A stretch of 64,000 nucleotides of DNA from Candidatus Bathyarchaeota archaeon B24 (GTDB lineage: Archaea; Thermoproteota; CALKCG01; B24). Made by a program: the position numbers and the translations under genes. This document shows, in pieces, positions 1 to 64,000 of the stretch; within the stretch, counting starts at the first letter, position 1; the number at the start of each line of letters is the position of its first letter. Location of the stretch: the NCBI GenBank assembly GCA_001593865.1, contig LUCB01000005.1:1-64000 (forward strand), read 5' to 3'. Below the pieces are notes generated by a model. It ran no database searches, was not told the DNA's origin, and saw nothing but the letters and a program-made list of their open reading frames with translations.

Positions 1-83
1 GTCCAGTGGGCGTATGCCACACCGAGCACCGATAGCACTATAACAAGTAGCCCGAATACCCCTATCAAACCCTTGCTTCTCAT
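1..83 (-). CDS. SipW-type signal peptide protein, N-terminal fragment
   Basis: Only the first 27 codons lie in the window; the gene runs off the left edge. The minus-strand ATG at 83 is preceded by a strong ribosome site (GGAGGTG, about 5 bases away). The fragment reads as a signal peptide: MRSK, a long hydrophobic run, then GVAYAHW. The GVAYA(H/M)W ending is characteristic of SipW-dependent secreted proteins (TasA/camelysin-like) and their archaeal counterparts. The neighbouring divergent gene encodes a DUF5305 protein, a family I recall as often lying near SipW-type signal peptidases. The mature product is not visible. The ORF itself is well supported; the family call is tentative. Confidence 0.6.
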   Translation of the reverse strand, partial: MRSKGLIGVFGLLVIVLSVLGVAYAHW

Positions 84-381
84 CCTTCCACCTCCTTCCT
101 ACATGCGGGCTATCATCGCCTCAGGGATTGAGTACCCCTCCGGCTTTAACCGGGGCTCCCGTTTAGTCCCCGGGTGAAGAGCACTCCATCTAGACGATGA
201 AGCGTCTTCATCACAGGTTTGAGATAGCCGATGTCCCGATTTAAGACGTGTGAAAGTTAGATTCTTAGCTGGATGTAGGGTTTCAGATCCATATCTTTGC
301 TATGAATCCCAAATTCGTATCTCAGATACATAACAGTTTTAACCCTTAGACGCCTTCGATCGCGATCGAGGAATCAGACCC
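84..381. other. Divergent intergenic region with hairpin and promoter
   Basis: This 298-base spacer separates the divergent SipW-type and DUF5305 genes. It contains a perfect hairpin at 196-212 (GATGAAG, loop CGT, CTTCATC). A TATA-like GTTTTAAC at about 336-343 is suitably placed for transcription toward 382. A GTGATGA (C-box-like) on the minus strand has no D box at guide distance, so no sRNA is called. No convincing small gene is seen. Confidence 0.45.
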
Positions 382-1464
382 ATGGGCAAACCCGAGTCAG
401 ATAAGAAGCCAGATAAGAGGGAGAGGCTGTTCCCGGCGATGCTTCTGATCCTACTGATCACGGCTATCCTATCGGCAGCCTCCATGGGATACCTATACAT
501 GGTCAACACCACACCGGTCGAGCTGCGTAGGGAGGAGACCCTAGCCACCTACACGCATCAGGCACGCTACACCTGGAGGGCATACCTCAAACCCAACGTG
601 GTCTACCTGAACGCGTCGAGGATAGAGGACACCACACCCATGTACATGAGGGTCGTGAAGCTCCTCGAGATAAGGCTCAGATACACGTTCACATCCAACC
701 CACAGGGGAACATAACCGTAAGATACCGGCTAGAGACGACCCTACGCTCCCCGAAGGAGGGTGGATGGAGCATACCCATCCGGCTTAACGCATCCTACAA
801 GGGCGAGGAGACGTTCAAGGGGGCGGCTAGGCTAGAGCTTAAACTCACCCTAGACCCAAACGGATACTGGGACCTGATAAAGACAGTCGAGAAGGAGACC
901 GGAACCTACTCCAGCGAATACCACATAGAGGTCAGCCCACACATAGAGGTCGAGGCAGACCTCGGCTCCCGGAAGCTGGAGGAAACCCTAAACCCCAAGC
1001 TCACGGTTAAGCTCCAGCTTAGAACAGACGTAGGAGACGTGATATCCCTCGAAGGGACAGAGTACAGCAAGCCAGGCCAGATAACGGAGACCAAGGTCAT
1101 AACCCAGGAGGAAGTGGTCAGACAAAGAGGATACGCCCTCATAGCCTCGATAACCAGCGTATCCGGCCTGGCTGGCTCGCTGATAGGGGTGGCTAAGACA
1201 AGGCCCCGGAGGAGGGAGGAGCCCATAACAAGGGAGCTGAAGCAGGTCGAAGAAATCCTGGTCGAGACGAAGGGCGAGCCCCACCTCAGGAGGGGACACA
1301 CGGTCGTGAGAGTATCCACGCTGGAAGACCTCTCGAAGCTCTCGGAGCTCCTTATGAAACCAATCCTAGCTTCCAAAGCCCAAGACCAAGCCATCCTATA
1401 CGTCCTAGACGGACAGGTGAAATACATATACAAGCTGGAGAGGAGGGAGGATGAGGCCACGTAG
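382..1464 (+). CDS. DUF5305-family membrane protein
   Basis: The 360-residue protein has an N-terminal membrane segment (about residues 15-37). A long beta-rich extracellular region with repeated acidic and threonine-rich strands (about 40-245) follows. A second hydrophobic segment (about 250-268) leads to a charged cytoplasmic tail of about 90 residues. This is the arrangement of archaeal DUF5305 proteins, whose function is not established. The next gene, a small winged-helix protein, starts 14 bases before this stop, which suggests translational coupling and shared regulation. The divergent SipW-type gene suggests a role in building or anchoring a surface structure (inference). ATG 382 was chosen because a TATA-like element lies about 40 bases upstream. 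Confidence 0.7.
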   Translation: MGKPESDKKPDKRERLFPAMLLILLITAILSAASMGYLYMVNTTPVELRREETLATYTHQARYTWRAYLKPNVVYLNASRIEDTTPMYMRVVKLLEIRLRYTFTSNPQGNITVRYRLETTLRSPKEGGWSIPIRLNASYKGEETFKGAARLELKLTLDPNGYWDLIKTVEKETGTYSSEYHIEVSPHIEVEADLGSRKLEETLNPKLTVKLQLRTDVGDVISLEGTEYSKPGQITETKVITQEEVVRQRGYALIASITSVSGLAGSLIGVAKTRPRRREEPITRELKQVEEILVETKGEPHLRRGHTVVRVSTLEDLSKLSELLMKPILASKAQDQAILYVLDGQVKYIYKLERREDEAT

Positions 1465-1747
1465 GAGAAGCAGGCTAGAGATACTATACCTCATACTCAA
1501 GAGCTGCGAGAAGGGAGCGTCGAAGACCCAGATAACCTACGACGCCAGGATAAACTTCAGGATATCCATGCAATACCTCAACCTTTTAGAAGAGAGAAAC
1601 CTAGTTCAAACCCAGCAGGTGGGAGACCGAAGCATATACAAGCTAACAGAGAAGGGAAGCCTTCTACTACACCACCTGGAGGAGGCTGTGAAGTTGCTTC
1701 AAGCCGACGGCATACCCCTACCGGGAGGCGCCTCTACGGAGGGCTAA
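1451..1747 (+). CDS. Small winged-helix DNA-binding protein (ArnR1-like)
   Basis: A 98-residue protein matching the short archaeal winged-helix type (HTH_45/ArnR1-like): a basic N-terminus, an ASKTQITYDARINFR recognition region, and the wing ending YKLTEKG. It overlaps the DUF5305 stop by 14 bases, so the two are probably translated together, and it may regulate the surface-protein locus. Its stop overlaps the stop of the convergent gene at 1744 by four bases (CTAA). The function as a regulator follows from the fold; its targets are unknown. Confidence 0.72.
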   Translation: MRPRRRSRLEILYLILKSCEKGASKTQITYDARINFRISMQYLNLLEERNLVQTQQVGDRSIYKLTEKGSLLLHHLEEAVKLLQADGIPLPGGASTEG

Positions 1748-1974
1748 GGACCCTCGACGATGAACCCGGCTAAGTCGGGGCTTATCCTAACCACCCCCCT
1801 ACCCTCGTCGTAATCGAGGAAACCTATCGAGGCTAGAAGCCTAACCACCTCCCTAGCGGTGTCTAAACCCACCCCGAGAACCCCGGCACACTCCTCAAGA
1901 GTATGCCAACCCCTATCCACAGCCAAGTACTCCAAGAACCTATCGACCCTCTCCAAACCATCAGAGCGCTCCAA
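1744..1974 (-). CDS. Small winged-helix protein
   Basis: A 76-residue protein with a predicted helix-turn-helix (LEECAGVLGVGLDTAREVVRL) and a short beta wing (FLDYDEGRGVVRIS). This fits a stand-alone winged-helix domain, usually a transcriptional regulator. A TATA-like TTTTAAGT lies upstream on the minus strand near 2015. It converges with the 1451 gene and shares a 4-base stop overlap with it. Being short and without a recognised subfamily, it is assigned only to the fold level. Confidence 0.6.
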   Translation of the reverse strand: MERSDGLERVDRFLEYLAVDRGWHTLEECAGVLGVGLDTAREVVRLLASIGFLDYDEGRGVVRISPDLAGFIVEGP

Positions 1975-2108
1975 GCTCCCGACAGATGGCTAAATCTACA
2001 GGATAAGTACTTAAAACTTGTGATACCCAAGACCTTAACAAAGGGACTAGACCGAATATAAGAACACTAATCCTAAGAAAAACTAGGCTGAAGACCTTCG
2101 AACAGCCG

Positions 2109-2369
2109 TCAGGAGAGGAGCTTCCTAAGCTCCCTACACACCTCGAGAAGCCTAACCCCCTTATCCGTCAACTCATACGCGTCGTTATCGTCGGAGTGCT
2201 TGATAAACCCCTTCCTCTCCAGAAAACCCAGGTATCTGCTAAGCTGCTTCCAGTTCAAGTTAGCCGCATACATGATGTGGGTCTTCCTCTTACCCTCCCC
2301 GACGCTGAGAAGAACGCTCTCAGCGATCTCGAGGAAACCCCTCCGCCCGGCTAGCCGCTCATACTCCAA
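2109..2369 (-). CDS. Small winged-helix DNA-binding protein (ArnR1-like)
   Basis: An 86-residue protein with the same plan as the 1451 gene: a helical start, KTHIMYAANLNWKQLSRYLGFLERKG as the helix-turn-helix, then a wing ending YELTDKG and a C-terminal helix that may dimerise. This is the HTH_45/ArnR1-like type common in archaea. It sits alone in an AT-rich neighbourhood, flanked by other regulators, so its target cannot be read from an operon. The start is the first ATG after an AT-rich promoter-like stretch. Confidence 0.7.
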   Translation of the reverse strand: MEYERLAGRRGFLEIAESVLLSVGEGKRKTHIMYAANLNWKQLSRYLGFLERKGFIKHSDDNDAYELTDKGVRLLEVCRELRKLLS

Positions 2370-2549
2370 AACAAATCAGCGAATACTTAGTTATTCTACA
2401 TAGAAATTTAAGTTTAGTCGGGAAAAAATGTAAAACCCTATTGGATAAACCTTGTGAAAAGGGAAAAAGCTAAAAGAAAAATACCCCTAAATAGATATAC
2501 AGAGTGGTGTACATATGGGCCCCGGACCTATAGACGACGACCCCATCTT

Positions 2550-3722
2550 CTAAACTGATAGGGTTTTAACATTAAGAACCTCATACAGAAGGTTTAAGTT
2601 AGCTTTAATGCTGAACTTCCATCCACCCTTTTCATCGAACGGCTTCAACGGCAGCATATAGCTTCTGCTACACTCAGGGTCGATGAAGCCGTACCGCATC
2701 TTCCTCTTAAGCCTCGGCAAAGTCTTCCAGATATATTTAAGCATACCTTGAAGATGCTCAGCCGGCACGACCAGGTAGGCTAGGTAAACACCCGAAGCCG
2801 CAGAATATGCGTCAAACCTCGTGAAGGGTATGTCTTGGAAAGCCTCCTTAACCTCCTCGACCTCTTCTGGGCTTAGGTCGTTGAAGACCCCGACCATACG
2901 GACCAGGGGCTTCCTCCATCTACGATCTCCATGCCATTTAACGATATAGCCTTTGACTATCCCCCTCCCGAGGACATGCTCCTTATAATGGTAGAGAAGC
3001 CTCTTATACTCCACGCCCAGCTTTCTAGCAAGCTCCCTCATCGTGATCGAGGAGTTGGCCTGAAGCATACCGGCTATCTGCAGGTCCAGCTTATCTATCC
3101 GAGGCTTCTGGACATCCTCCTCTATCGAGACGGCGACGGGTCTATCAGACCTCGATAAGGTATCCCATTCAAACCGCCACGTGGCGTTCTTGAAATCGTA
3201 GCAGTCGATCCTCATAGAGAAAAATCGAATCCAGTTCATCCTAGTCATACCGTAGCTCTTCAAGACCCCCATGTCGACGAGCTTGTCGAGGAAAATCCTG
3301 TATTTAGCCTCAAACTTAGGCGGTAAAGCCAGTAGGGAAAAGAAGCTTCCCCAAGGGATGACCCTCCCGAAGTACACTATATAGTCGTTCCTAGCCAACC
3401 TATCCAACAGCTCGACAGCCCTACTCTCCCAATCCTCAGAGAACTCCAGGAACATCCAGTACCTAGCCAAACCCAGCGCACCGAAGTTTATGTGGACGTG
3501 AACCCTGATACCCCTCCCCAGCAGGTTCCTCCTAATCTTATACCTAACCGTCTCGACAGGTAGCCCCGTGACCCTAGCTATCGCCGTGTAGTTCCTAGGC
3601 CCGAAAACCCTTATCGCACTAGCCAACAGACGCAGGTCCTCCCCGTCCCTACCCCGCTCACGTATAGTCCAGACAAACCCAGGATCCGGTCTGGCTACTT
3701 CGTAAACTCTCCGAAACCTCAT
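2550..3722 (-). CDS. Double helix-turn-helix Lrp/AsnC-like regulator
   Basis: The 390-residue protein carries two helix-turn-helix units, one near residues 30-75 (YTAIARVTGLPVETVRYKI) and one near 210-250 (ITMRELARKLGVEYKRLLYHY). Each is followed by a beta-alpha domain resembling the Lrp/AsnC effector fold. This duplicated arrangement occurs in archaeal regulators of uncertain target. No operon partner is visible: the upstream neighbour is tRNA-Leu(GAG) and downstream lies an AT-rich spacer. The start at 3722 is followed upstream by AT-rich promoter-like sequence. Assignment to DNA binding is secure from the two HTH units; effector and targets are unknown. Confidence 0.65.
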   Translation of the reverse strand: MRFRRVYEVARPDPGFVWTIRERGRDGEDLRLLASAIRVFGPRNYTAIARVTGLPVETVRYKIRRNLLGRGIRVHVHINFGALGLARYWMFLEFSEDWESRAVELLDRLARNDYIVYFGRVIPWGSFFSLLALPPKFEAKYRIFLDKLVDMGVLKSYGMTRMNWIRFFSMRIDCYDFKNATWRFEWDTLSRSDRPVAVSIEEDVQKPRIDKLDLQIAGMLQANSSITMRELARKLGVEYKRLLYHYKEHVLGRGIVKGYIVKWHGDRRWRKPLVRMVGVFNDLSPEEVEEVKEAFQDIPFTRFDAYSAASGVYLAYLVVPAEHLQGMLKYIWKTLPRLKRKMRYGFIDPECSRSYMLPLKPFDEKGGWKFSIKANLNLLYEVLNVKTLSV

Positions 3723-3824
3723 TACATAACACTAATACTTAACAATGAATATATAAAATTATCCAAAAAACGCTGGAAATACGTGGTTAAACCCACCCAG
3801 TATGGAAAACAAGAAAACGTTAAA

Positions 3825-3833
3825 GATTTAAAC
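3825..3833 (+). promoter_or_regulatory. TATA box for tRNA-Leu(GAG)
   Basis: GATTTAAAC lies about 30 bases upstream of the first base of the tRNA, the usual archaeal TATA-to-start distance for a tRNA with little or no leader. Confidence 0.5.
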
Positions 3834-3862
3834 CACCCCTCCCCCAGTTAATATCTCGGGTA

Positions 3863-3978
3863 GCGGGGGTAGCCAAGCCTGGCCTAAGGCGCAGCGCTGA
3901 GGTGGGCTATCCCATGGACAGCCCTCAGAACCGCTGTGGGGTAGCCCTTCGTGGGTTCGAATCCCACCCCCCGCACCA
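3863..3978 (+). tRNA. tRNA-Leu(GAG) with 28-base intron
   Basis: The acceptor GCGGGGG pairs with CCCCCGC and is followed by A and an encoded CCA. The T arm is GTGGG/CCCAC with TTCGAAT, and the variable arm is long, as in class II leucine tRNA. The anticodon stem CAGCG/CGCTG encloses anticodon GAG (3899-3901). An intron at 3903-3930 interrupts the loop after position 37. It forms a canonical bulge-helix-bulge: CTGA pairs with TCAG, with bulges GG|T and AA|C, and an intron stem GGGCT/AGCCC. Removing it restores a 7-base loop. It would read CUC and CUU codons. Confidence 0.93.
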
Positions 3979-4032
3979 ATTGCCCAACCCCACCAAACAG
4001 AAAAAGTTAATTATCCGCAAAGCAACCCAGAC

Positions 4033-5403
4033 GTGAAGGTGGAGTATTTAAATTTGAAAAGAGTTAGAAAACATCGGCGTAGCAGTTTCCAAAAATATAT
4101 TCTGATGGCTTTACTGAAAGAGGGCTCTTTGAGTCTTAAAGAGTTGGAGGAAAGAATATTCGCGTTTGTTTACCATTTTCACGGATTTGGGTACAGCCTA
4201 CATGAGGAAGTTGAGAAAAAGGTATTTAGTTTTCTCTCTTGGTTTGGATATGAGCCAAAAGAGGATTATTCTACAAGGATGAAAAAATGGCGTGAAAAAC
4301 ATGAACAACAAATCAACGTCCAGCTGGAATGCGAAGGTTTAATTGAACAGGGCATGCTAAAGCTAAACGAAGAAAACAAGTATGAGCTAACTAAAAAGGG
4401 GAGAGAAGAAGCTGAAAAAAGCATAAAGGAGACGGAAAAAGCTGCAATTTCATTTAGAGATCGCTTGTTAAGCCCAACGGCAGCCGCAAGAAACACGGTT
4501 ATCGCTGATTTCCTCCTGGCGGTGATGAAACTCTTAGCCGGTTTCCTTAGCGCCAGTGTCGGTTTAATCGCAGACGGTGCAGACGCCGCTGTAGATACGG
4601 TTTCGGCTTCCGTCGTGTGGGCTGGAATAAAGTTCAAAAAGGAATTTTTGGGAACATTGATCATCATCTCGATGATGTTCATAACCTCCATTAGCGTTGG
4701 ATACGAGTCGGTAGGCAAGATCATGGACGCTATAACCGCGGCAATACCGCCGATATCGTTGCCTCACCTAGTTGTCGCAGTCGAAGGGGTAGCGCTCGTA
4801 GCGGCGGCTATTCTGTATTTTTATCAACGTTATGTAGGAAAAAGCAACGGAAGTTTAGCGCTTATTTCGCAGTCGATCGACTCCAAGAACCACATCTATG
4901 TTGCAGCCGCGGTTATCATAGGAGCCGTTTTCTCAGTCTTCGGGATACACTTTGTCGACGCGTTAATCGGCACGTTTGTCGCCGCTAGAATTCTCGTAGA
5001 TGGGTTTGAATTGTCAAAAGAGGCCCTCTCTTCCATGAAGGGGGAGGAAACCGATTTCTCCAAATATGAAATACCACTCGAAAGGCGTTGGCGTCTAAGT
5101 AAGCTAGAGACCTTCAGAACCTGGGTGCTGTACTCGATCAAAGAAGATAATCTGAACACAAAAGAAGAATTAATTAATTCGTTGGAAAGAGCATTCAAAC
5201 CAAAGTATATTCCCATAATAAGCGGGTTCAAATTTGCTCTTGGGAAAGGGTTTGATTTTGAAAAGGAGTTTGAAAATATCATTAAACCGTTACTGGAGGA
5301 AAAATTCATAGTTAAAAAGGGTGAAAACTTTATTTTGACAGAAGATGGTAAAAGACGGGTCTGCAGAATATTCAAAAGCATCAGATATCGTCAAAGTAGA
5401 TAA
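4033..5403 (+). CDS. Cation diffusion facilitator-like membrane protein with winged-helix-like ends
   Basis: The middle (about residues 150-335) has the helices of a cation diffusion facilitator. A first motif, GLIADGADAAVDT, corresponds to the usual metal-binding DxxxD/HxxxD helix, and a later SIDSKNH begins the second half. Residues about 15-135 look like a winged-helix domain (LLKEGSLSLKELEERIF ... KYELTKKGREE). Residues about 360-450 resemble another winged helix ending in a wing (FILTEDGKR). The call is therefore a metal transporter fused to DNA-binding-like domains at both ends. The gene is clearly AT-richer than its housekeeping neighbours. The GTG at 4033 is uncertain: a TATTTAAAT element at 4043-4051 could instead be the promoter, with translation from ATG 4105. 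Confidence 0.62.
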   Translation: MKVEYLNLKRVRKHRRSSFQKYILMALLKEGSLSLKELEERIFAFVYHFHGFGYSLHEEVEKKVFSFLSWFGYEPKEDYSTRMKKWREKHEQQINVQLECEGLIEQGMLKLNEENKYELTKKGREEAEKSIKETEKAAISFRDRLLSPTAAARNTVIADFLLAVMKLLAGFLSASVGLIADGADAAVDTVSASVVWAGIKFKKEFLGTLIIISMMFITSISVGYESVGKIMDAITAAIPPISLPHLVVAVEGVALVAAAILYFYQRYVGKSNGSLALISQSIDSKNHIYVAAAVIIGAVFSVFGIHFVDALIGTFVAARILVDGFELSKEALSSMKGEETDFSKYEIPLERRWRLSKLETFRTWVLYSIKEDNLNTKEELINSLERAFKPKYIPIISGFKFALGKGFDFEKEFENIIKPLLEEKFIVKKGENFILTEDGKRRVCRIFKSIRYRQSR

Positions 5404-5619
5404 CCACCGAAAGTCCACAGAAACCAATAGAGCCTAGACAACCCTCTGTTTTCGATCTCCGCCGGGAAATTTTTTGTTTAAAAATAGATGAACAAAATTG
5501 TACGTTAACGTTCTATAATCTTATTTAGGATAAGGAATTTGATGAAGCCATAGGAAGCCGTATCAGAATGGGGAAAAATAGATGCCCAGAGAGATGGCTT
5601 TCAAAGACCTCTCTGAGCA
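5404..5619. other. AT-rich spacer between convergent genes
   Basis: A 216-base spacer between two genes that end toward each other. It has T-runs (AATTTTTTG) consistent with archaeal transcription termination. A TTGATGA near 5538 lacks a paired D box, so no C/D sRNA is called. No coding signal is seen. Confidence 0.35.
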
Positions 5620-7791
5620 TCACATCCGGGTTTTTCTGCGCAGCTGGGTTATGAGCGTCTTCGCTACATCGTAGAGTCTAGCTTGTCGAAAGCCGCCGCG
5701 GTTTACCAACATAGCAACAGCAGCCCAGACCGCTATCGGTAAAACAATCCACCAGTAACTTGTCAACGCCTGACGGGCGAGGGAGACGAAGGTCAAAGGC
5801 CTGTTCACAGGTTCAACCTCTCCCCCGACCGGGATCGTTATATAAACCGTTAACGTGTCTACACCCACTCCCCCGTCGTCGTCCGTCACGGTTAGAGTGA
5901 CCGTGTAGGTAATTGCCGCTACACCGCCATACTCGTAAGTATGGGTGGGGGTCAGGGTGCCGGTGGCAGTGGTTCCGTCTCCGAAATCCCAAACTATCGT
6001 GTGGGTGTCTAACACGCCAGGGTCTGTGAAGCTTCCGCTGAAACTGACCGTAGCTTCGTTACACCCACCGATTACCGTTTGGTCAGGACCAGCGTCCACT
6101 GTCGGGTCGACGTTGTAGACGGTTACCGTAGTGCTAGTCTCATTCGTTAGACCATCGTCATCTGTAACCCTTAGGTTGATAGTGCCCGTATAGTCATCGT
6201 TCCACGTATGCGTGACTGTAGGGCTGGTAGTGCTTTCATCATATGTCCCATCGCCGTCCCAGTCCCACTCGTAAAGCGTTATGGTTCCATCTGGGTCGTA
6301 TGAGCCAGACGCGTCGAAGGTTATAGGCGAGCCTTCATAGCCTGTGTAAGGCCCATCGGCATCAGCTACAGGGTAGGTCTGAATCGTTAGGGTTGCCGGG
6401 TCTGTGCACCAGTTGTTCGTCTCGTTATACTCGGGTATATCTTCCCCAGAGTCGACCCAGGCGGTTATCGCGTAGGTTCCGCTGGACACCCCGGTCGTGT
6501 CCCAGTCGAAGACTACGCTCGTAGACCCGCCGGATGCGAGGGTGACGGTTTTCGTCCCGATTGTTATCTCATCTCCTATAACGGATGTATCTAGGTCCGC
6601 ATACAAAGTTACGTCGAAGGTCTCTTGCAGGTCTCCGTTATTACTCACCACGACGGTTATGGATTCAACCGTTCCAGATGGGACCTCGGTATGCGGGTGG
6701 CTTTGGCTATCCGCAGAGACATCCTCAAGCTCGAACTCCACATCGAGGGTCTCCCAGTAGATGCTCCAATACGATGTACCATCGATTACTATCGTACAGT
6801 TATAGTTCATATTCATCTTCACCAAGAATATTCCGTTAGGCCTATTACCCCCAGCCGTACCCCAACTGTTCACCATAATCCAATAATGTTTATCGGGGTC
6901 TGGGTCTGTGTCGTTGTATCCCACGCATAGAACTGCGTGACAACCTCCCTCATCTGTCATCGTCAGTCCGCAATACGGGTCTGGGTCCCAGATAGCGTCT
7001 TCAGGCTCATTCCACCAGAAAGTTCTAAATCCTTCCGTAAAGTTCCAAAGGCAATATACGAAATAGACAGCCCTATTCTGGTGGAGAACGTTCTTTATAT
7101 TGGCGATGGCTTCCTCTCTACTTATACCATGCGTTTCTATAGATTCAGCTACACATTTTTTAATTCCATACCTAGGCACGGTGGATATGGTATTACAAGG
7201 AACTCCTGTACCGGCGGAGCAGGTTCTCCCCCCATCTTGCCAGTGAGCGTTCGTGTTAGACCATGGAATTATGAAACCCTTGCTTGCATACCAGTCTGCA
7301 AACATCTCTAGGTTGCCTCCGCAACAGGCCCATTTACCGGGTGCTCCTGCATTATAACATGAAGTAAAATACTGAACAGATAGCCTGTCGAATATTCCTT
7401 CTTGAACGTCTAGAGCTATCTCTATTGTACCTGTCCCAGCCCAGACCCAGCAATTTCCACAGCTTCCCTGATTGCGTTCCGCCGGAATATAGTTTAAGTG
7501 AGGGAGAAGGCTGAAATATTGCCCAGACGACTGTTTAATCGACTCTTGAAACGAAGGTTCTATCGTTACCCTAGGAATTTTTTCATGCGTCTCCATAAGC
7601 TTCTCCATAATCTCCGGGGTAACTTTCATGATAGCGCAGCATTCCTCAAATTCGTCATCTTGTGAGCCTAGGCTACTGTTTCCATTGCTGAAGCATCCAC
7701 ATTGCGCGGTGTAAATACTTATGGGCGGCATGAGGATCAAAAGAACGGTCAAGATTGTTAACATAGTTATAGAATTCGAGCGTTTTCCCAT
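5620..7791 (-). CDS. Secreted papain-like cysteine protease with CARDB and PKD domains
   Basis: The 723-residue precursor has a signal peptide (about 8-28) and a C1A peptidase domain (about 95-345). The active-site cysteine is in NQGSCGNCW, the histidine in GGCHAVLCVGYN and the asparagine in VNSWG. There follow a CARDB-like domain (about 350-465), two PKD domains (about 470-560 and 560-650; both end with a VTDDDG element) and a C-terminal membrane helix (YWWIVLPIAVWAAVAMLV) before a basic tail. It should therefore be tethered outside the cell and degrade protein or peptides. Bathyarchaeal lineages have been proposed to degrade detrital protein. A TATA element at 7821-7829 serves this strand; the divergent neighbour may be functionally linked. 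Confidence 0.85.
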   Translation of the reverse strand: MGKRSNSITMLTILTVLLILMPPISIYTAQCGCFSNGNSSLGSQDDEFEECCAIMKVTPEIMEKLMETHEKIPRVTIEPSFQESIKQSSGQYFSLLPHLNYIPAERNQGSCGNCWVWAGTGTIEIALDVQEGIFDRLSVQYFTSCYNAGAPGKWACCGGNLEMFADWYASKGFIIPWSNTNAHWQDGGRTCSAGTGVPCNTISTVPRYGIKKCVAESIETHGISREEAIANIKNVLHQNRAVYFVYCLWNFTEGFRTFWWNEPEDAIWDPDPYCGLTMTDEGGCHAVLCVGYNDTDPDPDKHYWIMVNSWGTAGGNRPNGIFLVKMNMNYNCTIVIDGTSYWSIYWETLDVEFELEDVSADSQSHPHTEVPSGTVESITVVVSNNGDLQETFDVTLYADLDTSVIGDEITIGTKTVTLASGGSTSVVFDWDTTGVSSGTYAITAWVDSGEDIPEYNETNNWCTDPATLTIQTYPVADADGPYTGYEGSPITFDASGSYDPDGTITLYEWDWDGDGTYDESTTSPTVTHTWNDDYTGTINLRVTDDDGLTNETSTTVTVYNVDPTVDAGPDQTVIGGCNEATVSFSGSFTDPGVLDTHTIVWDFGDGTTATGTLTPTHTYEYGGVAAITYTVTLTVTDDDGGVGVDTLTVYITIPVGGEVEPVNRPLTFVSLARQALTSYWWIVLPIAVWAAVAMLVNRGGFRQARLYDVAKTLITQLRRKTRM

Positions 7792-7923
7792 ATACCTCTT
7801 TCAACATTCTGTAGGAACGTGTATATAACAATTTCCGCTTAAAAATAGTTTTAGCCAAAGTTTCACATAAAAATGTTCTAACCAATAGAGTAAAATACCT
7901 GTAATACGGAGATACCTAATGAC
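7792..7923. promoter_or_regulatory. Divergent promoter region, protease and repeat protein
   Basis: On the minus strand GTTATATAC (7821-7829) lies about 30 bases before the protease start. On the plus strand AGTAAAATAC near 7890 precedes ATG 7924 by a similar distance. The 132-base spacer thus probably drives both genes and could allow joint control. Confidence 0.5.
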
Positions 7924-8646
7924 ATGGTTATAAGAGAAGCCTCACGCTCATCTGCAGTCGTGATCTTTGCCATAGCTCTGCTAACACTTACTGTAGGAGC
8001 CTCTATCTTACTATTAGACACCATCAAGGTAAAGATAAATGAGCCGACCGAAAAGGTGAGAAAACTCGTGATAGAGTACATCCGGCAAAAACATCCTGAG
8101 GCTATCGCATTTGTAGGAGAAAACCTAACATGGATTTTAGAAAAACAAATATCCGCTGAAACTGGGGTTGAAGAATATGTCTACATAAACGGGTCTTGTA
8201 AAGTTAAAATTTGCCGAGCATCGTCAATTCACTTGTCGTATGACGTCGAGATGATATACGATGGAGGAATTTTCTGGATAGGGAAAGTAGAAAACGATAA
8301 GGTTATAGAAATGCTTTACAAGTTCAGCATAGGTGGAGAAGGGGAAAAGATGGACGTAAAGATATTGGTTCTGGAATACATAAGACGGCACCATCCTGAT
8401 GCAGCCTCTCTTATAGGTGATCCTTACAAGATAAATTGGACAAAGAAGTCTTCAGAGATCAAAGTGGGATATTCGAAAACTGTCTATGTATACGATGACT
8501 GGGAACTGACCATAGGACATGCTACGACGGCTGAACTCATATATGAGGTGGAGGTCAAGAATGTTAAGGAGGGAATTATCTGGGTGGGGACCGTCTCCAA
8601 TAGAACAGTTAAAGAAACCAGTTACAGCCATTTTAAAAGTCGATAG
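7924..8646 (+). CDS. Membrane-anchored protein with two tandem repeats
   Basis: After an N-terminal membrane anchor (about residues 12-33) the 240-residue protein contains two copies of a ~95-residue unit. Copy one begins RKLVIEYIRQKHPEA and copy two ILVLEYIRRHHPDA. Each continues through a YVY element, a central (S/A)xxLxY(D/E)VE strand and an IxWxGxV strand near its end. The pattern resembles small alpha/beta modules of the PepSY or inhibitor/propeptide kind, but I cannot name the family. It is transcribed divergently from the papain-like protease and shares its AT-richer composition, so a role as cognate inhibitor or folding partner is possible (inference). Confidence 0.6.
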   Translation: MVIREASRSSAVVIFAIALLTLTVGASILLLDTIKVKINEPTEKVRKLVIEYIRQKHPEAIAFVGENLTWILEKQISAETGVEEYVYINGSCKVKICRASSIHLSYDVEMIYDGGIFWIGKVENDKVIEMLYKFSIGGEGEKMDVKILVLEYIRRHHPDAASLIGDPYKINWTKKSSEIKVGYSKTVYVYDDWELTIGHATTAELIYEVEVKNVKEGIIWVGTVSNRTVKETSYSHFKSR

Positions 8647-8857
8647 TGGTTTCGCATCGTAAAAACAGAAACGTCTATCATCTAGATTTCCAAGGTATTA
8701 CCTCGGGTAATTTGTCATGGAAAAACCTAGAGGGGAGGAGGGGTCGGATTCACCATACGAGATTACCAGGGCTTATGGGAAGTCGACTTGAGACCTAGCG
8801 AGACCCTGTCTCTGTCGAGAGGCGGCTTTCGGTTTTGAATAATGGAAAATTGTCGAT
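8647..8857. other. Intergenic region without clear gene
   Basis: A 211-base spacer between convergent genes. A 24-codon ORF at 8717-8791 is visible but has no ribosome site or family resemblance, so it is not called as a gene. Confidence 0.3.
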
Positions 8858-9205
8858 CTAGACGCCTTGTTTAGGTTTTAGAGCGAGTCTTAAAGACCCT
8901 GAGACACCGCTCGGTATTCCGACCGAAACTACTATGCTTATATCCGTTAGGTCGTAGTTTTCCCCAAACTCCCTTTGAACATCCTCTATCTTCTCCCTTA
9001 GCCACTTGACGGGGTTAAACGCCTTAACCTCCCTCGTCTCGAGTATATCAAGCCTAACTTCATCCAAAACATATACACCTCCTAAAGGTAGCTCTGGGCT
9101 AGAGTTAATAAGCCTGTGGGCGGGTCCGGCCAGGCTCAAGCCGGCGACCATCCGCACAACCCTCTTGAACCGATGTAGATCTCCGTGATTTTGCTTAGAA
9201 AACAT
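8858..9205 (-). CDS. Hypothetical protein
   Basis: An open frame of 115 residues with normal codon use in its second half (VKWLREKIEDVQREFGENYDL, then ISIVVSVGIPSGVSGS). I do not recognise a family. ATG 9205 and ATG 9151 (giving 97 residues) are both possible starts. The N-terminal part, around MVAGLSLAGPAHRL, is encoded by DNA resembling the 3' half of the nearby tRNA-Val. The gene may have been extended over, or formed from, a tRNA remnant. No membrane segment or metal motif is visible. Confidence 0.5.
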   Translation of the reverse strand: MFSKQNHGDLHRFKRVVRMVAGLSLAGPAHRLINSSPELPLGGVYVLDEVRLDILETREVKAFNPVKWLREKIEDVQREFGENYDLTDISIVVSVGIPSGVSGSLRLALKPKQGV

Positions 9206-9302
9206 GAAAAACTACTTGTGTTTTAAACATGGTTTTTGATACCGGCTTGGAGACCTAAAGACTAATAGCCTATCGGCTATGTTAGATTTCATGGTGTGTT
9301 TC

Positions 9303-11243
9303 ATGGGTAAACCTGAGAGGCTCGTCTTGATAGGGTTTGACGCGCCGATAGCGTCTAGGGTGTACCGGTATGCGGTGGAGGGGGAGCTTCCGAACATAGG
9401 GAGGCTCATAGAGAACGGCGTGTACTTCGAAAATTGCCTGGTGCCGCATCCGACCATAACGCCGCCGAACTGGACGACCATAGCGACCGGGGCGTGGCCT
9501 GGAACCCACGGGATAACCTGCTTCAACATGCATAAGCCCGGCATGCCTCTTGATGAGACCTATCCAGCGTTTGATTCACGCGACTGCGAGGCTGAGTACC
9601 TCTGGGAGGCTGCGGGGAGGGACGGTGCTTTAAGCATCCTAGTCAACTACCCGTCGACTTGGCCTCCTAGAGGCGATAAGGTCGTCCAGGTTGGCGGTGG
9701 CGGGTTGTCTATGAACGAGTGGAGGATAGGTGTTAAAGGAGGTTACAGGTGTTCCCTATGCGAGTGTATGCTCTTCTCGACCGAGGAGTATCCATTGGCT
9801 TCGGTTTTAAGCCTCAGAGAGGCTGAGGGATGGGTGAACCTGCCTTCGAACGTCGAGAGGGCTTTAGAGGCAGAGGTCAAGCCATACTTTCCCCGGGCTC
9901 TGTATAGGGTTGAACCGGTCTCTTGGTGGCTTCTGCTGCTCGACTATGGTGGAGGCTTTCAGGAGGCTATCCTTTCTGAGCGTAAGGACTTCGAGAAGGC
10001 GTTCGCTAGGCTTCGTAGAGGCGAGTGGAGCAGGCTTATTAAGATGACGTTTAAGACCGAGCGGGGTAGGGTTAAGGCAGCCTTTAAAGCTAAACTCCTA
10101 GAGCTGTCCGAGGACGGGTCTAGGGTTAAGCTCCTCATATCCCCCATAGGTGCCCTGGAAGGCTGGGGGCACCCCGAGGAAGTATGTAGCCTGCTGGAGT
10201 TTGAAGACCTCTATCCCGTCGCTTCTCATGGCTTCTACTCAGCCCTGAACCTGGGCTGGATAGACGTGGACACGTTCCTCGAGGCCGTGGACATGGAGCA
10301 CAGGTGGCTTGCCGAGGCTTCGAGAAGGCTTATGGATAAGTATCCTTGGAAGCTCTTCTTCATGCACGCCCACTGCCCAGACTGGGCTTACCACGCGTTC
10401 ATAAACAGGATAGACCCCTCTACGGCTAAGGATCCGGCTGAGGCTGAGCTCTATGGGAGGGTTGAGCTCGAGTTCTACCGAAGCCTGGATAGGATGGTCG
10501 GACGGATACTTGAGGGGGTTAGCCTAGAGGATACACTTGTGGTTTTGGTTTCAGACCACGGCGCTAAGCCTACGACGAGGAGGTTTGACCCGAGGGTGAT
10601 TCTAGAGAAGGCAGGCCTGCTCGTGTATAAGGTGGAGAACGGTGAGAGAAAGGTGGACTGGTCTAGGACCAAGGCTATACCTCAACGGTCCTCCTACATC
10701 TATGTGAACCTCAAGGGTAGAGACCCGCAGGGCATCGTAGACCCCGGCGAGTACGATAAGGTTAGAGACGAGATAATCAAAGCCCTGTACGATTATACAG
10801 ACCCTGAAACCGGTTTAAAGCCCGTGGTCTTCGCCCTTAAAAAGGAGGACGCTAGGATAATAGGCCTGCACGGCGATAGGGTCGGCGACGTGGTCTACGG
10901 GTTAAGAGCCGAATACGGCGGCCAGCATGGGGTCATAGTCACCACGGCAGAGTATGGTATAGGGTCGCTTAAGGGGTTACTTATAATGGCTGGACCCGGC
11001 GTCAAGAAGGGCGTGGTGATCGATAGGACGGTTTGGCTCACAGACGTGGCTCCAACAGTCTGCCACCTCATGGAGCTCCCGATACCTAGACAGGCCGAGG
11101 GAGGAATAATATATCAGGCTCTAGAAGACCCCGACGAAAAAACCAAGGAGCTTAAAAAGCTCAGAAGAAACTACCAGAGGCTCCTGGAGGCATATAAGAA
11201 AGAAGCCGAACTCACCCACACCTACTTCATGGAGGAAAACTAA
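9303..11243 (+). CDS. Type I phosphodiesterase/nucleotide pyrophosphatase-like hydrolase
   Basis: A cytosolic-looking member of the alkaline phosphatase superfamily, about 646 residues. Two-metal site elements are visible: LIGFDAP near the N-terminus, the threonine nucleophile in HPTITPPNWTTIATG, an HCPDWAYH region, and the late VSDHGAKP motif. Threonine at the nucleophile position favours phosphodiester or phosphate ester hydrolysis over sulfate esters. There is no signal peptide. The ORF track starts at 9279, but ATG 9303 follows a GGTG ribosome-site-like sequence and gives the family-typical start MGKPERLVLIGFD. The natural substrate cannot be inferred. The gene lies between a tRNA-Val-like fragment and tRNA-Val. 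Confidence 0.78.
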   Translation: MGKPERLVLIGFDAPIASRVYRYAVEGELPNIGRLIENGVYFENCLVPHPTITPPNWTTIATGAWPGTHGITCFNMHKPGMPLDETYPAFDSRDCEAEYLWEAAGRDGALSILVNYPSTWPPRGDKVVQVGGGGLSMNEWRIGVKGGYRCSLCECMLFSTEEYPLASVLSLREAEGWVNLPSNVERALEAEVKPYFPRALYRVEPVSWWLLLLDYGGGFQEAILSERKDFEKAFARLRRGEWSRLIKMTFKTERGRVKAAFKAKLLELSEDGSRVKLLISPIGALEGWGHPEEVCSLLEFEDLYPVASHGFYSALNLGWIDVDTFLEAVDMEHRWLAEASRRLMDKYPWKLFFMHAHCPDWAYHAFINRIDPSTAKDPAEAELYGRVELEFYRSLDRMVGRILEGVSLEDTLVVLVSDHGAKPTTRRFDPRVILEKAGLLVYKVENGERKVDWSRTKAIPQRSSYIYVNLKGRDPQGIVDPGEYDKVRDEIIKALYDYTDPETGLKPVVFALKKEDARIIGLHGDRVGDVVYGLRAEYGGQHGVIVTTAEYGIGSLKGLLIMAGPGVKKGVVIDRTVWLTDVAPTVCHLMELPIPRQAEGGIIYQALEDPDEKTKELKKLRRNYQRLLEAYKKEAELTHTYFMEEN

Positions 11244-11401
11244 CCAAAGACGACCGTTCATCGAGATCTCCGACGGCGTCTAGGGGGAAAGACTAAGAGA
11301 GGAGCTGAAAACGAGTAGAAAAGCTACTAATAGACATGGGATGTAGCCACCTGTAAACCTTTTTCCCTTTCCAGAAAAACCGAGAGAGAAAGAGAAAGCA
11401 G

Positions 11402-11475
11402 TGGGCCGGGCCGGACTCGAACCGGCGACCATCCGCGCGTCAGGCGGATATCCTAACCAGCTAGACGACCGGCCC
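11402..11475 (-). tRNA. tRNA-Val(GAC)
   Basis: The acceptor GGGCCGG pairs with CCGGCCC and the discriminator is A. The D arm contains AGCTGGTTAGGAT. The anticodon stem TCCGC/GCGGA encloses loop CTGACGC with anticodon GAC. The T arm is GCCGG/CCGGC with TTCGAGT. There is no intron and CCA is not encoded. It would read GUC and GUU. Confidence 0.95.
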
Positions 11476-11589
11476 CTGGTCTGCTCGGTTGAGTTTAGGA
11501 TGTGATGTGGGGTATAAGGTTTACGGTTCATTAGGCTAAAATGTGTTTGGAAGCGTGGTTAACAAAATCCGGGGAAATTCTTGTGGCGG

Positions 11590-12480
11590 TCAGGTGGGTT
11601 TAAGCTTCCTTGCTATGATCGGTGCGGTCGTGATCTTCGAGACCGGGCCCGGTATGGAGTCTGTCCCCACGACCTCCTCTACCCCGGCCGCCTTTAAACG
11701 TTCTAAGGCTCCCTCGGCTAGTAGGGCGTGGGTCACGCCTACGTACACCCTCCTGGCTCCCTGTTTTCTCAGTATCCTAGCCGCGTTAGCCGCCGTCCCA
11801 CCGGTGCTTATTATATCGTCTATGATAACCACGTCTCTACCCGAGGCTTTGAGAGGCTTCTCGACCGTGACTATCTTCCCGGTTTCCCTGTCTCTATGCT
11901 TTTCAAGCCAGTCGTAGTCTGTTCCTATAGCCCTAGCCGCGGTCTCGGCTCTCCGGATGGCATCCTCCTCCCCATCCGGCGCGAGTATAAGCGGGTTCTC
12001 AACCCCCTTGGAGACGAAGTATCGGATTATCTCCTCCGCCGCGGTCAAGTCGTAGGCTGGTATGCGGTAGTAGTCTAGAACCTTGATGTTATGTATATCC
12101 ACCGTGTAGAGCTCTGAGGCGCCGGCCTCCTGTATGAGGTGTGCGAGGATCTTTGAGCTGACAGCCTCACCGGGTAGGTACCGCTCGTCCTGCCGGCTGT
12201 AGGCCAGATACGGCGCGTAGACTATGAGCCTCTTCGCCCCAAGCTCTCTACACGTCTCGAGTATGTATATCAACTCGACTATATGCTGGTCCTGAGGCGG
12301 GTATAGGCTCTGAACCACCAGAAGGTCTTCCCCCTCTACGTCCTCTAAAAGCCTAAAGTAGAACTCGCCGTCGGGGAAGCGTTTGAACTGGGCTTTAACG
12401 CATGGTATACGCATCTCATAGCCTATGTTCTCGGCGAGCTTCACAGAGCTCGGTCCACCTAAAACACGCACCGTAAACAC
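11590..12480 (-). CDS. prs: Ribose-phosphate pyrophosphokinase (PRPP synthetase)
   Basis: The 296-residue enzyme makes PRPP from ribose 5-phosphate and ATP for nucleotide and histidine synthesis. Visible family elements are KRFPDGE, LVVQSLYPPQ, the ATP-binding YLAYSRQDERYLPGE, and the PRPP-binding loop VVIIDDIISTGGT near residue 215. Length matches archaeal class enzymes, which are slightly shorter than bacterial ones. It is transcribed away from the Zn-ribbon/aEF-1beta pair, so the intervening ~150 bases hold two promoters. Start 12480 gives the usual N-terminus of the family. Confidence 0.95.
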   Translation of the reverse strand: MFTVRVLGGPSSVKLAENIGYEMRIPCVKAQFKRFPDGEFYFRLLEDVEGEDLLVVQSLYPPQDQHIVELIYILETCRELGAKRLIVYAPYLAYSRQDERYLPGEAVSSKILAHLIQEAGASELYTVDIHNIKVLDYYRIPAYDLTAAEEIIRYFVSKGVENPLILAPDGEEDAIRRAETAARAIGTDYDWLEKHRDRETGKIVTVEKPLKASGRDVVIIDDIISTGGTAANAARILRKQGARRVYVGVTHALLAEGALERLKAAGVEEVVGTDSIPGPVSKITTAPIIARKLKPT

Positions 12481-12594
12481 CTCTAAGCTAGGATTTAGAC
12501 TACGCAGATAGATAAGGTTTTGATACGCTTCCTTCCCGGCGACCCGACGAGAGCCATCCTACACCACGGTGAGCCCCGGCTCATAGAGGGTAGG

Positions 12595-12601
12595 TTTATA
12601 T
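12595..12601 (+). promoter_or_regulatory. TATA box for the Zn-ribbon/aEF-1beta operon
   Basis: TTTATAT lies about 37 bases before ATG 12638, leaving room for a short leader carrying the AGGTGA ribosome site at 12628-12633. Confidence 0.5.
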
Positions 12602-12637
12602 CGGAGATTGCTTTCATCCTGTCTGAAAGGTGAGTGG

Positions 12638-12814
12638 ATGGCTGAGGCGGAGATGCCTAGGTGCTTCTGCTGCAACAGGCCCATACCTCCGGGCGACTTA
12701 GCGGTGAGGTTTCCCTGCCCAAACTGCGGTAAGATCATCATATGGCGCTGTAGCACTTGTAGGTCTCTAAGCAGACCATACAAGTGTCCGGTATGCGGGT
12801 TCGCGGGTCCCTAG
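12638..12814 (+). CDS. Small Zn-ribbon RNA-binding-type protein
   Basis: A protein of about 58 residues with four zinc-knuckle pairs: CFCC, CPNC, CSTC and CPVC. It belongs to the small archaeal zinc-ribbon group (COG2888/DUF1610-like) usually encoded immediately before aEF-1beta, as here. Only three bases separate its stop from the upstream-most GTG of the next gene, so the two form an operon linked to translation. The ORF track begins at 12608, but ATG 12638 has a good AGGTGAG ribosome site and is preferred. Confidence 0.85.
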   Translation: MAEAEMPRCFCCNRPIPPGDLAVRFPCPNCGKIIIWRCSTCRSLSRPYKCPVCGFAGP

Positions 12815-12826
12815 GAGGTGTCGAAT

Positions 12827-13099
12827 ATGGCGAGAATAGTCGCTAGGTTCAGGGTTTTCCCCGAAAGCATAGAGGTGGACCTCGGGGAGCTTAGAAACCG
12901 TATAGAGGCTGCCCTACCCGAGGGTTCTAGGGTCGAAGGTAGCGGCGAGGAGCCTATAGCCTTCGGTCTTAAAGCCCTCATAATAGGGGTCTCTATGCCT
13001 GAGGACGCCGAGGGTGTGATGGATAGGGTCGAGGATGCTCTGAGACGTGTCGAAGGAGTCGGGGAGGTTCAGGTTCTAGCGGTTACAAGAGTTAGGTGA
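12827..13099 (+). CDS. ef1b: Translation elongation factor aEF-1beta
   Basis: About 90 residues with the alpha-beta sandwich pattern of the archaeal EF-1beta guanine exchange domain: an N-terminal strand (ARIVARFRVFPES), the FGLKALIIGVSMPED strand and a C-terminal VEGVGEVQVLAVTR. It exchanges GDP for GTP on aEF-1alpha. ATG 12827 is preferred over GTG 12818 because GGAGGTG sits six bases before it. It is co-transcribed with the Zn-ribbon gene. Confidence 0.92.
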   Translation: MARIVARFRVFPESIEVDLGELRNRIEAALPEGSRVEGSGEEPIAFGLKALIIGVSMPEDAEGVMDRVEDALRRVEGVGEVQVLAVTRVR

Positions 13100-13108
13100 G
13101 TCCTCGAG

Positions 13109-13513
13109 TTGAAACCGAACCCCCTCATAGACGATTACAGGTTGAACTGGTGTTTCAGATATCTGAGGGAGGCGAACGCCGACTACGAGTGCTCGAAGCT
13201 CGTTAAAAACCGGAATACGTGCATAAAACTGTGCTCGACAGCGTTAAGGAAGGCTCAGACCGCGGTCCTCTACGCGCTGGGGGAGCCGACTAATGTATAT
13301 AACAGCATCATAGCGGTGTTGGAGGGAAGGGTCGAGGCGGATGACCCGCTTATACGGACGCTTACTTCTATGGAGAGATTCATAAGAGGGCTCATAGACG
13401 GTGCTCACTCGATCCCGAGGGAGTCCCTCATAAGATTGACCGGGGAGCATATATCCATAGCCGAGAGGCTTGTAGAGAAAATACTCAAAACATACGACGG
13501 GATGAACGTTTAA
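13109..13513 (+). CDS. HEPN-like helical hypothetical protein
   Basis: A 134-residue all-helical protein starting at TTG 13109 about eight bases after a GGTGAG ribosome site that overlaps the aEF-1beta end. The N-terminal helices (YRLNWCFRYLREANADYECS ... ALRKAQTAVLYALGEP) resemble the HEPN fold. RLTGEH near residue 112 fits the R-x4-6-H pattern of HEPN ribonucleases. It follows aEF-1beta closely and is probably co-transcribed. Function is not established and the HEPN assignment is a fold-level guess. Confidence 0.55.
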   Translation: MKPNPLIDDYRLNWCFRYLREANADYECSKLVKNRNTCIKLCSTALRKAQTAVLYALGEPTNVYNSIIAVLEGRVEADDPLIRTLTSMERFIRGLIDGAHSIPRESLIRLTGEHISIAERLVEKILKTYDGMNV

Positions 13514-13675
13514 ATCATCCCGTCCTCATTCATATACCCCGGGGGATGAGGACACTGACCTGCTCCGACGGTGCAGGATGAAGACGTGGACCTCCCCCGA
13601 CCCCGCTTACCTTTAAAGAAACCTGCTCCGACGGTAAACGTCTAAATAGCTCCTCGGTCATCAAGTTTAGGCTGA
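13514..13675. other. Structured intergenic region before the moaD-like gene
   Basis: The spacer is rich in self-complementarity. GTCCTCAT (13522-13529) pairs with ATGAGGAC (13546-13553). GGGGG (13541-13545) can pair with CCCCC (13593-13597), enclosing a CCTGC/GCAGG hairpin (13559-13577). A 15-base direct repeat ACCTGCTCCGACGGT occurs at 13558 and 13621. A TATA box CTTTAAAG (13611-13618) for the moaD-like gene follows the structured part. It could be a small RNA gene or a regulatory site; no known RNA family is recognised. Confidence 0.5.
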
Positions 13676-13978
13676 ATGAACCTAGAGATGAAAACTGTGG
13701 AGATACGCGTCAGGCTTTTAGGCTTCCTTGCACGCCTCTACGGCTCAGACGAGATAACCCTACGGTTTGATGAAAACCCGAGGTTGGGAGAACTGCTCGG
13801 GAAGCTGGCTCGACGCAGGAGACGGTTCAGAAAGGCACTATTCGACGAGGACGGAGACCTAAGTTGGAATATACTACTTCTCGTCAACCGGAGAGACGTA
13901 AGCGTGCTAGATGGGCTTGACACCCGGCTTGAGGATGGAGACGAGGTCGTCTTAGCGCCTATATCGCACGGCGGCTGA
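13676..13978 (+). CDS. MoaD/ThiS-family ubiquitin-like sulfur carrier
   Basis: A 100-residue beta-grasp protein ending in the characteristic diglycine (SHGG), which is thiocarboxylated or conjugated in MoaD, ThiS and archaeal SAMP proteins. The central region has the family pattern, including SWNILLLVNRRDV and the closing GDEVVLAPISHGG. MoaA elsewhere in the window supports a role in molybdopterin or tungstopterin synthesis, but a SAMP-like protein modifier or tRNA thiolation carrier (ThiI is also present) is possible. It has its own TATA box (13611-13618). Confidence 0.82.
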   Translation: MNLEMKTVEIRVRLLGFLARLYGSDEITLRFDENPRLGELLGKLARRRRRFRKALFDEDGDLSWNILLLVNRRDVSVLDGLDTRLEDGDEVVLAPISHGG

Positions 13979-14100
13979 GGCTCGCAACTTTTCAACGTTC
14001 ATAAACCGGAGCACACCCATCTAGAGGAGCTGTCTCTGAAGCCACCTCTCTCTGCACAGTAGTCAAGTAGGCATAGCTGAAAATCTAGGCGTACCGACGT

Positions 14101-14724
14101 TTAGCAACGTCGGTCTGAGCTTGCCCCTCTAGGACGGATGGATATGTAGTCTAGCAGGTCCACTCCCACCTTTCTCAGAAGCTCATAAAGCCTTCTTACA
14201 GGTAGCCCCACCACGTTGAAGTAGCATCCTTCAACCCTATCTATGAATAGGCTTGCGTAGCCTTGGATCGCATACCCACCTGCCTTTCCGAAAGGCTCAC
14301 CCGTGGCTACGTAGAACTCTACCTCCCTACTGGATAGTCTCTTGAACTTCACACGGGTCTCCTCGACCGATGTGTACTCAAGACGCTCCGGGACCGTTAT
14401 GACCGCCAGACCAGTTAGAACGGTATGCCACCTGCCGCTGAGCATCCTAAGCATGCGTTTGGCGTCTTCCCCGTCTTTAGGTTTGCCTAAAACCGCCCCG
14501 TCTACGGCGACGGTCGTATCGGCAGCTATGATAAACCCCTGGTCGACGGCGTCTACGACGCTCCTGGCCTTGGATAACGCGTTGGATACCGCTACAAACC
14601 TAGGCTCGCCTCGATGAACTTCCACCGCCTTAGGCTTGAGTACCGTGAACTCGACCCCTAGCCGTCTGAGGATCTGGATCCTCCTCTCGGACTCGGAGGC
14701 TAGGTATATCCTCCTAACGGTCAT
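14101..14724 (-). CDS. maf: Maf-family nucleoside triphosphate pyrophosphatase
   Basis: A 207-residue protein with the Maf signature LASESERRIQIL at the N-terminus, IIAADTTVAVDG and LGKPKD in the middle, and GKAGGYAIQGYASLFI near the C-terminus. Maf enzymes hydrolyse non-canonical or pyrimidine nucleoside triphosphates to monophosphates in the cytoplasm. Length fits, with a slightly extended basic C-terminal tail. It is a single gene convergent with the moaD-like gene and divergent from the ABC exporter at 14829. Confidence 0.9.
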   Translation of the reverse strand: MTVRRIYLASESERRIQILRRLGVEFTVLKPKAVEVHRGEPRFVAVSNALSKARSVVDAVDQGFIIAADTTVAVDGAVLGKPKDGEDAKRMLRMLSGRWHTVLTGLAVITVPERLEYTSVEETRVKFKRLSSREVEFYVATGEPFGKAGGYAIQGYASLFIDRVEGCYFNVVGLPVRRLYELLRKVGVDLLDYISIRPRGASSDRRC

Positions 14725-14828
14725 AGACCATCGAGGGAACGATGTTCCGAGCCGTTAGATAAGGTTACGGCTTAAACGAGTCGAAAAGTCTAAGTCGAAG
14801 TACCTCCTCATTGATCGATTCGGATGCT

Positions 14829-15749
14829 ATGGCGGCCATAGAGGCTATCGATTTGTATAAGAGGTTCGGAGACCTGGTGGCGGTTGACGGTGTAAGCTTT
14901 AAAGTCGACTCGGGAGAAGTCTTCGGCTTCCTAGGGCCTAACGGTGCGGGGAAGACCACCACCCTGCGTATGCTGACAGGGATCCTACCTCCAGACAGGG
15001 GTAGGGCTGTTGTCTTAGGTCTTGACGTGTGGGAAAACCCGATAAGGGTCCGGGAGCGCATAGGTATAGTCCCCGAGGCTTCCAACGTATACATAGACCT
15101 GACGGTGTGGCAGAATATGATGCTTATGGCAGAGCTCTACGGCGTCCCCAGAGACGTTAGGGCTTCTAGGGCTAGGTCGCTATTGGAGGCTATGGGTCTT
15201 CTTAAGCGTAAGGACGAGAAGGCTAAACGGTTGTCTAAGGGTTTGCGCCAGAGGCTTCTCATATGTATGGCGTTGATCCACGAGCCCGAGCTTCTTTTCC
15301 TCGACGAGCCGACGACAGGCTTAGATGTGCAGAGCGCCCGTGAGATAAGAGACATGCTCCGTAGGATGAATAGGGAGGAGGGGGTTACGATCTTCTTGAC
15401 CACGCATAACATGTGGGAGGCTGAGGAGCTATGCCATAGGGTCGCTGTCATAAACCATGGGAAAATAGCGGCGATTAGCGGCGTAGAGGAGCTGAAGAAT
15501 ACGGTCAGCCGCCTACATACGATAGAAGCTCGTTTCGAAGAAACGGTCGACCCAAGCGGTTTCTCTGAGGCTTTGGGATGCGACGTAGCCGTTTTAGGAG
15601 GGGGGAGATACCGGGTTCAGGTCGAAGACGTAGACGAGGCTATACGTCGTATAGTCGACTACGCGCGGGAACGGAATTTAAGGATCCTCGGCCTAAACGT
15701 TGTTCAACCCAGTCTAGAAGACGTTTTCCTAGAAATCTTAAAGAGGTGA
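14829..15749 (+). CDS. ABC-2 type exporter, ATP-binding subunit
   Basis: The nucleotide-binding domain has Walker A GPNGAGKTT, a variant signature LSKGLRQRLL in place of LSGGQ, and Walker B LLFLDEPTTGLD. About 90 C-terminal residues follow, including the VQPSLEDVFLEI element common to DrrA/CcmA-like subunits. With the next gene it forms a two-component exporter for a drug, lipid or polymer. The ORF track starts at TTG 14811; ATG 14829 (MAAIEAIDLYKRFGD) fits the family better. Only seven bases separate it from the permease gene. Confidence 0.88.
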   Translation: MAAIEAIDLYKRFGDLVAVDGVSFKVDSGEVFGFLGPNGAGKTTTLRMLTGILPPDRGRAVVLGLDVWENPIRVRERIGIVPEASNVYIDLTVWQNMMLMAELYGVPRDVRASRARSLLEAMGLLKRKDEKAKRLSKGLRQRLLICMALIHEPELLFLDEPTTGLDVQSAREIRDMLRRMNREEGVTIFLTTHNMWEAEELCHRVAVINHGKIAAISGVEELKNTVSRLHTIEARFEETVDPSGFSEALGCDVAVLGGGRYRVQVEDVDEAIRRIVDYARERNLRILGLNVVQPSLEDVFLEILKR

Positions 15750-15756
15750 GGAGGGA

Positions 15757-16497
15757 GTGTTCAAAACCCTAGAGCGTATATGGGCTATAGCGAAGAAGGA
15801 TATACGCATCTACTACCTCAAAGGGCCGGTTATGATATTTGGCCTTCTGATCCCGCTGTCCCTCTACCTGGCCTACGCCCTAGGTAGAAGCTTAGAGCCT
15901 GAGGAAGCCTTCTCGAGCATAATCTCGATGAGCCTATTCTTCACGGCGACCGCCGTGGGGCCCGTAATAGCGCCATGGGAGACACGTTCGCATACGTTGG
16001 AGAGGCTTATCTCAGCCCCCGTTAGCATGGCCATCATAATCGCAGGCGATGCGTTGGCCTCGGCGGCGTTCGGTTCGGCTATAACGCTCATAGCCACATC
16101 GTTCGGCCTACTGGTGGGTCTTCAGATATTCAACCCAATACTGATGGCTCTTAACCTGCTAATTTCATCCCTATGCTTCTCCTTCTTCGGGCTTCTACTA
16201 TCTTCACCTCCGACAGATATACCGGCTGATGTCATGATGATATCGACCCTGCTTAAATTCCCCATGGCTTTCATAAGCGGAATATTCCTACCCTTAAACC
16301 AGATGCCTGAGCCGCTTAAACACGTGGCGTTGCTTTCACCTTTAACCTACACGACCGAGGTCTTCAGGCACTCGGTCTACGGGGAAGCCACGTTTCTACC
16401 GGTGCAAGTAGAGCTTCTAATACTCACAGGCTACATGCTGTTCTTCATAGCGGCCTCGATAAAGCTTCACGAGAGAAGCCTGCCGAGAAGAATATGA
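15757..16497 (+). CDS. ABC-2 type exporter, permease subunit
   Basis: A 246-residue membrane protein with about six hydrophobic segments and the ABC-2 permease motif around FISGIFLPLNQMPEPLKHVALLSPLTY. It starts at GTG 15757 after a GGAGGG ribosome site and follows its ATPase partner directly. The substrate is unknown. It is about half the size of the permease of the second ABC-2 exporter at 46889, which has an extra extracellular domain, so the two systems probably differ in function. Confidence 0.87.
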   Translation: MFKTLERIWAIAKKDIRIYYLKGPVMIFGLLIPLSLYLAYALGRSLEPEEAFSSIISMSLFFTATAVGPVIAPWETRSHTLERLISAPVSMAIIIAGDALASAAFGSAITLIATSFGLLVGLQIFNPILMALNLLISSLCFSFFGLLLSSPPTDIPADVMMISTLLKFPMAFISGIFLPLNQMPEPLKHVALLSPLTYTTEVFRHSVYGEATFLPVQVELLILTGYMLFFIAASIKLHERSLPRRI

Positions 16498-16558
16498 CCC
16501 GAATGATTAAACTTTAAACTCATCTCGGTAGGGAGAGATTATCGTAGGAAGGCTTACG

Positions 16559-17500
16559 ATGAATCTCTTAAACACTTTAACTAAGAAGGCTCCCTGGCTA
16601 AATCAGTATGCGACGATGTATATTGGATGGGTAATCGTATTTCTCAGCTTCTCCTCAGCCTCCATATTGGTAGTGCTATCTAACGCGACGGCCGTTTCCT
16701 GCGCCTTCTGGAGGGTTTTCCTAGCCAGTTTAATGTTATGGTCGGCTCGTCTTCTCCGCGGCGGGGTTAGGGGATTTTCAGCCCTAAACAGTGCTACCGC
16801 ATACTCCATATTAGCAGGATTATTTCTAGCCGTACATTTTCTACTCTGGATGGAGTCTCTTTTCCTGGTCCCGGTGGCCGTAAGCACAACAGTCGTGGTA
16901 ACCTATCCCCTGCTCTCGGTTTTGATAGACCGCATGGTCTTTAAGGAAAAACTGCATCCGCTTCAGATAGTAGGGCTCGCCGTCGGCTTCATAGGGGTTC
17001 TCCTGTTCATGCAACCATGGGTTTTGGGCACCTATGACAGCTACGGCGTCCTACTATCCTTCGGAGGCGCTATCGCGGCCGCATGCTATTTCAGCCTAGG
17101 TAGGTCTATCCGTAAAGGGACGAGCTTAACCGGTTACACCCTACCCGCGTACACAAGCGCTTCGGTTTTTCTACTCCTTTACGCCCTGGTCTCAGGAGAA
17201 GAACTGATAAACTATCCTCTTCAAGCGTATCTATGTTTCATATTGCTGGCTTTGATACCGATGGTCGGAGGACATACATTGGTTAACTACATGCTGAGAT
17301 ACGTGAAGACGAGCGTAGCCACTTCGATAGCCTTAGCCGAGCCTATAGGCGCGGCGATACTCGCATATTTCATCCTAGACCAACAACTAGACTTATCTAA
17401 AGCCCTAGTCATGACCATCACTTTATCCTCCGTAGCGGCGGTTATAATTCAAGAAGCCAGGTCGAAGAGCGAACTTGCCTACCAGGGCGGCTCATCATGA
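16559..17500 (+). CDS. EamA/DMT-family transporter
   Basis: A 313-residue protein with ten predicted membrane helices in two EamA repeats. The first runs from VIVFLSFSSASILVV to GVLLFMQPW, the second from SYGVLLSFGGAIAAACYF to the C-terminus. The end of the second repeat, VATSIALAEPIGAAILAYF, is typical of the family. Such proteins export or exchange metabolites such as amino acids across the membrane. It is followed by the convergent Lrp-type regulator 12 bases away and has no obvious partner. Confidence 0.88.
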   Translation: MNLLNTLTKKAPWLNQYATMYIGWVIVFLSFSSASILVVLSNATAVSCAFWRVFLASLMLWSARLLRGGVRGFSALNSATAYSILAGLFLAVHFLLWMESLFLVPVAVSTTVVVTYPLLSVLIDRMVFKEKLHPLQIVGLAVGFIGVLLFMQPWVLGTYDSYGVLLSFGGAIAAACYFSLGRSIRKGTSLTGYTLPAYTSASVFLLLYALVSGEELINYPLQAYLCFILLALIPMVGGHTLVNYMLRYVKTSVATSIALAEPIGAAILAYFILDQQLDLSKALVMTITLSSVAAVIIQEARSKSELAYQGGSS

Positions 17501-17512
17501 GAGGGCCGCCGG

Positions 17513-17965
17513 CTAGATGTAAACCCTTGGGTCTTCTTTCACGACCTTAAGGATCAAGTGCGTTATCGTCCGCTCGACATAGTCCATAGCCAACATGGAT
17601 TTGACAAATTTGCTCAGCTCACCCCGGTTTCTGAACCTCACGAGTATCATGGCGTCGCAGGTTCCGGTCACGTCGTAGACCGCATAGACGTGTGGGTTTT
17701 TGGCGAGCTGCTCCTCCACCTCTCTAAGCCTACCTTTCGATATGATGATCTCTATGACGGCGGAGACGTCGTAGCCGAGCTTATCGGGGTCCAGAATCAC
17801 CGTGTAGCCCTTTATCACACCGAGTCTTTGAAGCTTCTCCACCCTAGCCTTAACCGTGGCTACCGAAAGGTTGACACGCCTAGATATCTCCCTATAGGAG
17901 AGCCTGGCATCGGTAAGGAGTTCCCTCAGGATCTTCAGGTCCTTCTCATCTATACGATTGTCCAT
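17513..17965 (-). CDS. Lrp/AsnC-family transcriptional regulator
   Basis: The 150-residue protein has an N-terminal helix-turn-helix (LSYREISRRVNLSVATVKARVEKL) and a C-terminal RAM/effector domain (IIISKGRLREVEEQL ... AMILVRFRNRGELSKFV). It is of the classic single-HTH type, unlike the double-HTH protein at 2550. It is divergent from glutamine synthetase across only 71 AT-rich bases, so it probably senses an amino acid (glutamine or glutamate are the obvious candidates) and regulates that gene. The regulatory link is inference from position. Confidence 0.9.
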   Translation of the reverse strand: MDNRIDEKDLKILRELLTDARLSYREISRRVNLSVATVKARVEKLQRLGVIKGYTVILDPDKLGYDVSAVIEIIISKGRLREVEEQLAKNPHVYAVYDVTGTCDAMILVRFRNRGELSKFVKSMLAMDYVERTITHLILKVVKEDPRVYI

Positions 17966-18036
17966 CTAGATCCCTGTTGAACTGAACATTTGTAAATAAA
18001 AAATATAAATATTACTGTGTTTGTTAAAGAAAAGCT
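17966..18036. promoter_or_regulatory. Divergent promoter between lrp-type gene and glnA
   Basis: The 71-base spacer is very AT-rich and holds TATA-like elements for both strands (AAATATAAATATT). Any regulator bound here would affect both genes. Confidence 0.6.
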
Positions 18037-19500
18037 ATGAAAGAAGAAGCGGTAAAGAAAGCCATAGAGATCCTTGAGAAGAACCGGGTGAGATGGGTAC
18101 ACTCGACATTTGTCGACATAAGAGGTTTGATGCAGGACGTGGTGGTCCCGGCTAGGGCGTACGTCGAAGGAGATGCGTTCACCCATGGAATAGGGTTCGA
18201 CGGCTCCTCTGTAAGAGGGTTCAAGCCTATAGACGAGTCGGATATGGTGCTTAAGCCAGACCCGGAGACCCTGGCTATAATCCCTTGGACACAGGACGAC
18301 GCTCAGAGAAGCGCGATAGTGATCGGAGACATCTATGAAGCCTACGGTAGCACCGAGCCTTCTGAGGTTTGTCCGAGAGGCTATGTCGCGAAGAGGGCTG
18401 TGAAAGAGGCCGAGGCGATGGGATACACCGGGTGCTTCGGCCCAGAGCTTGAATACTTCGTCTTTTCATCCATAGACCCGACCAAGCTAGTCTGGGACCC
18501 TTGGGTCAGCCCGAACGGGGGCAGAGGCGACTCATGGGGTCCGCCAAGGGTTCTACCCGAGTCCCCGGAGATAAAGCCTGGGGGATACTTCTTGAGACCT
18601 AAGGAGGCCTACTTCAGACCCCCACCTGAGGATACGACGTTGGAGTATCGTAACGAGGTTGCTTCCATACTCGAAGACTACTTCGGGTTTAGGGTCGAGA
18701 TGCATCACCACGAGGTTGCGACAGCCGGTCAGCTTGAGATAGACTTCCAATACGGCGAATTGGTTAAAACAGCCGATAGGACTATATACTATAAGTTCGT
18801 GGCTAAGAACGTCGCCAAGAGGCATGGGATGCTTGCGACTTTCATGCCTAAACCCGTTTACCTCGACAACGCCAGCGGCATGCACATCCACGTCTCTCTC
18901 TGGAGAGACGGGAGGAACGTCATGTACGACGAGGACGACGAATACGCCGAGATCAGTCAAACCGCCAGATACTTCATAGGCGGGCTTTTAGAGCATGCAA
19001 GGGCCTTAACGGCCATATGCTGCCCGACCGTCAACTCGTATAAGAGGCTGGTTCCGGGGTTCGAGGCACCGATCTACGTGATGTGGTCCCGCCGTAACAG
19101 GTCGGCTCTAGTTAGGATCCCGGTATACTTCAAAGGCCCAGAGTTCGCCTCGGTGAAGAGGGTTGAATTCAGGGCGGCCGACCCATCTTGTAACCCGTAT
19201 CTAGCGTTTTCATGCATCCTCATGGCTGGGCTGGACGGGGTTAGGAGGAAGATAGACCCCGGCGACCCTGTGGATGAGAACGTCTACGAGCTGACTCCTG
19301 AGAGACGGCGTGCGCTCGGTATAAAGGAGCTGCCTACTACCTTGAAGGACGCCTTGGAGGAGATGGAGAGCGACGAACTCATACGTCGAACCCTGGGAGA
19401 TCACCTCTTCGACGCGTTCATAGAGTATAAGACAAACGACTGGAACCAGTACTGCCTATACGTGACGCCGTGGGAGATAATGAAGTATCTCGACTACTAG
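18037..19500 (+). CDS. glnA: Glutamine synthetase, type I
   Basis: A 487-residue enzyme that forms glutamine from glutamate, ammonia and ATP. Signatures are IGFDGSSVRGFKPIDESDM at the N-terminal substrate loop, metal/glutamate site elements (GPELEYFVF, EMHHHEVATAGQ), the ATP-binding region KPVYLDNASGMHIHVSLW, and RNRSALVRIPVY. I do not see the adenylylation-site sequence of proteobacterial GS-I-beta, so control is more likely transcriptional or allosteric. The divergent Lrp-type regulator supports transcriptional control. Start ATG 18037 lies just downstream of the AT-rich promoter. Confidence 0.95.
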   Translation: MKEEAVKKAIEILEKNRVRWVHSTFVDIRGLMQDVVVPARAYVEGDAFTHGIGFDGSSVRGFKPIDESDMVLKPDPETLAIIPWTQDDAQRSAIVIGDIYEAYGSTEPSEVCPRGYVAKRAVKEAEAMGYTGCFGPELEYFVFSSIDPTKLVWDPWVSPNGGRGDSWGPPRVLPESPEIKPGGYFLRPKEAYFRPPPEDTTLEYRNEVASILEDYFGFRVEMHHHEVATAGQLEIDFQYGELVKTADRTIYYKFVAKNVAKRHGMLATFMPKPVYLDNASGMHIHVSLWRDGRNVMYDEDDEYAEISQTARYFIGGLLEHARALTAICCPTVNSYKRLVPGFEAPIYVMWSRRNRSALVRIPVYFKGPEFASVKRVEFRAADPSCNPYLAFSCILMAGLDGVRRKIDPGDPVDENVYELTPERRRALGIKELPTTLKDALEEMESDELIRRTLGDHLFDAFIEYKTNDWNQYCLYVTPWEIMKYLDY

Positions 19501-19703
19501 CCTCCTATCGCTTCGTCACCAACCTATGATATCTGGAAACCCCAGGCTCACCCCCTCACCTAGAGAGCCTATGACTAGGTCGTATGAGGCTACGTCTGAA
19601 AAGGCTGTGAAATATGCGTCTCCTCCCGTAGAATTTTTTGTTTATATACTGGCGATCAAAGTTGTTCGTTGAGGAGCTAATAGCGGTGGGTTCTTTATGT
19701 TGA
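19501..19703. other. Intergenic region after glnA
   Basis: A 203-base spacer between glnA and the tRNA-Leu(CAA) 3' end. A T-run with TATA-like sequence (AATTTTTTGTTTATATAC) lies near 19629-19650 and may terminate transcription. No gene or RNA family is recognised. Confidence 0.3.
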
Positions 19704-19808
19704 TGCGGGGGGTGGGATTCGAACCCACGTAGGGCCTACGCCCACGAGGTGGCTCATCTCTTGCTGATCTTGAGCCTCGCGCATTTAACCTGGCTCTGCC
19801 ACCCCCGC
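19704..19808 (-). tRNA. tRNA-Leu(CAA) with 18-base intron
   Basis: The acceptor GCGGGGG pairs with CCCCCGC, discriminator A, and CCA is not encoded. The D stem is GCA/TGC, the anticodon stem CGAGG/CCTCG, the variable arm long, and the T arm GTGGG/CCCAC. Anticodon CAA is followed by an intron at window positions 19751-19768. The bulge-helix-bulge is canonical: CTCA pairs with TGAG, bulges are AG|A and CC|A, and a 2-bp intron stem caps it. It would read UUG. Confidence 0.93.
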
Positions 19809-19841
19809 TGTTTAACAGTTTTCGGGTTTGTTTCAGATAAA

Positions 19842-19849
19842 CTTTAAGC
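19842..19849. promoter_or_regulatory. Shared TATA-like element between tRNA-Leu(CAA) and radical SAM gene
   Basis: CTTTAAGC reads as a TATA box on either strand. It is about 20 bases before ATG 19866, which implies a leaderless or very short-leader transcript, and about 35 bases before the tRNA 5' end on the other strand. Confidence 0.4.
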
Positions 19850-19865
19850 TTCAGGGTTTATTGGT

Positions 19866-20942
19866 ATGTTTGGCATGCTTTACATAGTCTTCACGACCGG
19901 GCGCTGTAACCTTAGATGCTCCTACTGCGGCGGCAGCTTCCCGAGGCGTCTGGTTCCATGGGAGGTTAAGTACCGCGTCGAGGAGCTTGCGGATTTCCTA
20001 TCCCAAGACCCCAGCCCCATAGTCGCCTTCTACGGCGGTGAGCCGTTGCTGAACCCGGTTTTCATGATGGAGGTCATGGATAGGGTGGAGGCCACCTACG
20101 TGATCCAGACCAACGGTCTCTTGGTGGATAGGCTTGGTCCAGAGTATTGGAGACGCTTCGATACGGTGCTTCTTTCGATAGACGGGGTCGAATCGGTCAC
20201 GGATATGCACAGGGGTAGAGGCGTCTACAGGAGGGTTTTAAAGTCTGCCAGATGGCTGAGGGATATAGGGTTCGGAGGAGACCTAGTGGCTAGGATGACG
20301 GTCACCGAGGTAAGCGACATATGGAGGGACGTAACCCACCTCTTAAGCTTAAACCTGTTCGACCATGTACACTGGCAGCTAAACGTGGTCTGGAGCCCCA
20401 GGTGGAGGGACTTTAAAGGATGGCTTAGGTCGAGTTATAAACCGGGTTTAGATAGGATTAGGGAGCTTTGGGTTAGGAACCTTCTTGAAGGCCGGGTCTT
20501 AGGGTTAGCACCCTTCCAAGGTGTGTTGAGAAGGCTCTTCTATGGGGGGCCGAATCCTCCATGCGGGGCGGGGGTTGAAAGCTTCTCCATACTGACCGAC
20601 GGTAGGATTCTCGCCTGCCCCATAGCCGTGGACGTGCCTTGGGCTAGGCTTGGGCACATCCGCGACACCTCCCCCGAGGAGTTGACGGGTAAAATATCGA
20701 TAGGCGAGCCTTGTACGGGCTGCGATATCCTCCAGGCTTGCGGCGGCAGATGTCTATACGCTCATATGGAGAGGCTCTGGGGGATGGACGGCTTCAGAGA
20801 TGTATGCATGGCTACCCGCTATCTAGTCGAAGAAGTCATGGGGGTTAAGCCTCTGGCCGAAAAGCTCATAGCCGACGGCGTGGTAAACCCAGACGAGCTC
20901 CTATATCCGACATACAACAACACGGTCGAGATAATACCGTGA
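19866..20942 (+). CDS. Radical SAM/SPASM protein, AF0577-like putative peptide-modifying enzyme
   Basis: The 358-residue protein begins almost at once with the radical SAM cluster motif CNLRCSYC (about residues 16-23) and has YGGEPLL and TNGLLVDR family elements. The C-terminal part holds SPASM-type cysteines (PPCGAGVE, CPIAVD, PCTGCDILQACGGRC) for extra iron-sulfur clusters. The ending LLYPTYNNTVEIIP matches what I recall as the tail of the archaeal AF0577-type family, thought to modify peptides. No cysteine- or glycine-rich precursor gene is seen beside it: the flanks are tRNA-Leu and the FAH-like gene. Assignment to radical SAM is certain; the substrate is unknown. Confidence 0.85.
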   Translation: MFGMLYIVFTTGRCNLRCSYCGGSFPRRLVPWEVKYRVEELADFLSQDPSPIVAFYGGEPLLNPVFMMEVMDRVEATYVIQTNGLLVDRLGPEYWRRFDTVLLSIDGVESVTDMHRGRGVYRRVLKSARWLRDIGFGGDLVARMTVTEVSDIWRDVTHLLSLNLFDHVHWQLNVVWSPRWRDFKGWLRSSYKPGLDRIRELWVRNLLEGRVLGLAPFQGVLRRLFYGGPNPPCGAGVESFSILTDGRILACPIAVDVPWARLGHIRDTSPEELTGKISIGEPCTGCDILQACGGRCLYAHMERLWGMDGFRDVCMATRYLVEEVMGVKPLAEKLIADGVVNPDELLYPTYNNTVEIIP

Positions 20943-20949
20943 AGTCTAT

Positions 20950-21939
20950 CTACTCCATCTCGACACGCTTCCTCAAAAGACCGATCTTCTCTATGTAAGC
21001 CTCCACCACGTCACCCGGCCTCAGATATATACCCCTAGCCATCCCGACACCAGACGGAGTACCCGTCGAGATTATATCCCCAGGCTCCAGGGTGACGAAG
21101 CTCGATATGAACTCTATGAGTTCGGCCACCGTGAAAACCATCCTAGATGTCGAAGAGTCCTGCATAACCACCCCGTTAACCTTAAGCCTCAGCCTCAAGC
21201 TCTGCGGGTTCCCTATGTAGTCTGAAGAGGCTATGCAGGGCCCTATTGGCGCGAAGCTGTCATGCCACTTACCGTGGAGCCAGTCGAAGAACCTGTCCTT
21301 AGGCCTAGGCTTTCTCATGGGGTTAAGCCTGAGACACCTATCTGACACGTCTATCAGAATCGTGTAACCCGCTACGTGGCTTAAGGCATCCTCCGCCCTT
21401 ATGTGCTTCCCACCCCTACCTACCACGGCCGCCAGCTCGACCTCCCAGTCCACGCAGCTCGGCGAGGTCTTAGGGATGAGTATGGGGTCGTCTGGGTCGG
21501 TCAGGGTCGTGGAAGGCGGTTTCATGAAGAAGTAGGGGTAAGTGAACCTTTTATCAGGTATCTCGTCACCGCTCTCCGCGACGTGCTCTGCGTAGTTCCC
21601 GGCCAGAAGGATCAGCTTCTTAGGCTCGAGAACCGGTTTCAGCAGCTTAACGGTCTTTACGTCGAGGGTTATAGGCGGCGAGTCGAGCTTATCGAGATTC
21701 GACTCGTAGAACCCTTTAAGCCTCCTAGCCATCGCATAGCCGGCGCCGTCTGGCGGTAGGTAAAACAAGGGGTCTACCGGGAGCCTCTCCAAATCTCCGG
21801 CTAACCTCTCACCGCCTAGGGACCTATACGCCATGTATAGAGCCTCTAAGTCGACAACCCTCTCATCGTAGTAGAACCCTATACGCGTCTCACCGTCCAA
21901 CCTGTAACGGCAGACCCTCATGAAAGAAACACTAGCCAT
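20950..21939 (-). CDS. Fumarylacetoacetate hydrolase (FAH)-superfamily enzyme
   Basis: A 329-residue protein with the FAH fold: NYAEHVAESGDE, then the metal-ligand region DWEVELAAVVGRGGKHI and the late element ISTGTPSGVGMARG. Family members hydrolyse or isomerise C-C bonds in 2-oxo acids or beta-diketones from aromatic or sugar-acid breakdown. It lies in the same direction as an isomerase-like gene 71 bases upstream, so a sugar-acid route is plausible. The N-terminal ~90 residues form the usual extra domain. The specific substrate cannot be read from sequence. Confidence 0.85.
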   Translation of the reverse strand: MASVSFMRVCRYRLDGETRIGFYYDERVVDLEALYMAYRSLGGERLAGDLERLPVDPLFYLPPDGAGYAMARRLKGFYESNLDKLDSPPITLDVKTVKLLKPVLEPKKLILLAGNYAEHVAESGDEIPDKRFTYPYFFMKPPSTTLTDPDDPILIPKTSPSCVDWEVELAAVVGRGGKHIRAEDALSHVAGYTILIDVSDRCLRLNPMRKPRPKDRFFDWLHGKWHDSFAPIGPCIASSDYIGNPQSLRLRLKVNGVVMQDSSTSRMVFTVAELIEFISSFVTLEPGDIISTGTPSGVGMARGIYLRPGDVVEAYIEKIGLLRKRVEME

Positions 21940-22010
21940 TATTGGGGATTTAAAGCTTGCTCGACCGGGTCGTCTAAAAAATGAGGACGCTTAAACCGCT
22001 AAACCCGGTT

Positions 22011-22901
22011 CTAGCGGCTACCCAAGCCTATCTTCTCAAGAATCTCTATGAGTTTTTTCATGCATATCCTCGACGCTTCGAAGCCTAGGCTGGAGTATTT
22101 GGAGCCACCGGGCATAAGGACTTCTTTTTCCTCAAGCTTAACCTTAGGTCTCCAGTGGGTTTCGAGAGATAAATACCCCCTATAGCCGTCCAACGCTAGG
22201 GCTTTAAACTGGCCCCTGTAGTCGACGTCACCGTCTCCGACCGGTGTAAACTCGTGGGCTCCACCCGGGCCTTTCCTCACACCGTCTTTTATATGGACGT
22301 GAACCACGTAGTCTCTGACGTATCCATATCCGTCTGGGTACGGTGTCTCACCTTCGGGATCCCATATATCGTTTCCAGGGTCCCAGGTCGCTCTGACCAC
22401 CCTGGAGCCTACCTTTCTGAGGAACTTGGAGAGTTTGAGACCGTTGCTCGCATACGTAGACGGCTCGTTTTCGACGGCGAGTATCACACCCTCCTCCTTG
22501 GCCATGTCTATCGCCTCCTGGTAGAGCTCGACGATCCTATCCATCACAGCCTCTATGTGGTTCCTCTTCCAGAACGTGAAGACCCTGATTATGTCTGTGT
22601 CGAGCGTTTTACCCAGCTCTATACACTTCCTGAGTATGTCCAAGTGTTGCCTATACTCCCTCTCGTCGTATAGCTCGGATTTGAAGACCGGAGAAGCAAT
22701 TGCCGCGGTCTCCAACCCATGCCTCTTGAGCGTGCTCCTTATGGAGCCTGCGATGTCCACGAGTTCATGCGGCTTTTTATCGAATAACGTTCTGATTTCT
22801 AAACCGTCTAGGTTAAACTCTTCGGCGAATTTTACGAGGTCGTCTAGGCTCTGTGAGACCTCATCCGATATCACAGATAGCTTAAACCTCAACAAGCCCA
22901 C
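22011..22901 (-). CDS. Sugar isomerase/epimerase-like TIM-barrel protein
   Basis: A 296-residue protein of the xylose-isomerase-like barrel family. Metal-site elements include AVENEPS (Glu), TWDPGND (Asp), VHVHIKDG (His/Asp), and a C-terminal SLETHWRP (Glu). Members interconvert ketoses or inositols or act as metal-dependent sugar lyases. It lies just upstream of the FAH-like gene on the same strand, suggesting shared carbohydrate catabolism. Sequence around ISDEVSQSLDD is the usual N-terminal strand. The substrate is undetermined. Confidence 0.85.
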   Translation of the reverse strand: MGLLRFKLSVISDEVSQSLDDLVKFAEEFNLDGLEIRTLFDKKPHELVDIAGSIRSTLKRHGLETAAIASPVFKSELYDEREYRQHLDILRKCIELGKTLDTDIIRVFTFWKRNHIEAVMDRIVELYQEAIDMAKEEGVILAVENEPSTYASNGLKLSKFLRKVGSRVVRATWDPGNDIWDPEGETPYPDGYGYVRDYVVHVHIKDGVRKGPGGAHEFTPVGDGDVDYRGQFKALALDGYRGYLSLETHWRPKVKLEEKEVLMPGGSKYSSLGFEASRICMKKLIEILEKIGLGSR

Positions 22902-22944
22902 CTGTCTATACGTATCGTCTCGAGCTCTCTTATATCTTAGCTCC

Positions 22945-23487
22945 CTAGGAGCCTAGTCTAAGCCTCTCGACGTGAAGGAAGTCCCTATACCCTCTCCTAG
23001 GCGGTCTAACGGGTTTCTCGGCGGGATACCCCACGGGGATTATGGCTATAGGTCTCACGTAACCCGGCGCCCCTATGATCCTCGCAACCTCCTCGTCTCT
23101 GAAAGCCCCGACCCAGCAGGAGCCTAACCCCAACGCCGCGGCGGCGAGCTCCAGGTAGGCGGCCGCTATGCTCGAATCGTTTATCGAGTAGAGTTCCTCG
23201 CCTCTTCTACCGTACCTCATAGCCGACCTTCGTCTATTAGCGCATACGACGAACACGACGGGTGCCTCGGCTATAAAGTACTGTCCCCAAGCCGCCCTAG
23301 CCAACGCCTCCTTACGCCTCTGATCCTTAACGAGCACGATCTCGTAGGCCTGCAGGTCCCCGGCGGACGGCGCCAGGTTCACGGTCTCAAGGATCTTAAC
23401 GATCTTATCCTCTTCGACGGGTTTAGGTTGATAACTCCTTATGGACCTGCGCCTCTCAACCGTTTCGAAGAAGCTTAACTCGGTCAT
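22945..23487 (-). CDS. Nitroreductase-family FMN oxidoreductase
   Basis: A 180-residue protein with the nitroreductase N-terminus RRSIRSYQPKPVEED, the NLAPSAGDLQAYEIVLV FMN-binding segment, and GLGSCWVGAF near the middle. These enzymes reduce nitro groups, quinones or flavins with NAD(P)H; many natural substrates are unknown. It is the first gene of the minus-strand run with the isomerase- and FAH-like genes (43 bases to the isomerase stop). The C-terminal FLHVERLRLG tail is typical of the short archaeal versions. Confidence 0.88.
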   Translation of the reverse strand: MTELSFFETVERRRSIRSYQPKPVEEDKIVKILETVNLAPSAGDLQAYEIVLVKDQRRKEALARAAWGQYFIAEAPVVFVVCANRRRSAMRYGRRGEELYSINDSSIAAAYLELAAAALGLGSCWVGAFRDEEVARIIGAPGYVRPIAIIPVGYPAEKPVRPPRRGYRDFLHVERLRLGS

Positions 23488-23588
23488 CGAACTGATATAT
23501 CCTGAAAACCGGTATAAAACCTACTTCACGAGTTGGCGGGTTAAAGATATATCCGCGTCCACGTCATAGCTTATGGCGGTGGAGTTTC

Positions 23589-25049
23589 TTGAGCGGCGAA
23601 GGCTACAACGTGATCGTGATAATCTCAGACACGTTCAGATACGACCTTCTGAGGGGGAGGTTCGAGGTTAAACCCGGCGTATACGCTAGGACGCCCAGCT
23701 TGGATAGGCTTGCGGAAGACGGCGTCTTCTTCACGAGGGCTTACCACGCGTCTTTCCCGACCGTTCCGAACAGGCACGACCTCATGACTGGACGCTTTAC
23801 GTTCACATACTCCGACTGGGCGCCTCTTCCTAGGGACGAACCGGTCATCCAGGAGGTTCTACGTAAGAAGGGGTATACGACGATGATGATAGCCGACACA
23901 CCGCATATCCTTAAGGATGGTTATCATTACGACAGAGGTTTCAGCGGATGGGTCTGGATAAGGGGACAGGAGAACGATAGATACCGTACGGACCCGTTAG
24001 AGGTCGAGCTTCCATGCAAGCCTGAGAAGCTCAGAAACGTCGAGACCACGGTTCAGCATATGCGTAACAATGCTCTAAGGCGTTTTGAGGAGGACTGGAT
24101 ACCCGCCAGGACGGCTACCGAAGCCATCAGGTGGCTTGAGGGAAATCACGATAGGAGGTTTATGCTGTATGTCGACTTCTTCGACCCGCATGAGCCCTGG
24201 GATCCGCCTAGATGGTACGTCGACATGTACGACCCCGGCTATGAAGGCGAGGAGGTCGTCTACCCGGCTTACGGTCCATGCAGCTACTTGACCGAGGAAG
24301 AGCTTAGACACTGCAGAGCCATGTACGCGGGTGAGGCCTCGCTCGTAGATAGATGGGTCGGGCGTATAGTCGAGAAGGTCGAGGAGCTTGGTTTATGGGA
24401 TAGAACAGCCCTGTTTTTCACCAGCGACCACGGCTTCTACCTCGGCGAACACGGGCTTATAGGTAAGTCGATAATAATGGGTGGATACCATGGTTTGACG
24501 CCGCTCTACGAGGAGGTTGCGCATGTACCCCTGATCCTCAGGCTTCCAGATGGTTTAAACGCGAAGATGGAGTCAGACGCCCTGGTGCAAACACCCGATA
24601 TAACCGCTACGATACTCGAATTAACCGGTGCGGTTAAGGGTTTCCCCGCTGAAGGAGAGTCTCTTATGCGGATAGTCCGGGGTGAAGAGTGGACTCGAGA
24701 CCTGGCGGTGTCGTCTCCTTCGATCATAAGGGGTGTCAGGGCTGGTTTGAGGGCTACGATAACGTCTGGGAGGTGGAGCCTCATCCTAGCCCCGGAGGGC
24801 AGACCGGAGGTCGAGAAAGCCGAGTACACCGTGATAGTCGACGGGGAGCCTAGAGTTCTGAAACCGTTCGGTAAGGTTCAGACCGAGCTGTACGACCTCG
24901 AGAGAGACCCTAGGCAGAGCGTAAACGTCTTAGAGGAGCATAAGGAGGTAGCGGTTAAGCTCAGAGATGCGTTTTTAAACATGCTTAAACGGTTGGGCAC
25001 GGACGAGCGGTACATCAAGCCTTGGAGACGTTGTAAGGGGCTCGAGTAG
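23589..25049 (+). CDS. Sulfatase-like hydrolase lacking the formylglycine cysteine
   Basis: A 486-residue member of the alkaline phosphatase/sulfatase superfamily: IVIISDTFRYD at the first metal site, DFFDPHEPWDPP in the middle, FTSDHGFYLGEHG and a long C-terminal domain. The position that in sulfatases is CxPSR or SxPSR reads TVPNR here, so the cysteine or serine converted to formylglycine is replaced by threonine. A sulfatase mechanism is therefore doubtful; a threonine-nucleophile phosphoesterase is more likely. It starts at TTG 23589 after GGTGGAG, has no signal peptide, and is divergent from the nitroreductase gene. Confidence 0.8.
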   Translation: MSGEGYNVIVIISDTFRYDLLRGRFEVKPGVYARTPSLDRLAEDGVFFTRAYHASFPTVPNRHDLMTGRFTFTYSDWAPLPRDEPVIQEVLRKKGYTTMMIADTPHILKDGYHYDRGFSGWVWIRGQENDRYRTDPLEVELPCKPEKLRNVETTVQHMRNNALRRFEEDWIPARTATEAIRWLEGNHDRRFMLYVDFFDPHEPWDPPRWYVDMYDPGYEGEEVVYPAYGPCSYLTEEELRHCRAMYAGEASLVDRWVGRIVEKVEELGLWDRTALFFTSDHGFYLGEHGLIGKSIIMGGYHGLTPLYEEVAHVPLILRLPDGLNAKMESDALVQTPDITATILELTGAVKGFPAEGESLMRIVRGEEWTRDLAVSSPSIIRGVRAGLRATITSGRWSLILAPEGRPEVEKAEYTVIVDGEPRVLKPFGKVQTELYDLERDPRQSVNVLEEHKEVAVKLRDAFLNMLKRLGTDERYIKPWRRCKGLE

Positions 25050-25200
25050 AACGTAGCTGGTCTTCAGTGATGCGAAGTATGCCTCGCTATCCTCGACTAT
25101 GTTAGGTTAAAAACGTTAACTATCGTAATTCACGTTTGACTAGTATGTTGAGTAATAAAGTTTAAATGTGGGTTATCTTCTTCTTCTCGAAGATCGAGGC

Positions 25201-27321
25201 ATGGACGATAAGGATTTCAAGAGGGTGCTTGAGGACGGGGAGAAGCTTCTAGCATACTTCGAGAGCGACCTGACAAGGGATGGACGGTTCGGCTGTAGCT
25301 ATCTCCTCGTTACCGATAAACGAGCCGTCGTCTGCGACGCCGATTTAAAGGTCGAGGTCTCTGTAAACTTAAAGGATATCCGCTCGGTTTCGGTGAAGGA
25401 TTACATCGGAAACGCGGAGCTTATGGTAACTCTGAAAGACGAATCCGTGGTCATATTGACTAGGTTTTCGAGGGCTCTCCGAAAGAGGTTCGGAGACGCT
25501 AGTAGGCTTTTAGAGAACTTAGCCTTCCTTAGAAGGGTGAGGCGTGAGCAGGTCTATGAGGAAGAGGAGGTTACGGCTAAGTCCGGTACCCTACGCTCGA
25601 TCCTGAGGTTCGTCCTACCGTATAAATGGGTCTTAGCCGCCGGGATGGTGGCTGGTGTATGCGGCATATTCCTCGGTTTGCTCCCCCCATACTTCATGAA
25701 GATGCTGATAGACGACGTGATCCTAGGTCGTAAAGAGGAGCTCCTAGCCCAGGTGATACTGGCGATCATAGCGACCCAGGCTACGAGCTCCCTGCTCGGG
25801 GTCATACGCAGCTACAGCCTATCCTACGTGAGTCTAAAGGCGATGTATAGCATAAGGATTCATCTATTCAAGCACATCATGCGTTTCCAGCCTAGCATCC
25901 TAGATAGATACGAGGCCGGGAGGCTCATATCTAGGATAACGGACGACGTCGGCAGGGTTAACTGGTTCCTCTCATGGGGTCTTGAACAGCTTCTGAGAAG
26001 CAGCATATCGCTCATATCCGTATCTGCTATGATTCTTCTGCTCGAGCCTAGGCTAAGCCTCATAGCCTTGATACCCATGCCCATACTAGGGCTCGGCGTC
26101 TTCCTGTTCAGAAGGAAGGCCCGGTGGGTGTACCATTATGAATGGAGGAGGTGGGCTGACGTATCGGCTCTGCTCGTCGACGTGATACCAGGTTTTCCGA
26201 CGGTTAAAGCCTACTCCATGGAAGACCACGAAGCGAAGAAGCTGAAGCTTAAGCTCAGCGACGTTATAAAGGCTAGTTTGAGGTCTACCAAGCTTAGCCT
26301 CCAGTTCTTCCCGATGCTTGGCTTCGTGATCTCCGCCGGGACGGCTATAATATGGTGGCTAGGCGGGCTTGAAGTGTTAAACGGGACTCTGACGCTCGGA
26401 ACACTCTCGGCGTTCATCTCGTATGTCAGCCAGTTCTACGGCCCGATATGGACGCTCGTAAGCATGGTCGAGCCCATGAAGAGGTCTAGCACGGCGGCTG
26501 AGAGGATCTACAACCTCATGCGTATGAGGCCGGAGATAAGAGACACCGAGGATAGCGTCGACTTGAAGATCAAGGGGAGGATAACCTTCGAGAACGTGTC
26601 CTTCGGCTATCTCCCCTACACATACGTGTTGAAGAACATAAGCTTCGACATAAAACCCGGTGAAAAGATCGGTATAGTCGGGCCTACCGGAAGCGGGAAG
26701 ACCACCTTGGCCAAGCTGATCCTGAGGTTCTACGACGTGGACGAGGGTAGGATACTCATAGACGGCGTCGACATAAGACGGATAAAGCTTAGGAGTCTTA
26801 GGAAGCAGATCGGCTTGGTGAGCCAGGAGCCTAGGCTCTTCAACGATACGATAGCGAACAACATACGCTACGGCAAGCCCGACGCGTCGCTAGACGAGAT
26901 AATAGCGGCTGCCAAGATCGCCGCTGCCCACGACTTTATACTTCAGAAACCTCTCTGCTACGATACCCCCTGCGGCGAAAGCGGAAGTAGGCTTTCAGGC
27001 GGCGAGAGGCAGAGGGTTGCCATAGCTAGAACCGTGATATCCGACCCTCAGATACTCGTCTTAGACGAAGCCACCAGCAGTGTCGATACCATCACGGAGG
27101 ACGCTATAAAGAAGTCTCTGGACGAGATCGCTAAGGGACGTACGACGATCATAATAGCCCACAGGCTTAGCACGGTTAAGGACGCAGATAGGCTTATAGT
27201 CATAGACAAGGGCCGGCTTGTGGAGATGGGAACCCACGAGGAGCTGCTTCGGAAAGGTGGACTGTATGCTAAGCTCTGGAACACCCAGTTCCTAGAACAA
27301 CCGGCTGAGGCTAAGGTGTAG
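25201..27321 (+). CDS. ABC exporter (fused membrane and ATPase) with N-terminal PH-like domain
   Basis: About 706 residues. The first ~100 form a beta-rich domain (LLAYFESDLTRDGRFGCSYLLVTDKRAVV) resembling a PH-like lipid- or membrane-binding fold. An exporter transmembrane domain of six helices (about 140-420) and a nucleotide-binding domain follow. Walker A is GPTGSGKTT, the signature LSGGERQRVAIAR and Walker B ILVLDEATSSVD. A homodimeric exporter is expected. The ORF track begins at GTG 25168, but ATG 25201 after GATCGAGG is preferred. The next gene, DUF1854, starts four bases after the stop and is a known companion of such ABC proteins. Confidence 0.85.
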   Translation: MDDKDFKRVLEDGEKLLAYFESDLTRDGRFGCSYLLVTDKRAVVCDADLKVEVSVNLKDIRSVSVKDYIGNAELMVTLKDESVVILTRFSRALRKRFGDASRLLENLAFLRRVRREQVYEEEEVTAKSGTLRSILRFVLPYKWVLAAGMVAGVCGIFLGLLPPYFMKMLIDDVILGRKEELLAQVILAIIATQATSSLLGVIRSYSLSYVSLKAMYSIRIHLFKHIMRFQPSILDRYEAGRLISRITDDVGRVNWFLSWGLEQLLRSSISLISVSAMILLLEPRLSLIALIPMPILGLGVFLFRRKARWVYHYEWRRWADVSALLVDVIPGFPTVKAYSMEDHEAKKLKLKLSDVIKASLRSTKLSLQFFPMLGFVISAGTAIIWWLGGLEVLNGTLTLGTLSAFISYVSQFYGPIWTLVSMVEPMKRSSTAAERIYNLMRMRPEIRDTEDSVDLKIKGRITFENVSFGYLPYTYVLKNISFDIKPGEKIGIVGPTGSGKTTLAKLILRFYDVDEGRILIDGVDIRRIKLRSLRKQIGLVSQEPRLFNDTIANNIRYGKPDASLDEIIAAAKIAAAHDFILQKPLCYDTPCGESGSRLSGGERQRVAIARTVISDPQILVLDEATSSVDTITEDAIKKSLDEIAKGRTTIIIAHRLSTVKDADRLIVIDKGRLVEMGTHEELLRKGGLYAKLWNTQFLEQPAEAKV

Positions 27322-27325
27322 CCGT

Positions 27326-27835
27326 ATGACGAGCATAAGGGAGTTTGTCAAAACATCCCTCAGGTTCGCCGACCCGAGGAAGGTCAGGTTCGAGTACGAT
27401 AGGTTCCATGATTCCTTAAACTTCTACGTCGACGGTATGGTCTATAAGAACGTCGAGCCGGTTAAGCCGTTTCCCCTCTCGGCTCCTTACTACGTGATCC
27501 TGAGGGTGGAGTCGGGTAAGGACCTTTGTGTGATAAGAGATATCCGTGGGCTCGACGAGTCTTCGCGTAAAGCCTTGGAGTACGTCCTAGACAGGAAGTA
27601 TTTCATACCTGTTATCCGTAGGGTTCTCGATATCACGTATACTGGAGAGTTTTTCGTGTGTAAGGTCGAGACCGATAAGGGTGTTAGGACGTTTAAGTTA
27701 CGTGGTAGGAGGCGAAGCGTCTTCAAAATGGACGATAAGATAGTGCTATTCGATATGGACGAGAACATATACCTTATAGAAAGCTATGAGAAGCTGGACC
27801 CGAAGAGCAAGGAGGAGCTTATGAAGCTGCTCTAA
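27326..27835 (+). CDS. DUF1854-family protein, ABC exporter partner
   Basis: A 169-residue cytosolic protein of the DUF1854 family. The family pattern is seen in PYYVILRVESGKDLCVIRDI, the central LEYVLDRKYFIPVIRRV and ITYTGEFFVCKVETDKGVRTFKL. In bacteria DUF1854 proteins are encoded beside ABC exporters, including ones linked to cyanophycin metabolism, and may regulate or couple them; the biochemical role is unproven. Four bases separate it from the ABC gene, a clear operon. It has no membrane segment. Confidence 0.8.
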   Translation: MTSIREFVKTSLRFADPRKVRFEYDRFHDSLNFYVDGMVYKNVEPVKPFPLSAPYYVILRVESGKDLCVIRDIRGLDESSRKALEYVLDRKYFIPVIRRVLDITYTGEFFVCKVETDKGVRTFKLRGRRRSVFKMDDKIVLFDMDENIYLIESYEKLDPKSKEELMKLL

Positions 27836-27876
27836 ACCCTTCTCTCTCAGTAACTCTTTAATCTTTTCGCTTCAGT

Positions 27877-29079
27877 TTGATCGATGTGGAGCCCTTCGAC
27901 TATAGACGCTACTATCGTCTCGTCGAGGAGAGTAGGAGACGGGTCGAGGCTGTCCGGGATTTCGAGGAACCCGATAGGGTGCCGGTCATCATAGGTCTGG
28001 GCGGACCCTATTATGCTAAGCTTTTCGGCTACACGTTCGCAGAGTACTACGGCGACTTTAAGGTGATGTTAGAGGTCCAGGTGAAAGGTATCAAGTGGAG
28101 GATCCATTGGCTGAAGGACGACTTCACATCCATCGGCGTGGGCTTCGACCTAGGCTCCATAGCCGAAGGCATAGTCTTCGACTGCGATATCCGCATGCCC
28201 GATGAGAGAAACCCCTGGATGAGTCCCTGGATCGTGCCTTCGATACGGAGGCTTGAGGATATAGACCGGCTTGAGGTCCCCGACCCCGCGAAACATAAGG
28301 GGATCCAGGAGTACTATCGAAAGTTCGAAGAGTTCAGGCTGTTAGCTAAGAGGAATTACGGCGATATACCTGTCTGGGGTGGTCTTGGAATACATCCCCC
28401 AGTTTCGGCCGCAGGCTCTCTGATGGGTCCGCGGCGGCTCTACTCTTGGCTTCTAAAGTACCCTTGTGAGATGCATAAGCTCTTCAGGAAGCTCGAGGAG
28501 ACGTTCGTGGTTCTACGGGAGTATTACTTCGAGGTCACGGGGGCCGATGGAGGTTATCTGGGTCTATGCGACGACCACGCGGGATACCTGAACCGAGATA
28601 TGTATAAACGCTTCGCTCTTCCCTACAACCTGAGGCTTTACGAGCGTTTCGGGCATAAGGGTAGAAGCCTTCACATGGATTCCCACATGGACCACATAGC
28701 AGATATACTAGTCGATGTTTATAAGGTCGGGGACGTGGACGTAGGTGTCGAGAACGACATAAGAGTGCTGGCGGAGGCGTTTAGGGGTAAGGTGGTCTTC
28801 AACGGTAACGCTAACTGGAGGGTGCTTCTGAAGTGCTCTCCGGAGGCTGCGGAGATGGAGGTCGAAAGGTGCATATACTATGCGGCTCCGTCACGCGGCT
28901 ACATATTCGACAACGGTGGAGAAACATACGCGAACATACCGGCGGAGATGCTGAAGTACGAGGTCGAGTACGCGAAGAAGGTCGGAAGATACCCGATAAA
29001 GCGGAGTCGATTTAAGCATCTAGACGTGGTCGAGAAGAGGTCTCGGGAGACCCATAGGTTCTGGGAGATATGCCTTTAG
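27877..29079 (+). CDS. Uroporphyrinogen decarboxylase-like (URO-D) protein
   Basis: A 400-residue protein of the URO-D/cobalamin-dependent methyltransferase-like family: an N-terminal PDRVPVIIGLGG element, a central HPPVSAAGSLMGP, a DDHAGYLNRDMYKRFALPYN active-site-like stretch, and a GRSLHMDSHMDHIADILVD segment with candidate metal ligands. Archaea with many such paralogues use them in methyl transfer rather than heme synthesis, and no other heme gene is nearby. It begins at TTG 27877 and is followed by an ABC operon. The true substrate is unknown. Confidence 0.75.
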   Translation: MIDVEPFDYRRYYRLVEESRRRVEAVRDFEEPDRVPVIIGLGGPYYAKLFGYTFAEYYGDFKVMLEVQVKGIKWRIHWLKDDFTSIGVGFDLGSIAEGIVFDCDIRMPDERNPWMSPWIVPSIRRLEDIDRLEVPDPAKHKGIQEYYRKFEEFRLLAKRNYGDIPVWGGLGIHPPVSAAGSLMGPRRLYSWLLKYPCEMHKLFRKLEETFVVLREYYFEVTGADGGYLGLCDDHAGYLNRDMYKRFALPYNLRLYERFGHKGRSLHMDSHMDHIADILVDVYKVGDVDVGVENDIRVLAEAFRGKVVFNGNANWRVLLKCSPEAAEMEVERCIYYAAPSRGYIFDNGGETYANIPAEMLKYEVEYAKKVGRYPIKRSRFKHLDVVEKRSRETHRFWEICL

Positions 29080-29150
29080 AAAGGCTACCTGGATATTTAT
29101 TCGGATAAACGTTTTAATCGGCGGAAATCATATAACTCTTAGTGCGTTTC

Positions 29151-29846
29151 ATGGAAGACTACGTCATCGAGGTCAAAGACGTTAGCAAGGTCTACAGAAG
29201 CGAAGGCGGCGTGGAGACATGGGCTTTACGAGACGTGAATCTGAACCTTCGCAGAGGAGACCTCGCCGCCATAATGGGTCCATCGGGCCACGGTAAGTCT
29301 ACGCTTTTGCACATAATGGGTCTGCTGGATAGACCGTCTAAGGGAACGGTTGTGATAGACGGGGTAGATACGAGTAGGCTTTCGGATGCCGAGCTAGCCT
29401 ACATAAGAGGCGTGAAAATAGGGTTCGTATTCCAGATGTACAACCTGATAAACCGTATAACCGTTTTGGAGAACATCGAGCTTCCCCTAGTGGCTAGGGG
29501 GGTTCCTAGGGCTAAACGGATCGCCATGGCCCGTGAAGCCCTGTTGAAGGTCGAGGGCGACGAGTCTTGGCTCGATAAACGTCCTACCCAGCTAAGCGGC
29601 GGTCAGCAGCAGAGGGTCGCCTTGGCTAGGGCTATAGTGCATAACCCGTCGATAATACTAGCGGATGAGCCGACCGGGGCCTTAGACTCCAAGACGAGCA
29701 TAGAGATACTTAGGCTTTTCCAGAAGCTGAACCGGGAGGGATGCACCATAGTCATAGTTACTCATAGTCCCGAAGTTGCCTCCTATACTAGGAGGGTAAT
29801 TTTCTTAAGAGATGGTAGGATAGTAGGTGAGGAGGAGAGAGGTTGA
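29151..29846 (+). CDS. MacB/LolD-type ABC transporter ATP-binding subunit
   Basis: A nucleotide-binding protein of about 231 residues with Walker A GPSGHGKST, the extended signature LSGGQQQRVALARA and Walker B ILADEPTGALD, the pattern of LolD/MacB-type subunits. ATG 29151 is preferred over GTG 29142. It overlaps the next gene by four bases and forms a three-gene operon with a long repeat protein and a FtsX/MacB-type permease. Such systems move substrates or mechanically act on extracytoplasmic partners rather than import solutes. Confidence 0.9.
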   Translation: MEDYVIEVKDVSKVYRSEGGVETWALRDVNLNLRRGDLAAIMGPSGHGKSTLLHIMGLLDRPSKGTVVIDGVDTSRLSDAELAYIRGVKIGFVFQMYNLINRITVLENIELPLVARGVPRAKRIAMAREALLKVEGDESWLDKRPTQLSGGQQQRVALARAIVHNPSIILADEPTGALDSKTSIEILRLFQKLNREGCTIVIVTHSPEVASYTRRVIFLRDGRIVGEEERG

Positions 29847-32800
29847 CCGTGGACGAGTTTAGACGGCTTGAATCCTTAATCCTCGTCCTGATTCTGCTTC
29901 TAGGCTCGACCTATGTATGTATGGATGAGGCTTATCCACGTCCAGGCGGTTTAGCGGTCGTAGACTCTTTCTGGGGTACGAGGGGTCAGCCTAGAAAAGC
30001 ATATCCTGGAACCCGGGACAACCTTTTAACGGTTCTACTTCGAAACGACATGGATGAGAACGTAACGAGTTTAACGGGTTATCTCGCTCTCCCAGGAGGC
30101 TTTACAGACTTCTACGGCCGTAAAACCCCGGTCGATACGTGGAGCGGCTCTCTAGAGCCTGGAGATACCGTTAGCCTAAGCTATCACATAGACATAGACT
30201 CCTCGGTCGAGCCTGGGACGTATTATGCGTCGTTAACGGTCGAGTATATCTTGGAAGACGGCTCAGAGGGGGAGGTCGACCTAAACGTCGCGCTCCACGT
30301 GGATCCCACACCGGTTCTGAGGATAGAGGTGGTCAACATCTACTGGGGTTCCCCTGGAAACCCGTACATAGCTGTGCCTGGCTCTAGAGACGTAGACCTA
30401 GTGGTCGAGGTCTTAAACCTAGACAACTACCCGATCAGGGAACTCACGGCATACCTCGACCTACCCGGGGATATAAAAGACCTTTACGGTTCTGACGAAG
30501 TGGTCTGCACGGTGTCCGGGGTCGGAGCTGGGGGAGGCTTAGCTAGGCTGGTCTTCAGAAGCCTACAGGTCTCCGAGGACGCTAGTCCAGGGTCTTACCT
30601 ATGCCGGCTTGACCTAGAATACCTGTTCGACCTCGAAGGCTCGACTGTCGAACAGAGTAGAGGCTTCGATATATACGTTAAGATATCGGGGAAACCCGAA
30701 GCCCCCGTGGAGCTTGCCTCTGCCTATTGGAGCTATGGAGGCGAGCCGACTGTGGCTTTCCCAGGCTCAATGGGTATAAGCCTACACCTAACACTCGTGA
30801 ACCTAGGCTCTTACGACGTTTCGGCGTCTAAAGTCGAGGTCAAGACGCCTAAGGGCTTCAGGCTTCTGAGGGCTTCCGGCAGCATCTTCAACCCGACCCC
30901 AAGCGGCTCCTCCGCGTCTCTGAACTTAGACTTCAACATAACAGAGGAAACCGCGCCTGGGAAATATATACTACATCTGACTCTTTGGTACGTAATCCAC
31001 TGTGGTGGTAAAGGCACGGAGGCTAAGGCCAGCCTCCGGATACCTGTCGAAGTCGAAGACCCCTCCGGGGTCGACACGGAGCTTGAAGTGGTCTCCGCAT
31101 ACTGGGGTTCCCCTGGAAACCTTAGGGTCGCTACACCAGGTTCGAGGCTTATGCCCTTAACCTTAGAGATAATGAACCGGGGTGTTTACCAAGCGTCCTC
31201 CCTCGTCATAGACTTTGCGCTTCCAGACGGGTTTAAACCATCCTACGGCTTTGCTAGGGCATCGGTAAGAAGCCTGATAGCATCCGGCGGGTCGGCTTCC
31301 GTGACCATATACCTCGACTTAGACCTAGGGGTAGCCCCCGGCCTCCACACGTTTCAGGTGAACATAAGCTATAGGGTCAGCGTCGGGGGAGCGGTCTTCG
31401 ACCGGTTTAAGACGTTCAACATAACCCTGCCAGTGGAGGAGGCGGCTGGGAGCTCGTATCTCGAAGTGTCTTCTGTGGATTGGGCTGATGGTAGACCCGT
31501 GTATCCAGGCGACGAGGATGTCGAACTGACCGTGGGTTTAGTCAACAGGGCGGCGTATCCGATATCCGGTGTACACGCCATACTGTATCTACCTGAGGGC
31601 TTCGAGGGAGACTACGGCTCATCGACCGTCGAGCTTTACGAGCAAGGCTCCATACGTAGATGGGGAGGTTTCACGCTTAGCTTTAAGATGAGCATCGATA
31701 AGGGTCTAAGCCCAGGCATATACGAGATGGTTCTTCAGCTAAACTACATCCTCGAAAGCGGTGGTCTGGGTGTGAAGTGTGAGGAAACCCATGTGCTGAA
31801 AGTTGAGGTCAGCCGGTTAGAGGGAGTCGAATTTGTACAGAGCCTATGGTATGGGAGCAGCGCAGGACCGGGGGATACAGGTGTACGGCTTTTGACTGTT
31901 TTGAGGAACACGGGTATACCTAGTATGAGCGGCATAGTCGGTTATGTCGAGATGCCTAGGGGCTTCACCATAGTCCTTACCGGCAATAGGACCGCCAAGC
32001 TCATACCTTCGAGTTTGAGGGCCACGACCTCCATCCCGACCCTCGGAGCCGGGGTCATACCGTCTGAGATACCACTCCAGCTTCAGCCTATGAGCTCCGC
32101 CTCCAAGGGAGACGACATATACTTCATGATCCCGCTTAACATAAGCCTAGACGTGCCGACCGGAAACTACCGGTTCAACATAACCCTGAGTTTCCTAGAC
32201 CAGTGGGGTAGTCTCCAGGAGATACCCGTCAGATGCACGCTCCCGCTGCTCGGCTCCATAAAGCTCATACGCGTCGAGGCTGTCTCCACCCTCCTCACAA
32301 TCGGGGAGCCTGATAACAGGCTCTCGCTTAAGCTTGTGAATCAGGGGACCGCTCCGGCGTATGACGTGTATCTGGGCATACTGGGTCTCCCACCAGGCCT
32401 ATCGGTCGAGCAGAGCATGTTCTACATACCGTCCATACCGGCCGGGGGAGAAGCTGTCGTCGAGACAAACGTCTACATAAACCCAGATATCCAGTATAAA
32501 GGCCCCATGACCGGTCTCGCCTTGATAATGTTTAAAGACGTCTACGGCACGTTACAGAAGTACAACCAGACGTTTCCCCTGATGGTAAGGGGGAACATAG
32601 AGTTTCAGGTGATGTCCGTGACCTCTACGCCATCACCGGCCTATAAGGGTGCTTTGCTCATGGTGTCCGGTATAATACTTAACCGGGGCCGCGAAACCGC
32701 AAAGCATGTCTCCGTATATCTGTTGAAGAGTTCGGCCATAGAGCTTACAGAGGGCTCCAGCCAATACATAGGCGATATAGACCCCGACGCCCAGGTCCCG

Positions 32801-33064
32801 TTCACGATAGAGGCCGAGGTGGTCGGTGAAGAGGGATTCTACAACCTAACGCTGATAGTCGAATACTTCGACAACTACGGCGGAAGCTACTCTAAAATTT
32901 ACCAGTTCCCCCTTGAAGTAGGACCTCCTCCTAAAGCCGAGGCTCCCCCCTTAGAGGAGCAGTTCTACCGGTTTCTACCGGCTATACTCACAGGGGTGTT
33001 CTTAGTGGTCATAGGCTATCTGGTCCTACGCTATGTCCGTAGAACCATGGGGCGAGGGGGATAG
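29843..33064 (+). CDS. Large membrane-anchored extracellular repeat protein (COG1361-like)
   Basis: The 1073-residue protein has an N-terminal hydrophobic signal/anchor (ESLILVLILLLGSTYVC). About eight tandem Ig-like (CARDB/NEW3-type) repeats of about 100-130 residues follow, and a C-terminal membrane helix (ILTGVFLVVIGYLVLRYV) ends the chain. Most repeats open with a short aromatic/glycine motif such as YWGSPGNP or YWGSPGNL and continue to (L/F)P(G/D/E)GF. It lies between the ATPase and permease genes with overlapping or near-touching ends (4-base overlap and 3-base gap), so it is probably the surface partner of the transporter. This arrangement resembles COG1361/S-layer-like proteins near MacB-type transporters in archaea. 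Confidence 0.8.
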   Translation: MTVDEFRRLESLILVLILLLGSTYVCMDEAYPRPGGLAVVDSFWGTRGQPRKAYPGTRDNLLTVLLRNDMDENVTSLTGYLALPGGFTDFYGRKTPVDTWSGSLEPGDTVSLSYHIDIDSSVEPGTYYASLTVEYILEDGSEGEVDLNVALHVDPTPVLRIEVVNIYWGSPGNPYIAVPGSRDVDLVVEVLNLDNYPIRELTAYLDLPGDIKDLYGSDEVVCTVSGVGAGGGLARLVFRSLQVSEDASPGSYLCRLDLEYLFDLEGSTVEQSRGFDIYVKISGKPEAPVELASAYWSYGGEPTVAFPGSMGISLHLTLVNLGSYDVSASKVEVKTPKGFRLLRASGSIFNPTPSGSSASLNLDFNITEETAPGKYILHLTLWYVIHCGGKGTEAKASLRIPVEVEDPSGVDTELEVVSAYWGSPGNLRVATPGSRLMPLTLEIMNRGVYQASSLVIDFALPDGFKPSYGFARASVRSLIASGGSASVTIYLDLDLGVAPGLHTFQVNISYRVSVGGAVFDRFKTFNITLPVEEAAGSSYLEVSSVDWADGRPVYPGDEDVELTVGLVNRAAYPISGVHAILYLPEGFEGDYGSSTVELYEQGSIRRWGGFTLSFKMSIDKGLSPGIYEMVLQLNYILESGGLGVKCEETHVLKVEVSRLEGVEFVQSLWYGSSAGPGDTGVRLLTVLRNTGIPSMSGIVGYVEMPRGFTIVLTGNRTAKLIPSSLRATTSIPTLGAGVIPSEIPLQLQPMSSASKGDDIYFMIPLNISLDVPTGNYRFNITLSFLDQWGSLQEIPVRCTLPLLGSIKLIRVEAVSTLLTIGEPDNRLSLKLVNQGTAPAYDVYLGILGLPPGLSVEQSMFYIPSIPAGGEAVVETNVYINPDIQYKGPMTGLALIMFKDVYGTLQKYNQTFPLMVRGNIEFQVMSVTSTPSPAYKGALLMVSGIILNRGRETAKHVSVYLLKSSAIELTEGSSQYIGDIDPDAQVPFTIEAEVVGEEGFYNLTLIVEYFDNYGGSYSKIYQFPLEVGPPPKAEAPPLEEQFYRFLPAILTGVFLVVIGYLVLRYVRRTMGRGG

Positions 33065-33067
33065 CGG

Positions 33068-34276
33068 TTGAACCCCTCAGACATCCTCAGGCTGGTCGTG
33101 AGGGCGGTGACCGAGCGTAGACTACGTTCGACCCTGACGATCCTAGGGATAGTCATAGGCCCTGCGGCTATGATCGCCATAATCGGGGCCACCAAAGGCT
33201 TCACTCATGTGATCACGGAGCAGCTAACCTCTCTAGGTCAGAACACGGTCATAGTGTTCCCCGCTAAAGACTACAAGCTAACCTACTCAGATGTCCTTAG
33301 GATCAGGCGTATACCGTTCATATCGCATGTGACGCCTTTCTACCAGGCGTCGGGGGAGCTCAGAAAACCCGACGGTGAAAAGGTTAGGGTGACGATCTAC
33401 GCGTTCGACCTAGTGATTCTAACAAGAGTTATCGCCGGTCTAGAGGTCGAGGAGGGTAGGATACCTCCCGCTAAGGCCTATGCGTCTTGCGTCTTAGGCT
33501 CCGATATCGCGTCCTCGGAGAAAACGGGTGCGAGGCTTTACAAGCCAGGCGCGGCTCTAACGGTCAAGGTGCCGGTCATAGAGGACGACTCGATAACGGT
33601 GAAGAATCTCAACTTCATAGTCTCCGCGGTCTTGAAGCCCTACGGGACGATGATGCTCGTCAACCCGGATAAGTCTATATTTCTACCCCTTGACGCCGGT
33701 AAGGCTCTGCTGGCTCAGCAATACTACACCGGGGTCTTCATAGTGGTCAGGGATGTCGACAGGGTCGAGGACGTGGTCAGCAGGGTTAGGGATATGTACG
33801 GAGACTACGTCGAGGTCGTATCGATCAAGCAGATCGCTAAAACAGTCAGCAACATCATACACGTGTTAGACGTTCTACTGTTCTCCACTTCGTCGATAAG
33901 CTTCGCCGTGGCCGTTACCGGGATAATGGCTACGATGTTCACCTCTGTTATGGAGAGGACGCGGGAGATAGGTATCATGAAGGCCGTCGGCTTCACGAGC
34001 CGGCAGATCATGATACTCATGCTTTCTGAAAGCCTCTTCATGAGCGTAGTAGGAGGGGTGACGGGTGTAGCCGTCGGAGCGGTCGGAGCGTATATACTGA
34101 CCGGTAGAACCCTCGCCTTCGCAGAGAATATAACCTTCACGGCTAAGCCGGCTATAACACCTGACCTCGTGGCCGAGGCCCTGCTCATGGCCGTCTCCGT
34201 CGGCGTGGTCGGAGGGATACTCCCCGCCTTCAGAGCCTCAAGGCTTCCGCCTGTAGAAGCGCTCAGGTATGAGTAA
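33068..34276 (+). CDS. MacB/FtsX-type ABC transporter permease
   Basis: A 402-residue permease with an N-terminal membrane helix (LTILGIVIGPAAMIAIIGA), a large extracellular domain (about 60-250) and three C-terminal helices. The cytoplasmic coupling motif ERTREIGIMKAVGFTSRQIM precedes them and the classic ending FRASRLPPVEALRYE closes the protein. This is the MacB/FtsX/LolE plan. It starts at TTG 33068 three bases after the repeat-protein stop and completes the operon. No adaptor like MacA is present, so the large repeat protein may take that place (inference). Confidence 0.9.
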   Translation: MNPSDILRLVVRAVTERRLRSTLTILGIVIGPAAMIAIIGATKGFTHVITEQLTSLGQNTVIVFPAKDYKLTYSDVLRIRRIPFISHVTPFYQASGELRKPDGEKVRVTIYAFDLVILTRVIAGLEVEEGRIPPAKAYASCVLGSDIASSEKTGARLYKPGAALTVKVPVIEDDSITVKNLNFIVSAVLKPYGTMMLVNPDKSIFLPLDAGKALLAQQYYTGVFIVVRDVDRVEDVVSRVRDMYGDYVEVVSIKQIAKTVSNIIHVLDVLLFSTSSISFAVAVTGIMATMFTSVMERTREIGIMKAVGFTSRQIMILMLSESLFMSVVGGVTGVAVGAVGAYILTGRTLAFAENITFTAKPAITPDLVAEALLMAVSVGVVGGILPAFRASRLPPVEALRYE

Positions 34277-34321
34277 AACCTTAAAACTCCATCGTCTTCT
34301 AGATTCCCAGGTGTCCACGGT

Positions 34322-35296
34322 TTGGTAGGCTTAGCTATCGTAGGTTTCGGGTCTATAGGGAGAGAACACGCGTCGAGTATAGTAAAGCTATCTGAAGCCG
34401 AGCTTGTAGGAGTCTACGATGTCTCGTATGAGGCTAGACGATTCGCCCGTGAAAAATATGGGGTTAAGTCTTATGGAAAGTTGGAGGAGCTTCTTCGGGA
34501 CCCAAGCGTCGACGGCGTGGTGGTATGCACTCCACCCTACATCCACGCAGAGGTATGCTCCAAGGCGGCGCAAGCCGGTAAGCATGTATTCTGCGAGAAA
34601 CCCTTGACCGCCTCATGGGATGATGCGTTGAAGCTAAGAGATGTCGTAAGGTCTTCCGGTATCAAGTTCATGACAGGCTTCGTCCTCAGATACTTCCCGG
34701 TCTACGTCGAGGTCGAGAAGCTCCTATCCACGGGTAAACTAGGTAAGGTATACAGCGTACTGCTAACCGACGCAGGCGGCCTATATCCCTTAGGCGCCGG
34801 CGATTTCCGGAGGTTTAAGCGTTTGAACGCGGGGATAGGTGAGCAGCTGATTCACGAGGTCGATGCGCTCAGGTTTCTAGCCGGAGACGCGGCTAAGGTC
34901 TATGCTAGAGGTGGGAGGTTTAAACACGAGGTCTTAGACTACGAGGATAACATCGTAATCCTGGCGACGATGGAGAACGGGGCGATAGGGACAATTCTCG
35001 GAAGCCTGACGGCTAAACTGTATCGGCGAGACGGCTACTTGATATGCGAGAATGGGACCGTGGCATTCGACCTGAGAAACTCGACTGTGGAGGCTAGAAT
35101 AGACGGTGAAGAGTTCAAGGTTAAACCGGAGAGAAACAACCCATTCCTTGATGAGATGAGGGACTTTGTATCATGGTTGAAAACTGGTAAAAAGCCTAAA
35201 GCGACGTTCGAAGATGGGTTTAAAGCTCAGGAGATACTCGAAGCCGCCTACAGGTCTATCGAGGAGTCCAGAGAGGTTATACTGCCTTTGAGCTGA
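34322..35296 (+). CDS. Gfo/Idh/MocA-family oxidoreductase
   Basis: A 324-residue NAD(P)-dependent sugar dehydrogenase-like protein. The Rossmann motif is GLAIVGFGSIGREH, followed by VDGVVVCTPPYIHAE and the conserved CEKPLT lysine-proline element. GIGEQLIHEVDALRFL supplies the catalytic histidine region. It begins at TTG 34322 and is the last plus-strand gene before the DUF3467 gene, which ends toward it nine bases away. The substrate cannot be deduced, but sugar or inositol derivatives are usual. Confidence 0.88.
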   Translation: MVGLAIVGFGSIGREHASSIVKLSEAELVGVYDVSYEARRFAREKYGVKSYGKLEELLRDPSVDGVVVCTPPYIHAEVCSKAAQAGKHVFCEKPLTASWDDALKLRDVVRSSGIKFMTGFVLRYFPVYVEVEKLLSTGKLGKVYSVLLTDAGGLYPLGAGDFRRFKRLNAGIGEQLIHEVDALRFLAGDAAKVYARGGRFKHEVLDYEDNIVILATMENGAIGTILGSLTAKLYRRDGYLICENGTVAFDLRNSTVEARIDGEEFKVKPERNNPFLDEMRDFVSWLKTGKKPKATFEDGFKAQEILEAAYRSIEESREVILPLS

Positions 35297-35304
35297 GCGA
35301 CCGT

Positions 35305-35637
35305 TTAAACCGCCATATACCCAGGCCCTTCGGCTCGCCGTGGTTTTTCAGGAAGCTTTATCTCACCGAATTTTCTCTCGTAGGCTTCTACGTGCTCCTT
35401 AAGCCACATGAGCAGAGCCTTCGCTTGGAAGGGATTCATGAGCAGCCTACACTGTATGGTACGTTTCACCGCTACCTTAGAGGAGTCTGGTGGCTGGGTT
35501 TCTAAAGCCCTATCCGCCATGAGCTCGTCTGTATAGACTATGGCCTCGAAGAAGCCCGGCCTATGCCCTCCGAAAACACCTGAGACGACTATGGTCCTAT
35601 AACATGGGCTACGTTCAACCTCAAACCTCACAGACAA
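35305..35637 (-). CDS. DUF3467-family protein
   Basis: A 110-residue protein with the DUF3467 pattern: an N-terminal beta hairpin (RTIVVSGVFGGHRPG), a hydrophobic middle and the C-terminal segment MNPFQAKALLMWLKEHVEAYERKFG. The family is widespread in archaea and bacteria without a demonstrated function. Its 5' end overlaps the longest reading of the divergent APH-like ORF, but that gene probably starts well downstream at 35754, leaving about 115 bases for both promoters. Confidence 0.82.
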   Translation of the reverse strand: MSVRFEVERSPCYRTIVVSGVFGGHRPGFFEAIVYTDELMADRALETQPPDSSKVAVKRTIQCRLLMNPFQAKALLMWLKEHVEAYERKFGEIKLPEKPRRAEGPGYMAV

Positions 35638-35753
35638 GCTTCATCAACCTCCCTGGGAAATGGTGTATGATCCTTGATAAGGGTATCCGTCTGGCTTCTA
35701 AATCGAACGTAGGTGAAAGCTTAAGCAGAGGAAGGGGCTTAAGGGTAAGTTGG

Positions 35754-36875
35754 ATGAACCGTTTTATCGAGCTTAAAGTCGGTTCCTACACCGTGGCGTT
35801 TAGACGGGATTCCCTAGAGAGATATCTGAAGAAACGTTTCTCCGGTGAGGTAAAGCTTGTCGATGTACGTAAGCTCGGTGAGGGCTTCCATAACGCAGGT
35901 TTCATGCTCGACTTCAAGCTGAACGGAAAACCGAGAAGCCTCGTCATGAGGGTCGTCCGAGGCGACACCGGTTGGGGTCACGACTACCCAAGCGATAGGG
36001 CTTCCGTGCTTCTGCTACAGCATATGCTCTACAACTCCGCCCCCGAGGGGACGTGCATCCCGTCTATAGACGTCCTAGCCGTTATGAAGGACGGGTCTCT
36101 AACCTCGCTTGGAGAATCGGTGGAGTTCATACACCTAGTAGAGCCTCTCACAGAAGAACACGGCCGGCCCTACGTAGACTACCTAGTCGATGTAGCGGAA
36201 AGAGGATGCTTGACGGATATGGATAGACGTATGTGTCTCAGATGCTCAGAGTACCTGGCGAGCCTACACTCGGAGAAGGTCGAAAACAGGAACCTCTACA
36301 TCAGGCATATAAGAGACCTCGTGGGGCACGGAGAGATGCTCATGGGTGTTATAGACACATATCCGGAGGAGCTGGACTTTATATCGGAAGAGGAGCTGTG
36401 CCGTATAGAGGTCGAAGCCGTGAAGTGGAGGAACCGTCTGAAAAGGAAAACCTACCGGCTCTCTAGGATACACGGAGACTTCCACCCGTTCGGGAACATA
36501 CGGTTCAAAAGAGACGGCTCCATCATGGCCCTAGACCTCTCCAGAGAAATGTACGGTGAACCCGCAGACGACGTCTCGGCTTTGACGATAAACTACATTT
36601 TTATAAGTATATGGAGGCTCGGCTCCCTCGAAGAACCCTTCATACAGCTTCTGAGACTCTTCTACCGTGACTACCTCAACCGAACGGGGGACGAGGAATT
36701 GCTCAAGGTTATACAGCCGTTCTACGCGTTCAGGGGAATGGTCGTAGCTCATCCGCTGTACTATCCAGATATGCGTAGAGAGCAGAGGCGTATGCTCGTC
36801 AACTTCGTCCTCAACGTCCTAGAGACCGAGGAGTTCAACCCCGACGAGGTGGAAAGATACATCAAGCCGCCTTAG
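35754..36875 (+). CDS. Aminoglycoside phosphotransferase/choline kinase-like protein
   Basis: A protein kinase-like fold phosphotransferase of about 373 residues. The catalytic-loop motif is HGDFHPFGN and the metal-binding motif is ALDLSREMYGEPADDVS, as in APH enzymes. N-terminal lobe elements include the KLGEGFHNAGF nucleotide loop and the lysine in RSLVMRVVRG. It should phosphorylate a small molecule; the substrate is unknown. The ORF track begins at 35604, but ATG 35754 (MNRFIELKVGSYTVAF) is preferred because the upstream extension overlaps the divergent DUF3467 gene. Its stop overlaps the stop of truD by four bases (TTAG). Confidence 0.8.
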   Translation: MNRFIELKVGSYTVAFRRDSLERYLKKRFSGEVKLVDVRKLGEGFHNAGFMLDFKLNGKPRSLVMRVVRGDTGWGHDYPSDRASVLLLQHMLYNSAPEGTCIPSIDVLAVMKDGSLTSLGESVEFIHLVEPLTEEHGRPYVDYLVDVAERGCLTDMDRRMCLRCSEYLASLHSEKVENRNLYIRHIRDLVGHGEMLMGVIDTYPEELDFISEEELCRIEVEAVKWRNRLKRKTYRLSRIHGDFHPFGNIRFKRDGSIMALDLSREMYGEPADDVSALTINYIFISIWRLGSLEEPFIQLLRLFYRDYLNRTGDEELLKVIQPFYAFRGMVVAHPLYYPDMRREQRRMLVNFVLNVLETEEFNPDEVERYIKPP

Positions 36876-38128
36876 AAACCAGCCTTCAAAGGGTCTTGCT
36901 TGAGAAGCTCCCTCAGAAGAACTGTGGCGTATCCGCCTTGAGGCAGTGTGAAGGAGAGAACCGGTTTAGAACCTGGCTGAACCGTTAGCTTAAGCTCTGT
37001 GAACTTCATGAAGACTTCCCTGAAAACAGCCTTACACTTTATACCCAGCTCTTCGACCTTAAACTCCTCAGGTTTAACGTCCTCCTCGGCCATGACCTCC
37101 CTGATGAGTTCTCCAGGTCTCCCTCTAAGCCTCTCGAACCTGACACCTACTCCTGGGGCCACCATGTAGATGACCGATAGACCGCGTCTAACCATCGAGC
37201 TGTCTTTAGCGCCTCTGACTATGTCGCCCTCCATTATGGCCGTCGGGTCGAGCTTCGTCTCTATAAGCCGTCTACTCAGAGCCAGGTTAAACAGGTAAGA
37301 CTGGTATCCGGACACGTAGAGCAGTCGTAGGCTTCTAGGTAAATGTTTGAGAACCTCAAGAGGGCTATGGCCCTCTAGGAGTTTTCTGACGACAAGCCTC
37401 TCGTAGAAGAGGGTTCTGGGATATTTTTCAAGCGCCTCCTTAAGCTTTCCCTCTTCGAAAAGCCTTCTAGCCTCATACGATAGCGGAGGCTCCCATGGAT
37501 ATGGATTTCCGGCTATCTCCCTCACGGCGGCATCCCACATGCGTTTAACTATGAACCTACCGACGACGTGGGTGTTCGGTCTTCTGACACCGAACCTCTG
37601 ATACCCGTAGAAACCAGGTATACCAGATAGCTCTGATAGCTCTTTCAACGCGTCTATGAACTTCTTGAGCTCCCCCTTATCTCGTAGAGACACGGCTATC
37701 TTGAACCTGTTGCCTCTTAAAGCACCGGGTCTAAGCCTCCTGTTGGAGTAGCCGACAAGCCTCAGGCTTACACGTCCATCGTCTAGGTTCTCCTTGACCT
37801 CGGATAGCCTGTCGGCTGGGACAGTGATATACTGTCTAGTAACGGCCACGGTATCCTTCAAACCAGCGTATCTTACGTCCTTGACCGAGACTCCTAGAAG
37901 CCTAGCCACCCTCCTAACGGCGGTGAACGTATCCATACGCCTCTTCTCCATAAGATACACGGCGTATCCCCTCTCCATACGCCGCTCGACTATCCTCAAG
38001 TCCGTGACCTCCTCGACCTCGAAGTCTTCGACCTTCTCCCTTATCCTACCGGCCACAGGTGGGCTTCTAGTCACATAGACCAGCATTCCGACTCTCTTAT
38101 CGATCTCGGGCGGCTCTATGGTCTTCAC
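36872..38128 (-). CDS. truD: tRNA pseudouridine(13) synthase TruD
   Basis: The 418-residue enzyme isomerises uridine 13 in tRNA. The catalytic aspartate is in YAGLKDTVAVTRQYI, and further TruD elements are GNRFKIAVSLR and FYGYQRFGVRRPNTH. The insert domain is of archaeal size, so the protein is longer than E. coli TruD. It converges with the APH-like gene through a 4-base stop overlap. It runs in the same direction as moaA immediately upstream (18 bases), which may be co-transcribed although functionally unrelated. Confidence 0.93.
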   Translation of the reverse strand: MKTIEPPEIDKRVGMLVYVTRSPPVAGRIREKVEDFEVEEVTDLRIVERRMERGYAVYLMEKRRMDTFTAVRRVARLLGVSVKDVRYAGLKDTVAVTRQYITVPADRLSEVKENLDDGRVSLRLVGYSNRRLRPGALRGNRFKIAVSLRDKGELKKFIDALKELSELSGIPGFYGYQRFGVRRPNTHVVGRFIVKRMWDAAVREIAGNPYPWEPPLSYEARRLFEEGKLKEALEKYPRTLFYERLVVRKLLEGHSPLEVLKHLPRSLRLLYVSGYQSYLFNLALSRRLIETKLDPTAIMEGDIVRGAKDSSMVRRGLSVIYMVAPGVGVRFERLRGRPGELIREVMAEEDVKPEEFKVEELGIKCKAVFREVFMKFTELKLTVQPGSKPVLSFTLPQGGYATVLLRELLKQDPLKAGF

Positions 38129-38146
38129 TCCGACATCACCGCGGCT

Positions 38147-39073
38147 TCAGACCTGTGGTTTGAAGAATGGCTCACGGAGCTCTACGGCCTTCAAGAATAT
38201 CCTTTTAAGCTCCTCGTCTGAAGCCCCCCTGCGTAGGGCCGTTAGGATATCAACGTGGTTATCGCTTCTCAGCAAACACGGTTTTAGGTAGCCGTCTGAA
38301 GTAACCCTCATACGAGTACAGTTTGCGCAGAACTCTGTGTTATGCATGGGTTTAACCACCTCGACCTCTACCCCGTCAGGTAGCACATACCTGCGACGAC
38401 GGTGAAGCCGTCTAACATAGACCTTCGAAGCCCTACGTTCAAGCTCCCTCTCGATCCACGAGATATCCGCATGGAATCTCTTGAAGATATCGTCTGAGAC
38501 GTTGGACGTTTCCAGCTCTATCACCTGAAGTATCGCACCCACCTCGCCGGCGAAGTCGACCATGCTCCAGACCTCGTCTTCGTTGACCCCCTTCAAGACA
38601 ACCATGTTCAGCTTCACGGGGCTTAACCCGGCCTCGACGGCCGCCTCGACTCCGTCTAGAACTTTCCCTAGCCCGTCTAAACCGGTTATCTGTTTAAACA
38701 CCCTAGGCTTGAGAGAAGGTAGGCTAACGTTAACCCTCATCAAACCGGCCTCTCTGAGAGGCTCAGCCAGCTCCCTTAGGAGGTAGCCGTTCGTCGTCAT
38801 ACCCAGATCGTCCAGTGGACCAAGATTGTTTATAGCCGAAACCACGTCGACCACGTCTTCCCTCAGAAGCGGCTCTCCACCGGTTAGCTTAAACTTCCTG
38901 ATATCGAACCTGTAGGCTATTTCAGCTATCTTAGCTATCTCCTCTACGGTCATCTCCCCCCTAGGTGTACCTACCTCGCCCTCTCTATGGCAGAAGAAGC
39001 ATCTAAACATGCACCTTTGGGTTATCGATATCCTAAGCCTATCGACGACCCGTCCATACCTATCGGTAAGCAT
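38147..39073 (-). CDS. moaA: GTP 3',8-cyclase MoaA
   Basis: A 308-residue radical SAM enzyme that converts GTP to 3',8-cH2GTP, the first step of molybdopterin (or tungstopterin) synthesis. The first cluster motif is CMFRCFFC (about 19-26), then LTGGEPLLR and TNGYLL. The second cluster's cysteines are in CANCTRMRVTSDGYLKPCLL. The archaeal length lacks a long C-terminal GG tail. MoaA, together with the MoaD-like protein at 13676, indicates a Moco/Wco enzyme in this organism. TruD follows on the same strand. Confidence 0.93.
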   Translation of the reverse strand: MLTDRYGRVVDRLRISITQRCMFRCFFCHREGEVGTPRGEMTVEEIAKIAEIAYRFDIRKFKLTGGEPLLREDVVDVVSAINNLGPLDDLGMTTNGYLLRELAEPLREAGLMRVNVSLPSLKPRVFKQITGLDGLGKVLDGVEAAVEAGLSPVKLNMVVLKGVNEDEVWSMVDFAGEVGAILQVIELETSNVSDDIFKRFHADISWIERELERRASKVYVRRLHRRRRYVLPDGVEVEVVKPMHNTEFCANCTRMRVTSDGYLKPCLLRSDNHVDILTALRRGASDEELKRIFLKAVELREPFFKPQV

Positions 39074-39196
39074 ATACGCTCAACTTCCCCACTAAACTAG
39101 CTAAACGCGGTAGTTTAAGAATAGCGGTTAGACGACGTCTAAACCCCGACGCGGGAGGGTTTAAAAGCCTGTTACCGTGTTTAAACCGGTGGAAAG

Positions 39197-40225
39197 GTGT
39201 CCGGCTTGGCGGGTAAGCTTCCTGTAAGGCTTCTGAGAAAATACGTCTTTAGCCGTGTCGGTTTAAGAGACCCAGACGTGATAGTCGGCCCATCCTACGG
39301 GGAGGATGCCTCGGTCATAAAGGTATGCGACGGTAAGGTTCTAGTCGTACACTCCGACCCTATAACAGGCGCTGAGAAGAGGCTTGGATGGCTTGCGGTG
39401 CATATACCGTGCAACGATATAGCAGTCCGTGGGGCTAAACCCAGGTGGCTATTGCCAACACTCCTGCTGCCGGAAAAAACGGGTGAGGATGTCTTAGACG
39501 AGATAACCGCTCAGATGGACGAGGCTGCCTCTGAGATAGGTGTGATGATAGTCGGAGGCCATACGGAGTACACCGTCGGCATAGACCGGCCGCTCGTAGC
39601 CGTAACGGCTATGGGTTTAACAGATGAAGACCGTTATGTGACGACGTCGGGTGCCGAACCGGGCGACCTCGTCGTGATGACCAAAACCGCAGCCGTCGAA
39701 GGTACAGCCATCCTAGCCTCAGACATGGCAGACCTACTATCGTCTAAGGGGGTTCCAGAAGATGTCTTAGCCGAAGCTAGGAGATACTCCGGTTTTATCA
39801 GCGTCGTAGAGGAGGCTCTGACCCTAGCCGAAGTCGGGGTGGACGCTATGCACGACCCCACAGAGGGAGGGCTTCTAGGCGGCTTAGCCGAGATGGCTTA
39901 CGCGTCAGGCGTATTGATAGAGGCGTGGGAGGATAAGATACCGGTCTCGACAGAGACGAGAACCATATGCGGTGCATTAGGTATAGACCCTCTGAAGCTC
40001 ATAAGCTCTGGCGTGGTCGTAGCCGCTATACGTGAGGATAAGGTTGAAGAGGCCTCCAGACGGTTGAAAAAGCTTGGCGGCCGTCTGACGGTGATAGGCA
40101 GGGTTGTCGAGGGAAAGGGGCTTAAACTCTACAGGTCTGATGGCCATGTGGAGTACGTCGGGGAGTTCGTAGAGGACGAGTTGTTCAAACTGCTCTCAAG
40201 GCTAAAGGCGGGTAGGAACCTTTAA
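39197..40225 (+). CDS. AIR synthase-related protein (HypE/ThiL-like)
   Basis: A 342-residue protein of the PurM/ThiL/HypE fold: GEDASVIKV and GWLAVHIPCNDIAVRGAKPRWL in the N-terminal domain, GGHTEYTVG, then MHDPTEGGLLGGLAEMAYASG and ISSGVVVAAI in the C-terminal one. Family members use ATP to activate acyl or formyl groups, as in purine, thiamine or NiFe-hydrogenase maturation. It resembles archaeal HypE-like proteins but lacks an obvious C-terminal cysteine tail, so a hydrogenase role is not supported here. A ThiI gene follows 23 bases later. Confidence 0.8.
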   Translation: MSGLAGKLPVRLLRKYVFSRVGLRDPDVIVGPSYGEDASVIKVCDGKVLVVHSDPITGAEKRLGWLAVHIPCNDIAVRGAKPRWLLPTLLLPEKTGEDVLDEITAQMDEAASEIGVMIVGGHTEYTVGIDRPLVAVTAMGLTDEDRYVTTSGAEPGDLVVMTKTAAVEGTAILASDMADLLSSKGVPEDVLAEARRYSGFISVVEEALTLAEVGVDAMHDPTEGGLLGGLAEMAYASGVLIEAWEDKIPVSTETRTICGALGIDPLKLISSGVVVAAIREDKVEEASRRLKKLGGRLTVIGRVVEGKGLKLYRSDGHVEYVGEFVEDELFKLLSRLKAGRNL

Positions 40226-40254
40226 TTCACCCCTCTAAGCTTTACCAGTTGAAG

Positions 40255-41427
40255 ATGGGGCTTTCTTGGAACGGTATCCTAGCCGCCTACGGGGAACTGG
40301 CTTTAAAGTCCAAGACCGTTAGGAGACGCTTCGTGAGGAAACTCATCTCCAACATAGAGACCGGGTTATCCAACATAGGTGTGAAAGCCCGCGTCGCCCA
40401 CAGATGGTCTCGGATACTCGTAGAGACCGAGGACGTGGAGCCGGCTCTTAAGGTTTTAAAAAGGGTTTTCGGCCTCGTCTATGTATCGCCCTACTGCTTC
40501 GTCAAGTTAGACCGTCTTGAGGAGTTCATAGCCGAGAACTCTGTCAGACTGGTCGAAGGAGCCGAAAGCTTCGCCGTCAGGGTTAGAAGAACCGGCCGCC
40601 ACGACTTCACGAGTATAGACCTCGAGAGACGTTTAGGCGCCATAGTGAAAGGCAAGACCGGCTTAAGGGTCTCGCTGGATAACCCGGATAGAACGGTTTT
40701 CGTCGAGGTCCATGACGATGAGTGCTACGTCTACACCGAGAAATTCGAAGCCCCTGGGGGGTTGCCGCTAGGCACAGCCGGTAAGGTTGTGGCCTTAGTC
40801 TCCACAGGTATCGATAGCCCCGTGGCTTCGTGGCTTATGATGAGACGTGGTTGCTCGGTAACGGTTTTACACGCCTGGATAAGCGGTATGGATACAGACC
40901 CCTGCGCTCGTAAATTCATCGACCTAGTCGAGGTTTTGAAGAGTTGGCACGTAGGCGTAGATATGCCTGTATATGTATACCGGCACGGCGACGCCTTAAA
41001 AGCCATCCGTGAAGCGGCTTCAAACTACACATGTATACTGTGTAAGAGGCTTATGGTCAGGGTAGCGGAGAAGCTTGCAGAGAGGATAGGGGCCAAAGCT
41101 ATCGTGACGGGGGAGAACCTCGCACAGGTGGCCTCCCAAACCCTAGAAAACCTATATGCAATAGATGCGGCGACCGAGATCCCTGTACTCAGACCGCTGA
41201 TAGGCTTCGACAAAGACGAAACGGTCGAGCTGGCTAAGAAACTAGGGACCTACGAGATAAGCGTAAGGATAGACCCCGGATGCTCGGCCAGGGACGTATG
41301 CTGGGGCAAGCCCCCCAAACCGGTCACAAAGGCTAAGCTCGAGAAGGTGCTGATGCTGGAAGAAACAATTCAAGCCGAGAGGCTCGTAGAGAAAGCTCTC
41401 GATACACTCGAGGAATTACGCGGATAG
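40255..41427 (+). CDS. thiI: tRNA 4-thiouridine synthetase ThiI (archaeal type)
   Basis: The enzyme (about 390 residues) has an N-terminal ferredoxin-like and THUMP region (about 1-165) and a PP-loop domain with the ATP motif VSTGIDSPVASW. The paired cysteines in YTCILCKRLM match the archaeal CxxC needed for sulfur transfer or Fe-S binding. There is no C-terminal rhodanese domain, as usual in archaea. It makes 4-thiouridine in tRNA and may supply thiamine sulfur. The ORF track starts at TTG 40249; ATG 40255 fits as well. Confidence 0.9.
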   Translation: MGLSWNGILAAYGELALKSKTVRRRFVRKLISNIETGLSNIGVKARVAHRWSRILVETEDVEPALKVLKRVFGLVYVSPYCFVKLDRLEEFIAENSVRLVEGAESFAVRVRRTGRHDFTSIDLERRLGAIVKGKTGLRVSLDNPDRTVFVEVHDDECYVYTEKFEAPGGLPLGTAGKVVALVSTGIDSPVASWLMMRRGCSVTVLHAWISGMDTDPCARKFIDLVEVLKSWHVGVDMPVYVYRHGDALKAIREAASNYTCILCKRLMVRVAEKLAERIGAKAIVTGENLAQVASQTLENLYAIDAATEIPVLRPLIGFDKDETVELAKKLGTYEISVRIDPGCSARDVCWGKPPKPVTKAKLEKVLMLEETIQAERLVEKALDTLEELRG

Positions 41428-41471
41428 GTATAGACATCACTAAGTTCATGATATATTAGGAATAAGGAGTC

Positions 41472-41858
41472 CTATGGTACTACGGTCAACCACGGTACTC
41501 TCCTAAAGTCTTCATCAAGTGAGACGATCGTATCTATTCCATAATATCTACATGTAATCGCTATTAAAGCGTCATTGGGAAGAAGGTTATAGTCTACAAT
41601 TACCTTAACTATTTCTTCGAGACTTATAGGCTCAACAGGTAGTAACGTCACGGCTTGGAAGAATTCCACTATGGGCTCTAAATTTAATCGCATTCCTGTT
41701 CTCAGAAGAGCTCTACGATATACGTGTAAGGTTTCGAGGAAAACTACTATGTTAGAGCAGAGACGTTCATAACCGTCAAGTAGGTTCACGACATCAGGTT
41801 TACCCTTAAGATACCATACCACAGCGTTGGTGTCAACGAATATACTCCCCCTTCTCAA
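41472..41858 (-). CDS. PIN-domain toxin (VapC-like)
   Basis: A 128-residue PIN nuclease with acidic residues at the expected sites: FVDTNAVVWYL at the N-terminus, a middle FLETLH, LPNDALIA, and DTIVSLDEDF at the end. VapC toxins are Mg2+-dependent ribonucleases that often cut tRNA or rRNA. The antitoxin gene precedes it with a 26-base overlap, giving tight translational coupling. AT-richer composition than the flanking housekeeping genes suggests acquisition. Confidence 0.88.
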   Translation of the reverse strand: MRRGSIFVDTNAVVWYLKGKPDVVNLLDGYERLCSNIVVFLETLHVYRRALLRTGMRLNLEPIVEFFQAVTLLPVEPISLEEIVKVIVDYNLLPNDALIAITCRYYGIDTIVSLDEDFRRVPWLTVVP

Positions 41859-42051
41859 CTTCTCTTAGCGCCTCCTTCAAAACATCTTCTGAAATTTTAC
41901 TGTAGGCTCCCTTATGATCTTTCCAACATTTCCCTCTGCCTCTAGGCTTTTTCTCTATCCTAACCAGAACCCTCTCTCCTTCCTTTAAACCAAGCTCTCC
42001 TAAGGGTCTTAATACACCCTTCTCGTACACAGCTTCAACAATCCTAGACAT
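41833..42051 (-). CDS. AF2212-like (DUF104) antitoxin
   Basis: A 72-residue protein with the DUF104/AF2212 signature: IVEAVYEKGVLRPLGELGLKEGE followed by RVLVRIE. This forms the beta-barrel-like N-terminal domain of many archaeal antitoxins. The C-terminal helix (about 48-70) should bind and block the PIN toxin. It overlaps the toxin start by 26 bases. As a type II pair it would stabilise the locus or respond to stress; autoregulation through the N-terminal domain is usual in such systems. Confidence 0.87.
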   Translation of the reverse strand: MSRIVEAVYEKGVLRPLGELGLKEGERVLVRIEKKPRGRGKCWKDHKGAYSKISEDVLKEALREVEKGEYIR

Positions 42052-42244
42052 AACATCACCTATCAGAGATTGTAGATGTGTATCATATAAGCATATGGCC
42101 GTATCACCCCTCTTTAGTCAACGATCTATCAACCTAAAGTTTTCTCATACTGGTTAAAGCAAAATAGGGTTCTATAAGAGGGTTATCGACGCTTATGATT
42201 ACGATACATTTAAAGTTGAGCTCCGGTATAGAGCCGTTTTCGAG
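42052..42244. other. Divergent intergenic region
   Basis: A 193-base spacer between the antitoxin and the HAD gene. ATTTAAAG near 42209-42216 is a TATA candidate for the HAD gene. No small RNA is recognised. Confidence 0.3.
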
Positions 42245-42964
42245 ATGGGTATCGGGGTGAAGGCGGTTTTCTTCGACGCTGGTGGTACGCTTGTAGATTC
42301 TAGGGTAGGTCTGCCGCTGAGGGCTAAGTTTCTCGCCGAGAGGCTTAGAAGCCTAGGCTACGACTACGGTGAGACGGAGGTTCTCAAAGCTTTGAGGGAG
42401 GTCGGCGAGTATGTACGAAGCCTAGGAACGGATATAGAGTATAGCCGCAGATACCTACTGACGCTTATGCTGTTGAAGCTTGGGCTCAGAGGCTGTATCT
42501 ATAGGATCCTGGAGCCCCTGTACGAGGCTTACAAAGAAGCGGTTTTAGCCGATGTCTACATTTATGAGGATTCGGTCTCCGTCCTTGAAACCCTTAAGCG
42601 GAGAGGCTTTCTTCTAGGATTGATTTCTAACACTACTGACTATGAATCGCTTAGAGATATCTTGAAGAAGTTTGGTATGTTCGAGCTTTTCGACTCCATA
42701 GCGGCGTCTGCCCTCACGTTGTGGAGGAAACCTAGGCGAGAGATATTCATGTATGCCTTGAGCCAAGTAGACGTCGAACCGCGTGAAGCCGTGCATATAG
42801 GTGATAGCCTAAAAAACGATGTGGCTGGGGCTAAAAGCGTCGGCATGTATGCGGTGTGGAAGGTTAGGAATAAGCAGAGCCTCGATTCGATGCAGGCACC
42901 GGTTAAACCAGACTTCGTCGTGGAGAAGCTCAGCGAGGTCTTAGACTTTGTGGAGCTTGTTTAA
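42245..42964 (+). CDS. HAD-superfamily hydrolase
   Basis: A 239-residue HAD phosphatase-like protein. Motif I is FFDAGGTLV with a glycine at the second aspartate position, as in the HDHD3/REG-2-like subgroup. Motif II is LISNTTDY, the lysine is in LWRKPRREIF and motif IV is HIGDSLKNDVAGA. A helical cap lies between motif I and II (about 20-85). The missing second aspartate leaves open whether it is a classic phosphomonoesterase. It is a single gene with its own promoter. Confidence 0.83.
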   Translation: MGIGVKAVFFDAGGTLVDSRVGLPLRAKFLAERLRSLGYDYGETEVLKALREVGEYVRSLGTDIEYSRRYLLTLMLLKLGLRGCIYRILEPLYEAYKEAVLADVYIYEDSVSVLETLKRRGFLLGLISNTTDYESLRDILKKFGMFELFDSIAASALTLWRKPRREIFMYALSQVDVEPREAVHIGDSLKNDVAGAKSVGMYAVWKVRNKQSLDSMQAPVKPDFVVEKLSEVLDFVELV

Positions 42965-43012
42965 TGCCGTGGGTTAAACTTAACCGCGTCGTCGACTTAA
43001 GGTTTAACGGGC

Positions 43013-44752
43013 ATGACTCGGTTTGAAGAGCTTGTCGAAGCCGCCCTAGGTAAGAGACCGCTCAGCATCTTGTTCAAGGACGTTAACCTGGTCAACGTAT
43101 ACACAGGCGAGGTTTACAGGGCGGACGTGGGGGTTTTAGGTGATAGGGTGGCTTATGTCGGCGACCATAGCGGTCTAAAGGCTTCTGAAGTCGTCGATGG
43201 AAGTGGAAGATATCTGATACCTGGGCTTATAGATTCACATCTCCACATCGAGAGCAGCATGGTTACACCATGCCGGTTCGCAGAAGCCGTCCTACCCCGG
43301 GGTGTCACCACGGCTGTAGCAGACCCGCATGAGATAGCTAACGTGCTCGGCGTAAGAGGAGTCAAGGCTATGGTCGAGAACTCCAAGGGTCTACCGCTTA
43401 AACTATACTTCTGGGCTCCGACATGTGTCCCTCCTTTACCCGGCTTCGAGACGTCGGGGGCCGAGATAAGGGCTGAAGACGTCGCTGAGATGCTCGGCTG
43501 GGAAGGGGTCATAGGGTTGGGTGAGGTCATGGACTACCACGGCGTGTTGAACCTAGACCCGAGGATCGTGGACATAGTGAATGTAGGTCGGTCTTCAAGA
43601 GTTCTCATCGACGGACATGCCCCCATGCTCAGGGGTAGGATGCTTAACGCATATGTATCGTCTGGGGTCGAGGCTGATCATGAAAACTTCGGCTTGGAAG
43701 AGGTCGTCGAGAAGGCGAGGCTGGGTCTATGGGTGGAGGTCCGTAGAAACCTTGCTGGGTCTAGAGAGTTCATAGAGACGCTCGCGAAGTCTGGGGTTTT
43801 ATCAAGGCTTATACTAACCACAGACGATACCTCACCAGATTTGCTTGTGGAGAAGGGTCACCTAGACGAACTGGTCAGATCTGCCATTGCCAATGGACTA
43901 GACCCTATCGAAGCCGTGCGGTCGGCTACTCTGAGACCTGCACAGCGACTAAGATTATACGACCGTGGTGGTTTAGCTCCAGGCAAACTGGCCGACATGA
44001 TCCTCCTTAAAAGTCTAGAGAGATTCGAGGTCGATAGGGTTTACTCAGACGGTAGATTGGTGGCTAAGGAAGGTAGATTAGTCGCCGAGGTTCCTATAAG
44101 GAGTTTTCCGGATTGGGCTAAACGAACCGTTAAAGCACCCTCTCTGAGGGCTGAGGACTTCAGGGTTAAGGCTCCTATACCTGATGGATGGGTTTATGTG
44201 AACGTGATAGTCGTTAGAGGGTTTGAAACCTTCCTAGCCGAAGCTAGGCTTCCGGTCGAGAATGGCTTCATAAAATCTTCTGAATACGTCTTGGCCGCTG
44301 TCATCGAGAGACACGGTAGAGGCGGGGGTTTTGCTAAGGCTTTCATCGACGGTCTAGGTATGGAAAAGGGTGCCGTGGCGTCGACCGTAGCCCACGATAC
44401 GCATAACATCGTGGTCCTGGGTAAGTCTATGTCTGATATGGCGCTGGCTTATGAGACCCTACGGAGAACCCAGGGTGGCTATGTGGCGGTCTTAGAAGGT
44501 AGGGTTTTAGCCCTATTGAGGCTTCCGGTCGCGGGTCTTATGAGCGAAGAACCTGTCGAAGAGGTCTCTGAGAAGTTTAAAGCCTTCAGAAAAGCCGAGA
44601 AGACGCTTGGGCTATCTGAGGAAACACCTATACCTCTGATCAGCCTTCTGACACTTCCGGTCATACCGCACGTCAGAGTCACGGACAAGGGATTATTCGA
44701 CGTGGATAAGGGGTCGTTTATACCGCTCGTTAAAAGGTTTGAGAAGCGCTGA
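43013..44752 (+). CDS. ade: Adenine deaminase
   Basis: A 579-residue amidohydrolase that converts adenine to hypoxanthine in purine salvage. The metal site HLHIESSM is followed by ADPHEIANVLG, a central DGHAP and TTDDTSPD. The C-terminal Ade domain begins near SLRAEDFRVKAP and includes FAKAFIDGLGMEKGAVASTVAHDTHNI. Length matches bacterial and archaeal Ade. It is followed by mch with its own promoter, so the two are adjacent but apparently separately started. Confidence 0.92.
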   Translation: MTRFEELVEAALGKRPLSILFKDVNLVNVYTGEVYRADVGVLGDRVAYVGDHSGLKASEVVDGSGRYLIPGLIDSHLHIESSMVTPCRFAEAVLPRGVTTAVADPHEIANVLGVRGVKAMVENSKGLPLKLYFWAPTCVPPLPGFETSGAEIRAEDVAEMLGWEGVIGLGEVMDYHGVLNLDPRIVDIVNVGRSSRVLIDGHAPMLRGRMLNAYVSSGVEADHENFGLEEVVEKARLGLWVEVRRNLAGSREFIETLAKSGVLSRLILTTDDTSPDLLVEKGHLDELVRSAIANGLDPIEAVRSATLRPAQRLRLYDRGGLAPGKLADMILLKSLERFEVDRVYSDGRLVAKEGRLVAEVPIRSFPDWAKRTVKAPSLRAEDFRVKAPIPDGWVYVNVIVVRGFETFLAEARLPVENGFIKSSEYVLAAVIERHGRGGGFAKAFIDGLGMEKGAVASTVAHDTHNIVVLGKSMSDMALAYETLRRTQGGYVAVLEGRVLALLRLPVAGLMSEEPVEEVSEKFKAFRKAEKTLGLSEETPIPLISLLTLPVIPHVRVTDKGLFDVDKGSFIPLVKRFEKR

Positions 44753-44796
44753 AAGAATAAGTCTTGGAACCTGCTCTGAGTATTCTTGGACCAAAA

Positions 44797-44804
44797 TTTT
44801 ATAC
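44797..44804 (+). promoter_or_regulatory. TATA box for mch
   Basis: TTTTATAC lies about 37 bases before ATG 44841 and just beyond the ade stop. A strong GGGAGGTG ribosome site (44828-44835) fixes the mch start. Confidence 0.6.
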
Positions 44805-44840
44805 ATCATATGTGTTAACCCTTGTCCGGGAGGTGTTTCC

Positions 44841-45794
44841 ATGTTCAGTGTGAACCAAGGTGCGTTTAAGATAGTCGAGGAGCTTATGTCCAATCCAGAA
44901 TACTACGGTGTCAAGGTGGAGAAGGTCGAAGGCGGAGGTACTATAATAGACGCCGGTGTCAAAGTACGTGGAGGCTACGAAGCCGGCCTGAGGATAACAG
45001 AAATCTGTATGGGAGGCCTAGGTAAGGCTTATCTAACCGTCAGACGATACGAGGACCTTCTTCTACCTACGGTGGTCGTATACAGCGACGAGCCTTGCAT
45101 AGCCACTTTAGGCGCCCAGTTCGCAGGCTGGAGGATAAAGGTCGGAGACTTCTTCGCGCTGGGCTCTGGGCCTGCCAGGGCGTTGTCTCAGCAGCCTAAG
45201 GAGCTTTATGCTAAGATCGGCTACAAAGACGAGTCTGACGTAGCGGTCATAGTGTTCGAGACTGATAAGTATCCCTCAGCCGACGTGTTCAAGTATGTAG
45301 CTGACAAATGCGGCGTCGAGCCTAGCAACGTCTACGCGGTTATAACGCCGACCTCAAGCATAGCCGGTTCAACCCAGATATCAGGCCGCATAGTCGAGAC
45401 CGGCATCCACAAGCTCACAGAGCTAGGGTTCGACCCCAAGAAGGTCGTCTACGGAGCAGGCTCCGCACCTATAGCCCCCATACACCCCAAGTTCACCCGG
45501 GCCATGGGTAGGACGAACGACGTGATAATAGCGTGCGGAGAGGTTTACCTCACCGTCGACTACGACGGGGAAGACCTGGAAGAGTACGTGAAAAAGGCGC
45601 CGTCGTCTGAGTCTAAGATGTACGGTAAACCGTTCTTCCAGATATTCAAAGAGGCCGGGTATGACTTCTATAAGATCGACCCCGGCATATTCAGCCCAGC
45701 CCAGATAACGGTCAACAATTTGAGAGACGGTAAAGTATACACGGCTGGAAAGGTCGATGTACTGCTCCTCAAGAAGTCGCTAGGCCTGGGTTAA
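44841..45794 (+). CDS. mch: Methenyltetrahydromethanopterin cyclohydrolase
   Basis: The enzyme (about 317 residues) interconverts methenyl- and formyl-tetrahydromethanopterin, a core step of the archaeal methyl branch of the Wood-Ljungdahl pathway. The family is recognised by ITEICMGGLGKAYL, YSDEPCIATLGAQFAGW, GSGPARALSQQPKELY and TPTSSIAGSTQISGR. The ORF track begins at 44739, but ATG 44841 has a GGGAGGTG ribosome site five bases upstream and gives the family-typical N-terminus. With the CooC-like gene at 49279 it suggests H4MPT-dependent C1 metabolism. Confidence 0.96.
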   Translation: MFSVNQGAFKIVEELMSNPEYYGVKVEKVEGGGTIIDAGVKVRGGYEAGLRITEICMGGLGKAYLTVRRYEDLLLPTVVVYSDEPCIATLGAQFAGWRIKVGDFFALGSGPARALSQQPKELYAKIGYKDESDVAVIVFETDKYPSADVFKYVADKCGVEPSNVYAVITPTSSIAGSTQISGRIVETGIHKLTELGFDPKKVVYGAGSAPIAPIHPKFTRAMGRTNDVIIACGEVYLTVDYDGEDLEEYVKKAPSSESKMYGKPFFQIFKEAGYDFYKIDPGIFSPAQITVNNLRDGKVYTAGKVDVLLLKKSLGLG

Positions 45795-45843
45795 CCCTCC
45801 TTCTTTTCATACATTTCCGAAAACCTACCGTGGGCGAGTTCGC

Positions 45844-46827
45844 TCAATAACATAGCAACACGCCAAGAACTCTTTCTTTATGCTCCATCAAGAGCCTATA
45901 GGCATCTGGGGCATTCTCGACCGGTAGTTTGAGGCTTATGTAGTCTCTAACCCTCAGTCTCCCATCGGCCATGAGCTTCAGCACGAGCCTCTTATCGTCT
46001 ATATCTGTCCAGTAGTGTGGTAGGGACTCATGGCTCGGCCTGACGTTCGTGTGAGCGCCTATGATGACCAGCCCCCTCCTGTGGACAGGCATGTAGAAGT
46101 TCACGGTCGATACGCCTCTGGGGCTTCCGAGGATGACTACTCTCCCGAGCCTCCCGGCCATGTCGAGAGCCATAGGTATGGCTTCGGGGTTTCCCGTCGC
46201 CTCTATGACCACGTCGGCCCCCTTCCCATCGGTCAAACGTCTAACCTCTTCGACCGCGTCGACCTTAGAGGGGTTTACCACGTGGTCTGCACCGTGTTTA
46301 GCCGAGACTTCAAGCCTCCAGTCCACAAGGTCTACCGCTATCACGGGAAACCCGCCGCTAAGCCTCGCTAGTTGAACGGCGAGCTGACCTATAAGACCTT
46401 GACCCACCACCACTACGGAGTTTCCGAGCTCTATAAACCCCTTCCTAACGCCTTGGAGAGCTATCGAAGCTAGGTTGAAGAAAGAAGCCTCCTCAGCTGA
46501 GAGACCCTCCGGGACTTTGAGAACGCTGCTACTCTGAGCTAGAACATAGCTGCTATGCGGCGCCGACGAGACCACAAGCTCTCCCGGCTTAAACCCCTCG
46601 GCTTTTTCACCGACCTCCTCGACCACGCCGACGTTCGAATAGCCCGGATACTGCGGAAACCTCTTAGGCGTATTTGGCAGCGCCATCAGGAAAGCCGTCT
46701 CGGTCCCCGGGCTTATGAGGCTACAAACGGTTTTAATCAACAGCTGGCCTGCGTTTGGCTTAGAGACGTCGAACTCTTCGACATCTACGACCCCCCTGCT
46801 CCTAAAGACGACCCTCCTACCCTTCAA
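45844..46827 (-). CDS. Zinc-type alcohol/sugar dehydrogenase-like (MDR) protein
   Basis: A 327-residue medium-chain dehydrogenase/reductase: LISPGTETAFL in the catalytic domain, the NAD-binding motif VVVVGQGLIGQLAVQLARL, the VIAVDLVDWRLEVSAKHGA ribose-binding region, and GADVVIEATGNPEA. The typical catalytic zinc ligands (CGxD and GHE) are not obvious, so activity may be zinc-independent or altered. This is the short MDR subtype seen near sugar pathways. It follows the ABC-2 exporter on the same strand, 61 bases downstream of its stop. Substrate unknown. Confidence 0.82.
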   Translation of the reverse strand: MKGRRVVFRSRGVVDVEEFDVSKPNAGQLLIKTVCSLISPGTETAFLMALPNTPKRFPQYPGYSNVGVVEEVGEKAEGFKPGELVVSSAPHSSYVLAQSSSVLKVPEGLSAEEASFFNLASIALQGVRKGFIELGNSVVVVGQGLIGQLAVQLARLSGGFPVIAVDLVDWRLEVSAKHGADHVVNPSKVDAVEEVRRLTDGKGADVVIEATGNPEAIPMALDMAGRLGRVVILGSPRGVSTVNFYMPVHRRGLVIIGAHTNVRPSHESLPHYWTDIDDKRLVLKLMADGRLRVRDYISLKLPVENAPDAYRLLMEHKERVLGVLLCY

Positions 46828-46888
46828 ACCGATGCACCTGTCCCAAAGTATCTGGGAAGCGTGTTTAAAGCTTTCACCGATATCTCCC

Positions 46889-48187
46889 TTAAGCCTCTGC
46901 GTATCTTCTTAGAACGGTTCTATAGGCGAGTATACCCAGTAGGTATACGACCGTCGTCGCCGCCAAGACCTTAAACGTATCCAGTAACACCTCCGCCAGC
47001 CCGGCTTCGAAAACCATTATCGACCTCATAGCGTCTATAGCCCACGTAGCCGGGAATACGTCTCCTAGAAACCTCATCCATTCAGGCATCCAACTCTTAG
47101 GGAACCATATCCCAGCCGTGAAAGACAGCATCATACCGAGCACTGTGCTCAAACCAGACGCCCCCCTAGCGGTCTTGGTCACGAGCGATAGAAGCATACC
47201 GAACCCGATCATGAGAAGAGAGCCCAGCACGAGGAGTAGGGGGACGAGCCAGTGTTCCGGTTTCAAGGGGTTCCACAGGATCTTCGCACCGCACCCGAAT
47301 ATACCCACTATCACGGAAAGCCCGGTCGTGAGGCCTAGGGTGAGAACCCCGGCTAGGGTCTTGCCTATGAGCATGTCGGTCGAAGTGGCGGGGGAGGCGA
47401 GGAGCCTCTTAAGGGTTCCACGCTCCTTCTCGCCTACAGCCATCAAGCTTCCTATGTTCAAGCCTGTATATAGTATGCTCATGCCAGCCGCGCCTAGTGT
47501 ATACCAGCCTATGACCGTGCTCCTAGTCATAAGGGTCTCAGGCTTCACATCTACGAAGGTCGCGTTTATCGGCTCCACCAGCCCGGTCATCCAAACCTCT
47601 AGGAATTCCACCAGTGTCTCGTTGAACCCAGGTATCGTAAGGTTTTCAGGCATATACTGGGAGCCGTACCTCCTCATGTAATAGATCGTCTCGTTCACCT
47701 TCCTATAGGCTATCTCCCTACTCATACCTTCTATAAACCCCCTGAGTATCGCCTCGTTTATCTGGGCGGACTGAAGGTCGCTAGCCCCAACGTATATCCT
47801 AAGCGTAGCTTGCCCCATCATGAGATTCGCACCGAAGCCTCTGGGTATGAGAAACCCTCCGTCGAGCCTTCCACCCTTCAGGTCGTCTACCATGGTAGAC
47901 TCGTTTTCGTACTCAACTACGTCGAAGAGTTTAACTCCCTTATACTCCACCTCGTCGAGGATCTGTACGAAATACGAGCCGTTGAAGGGTGCCGTCGATC
48001 TATTATCGTAGTTCACGACCCCTATCTTCAACGTCTTAGGTTGGTCCACAGAGGGAGGTATGAAGATGTAGCCGGTCATCAATACTAGGATCATGGGCCA
48101 GAAAACGATCCAGAAGAGCTGCTCCCTGCTTCTTAACGTGGTCTTTAGCTCTTTGACCGCAAACGCCTTGATAGCGCTCCACCTCAT
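46889..48187 (-). CDS. ABC-2 type exporter permease with extracellular domain
   Basis: A 432-residue protein with an N-terminal membrane helix (LFWIVFWPMILVLMTGYIF) and an extracellular domain of ~200 residues. Five further helices from about 230 contain the ABC-2 pattern KERGTLKRLLASPATSTDMLIGK and FTAGIWFPKSWMPEWMRFLGDVFPATW. This is the YhgE/NatB-like architecture for drug or polymer export. It overlaps the ATPase gene by four bases. The operon is likely controlled by the palindrome at 49156. Confidence 0.87.
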   Translation of the reverse strand: MRWSAIKAFAVKELKTTLRSREQLFWIVFWPMILVLMTGYIFIPPSVDQPKTLKIGVVNYDNRSTAPFNGSYFVQILDEVEYKGVKLFDVVEYENESTMVDDLKGGRLDGGFLIPRGFGANLMMGQATLRIYVGASDLQSAQINEAILRGFIEGMSREIAYRKVNETIYYMRRYGSQYMPENLTIPGFNETLVEFLEVWMTGLVEPINATFVDVKPETLMTRSTVIGWYTLGAAGMSILYTGLNIGSLMAVGEKERGTLKRLLASPATSTDMLIGKTLAGVLTLGLTTGLSVIVGIFGCGAKILWNPLKPEHWLVPLLLVLGSLLMIGFGMLLSLVTKTARGASGLSTVLGMMLSFTAGIWFPKSWMPEWMRFLGDVFPATWAIDAMRSIMVFEAGLAEVLLDTFKVLAATTVVYLLGILAYRTVLRRYAEA

Positions 48188-49146
48188 TCTTCGACCAGCC
48201 TCCTACCTGTCAACTTGAGAAACACGTCTTCAAGAGTCGGCGGGGAGATCCTCATAGCCAGCAGCTTATACCCGTTGTTTAGAAGCCTAGACACGAGCTT
48301 CGGGGCTACCGTATCAGGGTCTTCCACGTAAACCCTTAAGCTGTTTCCGTCGACGTAGACCGCTCTTTCATAAGCATAGGGCTCGACAAGCTTCAACGCT
48401 CCGCCGGCAGGCTCCATCAACTCCAGGTTTATCACGGCCCTTAACCCGCACTCCCTCTTAAGCCTGTCGGGCTCTCCCTCGGCTACGACCCTACCCCTAT
48501 CCATTATCGCAACCCTATCCGATAAAGCCTCGGCTTCCTCCATGTAATGCGTCGCAAGGATCACGGTCTTCCCCAGGCTTCTAAGCTCGGCTATTAAATC
48601 CCACACGGTTCTCCTTATACCGGGGTCCATACCCGTGGTAGGCTCGTCTAGAAGCAGAACCTCGGGGTCACCTATCAAAGCTATCGCGAAGTTCAGTCTC
48701 TTCTTCATACCTCCAGAGTATTTCCCCGCTCTCCTATCGGCGTGTTCAAGAAGTCCGAGCTTATCGAGAAGCTCTCGACACTTTTTCACCGCTTCGCTTC
48801 CGCTTAAACCATGCAACCCAGCGTAGAACATGATGTTCTCAAACCCTGAAAGTTCGTCGTAGACAACCGGTTCTTGAGGACAGAAGCCGACAAGTCCCCT
48901 AGTCTTACTATCTAGAGGACTCGTACCTAGGATTCTGACGGTGCCTGATGTGGGATTGACGACTCCTGCCAATATGCTCAAGAGCGTGGTCTTCCCGGCT
49001 CCGTTGGGTCCCAGTAGACCATAGACCTCGCCCCGCTTCACCTCGAAGCTCACGTCGTCGACCGCGGTTCTGTCCCCAAATCTCTTGGAGACGTTCTTGA
49101 CGGATACCGCGGGCTCATACATAGACCGGTCGTTTGAAAGATTCAT
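48184..49146 (-). CDS. ABC-2 type exporter ATP-binding subunit
   Basis: The nucleotide-binding subunit has Walker A GPNGAGKTT, signature YSGGMKKRLNFAIAL and Walker B VLLLDEPTTGMD. A C-terminal extension ends with the ISPPTLEDVFLKLTG element typical of drug/ion exporters. The ORF track uses 49167, but that ATG lies inside a perfect palindrome that probably binds a regulator. Starts at 49146 or 49125 (MYEPAVSVKNVSKRFG) are therefore favoured. It overlaps the permease gene by four bases, so the pair is translationally coupled. Confidence 0.87.
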   Translation of the reverse strand: MNLSNDRSMYEPAVSVKNVSKRFGDRTAVDDVSFEVKRGEVYGLLGPNGAGKTTLLSILAGVVNPTSGTVRILGTSPLDSKTRGLVGFCPQEPVVYDELSGFENIMFYAGLHGLSGSEAVKKCRELLDKLGLLEHADRRAGKYSGGMKKRLNFAIALIGDPEVLLLDEPTTGMDPGIRRTVWDLIAELRSLGKTVILATHYMEEAEALSDRVAIMDRGRVVAEGEPDRLKRECGLRAVINLELMEPAGGALKLVEPYAYERAVYVDGNSLRVYVEDPDTVAPKLVSRLLNNGYKLLAMRISPPTLEDVFLKLTGRRLVEE

Positions 49147-49155
49147 CAAATAGCC

Positions 49156-49174
49156 CCTATCTTTCAAAGATAGG
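49156..49174. promoter_or_regulatory. Perfect 9-1-9 palindrome, candidate operator
   Basis: CCTATCTTT-C-AAAGATAGG is an exact inverted repeat of nine bases around one centre base. It lies just upstream of the likely ABC-exporter ATPase start, about where transcription should begin: a TATA-like GTTATTAAC on the minus strand is about 15 bases upstream. A dimeric repressor bound here would block the exporter operon. It is also close to the divergent cooC-like gene. Confidence 0.6.
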
Positions 49175-49278
49175 ATTCGAGGGTTAATAACGTTTCAGAA
49201 GGCGCTCTTAATAAACCCGGCCTTGAATACGTAAAGTTTAACAGGTTTTCATCCTCAATACATCCGGGTTGAGGATTC

Positions 49279-50046
49279 ATGAAAGTAATGGTCTGTGGTA
49301 AGGGCGGGGTCGGTAAAACCGTTTTAACAGTTCTCCTAGCCGAGGCGTTGTCTGAGAAGTATAAGACATACATAGTCGACTCAGACGAGTCTAACATACT
49401 TTTACCCAAGCTTCTAGGCGTCCCCCCTCCGAAACCCCTAGTCGAATACGTGGGTGGAAAAGCCGAAGAAGAGGAGTTCGAGAGGAGAGAGCCGGACATA
49501 GCTAAAGCCTTAGCCAGAGCCGGTCAAGGGGTGAGACTAAGCCTCCTACCGGATGAGTACATCTCCTACTCGGCCGAGGGTATAGGTTTAGTCACGATAG
49601 GTAAGGTTAGGGAATACGGCGAAGGATGCGCCTGCCCGTTCAACATTTTGACGAGGATCCTTCTGAAGAACCTTGTTCTCGAAGAGTCGGAGGTGGTTCT
49701 AGTAGACACAGACGCTGGTATAGAGCATGTCGGTCGGAGGGTCGAGGAAACTGTGGACGGCGTATTGGCGGTCGTAGACCCCACGGCTGAATCCCTCCGG
49801 TCAGCCCTCCTCCTAAGAGACATAGTCTCTAAACTGGGTAAAGGCTTCTGGGTGGTCGCGAACAAGATAACACCCAGGACCTGGGCCTTGATCAGCAGGG
49901 AAGCTGGTCGTCTCGGGCTTAGAATAGATGGGGTCGTAAGGTTCGACGACGACGTCTTCGAGTCCACCCTCCTAGGTGGAAGGCTCAGATATAAAACCGC
50001 GTTGGATGACGTAAAGTCGCTTGCTAAAACCCTGAAGCTACTCTAG
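49279..50046 (+). CDS. cooC: CooC-like nickel-insertion ATPase of CO dehydrogenase
   Basis: A 255-residue MinD/ParA-type ATPase with the deviant Walker A GKGGVGKTV at the extreme N-terminus, switch-like YIVDSDESN and VLVDTDAGIEH. A CxC pair in GEGCACPFN corresponds to the metal-binding cysteines of CooC. These proteins mature the nickel cluster of CO dehydrogenase/acetyl-CoA synthase. The partner enzyme is outside this window. The stop overlaps the convergent isoaspartyl peptidase stop by four bases (CTAG). With mch it supports a Wood-Ljungdahl-type metabolism. Confidence 0.88.
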   Translation: MKVMVCGKGGVGKTVLTVLLAEALSEKYKTYIVDSDESNILLPKLLGVPPPKPLVEYVGGKAEEEEFERREPDIAKALARAGQGVRLSLLPDEYISYSAEGIGLVTIGKVREYGEGCACPFNILTRILLKNLVLEESEVVLVDTDAGIEHVGRRVEETVDGVLAVVDPTAESLRSALLLRDIVSKLGKGFWVVANKITPRTWALISREAGRLGLRIDGVVRFDDDVFESTLLGGRLRYKTALDDVKSLAKTLKLL

Positions 50047-50954
50047 CAGCCGCTGAACCTCTCGACTTTTCTGAGCTCAGGCTTATCCATACCGCCGTCT
50101 TGATACGCGTACACGAACTCCTTCAAGCTGTGGGCGGCTCCGACCTCTCCCTTATTGTTCAACGCCAGAACAGCTATGCCCCCATCGAAGTTTCTACGGT
50201 AGAGGGTTTCGGCTATCGCTTTCTCACACGCCTCTTTAGGGTTAAGTCCCGAGGCCATCAGGTCGCATACTCGCTTAGACAAGCAATAGTTTATGGCGAC
50301 CTCTCCCGTACCCGTCGTAACAGCCCCTCCGACCCTGTTATCGACGTAAAGCCCAGCGCCTATTACGGCGGAGTCGCCGACCCTACCCGGCATTTTCATG
50401 AACAAACCGGTCGTGGAGTTCCCAGCCGCCATACATCCCTTAGCATCCAACGCCACAGCGCTCACGGTCTCCTTCCAAAGTCCGCCTACAGCCTTCCAAA
50501 CCCTACCGTAGAAAGACTCCACTTCATACTTCCCCTTTCTAAGGTTCTCAAGCATCTCCTCCCACCTCTCTCTGGAGCCTGGCTTCCAGAAACGTTCCCT
50601 CTTAAACCCGCATCTCAACGCGAACTTCAAAGCCCCCTCCCCTACGAGCAACACGTGGGGCGTAAGCTCCATGACCTTCCTAGCGACCGATATGGGATGT
50701 CTTATGTCTTTAAGGGCGCCTACTGCACCGCATCTTAGGGTTCCACCGTCCATTATAGATGCGTCGAGCTCGACCTCGCCTTCGACGTTCGGAAGTCCAC
50801 CCAAACCTACGCTTAAAACCTCTAGGTCGTCTTCCACGACCTTTATACCCTCTTCGACGGCGTCTAAGGCCGAACCACCTGACAGTAGAATATCCATACC
50901 CTTCGAGACGGCTTTAACCCCGAAATTCCACGTAGCGACCATAACGGGCTTCAT
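50043..50954 (-). CDS. Isoaspartyl peptidase/L-asparaginase (Ntn hydrolase)
   Basis: A 303-residue plant-type asparaginase precursor. The autocatalytic threonine is probably the T of TVSAVALDAKG (about residue 165), corresponding to the GTVGAVALD motif of the family. Downstream are AAGNSTTGLFMKMPGRVGDS and GGAVTTGTGE, which line the active site. Cleavage before the threonine would give alpha and beta chains. It hydrolyses isoaspartyl peptides or asparagine and may repair aged protein. It converges with cooC by a 4-base stop overlap. Confidence 0.88.
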   Translation of the reverse strand: MKPVMVATWNFGVKAVSKGMDILLSGGSALDAVEEGIKVVEDDLEVLSVGLGGLPNVEGEVELDASIMDGGTLRCGAVGALKDIRHPISVARKVMELTPHVLLVGEGALKFALRCGFKRERFWKPGSRERWEEMLENLRKGKYEVESFYGRVWKAVGGLWKETVSAVALDAKGCMAAGNSTTGLFMKMPGRVGDSAVIGAGLYVDNRVGGAVTTGTGEVAINYCLSKRVCDLMASGLNPKEACEKAIAETLYRRNFDGGIAVLALNNKGEVGAAHSLKEFVYAYQDGGMDKPELRKVERFSGC

Positions 50955-50984
50955 GGCTCAGCGAAATCCATTTAAACCGTCTAC

Positions 50985-51959
50985 TTGCTTAAAACTTTTG
51001 ACTTGCCGCTTCGTATTCCACGTCTGATCTTAGGGTCTCAGCCGTTTCTAGGCGAATCCTACCAAGGAGAGGAGAAAAACCGCATATACAGGGATAGGTT
51101 TTCAGACGAATCGTTCACGGCTAGGCTTCTGAGAGAGGCTTACCGGCTTGGTTTGGACACGGTCTCCGTGATGGCTATGCCCGGTAACCCTCTTTTCCAT
51201 AAGCTTTTGAAAGTCTTAAAGAGTCTGAGGGAGGAAAGTCTAGAGTTTAAAGCGGCTCCCTGCGTGAGCATACCTCTTAAAGTCGACGAGACCCCGGTCG
51301 ACGACTATAGGCGATGGTTAACCTACTATGTGTACGAGTCAAAGCTTGTAGGTGAAGAAGCCGTCAGGAGCAAATACCTTCAAGACCCTATACTCCTCAC
51401 CAGACCGGGGTGGAGGAAGAGGTTCTCCGAGCTACTTAAGCATGGTAGACCATACACGAAGGCTGATTTCGAGAGGGTTAGGGTGGACTTTAAAGCCGTG
51501 GTCGACAGGATCCGGCTTTATGAGGGTTTAGGAAGACCCTTCGCGAACATAGGCTCCGAGTCGGATTTCCTAGCGGTAGCCGGTAGGTTCGACCTTCTAG
51601 GCGAAGTAGTCGATAGGTTGAGGGCCGCCGGATATGAGAGCGTGTTAATCTCATCCCATCACGCCGGGTTCACGATACCCCTACTCGAGGATTCCCGGCT
51701 TAGGGTAGACGGGTATGCCACACCCTTAAACCCCCTAGGCGCCCTGATGCTTCCAAGTATGGAATCTGCCCTAAGCGCGATAAGAATGGTCAGAGATAGG
51801 GTCGTGGCTATAAAGCCTATGGCGGGTGGAAGAGTCGACCCATTTAAGGCCTTCAAGTTTCTAGCCGGTGAAGGTGTGAGACACTGCATGGTCGGCGTAG
51901 CCTCCATCGATGAGCTCAAAACCGATGTAGAAGCCTCTAAATATATCTTCAGGTTATAA
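50985..51959 (+). CDS. Aldo/keto reductase-like TIM-barrel hypothetical protein
   Basis: A 324-residue protein of probable TIM-barrel fold. The N-terminus LILGSQPFLGESYQG and C-terminal MAGGRVDPFKAFKFLAGEGVRHCMVGVASIDELKTDV resemble the ends of aldo/keto reductase-like barrels, but the usual catalytic tetrad is not recognisable. No specific function is assigned. The start is uncertain: TTG 50985 is the longest reading, and other TTG codons follow within the first 40 bases. The next gene, a SpoIIM-like membrane protein, begins six bases after the stop and is probably co-transcribed. Confidence 0.6.
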   Translation: MLKTFDLPLRIPRLILGSQPFLGESYQGEEKNRIYRDRFSDESFTARLLREAYRLGLDTVSVMAMPGNPLFHKLLKVLKSLREESLEFKAAPCVSIPLKVDETPVDDYRRWLTYYVYESKLVGEEAVRSKYLQDPILLTRPGWRKRFSELLKHGRPYTKADFERVRVDFKAVVDRIRLYEGLGRPFANIGSESDFLAVAGRFDLLGEVVDRLRAAGYESVLISSHHAGFTIPLLEDSRLRVDGYATPLNPLGALMLPSMESALSAIRMVRDRVVAIKPMAGGRVDPFKAFKFLAGEGVRHCMVGVASIDELKTDVEASKYIFRL

Positions 51960-51965
51960 GGTGGT

Positions 51966-52553
51966 TTGAGCGGTTTGTTAAGGAAGCTCCCGAGGAAGCG
52001 TAGGCTTGTCTTGAATACTCTGATATCGTCTGTACTATTCGTGGTTTTCACGGTCTTAGGCTCGACGATAGAGATGTCTGAGAGCATAGGGATCCTAGAA
52101 GAGCTTGAGACCTTATCGGAGTTCCTTAAGGGTCTTCCGACCCCGATACTGGCTCTGGCGATATTCGCGAACAACTTCGTCAAAGCACTTCTCCTGATCC
52201 CATCAGGAGCGGTCTTCGGCCTACCACCCATAGCGTTCATAGCGTTCAACGGCTTGATACTCGGCGTGGTCTTCAACTACAGCGCGGCAAACCTAGGCGT
52301 CTGGACCACCCTGGCAGGGATCCTACCCCATGGTATTTTAGAGATCCCGGCGATACTGATGGCTTCTGGTTTAGCGTTAAACGTGGGCTGGGAGGTTTGG
52401 ATGAAAGTGCTAGGTAGAGACGGGAAACCCAAGGCGACGATTAAAGAGGGTCTGAAGACTTGTCTACGGGTGATCCTACCGCTACTTGTAGTGGCGGCTT
52501 TAATCGAAGTCTACGTCACACCATTGATCGTTATGCTGATAGCTAGGGCTTAG
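51966..52553 (+). CDS. SpoIIM/DUF95-family membrane protein
   Basis: A 195-residue protein with about five membrane helices. The family signature appears in AIFANNFVKALLLIPSGAVFGLPPIAFIAFNGLILG and in ILPHGILEIPAILMASGLAL. In sporulating bacteria SpoIIM is needed for engulfment; archaeal homologues have no known function and often lie by small transporters or membrane remodelling genes. It starts at TTG 51966 after GGTGG and follows the TIM-barrel gene by six bases. Confidence 0.85.
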   Translation: MSGLLRKLPRKRRLVLNTLISSVLFVVFTVLGSTIEMSESIGILEELETLSEFLKGLPTPILALAIFANNFVKALLLIPSGAVFGLPPIAFIAFNGLILGVVFNYSAANLGVWTTLAGILPHGILEIPAILMASGLALNVGWEVWMKVLGRDGKPKATIKEGLKTCLRVILPLLVVAALIEVYVTPLIVMLIARA

Positions 52554-52721
52554 GAGGTTTTGTTTCACCTAATGATCTAGCGCGTCGGTTGGGAGCGCCG
52601 AGGGCCGTAAATCTATAGGTCAGAAGACCGACTTACAAGATTCACTCCTTAGAGGAGTTGTAAAGATTAACGGTAGCGAAGAGTATGTTAGCCATATATT
52701 TAATAACTCGACTGAACTAAT

Positions 52722-53240
52722 ATGTACATCGGTGGTATGTGGAGCCGTGTGCTTAAGAGGCTCGAGTCCTATCCGGCTAGGATAAAGGTGGCTAAAGCCA
52801 TAATAGAACTCGGCTTCAGGATATCTGAGGACGGTAAGATCTACTGCGGTCCGGTCGAGCAGAGCTACCAGAAGATCGCCCGGGCTCTCGACGTCGATAG
52901 GAGGGTTGTGAAGGAGACTGTCTACACGATTCTCAGGGATCCGGAACTTAGGGAGATATTCAAGTCTCTCAGGCCGTCTGGGCCGCTGTTGTCGGATGTG
53001 GCTAAACACCTAGGCTTCTCGGTTATAGAGATCTATGCGGACTCCAAGAAGGCGGGTATACTCGCTAAGGCGTCTAGTATCGTGGCCTCAGAGGGTATAA
53101 GTATAAGGCAGGCCGTGGCGGAAGACCCAGACCTATCGCCTGAGCCCAAGCTGATTCTCGTCATAGAAAAACCGGTGTCTGGAAACGCTTTGAACAAGAT
53201 ACTCGAAATAGACGGTGTGAAGAAGATTTCAGTATACTGA
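52722..53240 (+). CDS. ACT-domain regulator of amino-acid metabolism (COG2150-like)
   Basis: A 172-residue protein with an N-terminal helix-turn-helix (about 45-75; YQKIARALDVDRRVVKETVYTIL) and a C-terminal ACT domain (about 100-172; SVIEIYADSKKAGILAKASSIVASEGISIRQ) that binds small ligands, often amino acids. This matches archaeal COG2150 regulators. TATTTAATAA just upstream (about 52697) is a good promoter. The convergent tpiA gene lies 29 bases away. Its targets are unknown. Confidence 0.85.
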   Translation: MYIGGMWSRVLKRLESYPARIKVAKAIIELGFRISEDGKIYCGPVEQSYQKIARALDVDRRVVKETVYTILRDPELREIFKSLRPSGPLLSDVAKHLGFSVIEIYADSKKAGILAKASSIVASEGISIRQAVAEDPDLSPEPKLILVIEKPVSGNALNKILEIDGVKKISVY

Positions 53241-53269
53241 GGAGAAAAAGGAAGAAAAGGGGAGCTAGC

Positions 53270-53971
<702 letters not shown>

Positions 53972-54050
53972 TTATCAGCTCTCTTAAAGTAGAGTTTTTA
54001 TTTAGTGTGCTCCTAGAAAAGTCTTCTTGTTTGAAGACGGAGAGGATGCC

Positions 54051-55679
54051 GTGTTGGTTAAATTCATATTCGTAACCGGAGGCGTGTTGTCGAGTGTAGG
54101 TAAGGGAATAGTCACAGCCTCCATAGGTAAGATCCTCCAGGTCCGAGGCTATAGGGTTTCGGTGATAAAGATCGACCCCTATCTAAACGTAGACTGCGGG
54201 ACGATGAACCCGTATCAACACGGCGAGATATTCGTCACGGAAGATGGGGGTGAGATCGACCTCGACCTCGGACACTACGAGAGGTTTCTGGACATAAACC
54301 TGACTAAAGACCATAATATAACGACCGGGCAGATTTACTGGGAGGTTATACGTAGGGAGCGTAAGGGCGACTACCTGGGTAGATGCGTCCAGATAGTACC
54401 TCATATAACCGACGAGATCAAACGGCGCATATACATGATCGCCGATAGGGAGCCTATAGACGTGCTCCTGACAGAGGTGGGCGGTACGGTAGGCGACATC
54501 GAAGGCCTACCATACCTCGAAGCCATACGTCAGATAAGGCTTGAGAAGGGCTATGAGCATACGATGTTCGTCCATGTAGCCCTCGTCCCGATACTAGACG
54601 TCACCGGAGAGGAGAAGACCAAACCCCTACAGCACAGCGTCAACGAGCTGAGGAGGATAGGTATTCAACCCGACGTCATAGTGGCCCGGTGCGTCAGGAT
54701 GATAGGTAAAGAGGCTAAGGCTAAGATAGCCTTGTTCGGAACCATACCTGAGGAGGCGGTGTTTTGCTCTTACACGCTTCCGTGCATATATCAGGCCCCG
54801 CTCATGCTCGACGAGCAGGGCATGGGGGATTACATAGTCAAGAGGCTCGGTTTAGCCGCTAGAAAACCCGACTGGACCAGGTGGAGACGCATAGTAGAGT
54901 CATTCCTCGACGCCAAGTATGAGGTTAGGGTCGCGATGGTCGGTAAATACGCGGCTCTGGCAGACGCATATGTTAGCATAAACGAGGCGATCAAACATGC
55001 CGCCGCCTACTGTAACGCTAGAGCACATATAGACTGGATAGAGGCTGAGGAGTTTGAGAACCCTGAGAACCTTAAGAGGCTCTCTGACTACGACGGTATT
55101 CTGATACCTCCAGGCTTCGGTGCACGTGGTACGGAGGGTAAAATCATGGCTGCAGACTACGCCAGACGGATGAACATTCCCCTGCTAGGTATATGCTTCG
55201 GCTTCCAGATGTCTATAGTGGCGTTTGCAAGGTACGTATGCGGTCTTAAAGACGCCAACAGTACGGAGAACGACCCTGATACACCTAACCCTGTCATAGA
55301 CCTTATGCCTGAGCAGAAGAACGTGAAGATGCTCGGGGGCACCATGCGGCTCGGGGCTCAGCCTGTAAGGCTTATCCCAGGGACCCTTGCCCATAGGCTT
55401 TACGGCGGTAAGGCTGTAGTCATGGAGAGGCATAGGCATAGGTGGGAGGTTAATCCTAAGTACTGGAGCATCCTCCAGGAGAACGGTATGGTCTTCTCAG
55501 GCTTCACATTAGACGGCACGAGGGTCGAGATATTCGAGCTTCCTGACAGGTACTTCTACATGGGAACCCAGTTCCACCCAGAGTTTAAGAGTAGACCTGG
55601 AAAGCCGTCTCCCCCGTATTACGGTTTTATAAAGGCGTGTTTGGATAGGAGACTTGGTAAACCTAGACCAGAGCTCTAA
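54051..55679 (+). CDS. pyrG: CTP synthase
   Basis: The enzyme (about 542 residues) aminates UTP to CTP with glutamine. The synthetase domain begins [16 protein letters not shown] and carries [24 protein letters not shown]. The glutaminase domain (about 290 onward) has its cysteine in LLGICFGFQ and HPEFKSRP near the end. The ORF track starts at TTG 54027, but GTG 54051 or TTG 54054, after GGAGAGG, fits the family N-terminus. A TATA-like TTTTTATTTA near 53994 serves it; tpiA is divergent. Confidence 0.95.
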
Positions 55680-55730
55680 CCGGGAAAAAAAGGGAATAGT
55701 TGTCAGCCGAGACCTTTAGCCGCCGAGAGT

Positions 55731-55886
55731 CTATGCGACTCTCGTAGCCGTTCGGAACCTCGTCTTACAGTTAGGGCATTCGAAGAGGGATATGCGAACC
55801 CTAGGCCCCTTCTTCCTCTTGGGTTGAATCTCCCATTCCTTTATAGGTTTTTCAACCTCCGTACCACACTTCGGGCACTTAGCCAT
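55731..55886 (-). CDS. Cren7-like chromatin protein with zinc ribbon
   Basis: A 51-residue basic protein whose core EWEIQPKRKKGPRVRISLFECPNCKTRFR aligns, from memory, with the Sulfolobus Cren7 segment [28 protein letters not shown]. Unlike that protein it carries two CxxC pairs, CPKC at the N-terminus and CPNC near the C-terminus, which could bind zinc. Cren7-type proteins compact and bend DNA in Crenarchaeota and relatives. The ORF track starts at 55985, but ATG 55886 has a GGAGGTA ribosome site and a TATA box (TTATATAT) about 35 bases before it. It is convergent with pyrG. Confidence 0.7.
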   Translation of the reverse strand: MAKCPKCGTEVEKPIKEWEIQPKRKKGPRVRISLFECPNCKTRFRTATRVA

Positions 55887-56077
55887 CTTCCATACCTCCA
55901 TGATGGAGATGGAGGTCCATGATATATAAGATTTTCCATGATGGATCGTTGGCCTTAAGGTGTTCGAATATTGTCCATCAAGCATATCGGTTAAGGAGAC
56001 TCATGTAAATATCGCCTTCCTTCACGAGGCTCTTTATCTTGGTTATGGTAATTTTAAACACCTAAAATACCTAGATG

Positions 56078-57244
56078 TTAGGTGAATTCTTTGATTATCG
56101 ACACGATCTTCTCGACACCGTCGTAGCTTCTAAGCTCCCTAGATGTCTTACGGCATCTATCCACAAACCCCTCGTTCATAACTCTGCCTATAGCCTCCAG
56201 AAGCCTTTCTCTGCTAAGCTCCTCTTGGTTTAGAGCTATCCCCAGCCCCATCTCCTCAACCCTAGACGCGTTACCCATCTGCTCGGTGTGATTCGGCGTA
56301 GGTATCAGAACCATCGGCTTACCATAGTACATACACTGCGTGATCGTCCCATGCCCGGCTCTGGAGACCACTAGGTCGCATGCTTTAAGATACTCGAACC
56401 TATTATCCAACCAGTCGTAGAGGATCAGCGGGCCGTACCGAACCGGCTCAGAATTCCCGTTGGAGTTAGCCCTAGACATGACTATCTGAAACCCGTCAAC
56501 AGTCTTGAATATAGAGGTTAAGACGTCGATCAAATATCTACGTTCTCTGAGGGGGCCGCTTATGGGCGCGAACACAAGAGGCTTGTCGGGGTCGAGGCCG
56601 AGTTTTTCTTTAAGCTCTTCACGGCTCGGAAGCTCATCCGGTTTAACCGAGATCACCGGGCCTACCAGGAAAACCTTCTTAGAGTATGCGGGAGGTATCT
56701 CGAGGTTTCCCAGGGAGACTGTGTAGGGCATAGGGTAATCCGGTATCAGCACGAGGTCGCTTACCGTCCACACCCTTCCGATGAGCGCTAACGCTCCGGC
56801 GTCTACAAGCCTACACAGTCTGAGAAAACGTCTCCTACGGGGGATGATCAGTTTAAACTGGTTCAGTATGGTTATGCACGGTATTCTAAGTATCTTGGCG
56901 GCGACTATGCTCGAAACCCTGCTATCAGACACTACGACCTCTGGCTGGTGCTCGCTTATCGACATGAGCTCGAACGCTATCTGCTTGAGAACCTTTATCG
57001 ACGCTATGAACGGACCCGGGTTCACCGTACTTTGTCTGAAGTCGACCGACCCATCTACTTTGACCGCGAACCCTATGGAGGGTGCCTTCTTGAACCTGAA
57101 CTGGTATCTGCTTACGTACTCCAGTCCATCGCTGTAGGTCGAGAAGACTACGTCGGCCCCCTCCCTTGCGAGTCTCATGGCTATCGGTATACACCGGCCT
57201 GCGTGTCCTAGACCTATCCCGCATACTCCGAAGTAGACCCGCAT
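56078..57244 (-). CDS. MurG/MJ1255-like glycosyltransferase (GT-B)
   Basis: A 388-residue GT-B glycosyltransferase. The N-terminal domain starts YFGVCGIGLGHAGRC, and the C-terminal nucleotide-sugar domain has FAPISGPLRERR, YDWLDNRFEYLKACDLVVSRAGHGTITQCMYYGKPMVLIP and PNHTEQMGNA. It belongs to the MurG-like archaeal group (MJ1255 type) and probably acts on a lipid- or surface-glycan acceptor in the cytoplasm. It is followed upstream by AMMECR1 on the same strand six bases away. The donor and acceptor are unknown. Confidence 0.85.
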   Translation of the reverse strand: MRVYFGVCGIGLGHAGRCIPIAMRLAREGADVVFSTYSDGLEYVSRYQFRFKKAPSIGFAVKVDGSVDFRQSTVNPGPFIASIKVLKQIAFELMSISEHQPEVVVSDSRVSSIVAAKILRIPCITILNQFKLIIPRRRRFLRLCRLVDAGALALIGRVWTVSDLVLIPDYPMPYTVSLGNLEIPPAYSKKVFLVGPVISVKPDELPSREELKEKLGLDPDKPLVFAPISGPLRERRYLIDVLTSIFKTVDGFQIVMSRANSNGNSEPVRYGPLILYDWLDNRFEYLKACDLVVSRAGHGTITQCMYYGKPMVLIPTPNHTEQMGNASRVEEMGLGIALNQEELSRERLLEAIGRVMNEGFVDRCRKTSRELRSYDGVEKIVSIIKEFT

Positions 57245-57250
57245 AGTCTC

Positions 57251-57877
57251 CTACCCTAACCTTCTCCGTATAACTCTCCCCCTAGGCTCCTCCTCCTCGA
57301 AGACCTCGGCTTGAAACCTGTAGACCCGTGTTCCTGGTACAAGCCAGCTGTCTGGGGGTAAGCCGGCTTTCATACATGCATAGCTTAGAAACTCCTCCTC
57401 GTCCCAGCCCCACTCGACCGGGACTTGTGGAAGCAACAGCCCCCTGTAGTATCCTCTTTCGACGATCAAGCCGTCGACCCCGATTCTGATAGCCTTAGGA
57501 AGCTCCCTAGGGTCTCTCACCTTTATCAGCTCAGGCACTGTTAAAACGCTTACCTCAACCGCTATTTCATCCATTTCCTCGAGCTTTACAGGCGGAAACC
57601 TGGGGTCTCCGACAGCAGCCTCTATGGCGCTCTCTATAGTAGCCTCGACTAAGGGGTGTGTAGGATATGGAAACCCTATACAGCCCCTAAGCTCTCTAGC
57701 ACCTCCCTTAACCGTGTTTAGAGTCACGAACACACCTCTCTTGCCTTTCAGACGCTCAGGCGTATCGTTAGGAGGCTCTATCTTAACCCCGTTTCTAAGA
57801 TACTCCTCTATGCTTCTCCTAGCCAGTCTCACCAGAAACGCGCCCTCCTCGTCTGTTAAAGCAGACAACGCTACCAC
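57251..57877 (-). CDS. AMMECR1-family protein
   Basis: A 208-residue protein of the AMMECR1 family, with [35 protein letters not shown] as its core, the [12 protein letters not shown] region and the [20 protein letters not shown] end. The family occurs in all domains; some members act in radical SAM/Memo1-type redox chemistry, but the archaeal role is unproven. It lies six bases before the glycosyltransferase gene in the same direction and diverges from the dihydroorotase gene. Confidence 0.9.
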
Positions 57878-57944
57878 CGCTGAACCGAGAGTCCCGTGCT
57901 AAAAGTAGGTTTAAGGGTAACTTCTTATAGAAGTTTCCCTTAGA

Positions 57945-59294
57945 GTGTCAAGATTGAGAAGCCTAAGGTTGAAGAACTGCAGGGTCTTCTACAGGGGATC
58001 CATAGTCGACGATGCTGAGCTCCTCATAGAAAACGGACGTATAAAAGAAGTCTCGAGGTTAAGTATCCGGAAACCCGTAGACGAGACCTTCGATTTAAAG
58101 GGTTTACTCATCATACCGGGGCTCATAGACGTTCACGTCCATCTCAGAGGGTTGAACCTAGCCTATAAGGAAGACTACGACACGGGCACCATGGCCGCGG
58201 CGTCAGGCGGCGTCACGACGGTTCTCGACATGCCTAACACCGACCCGCCTACGGTAGACTTAGAGTCTCTCGACCTTAGGATAAAAGCCGCCGAGCCTAA
58301 ACTCTATGCTAACGTCGGCTTCTACAGCTTTGTGCCAGAGGAGTTGACAGAGGTCTCCGAACTAGCCGAGGCGGGTGTGTTTGGTTTTAAGCTCTTCATG
58401 CATAGAAGGATGCCTGGTTACAGGTTTGAAACCCTAGAGGACTTGAAGGATATTTTGAAAGCAGTCGGCGAAGTAGGCCTACCGCTCCTCGTGCACGCAG
58501 AAGATAGAGGGCTCCTCGAAACCGTTAGGTCTGAAAACCCTGACGGCGGCTTAGAGACGTTCGAGAAGGCCCTATCTGAAGAGTCTGAAGAGAAGGCCGT
58601 TAAAACCGTTTTAGAAGCTTTGGAGGCTGTTAAAAAAGCTAGGGTACACTTCTGCCACGTAAGCTCCATAGGTGCTCTCAGGCTTATAGAGGCGGCTAAG
58701 GCCTCGGGCTTACCTGTCAGCTGCGAAGCCACCCCTCACCACTTGCTGTTGACCAGAGAAGTCTACGAGAGGCTGGGGTTTTATGGGCTTGTAGACCCAC
58801 CTCTAAGGTCTAAGGAAAGCTCTGAAGCCCTATGGTCAGCCGTCGAACACGGTGTAGTAGACTGCATAGCGACCGACCACGCTCCGCATACGTTGGAGGA
58901 GAAGACCGTCGGAGGGCTTTGGAGTCTCAAAACCGGCTTCCCAGGCCTAGAGACGCTTCTACCGTTGATGCTGGACTGCGTGAATAAGGGCAGTCTCTCC
59001 CTATCTGAGCTTGTCAGGCTCACCGCTCACAACCCGGCTAGGCTCTTCAGGATAGCGGATAGGGGCTGTATCGAGGTGGGGTATTGGGCCGACCTGACGG
59101 CTGTAGACTTGAAGAAGGAGGCGATAATAGATCCGTCAAGCTTTAAGTCTAAGGCTAAGCACAGCCCCTTCGAAGGCTGGAGGGTTAGGGGTGTTCCAGA
59201 GACGGTTTTCGTGAACGGTGAGCTCGTTCTTCTAGACGGCGAGGTCGTATGCGGTCCCGGGGTCGGTAGGGTGCTTAGACCGGGGGTTTCTTAG
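57945..59294 (+). CDS. pyrC: Dihydroorotase
   Basis: A 449-residue amidohydrolase closing carbamoyl-aspartate to dihydroorotate in pyrimidine synthesis. Metal ligands are in DVHVHLRG, HAED, HFCHVSS, the substrate element CEATPHHLLLT, and the catalytic aspartate in ATDHAPH. The usual HFRE(P) motif reads HLRGL here, a mild deviation from class I enzymes, while the KEDYDTGTMAAASGGVTTV segment is intact. It precedes the Mut7-C gene by three bases and probably shares its transcript. With pyrG it completes two pyrimidine steps in this window. Confidence 0.9.
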   Translation: MSRLRSLRLKNCRVFYRGSIVDDAELLIENGRIKEVSRLSIRKPVDETFDLKGLLIIPGLIDVHVHLRGLNLAYKEDYDTGTMAAASGGVTTVLDMPNTDPPTVDLESLDLRIKAAEPKLYANVGFYSFVPEELTEVSELAEAGVFGFKLFMHRRMPGYRFETLEDLKDILKAVGEVGLPLLVHAEDRGLLETVRSENPDGGLETFEKALSEESEEKAVKTVLEALEAVKKARVHFCHVSSIGALRLIEAAKASGLPVSCEATPHHLLLTREVYERLGFYGLVDPPLRSKESSEALWSAVEHGVVDCIATDHAPHTLEEKTVGGLWSLKTGFPGLETLLPLMLDCVNKGSLSLSELVRLTAHNPARLFRIADRGCIEVGYWADLTAVDLKKEAIIDPSSFKSKAKHSPFEGWRVRGVPETVFVNGELVLLDGEVVCGPGVGRVLRPGVS

Positions 59295-59296
59295 CT

Positions 59297-59776
59297 TTGG
59301 ATGAGGTTTTCGTGGTGGATGCTATGCTCGGGAGAACTGCTAGATGGCTTCGGATACTTGGCTTGAACGTGCTCTACGACCCTTCCTGGAGCGATGACCG
59401 TCTGCTTGAGGTTGCCTTAAGGCTTAACGCTACGGTGCTTACGAGGGATAGGGAGCTTGCAAGCAGGGCAGCGTCTATGGGTCTAAGCGTCTTAGAAGTC
59501 TCTGGTAAAAGCGAGACCGAGAGGATGCGCTTCCTTATCAAAAAGCTCGGTTTAAGGCCGGTTATAGACCCGTCCAGAAGTAGGTGCCCTGTCTGCAACG
59601 GCTCCCTCAGAGAGGTCTCTAAAGAGGATGTTTCACACCTTGTTCCAGAAGGGGTTTTACGTAGACAAGAGAGGTTCTGGATATGTGTAGAATGTGGGAA
59701 GGTTTACTGGCTCGGCTCCCATTTCAGGAACATGAAGAAGTTCCTCGAAAGATGCGTGAATGAGGCCGGTACGTGA
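59297..59776 (+). CDS. Mut7-C RNase-domain protein
   Basis: A 159-residue protein of the Mut7-C (DUF82) family. The N-terminal acidic nuclease part (FVVDAMLGRTARWLRILGLNVLYD ... VLTRDREL) is PIN-like. A C-terminal zinc ribbon is formed by CPVC and CVEC. Such proteins are presumed RNases of unknown target. It begins three bases after pyrC stops, and the convergent CBS gene follows 16 bases later. Catalytic aspartates are seen in VVDAML and TRDREL. Confidence 0.88.
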   Translation: MDEVFVVDAMLGRTARWLRILGLNVLYDPSWSDDRLLEVALRLNATVLTRDRELASRAASMGLSVLEVSGKSETERMRFLIKKLGLRPVIDPSRSRCPVCNGSLREVSKEDVSHLVPEGVLRRQERFWICVECGKVYWLGSHFRNMKKFLERCVNEAGT

Positions 59777-59791
59777 TCAAGCATGGAAGAC

Positions 59792-60358
59792 CTACTTCTC
59801 CATCTCCTCTAAGCAGTCTCTACACACAAACCTGCCGTTTCTAAAGGTGAGTATGTCGCTCCATTGACCGCATATTTCGCAGTAGCCTACGGCCGTCTGG
59901 GCATACCCAGGTATGACCGTAGCCTCCTCTATACGAGCCTTCTCGTATATCATCTCTATAAGCTCAGGTGTGATGGTGGTTATGTCCCTGGAGGAGACTA
60001 TGCCCACCAGTCTACCCTTATACATGACACCCAATCTCTTAACACCGTATCGGCTCATCAGCTTAGCGGCGTCTGTTATGTTCGCGGTGGGGTCTATGGT
60101 TATCAGCGGCTGGCTCATAACCTCGCCGGCTTTAACCTCATAAGGGTTCAGGTTCTTAGCGACAACCCTCTTGATGATATCCATATCCGTTATTATGCCT
60201 AGGGGTCTACCCCTCCTATCCGTTATGATAACGCTTCCTACGTCGTTGAGGTCCATTATCTTAGCGACCTCAACGATGTTCTCGTCGACCCTAGCCGTTA
60301 TGACAGGGCTAGACATTATCGCCTGAACCTTCATCTTCAAATCCATGATTTCACCCAT
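59792..60358 (-). CDS. CBS-domain pair with C-terminal zinc ribbon
   Basis: A 188-residue protein with two CBS domains (about 10-65 and 75-135; DVGSVIITDRRGRPLGIITDMDI and YGVKRLGVMYKGRLVGIVSSRDI), which bind adenine nucleotides or SAM. A zinc ribbon with CEIC and CRDC forms the C-terminal end. The domain order occurs in archaeal signal or metal-sensing proteins whose targets are unknown. The NFACT gene on the same strand ends upstream of it with no gap, so the two form an operon. Confidence 0.88.
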   Translation of the reverse strand: MGEIMDLKMKVQAIMSSPVITARVDENIVEVAKIMDLNDVGSVIITDRRGRPLGIITDMDIIKRVVAKNLNPYEVKAGEVMSQPLITIDPTANITDAAKLMSRYGVKRLGVMYKGRLVGIVSSRDITTITPELIEMIYEKARIEEATVIPGYAQTAVGYCEICGQWSDILTFRNGRFVCRDCLEEMEK

Positions 60359-62326
60359 CTAACCATCCTCCAAAACTCCACCGCTCCCAGGTATAACCCT
60401 ATAAACTTCATCAATAGGTAGCACTACTCTTCTTAAAACCTTTTTCGAAACCATGCGTTCAAGCCTCTTCTTAACCTTCTCGGCTAACCTTCGCTTATCC
60501 ACGTTACCAGGTCTTAAGATGACATATGCGTCAAGCCACCCCTTAACAGCGTCCTCGGAACCGACGAGAATCCTAACCCCGTCCCCTTCGACCCTGACGC
60601 CTAGACACAGCCTCAGTGGAACGTTGTGCAAATAGTTCTTACGTCCTCTAACCATGAAGCTTCCACGAGCTAGGTACTCGCCGGAGGGTGCTTTCTTCGA
60701 AACCTGCTCGGGTTTAACGTAGAAGACGTCTAAGCTAGCTAATCCATCACTCCAAGCCCTACTGTAGCATGCCGTGAAAACCGCGGCCTCTTTCAAAGCC
60801 TCGGCCGTGGCTTCACGCGTTCCTGTCTTAAGAAGGACGAACGGGGAGCCCCTATAGTCGGCGTGAAACACCAAGTCCCTAGGCTCCATATACCTGTTTA
60901 TGAGTAGCTCGTTCGTGGACGCGTCTTTTCCACCCACGATTAGAAACCCCTCTCTCGTGAACGTGTATCTAAACCTCTCGTACCATGCTCCGACCCTCTT
61001 AGGCCGTAAAACCTCCTCTTCGGCTTTAAGCCGCTCGACGCGTTTCTCAACCTCCTTCATGGCCTCTCTTACACGTTTAGCTTTCTCCTCCGCCTCCTTA
61101 GCTAGCCTATAATAGCTCGAAGCGTTTTCGGCCGGGCTTAGCCTCGTATCGAGTTTAAACCTAACCCCCCATCCCTCCACGTGTATGACCTTACCACCCA
61201 TATCGGTTCCAAGAAGCTTAAACCCCTCCCTCTGAAACTCGTCTTTGAGCTTTTCCTCCGCCGCCTCGACCCCTAGGTCTTCCACCATCTCCTTGAACGC
61301 CGGTAGAAGCCTATGAAGGACGTGAAGCTTAGTCATCAAGAGCTCACCGACTCTTCTAAACGTCTCAGCCTGTTTGGTGAGCTTCGAGAGGCTCTCCCTC
61401 TGCTGAGTTAAAATCCTACTAACTCGCTCGGCCTCGGCTTTAAGCCTCCGCTCCTCCTCTAGGGCTTTCTCGTAAAGCTCAAGCTCGGTAAAATACGTAT
61501 CAACGGTCTCCCCGAAGCTTTTGTAGAAGCTGGCCTTAAACCCCTTATACATGGTAAGCGGTACCGGTGAAAAATCCACCAATACACCTTCATCATCTCT
61601 GTAAACCACCGGCTTCAGGGGCTTCTCGAAAACCTCTCTGAGAAACGACTTCAAGTTTTCATAGACCTTCTCCAAAGCATCCTCACCGTCGAATTTGCTT
61701 GGACGTATCGATGGATCCACCCCGGCTCTCAGAAGAACCTCTTCGGCGTACGGCGGAGGTAAGCCCGTGGCCCTCGATAAAGCCCTTTGAAGGTTTCTTG
61801 AACCTATGCCCTTTACTGCACTGAGGTCGTTTAGGGTCACCTCTCTAGGGTCTTTCAACACCGGTGGATACTCGTAAACGGTTTTGGGCTGAACGGTTCT
61901 ATCCTTCGACACGATCCTACGCATCACAGCCCTCACCACGTTGTTCTTATCCGTCAAGATCACGTTTCCAGCTCCGAAAAGCTCGAGGATGAGCTTACTC
62001 TCTCCACGCCCACCTAGGAGATGGATCACCACGATCCTCTCCAACCCCCGTTGCTCGATTCTAGTGATTTTTAAACCAGATACGTGCTTGCGAAGTAGCA
62101 TCGCGAAGGAACGTGGCTTCAGAGGTTTAACCTTCTCGAAACCTGTTAGGTATAATGCCCTCCCAGGTTTAACCACCAGCTCCCTGGATACGCCTGAACG
62201 TTTAAGCTTGAACACGAGCTCATCGTCAAGCATGTAGACGTTATCTACATACGCGTCTTCGACTATATCCCTACTCTCCGCTAGCAGAACCGCTATGTCC
62301 ACTCCGTTCATACGGTCTCTAGGCAT
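60359..62326 (-). CDS. rqcH: NFACT-family protein (archaeal RqcH/Tae2 homologue)
   Basis: A 655-residue protein with the NFACT layout: an N-terminal NFACT-N domain (about 1-180), a helix-hairpin-helix-like segment (GIGSRNLQRALSRATGLPPPYAEE), a long charged coiled coil (about 290-440; EEERRLKAEAERVSRIL), and a C-terminal NFACT-R domain starting YERFRYTFTREGFLIVGGKDASTNELL. Homologues bind the 50S subunit with peptidyl-tRNA and add alanine or threonine tails for stalled-chain quality control. It abuts the CBS gene and is divergent from a small membrane-protein gene. Confidence 0.9.
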   Translation of the reverse strand: MPRDRMNGVDIAVLLAESRDIVEDAYVDNVYMLDDELVFKLKRSGVSRELVVKPGRALYLTGFEKVKPLKPRSFAMLLRKHVSGLKITRIEQRGLERIVVIHLLGGRGESKLILELFGAGNVILTDKNNVVRAVMRRIVSKDRTVQPKTVYEYPPVLKDPREVTLNDLSAVKGIGSRNLQRALSRATGLPPPYAEEVLLRAGVDPSIRPSKFDGEDALEKVYENLKSFLREVFEKPLKPVVYRDDEGVLVDFSPVPLTMYKGFKASFYKSFGETVDTYFTELELYEKALEEERRLKAEAERVSRILTQQRESLSKLTKQAETFRRVGELLMTKLHVLHRLLPAFKEMVEDLGVEAAEEKLKDEFQREGFKLLGTDMGGKVIHVEGWGVRFKLDTRLSPAENASSYYRLAKEAEEKAKRVREAMKEVEKRVERLKAEEEVLRPKRVGAWYERFRYTFTREGFLIVGGKDASTNELLINRYMEPRDLVFHADYRGSPFVLLKTGTREATAEALKEAAVFTACYSRAWSDGLASLDVFYVKPEQVSKKAPSGEYLARGSFMVRGRKNYLHNVPLRLCLGVRVEGDGVRILVGSEDAVKGWLDAYVILRPGNVDKRRLAEKVKKRLERMVSKKVLRRVVLPIDEVYRVIPGSGGVLEDG

Positions 62327-62390
62327 CTCTGTTGATGGGAGAGGGAAAGCAATGCTTAAAGGTTTCTACCTGGTTAAAGTCTCCTAGCCG

Positions 62391-62639
62391 ATGAAGCTCA
62401 AGACGATCTACTGGATACGCTTCGGACTTGCATTAGCCGTGGCGTTGTTATCTGGTTTTCTGAGGATATGGGGCTTACCTGGGGTTTCGCTAGCCATACT
62501 AGTCTACGTGCTGAGCCATGGAGTTTTCAGAACCCTAGCCGAGGATGTGGAGCGTAAAAAGGTCTTGCTCGAAGGTATAGGCACGTATTTCCTAGTGTGG
62601 CTTACCGTGTGGACGATCCTCTACAACTTTCTAAGATAG
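62391..62639 (+). CDS. Small membrane protein
   Basis: An 82-residue protein with about three hydrophobic segments (FGLALAVALLSGFL, GVSLAILVYVLSHGVF and [17 protein letters not shown]) and a charged loop between the last two (EDVERKKVLLEG). I recognise no family. The ATG at 62391 fits. Its last codons overlap the convergent gene at 62631 by nine bases. Similar small membrane proteins often lie near NFACT or RadA genes in related archaea, but no function is established. Confidence 0.65.
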   Translation: MKLKTIYWIRFGLALAVALLSGFLRIWGLPGVSLAILVYVLSHGVFRTLAEDVERKKVLLEGIGTYFLVWLTVWTILYNFLR

Positions 62640-62999
62640 CTTCTCTCTATCTGCGTTCAGATGTTCCAAAACCGTGTTTAAGAGGTCTAGCCAGCATCTA
62701 AAATACCCCTTCTCGTAATCGTCTAGAAAAGGCTGGTCAAGCTTCAGAACCTCTTTAAACCTAACCTCGTATTTCTTGACGAACCTCTCCTCGAGGAGGC
62801 TTCTATACGCGTAGGGTTTATCTCCTCCCCTCATCGATAGGAGCACACCGTTCATGGCGTTCAGGTAGCCGAGCTCCCACTCAGAGAGCTCAGACTGGCT
62901 CAGCTCCTTGATTATCGGCTCGGCTTTGCTATACTCACCCCTAACCACGTGGTCGAAAAACCTCTTCACAAGCTCGTCGTCTAGGGGCAAGGTAATCAC
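62631..62999 (-). CDS. Conserved helical protein downstream of radA
   Basis: A 122-residue mostly helical protein ([38 protein letters not shown]) resembling a short TPR-like arrangement. I recognise no specific family. Its start ATGA overlaps the radA stop by four bases (62996-62999), so it is translationally coupled to RadA and may act in DNA repair or in its control (inference). It converges with the small membrane-protein gene and overlaps it by nine bases. Confidence 0.7.
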
Positions 63000-63997
63000 T
63001 TCCTCCTAGGTGGCTCCTCGACATCTTCGACACCGTTCTCCGTGATCTTGAATATCGCTTCTCCCTCTGGAAGATACGGGCTCGATACGAGCCTCGCGAT
63101 CCTAACGTTCCCCTTAGCGGCCTTCTTGAGGTATATTCTCGTGTGGCTTGTATGGGCCACTATATGCCCTCCGACGGCTTGAACAGAGTCTCCGAAGAAA
63201 ACATCTGGTCTCGACATGACTTGGTTAGTGACGACCGCTACGAGGTTGAAGACCCTCGCCAACCTGAAGAGCCGGTGCAGATGCTTGTTAAGCTTCTGCT
63301 GTCTCTCAGCCAGCATCTCCCTCCCTAGGTATTCGCTTCTGAAGTGTGCCGTAAGGGAGTCGACGACTATGAGCTTGACATCGTTCTCCTTGATTATCCT
63401 GTCGCACCGCTCCAGTAGAAGCATCTGGTGGTCTGAGTTGAATGCCTCAGCGTATATTATCCGTTTAACCACCTGTTCAGGGTCTAAACCTCTGAACTTA
63501 GCCATCTGGACGATCCTCTCGGGGCTGAACGTATGCTCCGTGTCTATGTATAAGGCCGCGCCCTCTAGCCCCCCTCTCTCATAAGGGAGCTGGACGTTTA
63601 CGCATAGCTGGTGGCACAGCTGGCTTTTACCGCTACCGTAGGCGCCGAAGAACTCGGTGATCGTCTGGGTGTCCAACCCTCCTCCCAGAAGCTCGTCGAG
63701 GGCTTGGCTACCGGTCGTGAGCTTCTTGACGTTAAGCCTCTCCTTGAGAAGCTCATCCGCTGTGACGAACTGCACAGATATCGAGTCCCTAGCGATCGAT
63801 ATTATCTTAGCCGCCTGCTTCTCACCTAACCCGGCGAGGGTAAGCTCTTTAACCGTGGCCGTGGCCAGAGACTCGACCGTGTGATAGCCGAGCTCCCTGA
63901 GCTTAGAAGCCGTAGCCGGACCTATACCTGGTATATCCTCGATACTCTCGAAGCGTCTCTTAGGGCCTTTAGACAACTCAACCGTCATCTTTCCCAT
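62996..63997 (-). CDS. radA: DNA repair and recombination protein RadA
   Basis: The archaeal Rad51/RecA homologue, 333 residues, forms filaments on single-stranded DNA and catalyses strand exchange. An N-terminal helix-hairpin-helix domain ([23 protein letters not shown]) precedes the ATPase core with Walker [11 protein letters not shown], Walker [12 protein letters not shown], and the L2-like region [27 protein letters not shown]. The full gene is in the window: ATG 63997 is three bases from the right edge, so its promoter is not seen. The downstream gene overlaps it by four bases. Confidence 0.96.
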
Positions 63998-64000
63998 GAG

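Follow-up and report, generated by a model that had tools for sequence, protein, structure and literature searches.

A cation diffusion facilitator-like membrane core flanked by winged-helix domains in Bathyarchaeota and Asgard archaea

Cation diffusion facilitators (CDFs) of the YiiP/FieF branch (PF01545, TIGR01297) are the described proteins closest to the one reported here. In YiiP, metal site B is formed by D70, H73 and H77 (PMC10617992). Neither the TM2-TM3 loop that carries site B nor the C-terminal ZT_dimer domain is universal in CDFs. Altered or all-acid metal sites, or the absence of site B or of the C-terminal domain, have been described for MceT (PMC6440370) and for OsMTP8.1 and MmCDF3 (PMC4995437). 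A second group of related systems comprises ToxR, CadC, BcrR and the archaeal one-component membrane regulators, in which a winged-helix (wH) or helix-turn-helix (HTH) domain and a transmembrane (TM) segment occupy the same chain (PMC10269533).

Here, we describe a gene in a 64,000-nucleotide stretch of DNA from Candidatus Bathyarchaeota archaeon B24 (the window) whose product places a CDF-like core between two winged helices (wH-CDF-wH). We found no description of winged-helix CDF proteins in the open-access literature. The design apparently constitutes a large, undescribed family in Asgard archaea, a novelty that we regard as provisional.

Architecture and distribution of the family

The gene (4033-5403, + strand) is an intact open reading frame with a GTG start that encodes 456 residues and has full-length homologues. 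The Pfam profile Cation_efflux (PF01545) matched residues 156-334 with 64.2 bits (E 1.9e-17; cut-off 26.6) and also matched all 14 close relatives, while the NCBIfam CDF superfamily profile TIGR01297 scored 76.8 bits, just below its cut-off of 82.35. By both sequence search and fold search, the protein was nearest to FieF/YiiP, and the best Foldseek matches among solved structures were YiiP/FieF and ZnT (8f6k, E 6.6e-5). Using PF01545, hydropathy, the Foldseek match to YiiP and an HMM of the core, we delimited a six-helix CDF-like membrane core at residues 146-338 (4468-5046). No match to ZT_dimer was listed up to E = 1 in the Pfam search of the window protein and its relatives, and the Asgard relatives likewise showed no such domain.

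We then modelled the window protein with AF2 from 14 orthologues. The model was weak overall (mean pLDDT 61.6), but the cores of both ends reached pLDDT 80-89 and showed the winged-helix order H-H-H-strand-strand-H. The N-terminal winged-helix domain spans residues 15-144 (4075-4464). Foldseek returned weak LmrR/IdeR/PadR-type matches for it, and hhalign aligned it with the C-terminal domain (probability 58, E 1e-4). Within this domain lies a helical insertion at residues 43-90 (4159-4302), including YHFHGFGYSLH; in the alignments, most members of subgroup A of the family have the whole insertion, and those of subgroup B a shortened one. A basic arm (residues 9-16, KRVRKHRR; 4057-4080) precedes the first winged helix, and a basic stretch at this position is common to both subgroups. 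The C-terminal winged-helix domain (residues 348-456; 5074-5400), which replaces the usual CDF C-terminal domain, was delimited from AF2 and the HTH_45 profile (PF14947). HTH_45 scored 24.0 bits on the window protein, just below its cut-off of 25.5; it matched 13 of the 14 close relatives at E ≤ 1 and exceeded the cut-off in two Asgard relatives (L072, 29.3 bits; L073, 32.5 bits). For a subgroup B protein, AF2 gave a mean pLDDT of 55.0, with ends that folded similarly and a poor core; the weak Foldseek matches of this model include MarR, PadR, IdeR/DtxR and MntR proteins. Hydropathy, AF2 and Foldseek together place TM segments and predicted winged-helix folds on one chain in the window protein.

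Close relatives of the window protein were found at 14 named loci (37-89% identity), mainly in Bathyarchaeota. Thirteen carry the label Bathyarchaeota, Bathycorpusculum or Nitrososphaerota, and the remaining one, on a 4.5 kb contig, that of Sigynarchaeota. The same architecture was present in nine other genomes in a sample of 398 from the window phylum, partly overlapping the named loci. In a sample from the phylum of the Sigynarchaeota genome, which falls within the Asgard kingdom Promethearchaeati, the family profile had hits in 69 of 228 genomes (E ≤ 1e-6). Many of these matches span both ends, and several genomes carry more than one copy; the weaker hits include canonical CDFs matched over the core alone. 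The divergent Asgard relatives number about 36 proteins, tandem forms included. One form of ~467-480 residues has an additional membrane helix past the C-terminal winged helix, another of 565-623 residues has additional membrane segments, and a third of ~680 residues (L073-L076) contains two cores and three winged helices in the order wH-core-wH-core-wH. The winged helices are kept in essentially all family members despite their diverged sequences. As the architecture is conserved in dozens of homologues, it reflects neither a chance reading nor a chimera. The initial annotation of this locus had proposed a CDF core with a winged-helix-like segment at each end, to be checked by structure prediction and by a search for the same domain order elsewhere, and both approaches bore this arrangement out.

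Several further copies and neighbours were noted. A Bathycorpusculum genome carries a frame-disrupted wH-CDF-wH copy (L028, and L003/L013) whose core is split across two frames. On the L002 contig (G000 contig 28), a canonical CDF gene at 74813-75433, in a 421-aa frame with a further C-terminal region, lies ~69 kb away from the wH form. A Ras-family GTPase gene, as is expected in Asgard genomes, adjoins one Asgard copy of the family.

Metal sites of the membrane core

We next compared metal sites in an alignment of 85 cores, comprising 56 wH-type cores and 29 canonical archaeal CDFs. In TM2, the site-A carboxylates D184 and D188 (4582-4596) form an intact DxxxD, as in FieF-type and Mn-type CDFs. 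The TM2-TM3 linker (residues 196-206; 4618-4650) is shortened: it comprises 11 residues in all 56 wH-type cores and 25 in all 29 canonical ones. Because the 14 missing residues carry site B, this site has been removed in wH-type cores.

TM5 is also rewired. Its second metal-site position is Asp in every canonical core (29/29) and in only two of the 56 wH cores, namely L069 and the degenerate first core of L064/L073. In the other wH cores, this position (residue 287) is H, N, S, G or A, and in subgroup B only small residues occur. The window motif SIDSKNH places D283 and H287 (4879-4893) where YiiP has His and Asp. The departure from canonical CDF metal sites suggested by the initial annotation was thus found in TM5 and in the site-B loop; the TM2 stretch that it had quoted as an altered ligand set, ADGADAAVDT, contains the intact DxxxD. 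Positions 184, 188 and 283 are acidic in nearly all wH members, with E at position 184 in many Asgard members, and the first core of the tandem L064/L073 lacks most site-A ligands. Conservation of the three carboxylates makes cation binding plausible, and, judged from the sequence comparison, it is plausible that the window protein senses or moves a cation. As known altered CDFs bind or move cations, TM5 rewiring alone is no proof of a new role.

The L069/L080 proteins have an intermediate character, combining canonical ligands (H, D, H, D; HxxxD/HxxxD) with a short loop and a C-terminal winged helix. In a quick maximum-likelihood tree, which has long branches and serves as a guide only, canonical CDFs grouped with L069/L080 at the base (SH-aLRT 92), with the other wH cores elsewhere. 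This pattern fits a stepwise origin in which loop loss and winged-helix gain would have preceded the ligand change.

Winged-helix ends, neighbouring genes and origin

To gauge the ends as DNA readers, we used the net charge of the recognition helix (H3), a proxy, taking as controls 28 stand-alone HTH_45 proteins encoded in related genomes (mean +1.0, minimum -2). Two of these winged-helix proteins, with neutral or basic H3, are encoded near the gene, at 1451-1747 (+) and 2109-2369 (-). In the AF2 model of the window protein, the N-terminal H3 comprises residues 91-106 (EQQINVQLECEGLIEQ; 4303-4350) and the C-terminal H3 residues 408-423 (DFEKEFENIIKPLLEE; 5254-5301). Both have a net charge of -4, lower than any of the 28 controls. 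The family average for the N-terminal H3 was -1.4, compared with +1.0 in the controls (Mann-Whitney p 1.3e-5, a value uncorrected for relatedness that overstates the independence of these sequences), which makes the N-terminal domain especially unlike a DNA reader. The C-terminal H3 averaged +0.3 (range -6 to +4), and some Asgard C-terminal helices are basic, at +4.

Orthologues differ at several H3 positions predicted to point outward. Conservation is much stronger in the membrane core: subgroups A and B are 54% identical there, and 28% and 33% identical in the two ends. The gene starts ~55 bases past a tRNA, and the DNA upstream of it contains no notable operator-like inverted repeat, only short, chance-like ones. 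The initial annotation had envisaged a membrane-embedded sensor that binds DNA, possibly at a metal-responsive upstream operator. Its ends do fold as winged helices, with the DNA-binding face largely absent in the window protein, and DNA binding by this protein is not supported by the sequence evidence. For the family, DNA binding is possible, given the basic C-terminal H3 of some Asgard members and the basic N-terminal arm. This conserved arm is the main feature still favouring contact with nucleic acid or a membrane surface.

Gene neighbourhoods vary between subfamilies. In L016, L019, L020 and L021, which belong to the window subgroup, and in the Asgard L072, the gene immediately upstream, on the same strand, encodes a SAM methyltransferase; the frame of this gene is short in L016. 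An AbrB-type regulator precedes it in L020 and L072, giving a same-strand cluster of AbrB-type regulator, SAM methyltransferase(s) and wH-CDF-wH in both Bathyarchaeota and Asgard archaea (L020, 143-2289; L072, 1022-4101). The best NCBIfam matches of this methyltransferase, far below cut-offs, include arsenite methyltransferases. In the Asgard subfamily L084, L087, L095 and L096, nearby genes variously encode ArsR, ACR3 and an MntR/DtxR-like regulator, with ArsR over its cut-off in L096 and ACR3 in L095. A gene for GDT1, of a divalent cation/proton antiporter family, adjoins L077. The neighbours of other subfamilies are unrelated to these, and the wH-CDF-wH gene of the window has no metal gene beside it.

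The gene has a GC content of 0.42, compared with 0.52 for the window, and was found in only this one of the seven sampled genomes of its class. As it is absent from the other six, it was probably acquired by this genome. With seven genomes sampled in the class and a single carrier among them, we also rejected a reading of the window genome as a bathyarchaeon. Immediately upstream lies an intron-bearing tRNA (3863-3978, +), which ARAGORN called Phe and which is probably tRNA-Leu(GAG), judging from its long variable arm and 28-nt intron. At this tRNA, a conserved flank gives way to the variable block in which the gene lies. A same-genus genome matches at 91% upstream of and through the tRNA-Leu, and from the tRNA end continues with the inverted sequence of window 19.7 kb. 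A second intron-bearing tRNA-Leu gene (19704-19808, -) lies there in inverted orientation and has a 32-base stretch in common with the first (97%); the pair bounds an inversion of ~15.7 kb relative to the same-genus genome. A 7.4 kb block (3979-11397), containing the wH-CDF-wH gene, a C1 peptidase and other genes, has no counterpart in that genome, which has only ~770 unique bases between the flanking tRNAs. The peptidase inside the block (5620-7791, -) is papain-like and carries CARDB and PKD domains. Most likely, the history combines an inversion between the two inverted tRNA-Leu genes with the gain of the block, the alternative being loss in relatives.

Other origins were considered and set aside. 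A search of 50,697 phage records and of viral contigs gave no match that would point to a phage or virus. A mobile element integrating at the tRNA was likewise rejected, as no integrase was seen beside the gene and the inversion and the 7.4 kb variable block explain the difference from the same-genus genome. The Sigynarchaeota locus L016, which is 89% identical, cannot be taken as proof of transfer from Asgard archaea, as its 4.5 kb contig may be mis-binned.

Possible roles and comparison with known systems

We tentatively favour, at close to an even chance of being correct, a CDF-derived cation-binding dimer in which winged helices took the place of the regulatory domain and act chiefly by protein contact. 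An ancestral CDF would have lost its cytosolic regulatory C-terminal domain and site-B loop and gained winged helices at both ends. Like CDFs, the protein is most likely a dimer; the tandem wH-core-wH-core-wH Asgard forms fit an obligate pair of cores. A cation would bind the membrane pocket of D184, D188, D283 and H287, and the resulting helix movement, together with transport if this is retained, would couple to the dimer's four cytosolic winged helices. These would act as dimerisation and partner-docking modules, standing in for the usual metal-sensing domain. The proposal builds on a conserved architecture that lacks both site B and the usual C-terminal domain, on the rewired TM5 with conserved carboxylates and on the acidic H3 helices; to these it would add dimerisation, cation binding, coupling and an output by contact with protein rather than DNA. 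It is supported by the location of some Asgard members near the metal(loid) genes for ArsR, ACR3, an MntR/DtxR-like regulator and GDT1. The weak AF2 models, the basic Asgard C-terminal H3 helices and the differing neighbourhoods count against it.

A cation-responsive, membrane-bound transcription regulator, in which metal in the pocket rearranges DNA-binding winged helices, would account for the two winged helices per chain and the conserved basic arm before the first. It also suits the +4 C-terminal H3 and the ArsR, ACR3 and MntR/DtxR-like neighbours of some Asgard members, and membrane-bound regulators are widespread in archaea (PMC10269533). We nevertheless consider it rather unlikely, as both window H3 helices are more acidic than any control, several H3 positions vary among orthologues, and neither an operator upstream of the window gene nor a conserved target gene alongside was found. 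In a working cation/H+ exchanger of altered selectivity, the winged helices would merely stabilise the dimer, with no signalling. The TM5 site makes this improbable: its Asp, present in all 29 canonical cores, survives in just two wH cores, and Zn/H coupling in YiiP hinges on protonation of the TM5 His-Asp pair (PMC10617992). Moreover, subgroup B has only small residues at position 287, and one tandem form contains a core without ligands. An exchanger is credible in that cations are bound or moved by known CDFs that have an altered TM5 or lack site B or the C-terminal domain. TM5 substitutions can accompany the change of a CDF to a Na+/H+ antiporter, as in MceT (PMC6440370), and MmCDF3, a CDF without the cytoplasmic domain, is cited in PMC4995437 as still binding Zn and Cd. 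The high conservation of the core and its carboxylate pocket also agrees with exchange.

That the gene is a recent acquisition without a settled role in this genome is very unlikely. Its low GC content, its presence in one of seven class genomes and the absence of the 7.4 kb block from the same-genus genome are in line with this idea, as is the lack of the upstream methyltransferase seen in several of the closest relatives. Against it, the frame is intact, the product shares 72-89% identity with the nearest orthologues, and it retains the sites conserved in the family. A more far-reaching interpretation, doubtful on present evidence, is that a CDF turned into a cation-gated membrane receptor whose winged helices signal directly, in at least some members to DNA. 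The family would then represent an archaeal class of one-component metal receptors, expanded in Asgard archaea (with several paralogues in each genome and two-core tandem forms) and passed sideways to Bathyarchaeota and the window lineage.

If the cation-binding dimer with winged helices working mainly by protein contacts is the right reading, archaea, and Asgard archaea in particular, would have a widespread protein family in which one chain combines a cation pocket of transporter origin with winged-helix output domains. The apparent intermediate L080, with canonical ligands, a short loop and a C-terminal winged helix, allows each step from a transporter towards a possible receptor to be tested. 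The 14-residue deletion, exceptionless across the 85 cores compared, provides a simple marker of the family in other genomes.

With the YiiP/FieF branch, the window protein shares the six-helix core, the TM2 DxxxD, an acidic TM5 and the fold found by Foldseek. Unlike YiiP/FieF, it lacks the site-B loop and ZT_dimer and has winged helices at both ends, and in place of the TM5 His/Asp, wH-CDF-wH proteins have Asp/His (or N, S, G or A as the second residue). MceT (Na+/H+), Mn-CDFs such as OsMTP8.1, and MmCDF3 are similar in their altered or all-acid TM2/TM5 sites or missing site B or C-terminal domain, whereas their published descriptions include no winged helices. ZnT9/SLC30A9 (HUEL) is cited in PMC9231024 as having a region reported to be DNA-binding-domain-like (XPA), a likeness within the CDFs. 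It is a eukaryotic protein and has no evident relation to the winged helices. The XPA-like region of ZnT9/HUEL also differs in fold from a winged helix. Compared with regulators of the ToxR/CadC/BcrR type, which mostly have a single-pass anchor, the window protein has a pair of winged helices around a six-helix core derived from a transporter, without a DNA-binding face by the H3 charge proxy. Finally, its ends resemble HTH_45 (PF14947) and PadR/MarR/DtxR-type folds in their fold and weak profile match, and differ from them in their acidic H3, the large N-terminal insertion and the membrane-protein setting.
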